Shown piece after piece: positions 1 to 10,731 of a stretch of 10,731 nucleotides of DNA. The stretch spans positions 1 through 10,731 of the forward strand of contig PJAB01002050.1 in the NCBI GenBank assembly GCA_002887195.1, in the 5' to 3' direction. Both the position numbers and the translations under genes were made by a program. Source of the DNA: Chrysochromulina parva. Its lineage: Eukaryota > Haptophyta > Prymnesiales > Chrysochromulinaceae. The first letter of the stretch is position 1. Every line of letters begins with the position of its first letter. Below the pieces are notes generated by a model. The model was not told where the DNA came from and ran no database searches. It saw nothing but the letters and a program-made list of their open reading frames with translations.

Positions 1-237
1 GGGGACCCCGGGGTGGCCCCTGGTCGCGTGAAGAAGAAGCGCCTCGCCCCGCGGCATAAACGTGATGTCCTCTCTCTCCTCGACGATGATGAGGCGCAAC
101 CCGCGGATGCCGAGCAGGACGCCCAACAGGACGCCCAAGAGGGAGAGCGAACTGGCCCTGCCATAGCCTCAGCAGCCTTGCTCGCGCCTCCGGAACGGGC
201 GGGGGCGGGGGCGGGGACGGGATGGTCCGTGGCATAG
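1..237 (+). CDS. Possible 3' end of an upstream gene (hypothetical, partial)
   Basis: One frame is open from the left edge to a TAG at 235-237 and has no ATG, so if real it is the last exon of a gene that begins outside the window. The roughly 79 codons give a basic stretch (VKKKRLAPRHKR), an acidic DDDE patch, Gln/Asp/Ala-rich repeats (QDAQQDAQ) and an Ala/Gly-rich end encoded by a (GGGGGC)n-like tract. I recognise no domain. The basic-then-acidic composition would suit a disordered tail, but a GC-rich region also produces open frames by chance. Confidence 0.3.
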   Translation, partial: GDPGVAPGRVKKKRLAPRHKRDVLSLLDDDEAQPADAEQDAQQDAQEGERTGPAIASAALLAPPERAGAGAGTGWSVA

Positions 238-967
238 AGAGCTCGAGTAATGGAGGGGTGCAACGGCGGTCAACGGTAGACAACGGGGACAATGGTGTGA
301 CGCGTGCATGGGGCATCAATCATAGCGAGCACAAAGCGAGCACTCGACGGACGTGTATTTAAGCTTGTCAGAATGTCGCAACCAGAACCACGGTCGTCGG
401 TCCACGCACATGCAACCACGCCTTGCGGACGTGACGCCTCAGGTGGAGGGGACATCGGACATGGTCGGTGATGTGAGTCGCGAGACGTGACTTGTGAGAT
501 GGATAGTTGTTAGTTCGCTACAAACATGCCAAAGCACAAGTGGATACACAACGCACGGGTCACGCTGTTCGGAGCGGAGATCGAGATGTGCGCGGCATGC
601 CCGCGAGGCGCGAGACGCGCAGGTCATGCGCGCAGGTCCAACACCGAGATTGGTCGGCGTGCCGGAACCACTGACACGGGTCACGGCCGGGCGATCCCAC
701 ACACGGAGTCGGCGAAAACGTGCGTACACGTCGCCGCTTCGTCGCCGCCAGGTGGGAGGTGGGCCGACCCTCGAAAGAGCTAAGTCCACCCATTACAGAC
801 ACGCGTACCAAAACGTGAAACGACCCGAAATCCAGCTCCTACGTCACAGACCACAGTGCCGGAGAGTGGTGCTGGTGGGGGGTGGAACGTTGGCCCGGAG
901 CCGGAGTCCACGGACATTCGGTGCAGCAAGACGTGGCGCTCCACAGCAAATATCGACTCAAGTGACC
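238..967. other. Region with no supported gene
   Basis: Several overlapping open frames occur on both strands, but their translations are Arg-, Thr- and Ser-rich, lack recognisable domains and shadow each other. I see no tRNA, rRNA, long repeat or clear intron signals. It may hold the untranslated or intergenic space of the leftmost gene. Confidence 0.5.
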
Positions 968-1582
968 TCAGAAGTCAATGTGGCGGCCTGAGCGACCTGC
1001 ACTGTGTCCCAACAGCATGAAGCTTCGAGAAGGTAACACCTTGCGCATGCCAAGGGCCGTGTTCACGAAGTGCTCCGCGCCGTACTTGAGATCTGGTGGA
1101 TTGGTGCAGCGGGTGCGCGGGTCGAACATGGGCACGAGCGTGGAGGAGTGCAGGTGCCCGGCTGTGTCCATATGAGCGTGGCGGTCGGAGTAGACGTTGT
1201 CGAAAGCTTCTTTCTCTACCATGGAATTCGACAGTGAAAGTTGCGTCATTTGACGATGCACGCCATCTTTGCCTCGCATGTACTCTAGCATGTGACGAGC
1301 GTTTGTCACGTTGGCCGTGTCCTGTGGGCCGACGCTGTGTGTTGCCACAAAATTATTGTACTCAGCCGCGAGCTGCCGCGGCGCTGCTCTTGGTGAATTC
1401 GCTGGCAAAATGCTCGCTCTTGTTGGTGAAATCCCCGTCCATGAGATCGCCAATCGTGGAGAGCGATCCACGATGGGGTCCTCTTGAAGGAGAGTCGCAA
1501 GTCTCATCGCCGCCATCCCGTTTCTTGATCCCTCCATCTTCCAACTTTTTCCTAGAAAAACAAAGTCAAGTTTCTTGTGCAT
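968..1582 (-). pseudogene. Unrecognised gene relic with apparent frame switches
   Basis: Reading from an ATG at 1582 on the minus strand gives an open frame to 968. Its composition (Asn, Tyr, Phe, Asp, Lys, Met well represented) is unlike the Arg/Ala/Pro-rich noise frames nearby. It starts MHKKLDFVFLGKSWKMEGS, and its better half, roughly 1370 down to 1020, includes AEYNNFVATHSVG and NSMVEKEAFDNVYSDRHAHM. Between about 1470 and 1370 the protein-like reading moves to another minus frame (TIGDLMDGDFTNKSEHFASE), then returns. That suggests two compensating small indels, or an unrecognised intron pattern, in a once-coding sequence. I do not recognise the family, and no partner gene or clear stop context helps. 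A chance frame remains possible. Confidence 0.35.
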
Positions 1583-2089
1583 GCAACAGGTTCCCTCTTC
1601 GGATTGCCGACGGTTATCACGCTCAAAATTGCGCCGCGCTCGCGGCGTTGAGGATGGTTTGAGCGTCGGCGCTCGGCGGCTTGGATGGCGGTCCGTGTCG
1701 TGATCTCGCCCATGTGCCATGTCTCGCCGCTCCCGACTGGGTGATCTGTGTACACACGGTAGTCGGTACGGTACACGGTACACCGTACTTTCCGTACAGC
1801 CGAAGGAGGTGTGAATTTCGCCTCGGCCCTCTCGGGGCGGACGTTTTTGAGATAAACTCGTTGACTAAAACTATTAACTTTCGTGGGGTTTTTTCGTCCT
1901 ACCACGATATACAAGAAACTCCGACGTGCGGTGGACGAAACTGTCAGTAATCGGCTACACTGGCTCCACACTGTTCAGACTTACTGCCAGCTGCAGTGGC
2001 TAGTACCAACCATCGAATAAACAAAGTCTCAAGAGGGACGAACAGGGCGCTGCGCGGCTCATGCCGGTGCTCGATGAAATGAACGGAAT
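1583..2089. other. Intergenic region downstream of the glycosidase gene
   Basis: No gene is supported here. The right part should contain the 3' untranslated region and polyadenylation site of the minus-strand glycosidase gene that stops at 2090. The left part holds a GTAC-rich block with short palindromes (1747-1798). Relative to the coding regions it is AT-richer, especially around 1850-1950. Confidence 0.5.
1747..1798. repeat. GTAC-rich palindromes and stem-loop
   Basis: TGTGTACACA at 1747-1756 is a perfect 10-bp palindrome. It is followed by GTACGGT (1766-1772), a nine-base loop and ACCGTAC (1782-1788), then another CCGTAC at 1792-1797. The motif (C)GGTAC recurs four or five times. It could be a transcription-end hairpin or a degenerate microsatellite; no function is shown. 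Confidence 0.45.
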
Positions 2090-5000
2090 CTAAAGCTGTC
2101 TAACTAGAATGTTGGCAACGCCGCTCACCGCAAACGTGTGCGAAACGGCGACGAGCGCCTGCGACGCGCTAGGCGGCACAGCCAGCAGCTGAATCGTCTC
2201 GCCAGCGGCGCCGTGACATCGCGCTAGGAGTCCACCATCTGCGGCCGTCTCCACCGACGCGAAGCGTGTCCGCGAGACGCCCACCCACTTGCTGCCCACC
2301 TCCCCGAGGAGCGCCCACCTGATGAGGGAGGTAATCAGGTTCAATCAGGTGCAATCTACCCATCTCCCCGAGGAGCGCCCACCTGATGAGGGAGGTAATC
2401 AGCCGTTGCAATCAGGTGCAATCAGGTGCAATCTGCCCATCTCCCCGCGAGGAGCGCCTACCCGTTGCTGAATCGTGGCGCGATGGTCCAGAGCTGAAAG
2501 TCGAGCTCGCCCCAAGACTCCAATGGCAGCGGGCTGGCAGAGTCGAATGGACGAACCACGTGCGGAGACTTGGTCTCCACCGCCACGTAGCCATGGGCAG
2601 AATCTGGCAGCGCGACCTCGTCGGTACGCAATTGGTACTTGGAGACGCCGACCGCCAGAATGTAAAACCAGAGCTGGTGGGAGACGGTGGTGTGGGTCGA
2701 TAGGACGACGCCGCTTGGTCCCCTGGCTCCAGGAGAGACGCGTGGCAGGATGTTGGCGTCGATCGGAGTGGCGGCGCGATCAGGTTGCAAGAGGACTCCG
2801 TCAGCACGGCATGAGCGCATGATGAGCGACGGATCTTCTGCCCCAATGAGGTCGCCGAGCATCACTGGACCGGTGGAAAGGGTCGCAGCAGCGGCGTGCA
2901 GGCGCGCGTTGTGCTCGGCGGACGTCCGCCACGTGCGGCCGTAACGGCCGAGGGCCCGATTGGACGACCACCACAGGTCCTTTGAGGGGCGTAGCCCTAG
3001 TGCGTCGGCCAGAAGGGACGTGTAGCCGATGTTCCATTGCGGTGTGTTCGGGTAATAGTCCAAGCTCGCCCGTACTGTCGTGACCGCCTCGGACTCGGTG
3101 GACGCGAGGAGCATTCGGGGCCACGCCATGCAGTAGATGAGCGACACCCCCGCTGTCACAGCGGCGGCGCCTAGGTTCCGAAGCCACATGTGCGAGATCG
3201 TCGCGTTGGATAGCGTCGCATTGAGCGCCGCCCACTGATTGTACCTGCCAAATAAGGGCGGATCGGGCACAGGATGCGCATGGCTTTGTGCACGGTAGCA
3301 TGCATGGAGTGAACGGGAGAGAGAGCAGAGAGAGCAGACACGCGACTCCGAGACCGCAGCGCATAGGATCCCGAGTGGCAACGGCGGAAGGCTGGCAGGT
3401 GGGTGGAAGTGGTCCTCACATCCAGTCGATCTAGACGCCGGCCTCATCAGTCATCAGTCATCAGTCATCAACTGTACTCACATCCAGTCGATCTCGACGC
3501 CCACAAGCCCGCGAATCGCGCCAGTCTTGTTGCGCAGCAGCTCACTCCAAAAGCGCTCGTCCAAGGGCAGCGCGATGCCGCCTTCAGTTGGGTTGGCGCT
3601 ATAGCGGTCTCGCTCGACGACAAACTCATACCTGCCGCCGGCATTCGGGCACAGCACACATTTGGGTCAGTTGACGGCGGGACTGATGACTGATGACTGA
3701 TGACTGATGACTGATGACTGATGACTGATGACATTTGGGTCAGTTGACGGCGGGAGAGTTCGACCCAACCTGTTTGTGATTCGCCTACCTTCCGCCATTT
3801 TGCCGCGCGTAGCTCGTATCGGCAGCAAAGAAGCGTGTGTGCGCAAGGATGCCCCATCCTGTGGCACGTGCAAGCTCTGCTAGTGCCTTGTCGCCGCCCC
3901 TACCGTCGGACCCTGGGAACGTACTGGGAAGCGCTTCCCAAGTCTTCACCCCGTTGAGCAATCCCTTTGGATACCACCACGAGTCCATGAGCCACCATTT
4001 ATACGGCAGCAACACCTCGTCTGCATGGCGCTTCACGTCCACGATCGTCTCCCCGTAATCCTTGCAGCCATGCTTGGCCGGGGCGTCTGAGATGTTCACG
4101 GCGCACCCAAACAAAGAATTCGCGTAGCGTTCTCCCCACATGAGGGGCGTGCTTGCCGCGCTCGACCCCCCAGCTGGCGTCGCGCTCGGAGGTCGGCCAC
4201 CCCGCTCACGCGGTGCAGTGTTGTAATAATACCATGCGCCTTGCTGGGTGGCGTAGCCCAGAGAATTGAGCGACACGTCCGCTGCGGCGCGCGCTCGCTT
4301 CGCATCTGCCGTGCCTGCTCTACGAAGCACAAGCGCTCCCGCCTTGCGCAGTGCAGCGTTGAATCCGTCGTCGATGACCATGAGCATCTCCGCCTCGTAG
4401 CCCGCAGGGATGCTCCCGACAGAGCCTAGCACGCCAAAATCGAGGGAGCCACTCGTGAGATCGTACTCGTGAGAGGAGCTCATGAAATTGCGAAGGGGCA
4501 TCAGCGCCACAGTATCGTTCAAGCCATCGGCGCACGGCAGCACAATTGGCCCCGCCACCAATCCACCCAGATCGACCGCGGCCGAGCTCTCATAGAAGGC
4601 GAGTGGGACATTCCCCTTCCCATCGGCAGGCGCGTCGGTTACGAAGGTGGGCCGGTTGGTCACGGGGTGTCTCACACGGACCATCTCGCGCGGCGCAGGC
4701 TCGGCAGCAGGATCCACTCCTCGCGCCGCTCCCGCCTGCCATGAAAAGCCTTTGCAGCGCCGCTCAGCAATGCAGAATGCCTTAGCATCGCCGAAGCGAG
4801 CATACGGAGCCTGGCCCCAAGGCGGTGTCAGGCTCATTGCGTCGAGCTCCTGCTGCACTGTCCTGGATGCGCGTGCACGGCCATCGTACGCGAGCGTGAG
4901 CACGCCACGTGCGATCCGGCTGCGGTTCCCTCCTCCTACCCCAGGCTCTTGCTTGAGGAAGGCTGATTGGGCGACCATGGCATCAAAGGAGCCAAATGCG

Positions 5001-5617
5001 GGCTCGGGGGAGTTGCCACCGCCCGCCCAGCTCAGCCAGTTCCGATACGCGCCGCCGAATGAGAGCCGAGGGAAGGCCGATGCGAGGCCGCAGTCATTGA
5101 AGAGACCAGCTGCCGGGCCGCCGATGAAGCCACACGGACGAGCTGAGGAAGTACCGTGCAGCACCCTCTGGAACTGTGTCGAAAATACGATGGCACTTTG
5201 CGCAGCATACGCACGGACCGCCGTCACCACAGAGTTCTCTGGTGCCATGCTCCACTCAAGAATGGCGGTGGAGAAGCATCCGAGTGCGTCGCAGCCAGTG
5301 CTTGTTGAGGCCGCCTTGAGCACTAGTTGCCGGATCTCGCCACCCGATCGAATGTATGGGCTCGAGAGGCTCGACGATGCCACCAGCCTGCCACGCGACG
5401 TTATCTCCAGGCTTCCAGATCGGGAGTTGATGCGCACTAGAAGGCGACCAGCGTCGAGGAGCACCGTATCTGGTAAAGGAGGTGAAGGTTCCATCGTGGA
5501 CTGGCTGCCTCTCAACACGGCCGCATAAGTTGAATCTGATACGACCTTCCTAAGTGCGCTAAGCGTGATGATAGCCGAACAAATCGTGAGCAAGAGCACG
5601 GTGCAGCGCGCCCGCAT
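2090..5617 (-). CDS. GH36/raffinose-synthase-like (clan GH-D) glycosidase, type II membrane or secreted, 4 exons
   Basis: My model joins 5617-3789, 3631-3482, 3244-2462 and 2318-2090 (996 aa); all junctions keep frame. The start at 5617 is chosen because it gives a signal anchor (MRARCTVLLLTICSAIITL); an in-frame ATG at 5764 would bury that segment and leave only 23 bp to the divergent gene. A large N-terminal part of about 500 residues, probably a beta-sandwich, precedes a barrel-like part: YKWWLMDSWWYPKG near residue 540, then GLVGVEIDWM with Asp658, then IYCMAWP and VRASLDYYP with Asp722. The order matches raffinose synthase and GH36 enzymes, whose nucleophile lies in a K-x-D motif and whose acid/base Asp lies in RASDD(F)YP, followed by a HNA-type helix and a GPV-LGD segment. 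The C-terminal exon (WALLGEVGSKWVGVS) fits the closing beta domain. Expected role: hydrolysis or transfer of alpha-galactosyl or related sugars in the secretory path. Glu replaces the family Lys two residues before Asp658, so substrate and activity are uncertain. Confidence 0.8.
2292..2461. repeat. Three copies of the exon 4 start separated by two related inserts
   Basis: On the plus strand the 27-29 nt exon fragment occurs at 2292-2318 (the real exon), 2356-2382 and 2433-2461 (with a 2-nt CG insertion). The inserts 2319-2355 and 2383-2432 both begin CTGATGAGGGAGGTAATCAG and contain CAATCAGGTG repeats. Confidence 0.95.
2319..2461 (-). other. Intron 3 of the glycosidase gene (143 nt), two tandem introner-like units
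   Basis: The donor is CAACGG|GTAGGCGCTC and the acceptor CTCATCAG|GTGGGCGCTC. Joining gives S-N-G-W-A-L-L-G-E-V-G-S-K-W. The intron consists of two consecutive units, 2461-2383 (79 nt) and 2382-2319 (64 nt). Each starts with a copy of the exon 4 beginning and ends in CCTCCCTCATCAG. CTGATT motifs, possible branch points, repeat inside each unit. Confidence 0.85.
3245..3481 (-). other. Intron 2 of the glycosidase gene (237 nt), duplicated donor site
   Basis: The donor is GACTGGAT|GTGAGT and the acceptor TATTTGGCAG|GTACAATC, giving E-I-D-W-M-Y-N-Q-W in frame. The last 20 exon bases plus GTGAG are repeated 62 bp inside the intron (3415-3439 against 3477-3501, 24/25 identical), so a second GTGAG donor exists. 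A CT-rich tract precedes the acceptor. Use of the inner donor would run straight into the TGA of ATG-TGA. Confidence 0.85.
3415..3501. repeat. 25-bp direct repeats around a short TCATCAG array
   Basis: Copies at 3415-3439 and 3477-3501 differ at one base (3433 A against 3495 C). The 37-bp spacer contains three TCATCAG units plus TCATCA (3444-3470) on the plus strand. That is the reverse orientation to the array at 3683-3730, so the two can base-pair over 27 nt. Confidence 0.95.
3632..3788 (-). other. Intron 1 of the glycosidase gene (157 nt) with nested 7-mer array
   Basis: The donor reads GGAAG|GTAGGC and the acceptor GGCGGCAG|GTATGAG. Joining restores R-Y-E-F-V-V-E-R-D-R in frame and removes an immediate in-frame TAG. 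Inside, a 25-bp perfect direct repeat (plus-strand copies 3658-3682 and 3731-3755) flanks a 48-bp array of the heptamer CTGATGA (TCATCAG in the sense of the gene). Confidence 0.85.
3658..3755. repeat. Heptamer array flanked by 25-bp direct repeats
   Basis: The plus strand shows ACATTTGGGTCAGTTGACGG-type copies starting at 3658 and 3731 (period 73, 25/25 identical). They are separated by nearly seven units of CTGATGA at 3683-3730. The structure is that of an insertion with a long target duplication, or of slippage repair, inside an existing intron. Confidence 0.95.
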
Positions 5618-5787
5618 TGGCAAAAACCGTGCGAGTTCACACAGCGTTTCAAAGGTCAGTCCAGCTTGTTTCCAACGTGAACTTTTGTCCGACGTGACGA
5701 ATTTCCGACGGCGCGTTGAGAAGTTTTTGTTTGTTTCCGAGGGCAACGTAGGATTCCTATGCAATTCAACCCCTATAGAGAAGCACT
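5618..5787. promoter_or_regulatory. Divergent promoter region between glycosidase and dioxygenase-GT61 genes
   Basis: Only 170 bp separate the two chosen start codons, so both genes probably share a bidirectional promoter. The stretch is less GC-rich than the flanking coding sequence and holds T-rich runs (GTTTTTGTTTGTTTCC near 5725) and two ACGTGA motifs near 5678 and 5692. No convincing TATA box is seen. If the glycosidase instead starts at 5764, the gap falls to 23 bp. Confidence 0.6.
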
Positions 5788-8700
5788 ATGCCCAAGCGCA
5801 AGCCATCGGCGAAAGCAACGTCCTCAGAGGCGAAATCTTTATTGCCCGTGGCCTCCACAGTAGCTTTGTCGGGTGCAGTACTCATTGCGGCCGCACTATT
5901 TGCTCGGTGGCCCGCCAGCAATCCGCCGCCGCCGCTGCCGCGATCAGAGAGTGAGATCAGACGTGTCACTAAACCATCCGCAGTGACAACAGACGAGAGC
6001 CATGATCATGCTGCTTCTGCGGCCTTCCACGCGACCGCTGCATCTGCTACCAACAAGGGCCCCAAGGAGCGGCCACAAGTCAAGGTCCTCCCGCTGAGCG
6101 TTTCCGAGAGCGCAGCTGCCGCTCCTGCTGGAACGCAGCGGGCCGTAGCATCCTTGAAAAAGGGCGGCTTTGCACGGCTCGAGGACTCGTTGCCGACCGC
6201 GCTACTGGAGTCGCTGCGCAACGCGACGGCAACCTTTGTAGATCGACTGCGCGCGATCGCCTCGCCTGCCTGGTCGCACTTTGGTCTGGCTGAGGCCCAC
6301 TTCTTCCAAGAAGTGTGCTTCGCGGACGTGATAGGTCGGCAGCCCGGCAAGTACGAGTGCGCGCTGCCCGAGCTCGAGGACTCGTCGGTGCTTTCATGGC
6401 TCGCACGAGAGGCTGCGTGGGTGTCGGTGGTACGTGACGCGCTTGGAGCGGATGCGCGGCTCGTGTCGGCGACGGTGATCGTGTCGATGGCACTGTCGCT
6501 TGAAGGGCGGCCCGCGCGCAACCAGTCATGGCATGCGGATGGGTCCTTCCGAGCGGGCAACGAGACGTGCGTCAACTGCGTCGAGACGGACGAGGCGTAT
6601 GGCATGGTGGTGTACGTGCCGCTGGCAGACGTGGAGGTGGGTGGCGGCGGTGAGGTCGAGTACGTTGTCGGCTCACACCGCGATGAGGCTTTGTATGCCG
6701 AGATGGTGCATGTCAACCAGGGAGGCAGCACGACCGACGAAGTCCTTGCACGCCACCCGCAGCTAAGGATCGATCGGCCGCGCCTCAAGGCCGGCACGGC
6801 GCTCATGTACGACTACCGGCTGCAGCTGTCAGCCCTGCATGCAAGTGCTCACCATGGCGCCCTCCCTCCCCACAGGTACGACTACCGGCTGCAGCACCGC
6901 GGCCTTGCACGCTCACTGCCGCACGGCCATCGGCCGATCCTCAAACTCGACTTTTTCCGGCGCGGCCACTCGGACTATGACAACCTTTGGTGCGTGCATG
7001 CGGGCACGGCGCTGCTCGCGGGGCCATGCGGCGCGCTGCTCAACGAGCAACTCGACTTGACAGACACACTCTGCCGTGGGTGGGCGGGCAGCGGCCGCTG
7101 TGCCGAGCCTCACGTGCTGCAGCGCTGCCAGCGCACGTGCTGTTTGCACGGCCACCCACCGGTGCCGCTCTCGCTGCCGCACGAACAGCTGGTGCAGCAG
7201 CAGCAGCGGCGGCTGGATGGGGCTGCCGACGCGGCGGCCGCCAAGGCGGCGGTCGTGCTCGATGCATGGGCCCTGCCCGATGGCGCCCAGGACGGCACCC
7301 AGGTGATGGTAGCCTCGCCGCCTCTGGCGCTGCGCTCCCTCTCCGATGTCGAGACGATCGATGGCGTCGGCTGGCAGAACACGCCCTTTGAGCGCGTCGC
7401 ACCGTCCGCCAAGCGCGGCAACCCACCCACGGCGGAGCTCAGGGCGGGAGATCCGAGCTGCGGAGCTGACGGTCGTATCGAGCTGAGCTGGAGTCAGTGC
7501 CCGGATTGCTGCTGCTTGGCGCACCCGGGTCGCTCCTTCCCGTGGCAACCAAGCTACGGCCCACGCACGGGCCTTGCCTTGCTGCGCCACGCGTACGTGG
7601 CGATTGATGGTCTTGTGATCCGCCTCGACGCTCCGCCGGCGACCCACACGACCACCCACGACGCTAGCCACGCGGGGCTGCGACCGTTGGGAGGGGTGCA
7701 GTATGCCTGGGCGGGGAGTGGCGTGTCCGAGATGCTTGTGGCCTCGGGGCTCGCGACTGTCGGCGCTGGCGGCCTCGAGGGAGCGACGACCGGTAAGGAG
7801 GCCGCGGGGACGCCCGAGCCGTTGCTGCATGTGCCCGGAGGCCTCGCCACACTCAAGGTCGCTGACGCCGTGTGGATCACGCGACGTGCGAATCTCACGA
7901 GCCCAGCGGCCGCGCGGCGCGTCGAGCCCTTCTGGGAGTGGTACGACTACCCTGCCAAGCTCGGGGGGGGCGTGGGGCGCTGCGCCACCGAGGTCGATGA
8001 CGTGGCCGCTGTCGGCCCTCGAAGGGCTGTCGTGCGCCTCTACGGGCGGCTGGCGGCGCTCAACCGCTTTATCTCGGCGTCATTCTACCACTGGCTAGTC
8101 GACACGCTGCCCTTCGTCGAGATGGCGCGATTGCACGAGGCCACCCGCCGGCGAGCGGCGGGCACGCCCACAACGGCGCGCTCTAGGCTGCGCTACCTCG
8201 TGTACGGCTCGCCCTTCGCCCGAGCGCACCTCGACCTCCTCGGCATCGATCCGGAGGATGTGATCACGTACGATCCGTGCGTGCTGTACCACGGGGCCGA
8301 GGTGCTCGTGCCCTTCGGGAGCGGTTCGGGCCTCACGATGCTCTCGAAGCCGCACTATCTCGCCGTGCGCCGTGCACTTCGGGCACCAGCGATGCGCCAG
8401 CTGCCGGCGCCGGCGCCAGCTGCGAAGCGGCCGTTGAATGAGGGCTGTGCGCCGGCGGTGCTCATCGTGCGCACGGCGAGCGACTCCCAATCGAGGTCGT
8501 TCCTTTCGGAGGCGCCGGCCGTCTTGGAGACGATGCGCCAGCGCCTGCCGGTGGGGGCGCACGAGAGCACACGCGTCGAGTTGGGCGCGCTCACCGCGCT
8601 CGAGCAGCTCGCCCTCTTTTCACGTGCGGGGATCGTTGTCGGTCTGGAGAGCGGCGGGCTTGCCAATGGGCTCTTCCTCGCCGAAGGGGCGACACTGGTC

Positions 8701-8901
8701 TCGCTCACGCCCACCGACGGCCGGCGCGACTGCGGCGAGACGTGCTATTGGCACATGGCGAGCGCCGTCGGCGTGCGCTTCTACACGTTCCTCATCCCCC
8801 GCGTCGGCTGGGAGAGTACTGACGTGCGCGTGCCGCTCGATAGGTGGGGCGCCTTTCTTGAGGACCTTGGCAAGGAGATCGGATGCCGGCGGCCTGTGTG
8901 A
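5788..8901 (+). CDS. Fusion protein: PhyH-type dioxygenase, ShK domain, GT61-like glycosyltransferase
   Basis: My model joins 5788-6806 and 6876-8901 (1014 aa). The N-terminus MPKRKPSAKATSSEAK followed by a hydrophobic stretch (about residues 18-40) is a type II signal anchor, placing the rest in the Golgi or ER lumen. Residues about 115-380 form a Fe(II)/2-oxoglutarate oxygenase of the phytanoyl-CoA dioxygenase family: iron ligands His249 and Asp251 (WHADGSF), His347 (LQHRGLAR) and probable 2OG-binding Arg359 (GHRP). Residues about 406-430 are a Cys-rich ShK module (LCRGWAGSGRC...CQRTCC). From about 578 to the end it resembles GT61/DUF563: HAYVAIDG, FYHWLVDTLP at 743, EQLALFSRAGIVVG and GLESGGLANGLF at 929. 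The usual GT61 motif is G-x-HGAGLAN; here His is replaced. Likely role: hydroxylation plus sugar addition on one secreted substrate. The domain assignments are strong, the activity is inferred. Confidence 0.88.
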   Translation: MPKRKPSAKATSSEAKSLLPVASTVALSGAVLIAAALFARWPASNPPPPLPRSESEIRRVTKPSAVTTDESHDHAASAAFHATAASATNKGPKERPQVKVLPLSVSESAAAAPAGTQRAVASLKKGGFARLEDSLPTALLESLRNATATFVDRLRAIASPAWSHFGLAEAHFFQEVCFADVIGRQPGKYECALPELEDSSVLSWLAREAAWVSVVRDALGADARLVSATVIVSMALSLEGRPARNQSWHADGSFRAGNETCVNCVETDEAYGMVVYVPLADVEVGGGGEVEYVVGSHRDEALYAEMVHVNQGGSTTDEVLARHPQLRIDRPRLKAGTALMYDYRLQLSALHASAHHGALPPHRYDYRLQHRGLARSLPHGHRPILKLDFFRRGHSDYDNLWCVHAGTALLAGPCGALLNEQLDLTDTLCRGWAGSGRCAEPHVLQRCQRTCCLHGHPPVPLSLPHEQLVQQQQRRLDGAADAAAAKAAVVLDAWALPDGAQDGTQVMVASPPLALRSLSDVETIDGVGWQNTPFERVAPSAKRGNPPTAELRAGDPSCGADGRIELSWSQCPDCCCLAHPGRSFPWQPSYGPRTGLALLRHAYVAIDGLVIRLDAPPATHTTTHDASHAGLRPLGGVQYAWAGSGVSEMLVASGLATVGAGGLEGATTGKEAAGTPEPLLHVPGGLATLKVADAVWITRRANLTSPAAARRVEPFWEWYDYPAKLGGGVGRCATEVDDVAAVGPRRAVVRLYGRLAALNRFISASFYHWLVDTLPFVEMARLHEATRRRAAGTPTTARSRLRYLVYGSPFARAHLDLLGIDPEDVITYDPCVLYHGAEVLVPFGSGSGLTMLSKPHYLAVRRALRAPAMRQLPAPAPAAKRPLNEGCAPAVLIVRTASDSQSRSFLSEAPAVLETMRQRLPVGAHESTRVELGALTALEQLALFSRAGIVVGLESGGLANGLFLAEGATLVSLTPTDGRRDCGETCYWHMASAVGVRFYTFLIPRVGWESTDVRVPLDRWGAFLEDLGKEIGCRRPV
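6807..6875 (+). other. Intron of the dioxygenase-GT61 gene (69 nt), flanked by a 20-bp direct repeat
   Basis: The donor CTCAT|GTACGACTACC and acceptor CTCCCCACAG|GTACGACTACC lie at the first base of a perfect 20-bp repeat (6807-6826 and 6876-6895). Removal joins L-M-Y-D-Y-R-L-Q-H-R and brings the distal iron-ligand His to normal context. The intron is 23 codons long with no stop, so retention would be silent to frame. The body holds GCATGCAAGTGCTCACCATG and a pyrimidine tract. Confidence 0.85.
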
Positions 8902-9152
8902 AATTCCACACGAGCGGCGGGAGGGACCGCGGAGATAATTACGAAAAAACTGAGACTGTCTGAATTCCGCACAATTGAACTGTGTTTTCCTCTCCTCTGA
9001 AACCAAGTTAGTGCTCAGCCCCTCCTTCCTCGTTTGGGGCTCCCCCGCGAACAGTTTTAACGTTCACACGAGTTTTCACGCCGAGCTGCCGCCAAGACGG
9101 GCCGACACCCCGCTTGTGGAGGGAGAGGTTTGTGCCGCGAACACACGAGATC
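8902..9152 (+). other. Intergenic region between the GT61 fusion and exostosin genes
   Basis: No separate gene is supported. The left part should be the 3' untranslated region of the fusion gene, the right part the promoter and 5' leader of the exostosin gene. An AT-richer patch with GGAGATAATTACGAAAAAAC lies at 8929-8948. A 5' exon carrying a membrane anchor for the exostosin could be hidden here, since the chosen exostosin start lacks one; I cannot place it. Confidence 0.45.
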
Positions 9153-10731
9153 ATGGCGCAGCCATCGTGCGCTGGCCGTCCCCGGCTCTACGTCTATGAC
9201 CTGCCTTCGCGCTACCGTGTAGACCCGCGCGATGCGCCCCCGGGCATGGGCGCACCGTCCAGCTTGCCTCCGTTGGAGCACATGCCGTATGGCGTGCGGC
9301 TGTGGCACACTGCCGAGTTTGGGCTCGGCAGCCTCTTCTTGCACCGTGCCTCCACCTACCAGTGCGCCACCACGGACCCCGAGCTGGCTGATCTGTTCCT
9401 GGTGCCCACTTTCTCGAGCCGCTCCTCCAACCGGCCGACGGAACGCGCTGCTGAGCCGAAAGAACAAGTCGAGAAGCTAGGTGGCCGGCTCCGCGCTCTT
9501 TTCACACGGATTCGTCAGGTGCGCGTCCACAGGTGCGGCGCCGGCGCGCGCCACGCGAGCCACGCGGGCGCCCGCATCGGTGGCGGCTCGCGCACAGCGG
9601 GCCGGCCTTCGCGCGGCGTTCAGTCGCGCAGTGGTCCGTCGCGCAACTGCTCCGCGCTTGAGGCGCGTGGCGGTGCGGATCACATACTGATCAACCCGCG
9701 CAATGGCGCGCCGTACGAGCGACACCCGATTTGGGAGCTGGACTACATGGACGCGCGGCTGGGGAACGTCACGCTCCTCGACCTGATGGAGCCCGGCGAC
9801 TGGCCTTGGGTGGGCGACTACAAGCCCGAGGCACGATACCATTCGGTAGCCTAGCCGAGCGGCGTGCGCACCATCTGAGTGGATCTGTTTGCTTGTTGAT
9901 GGTATCTTGATGGCATCTGAGTGCGTCCCTCATCAGGTACCCCACCCGAGCTCCCTGATTGCCTCTGATTGCTTCTGATTGCCTCTGATTGCCTCTGATT
10001 GCCTCTGATTGGGCTTGAGTGCGTCCCTCATCAGGTACCCCACCCGAGCTCCCTGAATGCCTCTGATTGCTTTTGATTGCCTCTGATTGGGCTTGAGTGC
10101 GTCCCTCATCAGGTACCCCACCCGAGCGTCGTCCACCTCGAGCCGAGCGCACAAGGATTCCCATGGCGCTCCGAGCACGCCCGCCCGCTGCTCGTCGCCG
10201 GGGCATTTGGGGTGCAGCACGGCGGTCGCGAGGTGGTCGCCCTCCGGCTGGCCTTGCAGAGGGCGTGCGACCGGGCGTCCGAGCCCATCTGTAAATTCCA
10301 TCGCCTCGGCGACAAGGGGAACGAGCCGGGCAGCGCGAAGGCGAGCTTGGGCGCGGTATGCGAGCCAGCGCACTCGATCGCGCGACTGCATGCAAGTGCA
10401 TGCCAAGTGCTCATCATGGCGCCCCGCTCCCCACAGGCACGCGAGCCGTCGTGGCACTCGATCTCGCGACTGTACTGGAACGCCACGTTTTGCCTGCAGC
10501 CGCCGGGTGACGCCGCCTCGAGGTGGCCGTTGGCATGCACGTGCTCCTCACGGCGCCCTCCCCCCCTTTCCCCACAGGTGACGCCGTCTCGAGAAAGGCC
10601 ATCGTCGACTCCCTCGTCCTTGGGTGCATCCCCGTCCTCTTCCACAGGCGAGCGCCATGGCGAGCGCCTCTGATGACCTCTGATTGCCTCTGATGACCTC
10701 GTCCTTGGGTGCATCCCCGTCCTCTTCCACA
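9153..10731 (+). CDS. Exostosin-family (GT47-like) glycosyltransferase, 3' end outside window
   Basis: My model joins 9153-9845, 10113-10355, 10437-10506 and 10578-10647, then continues past the edge; at least 358 residues. The start at 9153 is the first ATG before the family's opening motif (RPRLYVYDLPSRY). Then follow DLFLVP, GGADHILINPRNGAPYERHP, a VPHPSVVHLEP strand, RPLLVAGAFG, and the diagnostic C-terminal sequence SRLYWNATFCLQPPGDAVSR and KAIVDSLVLGCIPVLFH. These match exostosin-type enzymes that elongate cell-wall or heparan-like polysaccharides in the Golgi. No signal anchor is visible, so a further 5' exon may be missing. A stretch of about 45 residues (about 9519-9650) is Arg/Gly/Ala/Ser-rich where the family is usually short; a 105-nt in-frame intron 9519-9623 (CAG|GTGCGC to TTCAG|TCG) is possible. 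Together with its neighbours it suggests surface-glycan synthesis. Confidence 0.85.
9846..10112 (+). other. Intron 1 of the exostosin gene (267 nt), three tandem introner-like units
   Basis: The donor CCATTCG|GTAGCCTAG and final acceptor CCCTCATCAG|GTACCCCACC join to A-R-Y-H-S-V-P-H-P-S. Three units follow each other: 9846-9936, 9937-10034 and 10035-10112. Each starts with GTA and a copy of the exon 2 beginning (strongly decayed in the first) and ends GCGTCCCTCATCAG. Units 2 and 3 contain four to six CTCTGATTGC-type repeats. Without splicing, a stop appears at the third codon. Confidence 0.85.
9937..10127 (+). repeat. Triplicated exon fragment GTACCCCACCCGAGC with (CTCTGATTGC)n inserts
   Basis: The fragment GTACCCCACCCGAGC is identical at 9937-9951, 10035-10049 and 10113-10127, the last being exon 2 itself. 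Copies 1 and 2 continue CTCCCTGA(A/T)T into decamer repeats based on CTCTGATTGC, then GGGCTTGAGTGCGTCCCTCATCAG-like tails. Confidence 0.95.
10356..10436 (+). other. Intron 2 of the exostosin gene (81 nt), diverged direct repeat
   Basis: The donor GGCGCG|GTATGCGAGCC and acceptor GCTCCCCACAG|GCACGCGAGCC join to L-G-A-A-R-E-P-S-W-H. The first 33 nt (10356-10388) are a diverged copy of the first 36 nt of exon 3 (10437-10472): one 3-nt gap and several substitutions, ending in a shared GCGACTG. The body carries CATGCAAGTGC and TGCTCATCATGGCGCCCC. The length is 27 codons without a stop. Confidence 0.82.
10507..10577 (+). other. Intron 3 of the exostosin gene (71 nt), 16-bp direct repeat
   Basis: The donor CCGCCGG|GTGACGCCGC and acceptor TTTCCCCACAG|GTGACGCCGT join to P-P-G-D-A-V-S-R-K-A-I-V-D. 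The repeat 10507-10522 matches 10578-10593 at 15 of 16 bases. The body has GCATGCACGTGCTCCTCACGG and a long pyrimidine run before CACAG. Confidence 0.85.
10612..10731 (+). repeat. 35-bp perfect direct repeat around a 50-bp insert
   Basis: Copies 10612-10646 and 10697-10731 are identical over all visible bases (CCTCGTCCTTGGGTGCATCC and onward). The repeat may extend past the edge. The insert shares CTCTGATTGC with the exostosin intron 1 units. Confidence 0.95.
10648..10731 (+). other. Probable GC-donor intron 4 of the exostosin gene, cut by the window edge
   Basis: After ...V-L-F-H the sequence reads CCACAG|GCGAGC, then CTCTGATGACCTCTGATTGC-like repeats, then an exact second copy of the preceding 35 nt (10612-10646 repeated at 10697-10731). 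The period of 85 nt is not a multiple of three, so retention would shift the frame. The simplest reading is a GC-AG intron whose acceptor is the CCACAG at the end of the second copy, one base outside the window. Confidence 0.6.

Follow-up and report, generated by a model that had tools for sequence, protein, structure and literature searches.

Introns with repeated bodies between long, variable copies of exon sequence in Chrysochromulina parva

How new introns arise in bulk has long been debated, and the best-documented answer is DNA transposons that make short target duplications. The question is raised again by a contig from Chrysochromulina parva (PJAB01002050.1 in GCA_002887195.1, positions 1 to 10,731), a haptophyte that is a photosynthetic alga as judged by its light-harvesting proteins (58 matches). 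For this stretch, analyzed over its whole length of 10,731 nt and hereafter called the window, the original prediction described five introns that begin with a copy of the next exon's first bases. All five are present in the sequence. They are listed here with the genes and repeats of the window, intron bodies being assigned to families A and B as defined below.

5788..8901 (+), gene with a GT61 domain (PF04577, 32.3 bits), the domain being broken by intron 6807-6875
6807..6875 (+), 69-nt family A intron interrupting the GT61-domain gene
6807..6826 (+), 20-nt intron copy of the start of the next exon, exact to 6876-6895, supplying the donor GTACG
6827..6875 (+), family A body, ending in CCCCACAG, the acceptor
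6876..6895 (+), second (exon) copy of the duplication, reading ...TALMYDYRLQHRG... in frame after splicing
9153..10647 (+), exostosin GT47 gene (PF03016) with three introners spliceable within the window
9846..10112 (+), 267-nt intron, family B array, acceptor CATCAG at 10112 and exon from 10113
10356..10436 (+), 81-nt family A intron: copy 10356-10388 (~33 nt, decayed), body 10389-10436, exon copy 10437-10472
10507..10577 (+), 71-nt family A intron: copy 10507-10522 (16 nt, 1 mismatch), body 10523-10577, exon copy 10578-10593
2319..2461 (-), 143-nt family B intron of two copy+body units: copies 2433-2461 and 2356-2382, exon 2292-2318
10612..10731 (+), likely mirror-type insertion with 35-nt exact copies (10612-10646 and 10697-10731), cut by the window end
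3658..3755 (-), direct repeat of 25 nt, exact (3658-3682 and 3731-3755), around a (CTGATGA)n insert
3415..3501 (-), direct repeat of 25-28 nt enclosing a TCATCAG-rich insert; lies in the minus-strand gene that also holds 3658-3755

Intron 9846-10112 is classed as an array because two further copies (9937-9951 and 10035-10049), with bodies between, lie inside it ahead of the exon; its first copy is decayed. Copies in intron 2319-2461 are ~27-29 nt long. The last three entries were absent from the original prediction. At 10612-10731, the body (10647-10696) is made of CTGATGACCT-like repeats with a possible GC donor at 10648, the second copy would supply the acceptor, and the unspliced frame runs into stops after ...CIPVLFHR. 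The 3658-3755 duplication, placed by eye only, apparently lies within an existing intron.

Two body families and their exon copies

Family A bodies are ~45 nt long and end in ...CCCCACAG at the 3' splice site. A search for their core, GCATGCAAGTGCTCACCA(C/T)GGCGCC, allowing ≤3 mismatches to GCATGCAAGTGCTCACCACGGCGCC, gave 1,706 genomic places, against none for the reversed pattern. Family B consists of 10-nt CTGAT-rich repeats ending in ...CCTCCCTCATCAG at the 3' splice site and was found at 1,149 places (reversed-pattern control, 0); its autocorrelation reaches 0.454 at period 10, while family A holds little simple repeat. Judged by sequence, both families are introners: introns nearly identical to one another that recur, within coding exons, at many unrelated places of a single genome. 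Loci were selected for a match to family A, to family B or to a window piece that bears family A; the exceptions are L139, L140, the LINE loci and those for light harvesting. Three light-harvesting loci with a gap between domain pieces (L141-L143) yielded no direct repeats scoring more than 10 in the 40-400 spacing range, so not all introns of this genome are of the introner-copy kind.

Clear copies of the downstream exon (score ≥12) stood at the donor side of 112 of 215 sampled family ends; the other 103 may reflect decay or other origins. Copy length is variable, with a median of 27 nt in both families and most values between 15 and 50 nt, and 33 identical pairs span 12-40 nt, which argues against any fixed duplication length. 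The donor side matched the locus's own exon start (score ≥10) in 31/40 cases for A (46 cores, 6 of them without an acceptor in reach) and 29/47 for B, as opposed to 7/194 and 2/231 when exons were swapped between loci. The enrichment expected from the original prediction is thus borne out at the sampled family loci (60/87 versus 9/425 swapped pairs). The window and 20 loci together hold 315 direct-repeat pairs at score ≥14 (spacing 40-400), versus one in a single order-1 Markov resample; 152 of these are non-overlapping, and some are ordinary coding or array repeats. Chance repeats are ruled out by the resample and the swapped exons, and repeated bodies between long exon copies hold up under the genome-wide counts and controls.

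The division of labor first proposed, with the duplicated target giving the donor and the insert giving branch site and acceptor, holds with one correction. Inserts do supply the acceptor and, going only by its motif, probably the branch site as well. In the main class the copy supplies the donor. The share with GT is 86/117 for A, whose search pattern lacked GT, and 77/98 for B, where it is biased by a search pattern containing GT after CAG. When GT..AG units were compared with slid offsets after low-complexity and periodic repeats had been left out, 34 of 66 pairs conformed versus 0-30, a weak control in which interior AGT triplets inflate one offset. A rarer mirror class (type II) reverses the roles, the donor coming from the body and AG from the duplicated end of the exon. 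Its duplications measure 19-30 nt in four copies, and one exact type II donor module is rare, occurring at only 15 places.

Beyond single insertions, tandem copy+body arrays are present, and truncations occur at either side. Unit length is divisible by three in 6/7 truncated copies without a splice pair, and at locus L018 such copies read as part of one long open frame. The insert at L015 combines a body with an exon-like piece and one more core; 34 nt of the exon-like piece recur next to a different introner. The mirror type, the copy+body arrays, the in-frame splice-less copies and the junction homology described below are new here.

Relation to described introners

Introner elements of the algae Aureococcus and Pelagomonas were reportedly described by Huff et al. 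2016. Those of Aureococcus sp. have an 8-bp duplication with both splice sites within the element, and intron lengths in Pelagomonas peak near 210 bp (PMC9481584, PMC9860276), compared with mostly 63-130 nt for the introns here. The arrangement with a donor from the duplication is already known: family 1 of Symbiodinium microadriaticum, also an alga, comprises repeated introns with their own 3' splice site and a 5' site from the duplicated target, their ends carrying inverted repeats and their target duplication measuring 4 bp (Gozashti et al. 2022, PMC9860276, Fig. 2B), whereas duplications here are ~15-50 nt and variable and family A lacks inverted repeats. Introners of Chrysochromulina sp. 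carry the 5' splice site (PMC9860276, Fig. 2C), a mirror arrangement like type II but with a 4-bp duplication instead of 19-30 nt. What sets the present case apart from that survey is how long and how variable the duplication is; as originally stated, known duplications are much shorter, at 3-9 bp for previously characterized families (Gozashti et al. 2022, PMC9860276).

Other spreading or border-repeat introns are similar in outline. Amoebophrya introner elements, defined among non-canonical introns, are bordered by direct repeats listed as far shorter (3-5 nt) and carry 8-20-nt inverted repeats (PMC7789003). Direct repeats near splice sites of up to 30 bp (mean 11.4 bp) are given by Rogers and Bendich (2025, PMC11782384), where the 25-30-bp table rows are plastid group II/III introns with 72-84% similarity and the sections available mention no shared body family. 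Screens for introns alike over roughly their whole length (Gozashti 2022) could, we suggest from the method as excerpted, miss the introners described here, because a third of each is a locus-specific exon copy.

In the C. parva genome, intron gain goes with long duplications of variable length that also serve as splice sites. These point to a different way of making introns, as the original prediction had proposed; variable length and junction microhomology support that proposal without proving it.

Junctions and candidate insertion mechanisms

With arrays (cores <170 nt apart) and repeats under score 12 left out, 67 single family A insertions with a repeat could be compared. Among them, 48 end exactly at the acceptor, 14 end short and 5 run 4-14 nt past it; three of the 14 only look short, their duplication running into the acceptor, and 11 are really truncated. 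The 48 exact stops suggest a template that ends at the intron 3' end, or they may reflect selection rather than a template end. Right-junction homology amounts to 7-10 nt in five of the 11 truncated copies and 0-3 nt in the other six (mean 4.8 versus ~1.1 in their controls); over all 24 tested insertions, 1.9% of control draws reached 5. Homology at the left junction of family A is weak (mean 1.39 versus 0.52; none in 38/67). Repeat tails of family B match the duplication end over a mean of 2.4 nt versus 0.41 in 15 clear-period insertions, kept from 51 with score ≥10 after those of unclear period were left out. At the far boundary of 98 duplications, no endonuclease motif appeared, only a mild C excess at -1 (0.48 versus 0.35). 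Complementary words of ≥6 nt between the first and last 20 nt occurred in 3/63 family A bodies, the same rate as with ends swapped (30/630), and in 14/39 family B bodies (swapped, 151/390); in B, pairing between CTGAT repeats and the TCATCAG end is possible, and the position of the far end varies.

The genome encodes LINE-type proteins, with RVT_1 at five places and an Exo_endo_phos frame overlapping one of them. Target-primed reverse transcription of LINEs and SINEs yields variable target duplications, simple-repeat tails and truncation with microhomology. Variable duplication is shared with the present case; here, ~45-nt bodies act as introns. As the best single explanation of these introners, we lean slightly toward a LINE-type enzyme that reverse-transcribes intron RNA, primed by the target (or by microhomology). 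Each insertion would reproduce part of an introner already present; the target would be cleaved or opened at a stagger that differs in length from case to case, giving the 15-50-nt duplication, and the ends would join at short homologies. Usually the acceptor side would be kept and the far end lost, and splicing selection would retain insertions beginning at GT or finishing at AG. Several observations count against this reading. In 5/67 insertions, exon bases past the acceptor have no counterpart in copy 1, which leaves room for genomic DNA templates; left-junction homology in family A is weak, six truncated copies have little right homology, and 103 family ends show no clear copy. The LINE pieces examined, whose element 3' ends were not identified, contained no core of family A and just two isolated 8-nt tail motifs, so these pieces give no element-to-enzyme link, and a link of introners to LINE tails was set aside for them.

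Still more tentatively, and with confidence short of even, the elements could be 'retro-introners': spliced-out intron RNA would be the mobile template, its 3' end or an internal stretch that fits the target over a few bases would prime reverse transcription at a staggered exon nick, and the duplication would be co-opted as the missing donor or acceptor. If so, any intron fragment could found a new intron where the exon offers GT or AG.

Template switching at the DNA level is a rival that we rate as unlikely, though deserving of attention. A broken or stalled strand would jump by microhomology to an introner, copy the body and return 15-50 nt behind its start, by MMBIR or polymerase-theta-type repair and with no RNA step. 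Variable duplication length, copy+body arrays, the composite L015 insert and the longer right-junction homologies, together with the B tails, all fit this scheme. It accords less well with inserts that halt at the acceptor in 48 cases and pass it in five, although in-frame extensions should be tolerated, or with bodies of non-coding repeats that are mostly introner sequence even without a splice pair, at loci chosen for introners. In a Rogers-type model, exon segments with AG|GT reportedly turn into introns after tandem duplication. Such an origin followed by decay would explain why the intron is exactly one repeat unit and why arrays exist, and it could apply to some repeats without a family body; for A and B the unit's central part belongs to body families shared by >2,800 places, which rules out pure tandem duplication and leaves this origin barely credible.

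Cut-and-paste movement of a MITE-like DNA transposon with an unusually long target duplication has precedent, since outside the ascomycetes most introner families whose signature can be read bear at least one mark of DNA transposition in the data of Gozashti 2022 (PMC9860276), and the acceptor end is defined in most insertions here. We nevertheless consider it highly improbable: identical copies differ in length, A bodies lack inverted termini, the far end varies and some truncated copies join at microhomologies. A transposon with a fixed duplication is ruled out by the variable length and, in A, by the absent inverted termini. Equally improbable is the filling of staggered double-strand breaks with any DNA at hand, the survivors being those that splice. 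Its logic suits the microhomology and the direct repeats at opposite intron ends, and Daphnia neointrons likewise repeat the exon end at the opposite intron end; their repeats, however, measure 4-12 bp, and in the excerpted text they are not described as a repeat family (PMC4202315), whereas inserts here come from few repeat families, including those without a splice pair. Copying from intron RNA by reverse transcription stays our preferred, provisional reading.

Splicing support and presence in relatives

Removal of the introns with the reading frame kept is supported indirectly by sequence. Intron lengths are uniform modulo three (A 23/23/23, B 15/15/13), excision of intron 9846-10112 brings back the GT47 reading frame, and the PF03016 score is 82.1 bits with three introns removed versus 29.7 bits for exon 1 alone.

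Presence or absence at a shared site differed among relatives at one position, seen at the protein level only. This introner, in another gene, is present in homologues P0134-P0136 and missing from P0122 and P0123 (96-98% identical), both known as proteins only. It is also missing from ten more distant homologues, with 16 of 23 hits aligned and the seven past P0137 outside that alignment. We infer that P0123 is genomic because its protein starts at GTG after another introner. Given this site and the 33 identical duplications, introner spread looks recent, and the mechanism should therefore be testable on fresh insertions. Counting against splicing, the sole homologue found for the GT61 gene (99% identical) has the intron read as coding, as by gene callers without a splicing model.

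Exon copies in the window and across the assembly

All five introns of the window that had been predicted to open with a copy of the next exon's first bases were found at exactly the coordinates proposed, each repeating the start of its downstream exon.

Window introns carrying copies of the downstream exon start
2319-2461, minus strand: two-unit intron, copies of ~27-29 nt
6807: 20-nt copy, exact match to exon start
9846: decayed first copy, two more internal copies at 9937 and 10035, exon from 10113
10356: copy of about 33 nt, decayed
10507: 16-nt copy, one mismatch to exon start

Because introns 2319-2461 and 9846 hold repeated copies, they are arrays of copy plus body, the body being the insert between copies. 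A 35-nt exact repeat at 10612-10731, cut off by the window end, probably belongs to a mirror type, in which the body brings the donor and the duplicated exon end the acceptor AG. A 25-nt exact duplication also surrounds (CTGATGA)n at 3658-3755, apparently within an intron. At 5788-8898, the only homologue found (P0001; 1,037 aa, 99% identical, 50 member sequences) translates an intron as coding; from this case, introner peptides are likely in public gene calls of such genomes.

The bodies form two families, both ending in a 3' splice site. Family A bodies measure about 45 nt, with the core GCATGCAAGTGCTCACCACGGCGCC and the end (C/T)n-CCCACAG. Family B bodies are runs of 10-nt CTGAT-containing repeats ending in CCTCCCTCATCAG, with autocorrelations (51 bodies) of 0.454 at shift 10 and 0.376 at 20, and 0.19-0.34 at the remaining shifts tested. 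The 45.07-Mb assembly (2,199 contigs, the window on PJAB01002050.1) holds the A core at 1,706 places (851 + 855; at most three mismatches) and the B end at 1,149 (611 + 538; at most two); reversed A and B patterns, used as a genome-wide control, gave 0 matches. With 58 light-harvesting protein matches in the assembly, the source organism is a photosynthetic eukaryote.

At the end of L139, a viral-catalogued IMG/VR contig, about 375 nt (4180-4554) match the alga assembly as a 90%-identical allele of contig C1930, differing by two 10-nt units in a B-type tail and a 14-nt gap in an intronic copy; L139 is probably a chimeric assembly. Further acceptor variants comprise an A core with CTCCCTAATTAG replacing CCCCACAG and a second acceptor-like motif, (T/A)ATTTGGCAG, which suggest that introner families swap modules.

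Acceptor variants
Window, about 3247, minus strand
Locus L013, about 1280 and 8870
Loci L112 and L122

Loci were sampled as 20 A-match neighbourhoods, 20 short ones, and then 40 B and 40 A from exact-match lists. At a score of at least 10, the exon start matched its own donor side in 31/40 A introns (40 A + 40 B set; acceptor in reach, from 46 cores) and 29/47 B introns, versus 7/194 (A) and 2/231 (B) when exons were swapped between loci. An earlier A test, on 91 of 95 cores, had found a repeat of score at least 13 in 79% versus 17% of 376 random places drawn from the same, themselves introner-rich, loci. The exon copies are thus real. The pooled non-redundant set (window, L009-L048 and L054-L133) comprised 117 ends of family A and 98 of family B; of these 215, 112 were accompanied by a copy of score at least 12. 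Median copy length was 27 nt in both families, with a middle half of about 20-33 nt and 5-95% ranges of 15-47 (A) and 16-54 (B), in introns of median length 77 (A) and 80 nt (B). Still-identical pairs (n = 33) spanned 12 to 40 nt, 12 being the cut-off. The 103 ends lacking a clear copy could reflect decay or separate origin.

Splicing, mirror-type bodies and insertions without a splice pair

Judged from sequence, inserts of both families behave as introns. Their lengths are evenly spread modulo three (A, 23/23/23; B, 15/15/13), which argues against translated inserts, as these would not be uniform. With its three complete introners taken out, the exostosin gene of the window scored 82.1 bits against GT47 over profile positions 5-257 of 293, compared with 29.7 bits for exon 1 on its own. 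The exon after a family A acceptor starts with GT in 86/117 cases, and in 61/69 of those with a clear copy, as needed for the copy to serve as donor.

The 67 single A insertions comprise 48 whose end coincides exactly with the acceptor, 5 that extend 4-14 nt past it and 14 that stop short. Three of these 14 have a duplication that reaches into the acceptor and so gives a false appearance of truncation; another four belong to the mirror type (loci L022 and L024, both reverse strand, L096 and L123), with bodies beginning in GT or GC and a duplicated stretch ending in AG that makes copy 2 the acceptor. The remaining seven have no splice-site pair, and in six the unit is divisible by three (45, 66, 45, 42, 63 and 69 nt; the other, 74 nt). 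An L116 insertion (63 nt) ends at the acceptor without GT at its copy start. Judged likewise from sequence, some introner insertions are not spliced. In L018, bodies without a splice pair read as the peptides ACKCSPRR and ACKRSPRR inside a longer frame.

Acceptor-less cores with repeat unit a multiple of three
L018, about 2510-2690 and 5116-5160
L097, L101, L104 and L113

In one place in L018, acceptor-less cores form a tandem array (51 nt) that lies within an open frame.

Known introners and a variable site

Duplications giving donor or acceptor are common to these elements and the introners of Gozashti et al. 2022 (PMC9860276), whereas the lengths differ: that paper describes 3-9 bp, with 4-bp duplications supplying the donor in Symbiodinium and the acceptor in Chrysochromulina. 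Other studies give 3-5 nt in Amoebophrya (PMC7789003), 4-12 bp for Daphnia neointrons (PMC4202315) and repeats of 4-30 bp, mean 11.4, in a survey of 213 introns (PMC11782384). Among the matches listed from the open literature, no report described introners with duplications this long. We therefore file the A and B elements as introners by kind, their novelty lying in the insertion signature.

The proposed comparison of relatives was realized in proteins at one site, where a 73-nt family A introner follows ...QRRM in the L024 gene. A search with the gene spliced in silico matched 23 proteins, the first 16 of which were aligned. P0135 and P0136 run into the introner (...RRMYETALEQLGLHASAHHGAPSPSPQV, then end) and P0134 begins within it; P0122 and P0123, which share 96 and 98% identity with the spliced query, lack it and are continuous (...RRMYETALQPHLTSRK...), and so are ten homologues at greater distance (P0124-P0133). 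The break in P0137 lies elsewhere. In our reading, presence of the introner varies within or near the species, and its absence is ancestral. If P0122 and P0123 were cDNA records, they would show exact splicing instead of empty sites; P0123, however, starts at a GTG after another introner of the same gene in this assembly and is therefore probably genomic. Precise loss of the introner is another possibility. The two duplication copies already differ at a few positions, so the insertion need not be very young. P0122 begins at a mid-gene GTG codon and P0123 ends after MQVD where the assembly continues; these could be further introns at sites intronless in this assembly.

Insertion mechanism

Most A copies keep the acceptor end and drop the donor end, few going past the acceptor, a pattern that intron RNA reverse-transcribed from its 3' end would give. 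The assembly encodes LINE-type reverse transcriptases at five RVT_1 places, four with open frames of 1,345-2,709 aa; no tie between these proteins and the introners was found.

LINE-type reverse transcriptase proteins
L049 and L051-L053; one with an overlapping Exo_endo_phos frame

The main rival to reverse transcription is DNA-level template switching, which accounts equally well for the junction homologies. Comparing target start with the element's would-be continuation, right-junction homology was 8, 1, 2, 9, 7, 2 and 9 nt in the seven insertions without a splice pair and 0, 10, 3 and 2 nt in the four mirror-type ones, averaging 4.8 nt over these 11 truncated copies versus about 1.1 in their own controls. 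All 24 set-apart insertions, which include misfiled ordinary ones, averaged 4.08 versus 1.21, with 1.9% of control draws reaching 5. B tails matched the duplication end over a mean of 2.4 nt versus 0.41 (15 insertions, 300 control draws), and at the left junction the effect across the 67 A insertions was small (1.39 versus 0.52; none in 38/67).

A fixed-cut transposase is disfavoured by variable length, by either end being losable and by homology at some truncated ends; inverted termini are likewise missing from family A bodies, 3/63 of which have a complementary word of at least 6 nt. Inserts without a splice pair are also mostly introner sequence (in loci chosen for introners), and this speaks against breaks having been repaired with random filler. 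Selection must shape the observed set, and survivors in exons should mainly have GT starts, AG ends or in-frame units; the exact duplication around (CTGATGA)n is apparently intronic, which suggests that long duplication arises independently of that selection.

In L015, a 99-nt insert joins an A body to a truncated second core through an exon-like piece, 34 nt of which, with 1 mismatch, recur ahead of an introner on another contig. This insert may have been copied from an array intron, or the match may reflect related genes.

Places concerned in this observation
L015, reverse strand, 4609-4730
L018, about 1950-2010
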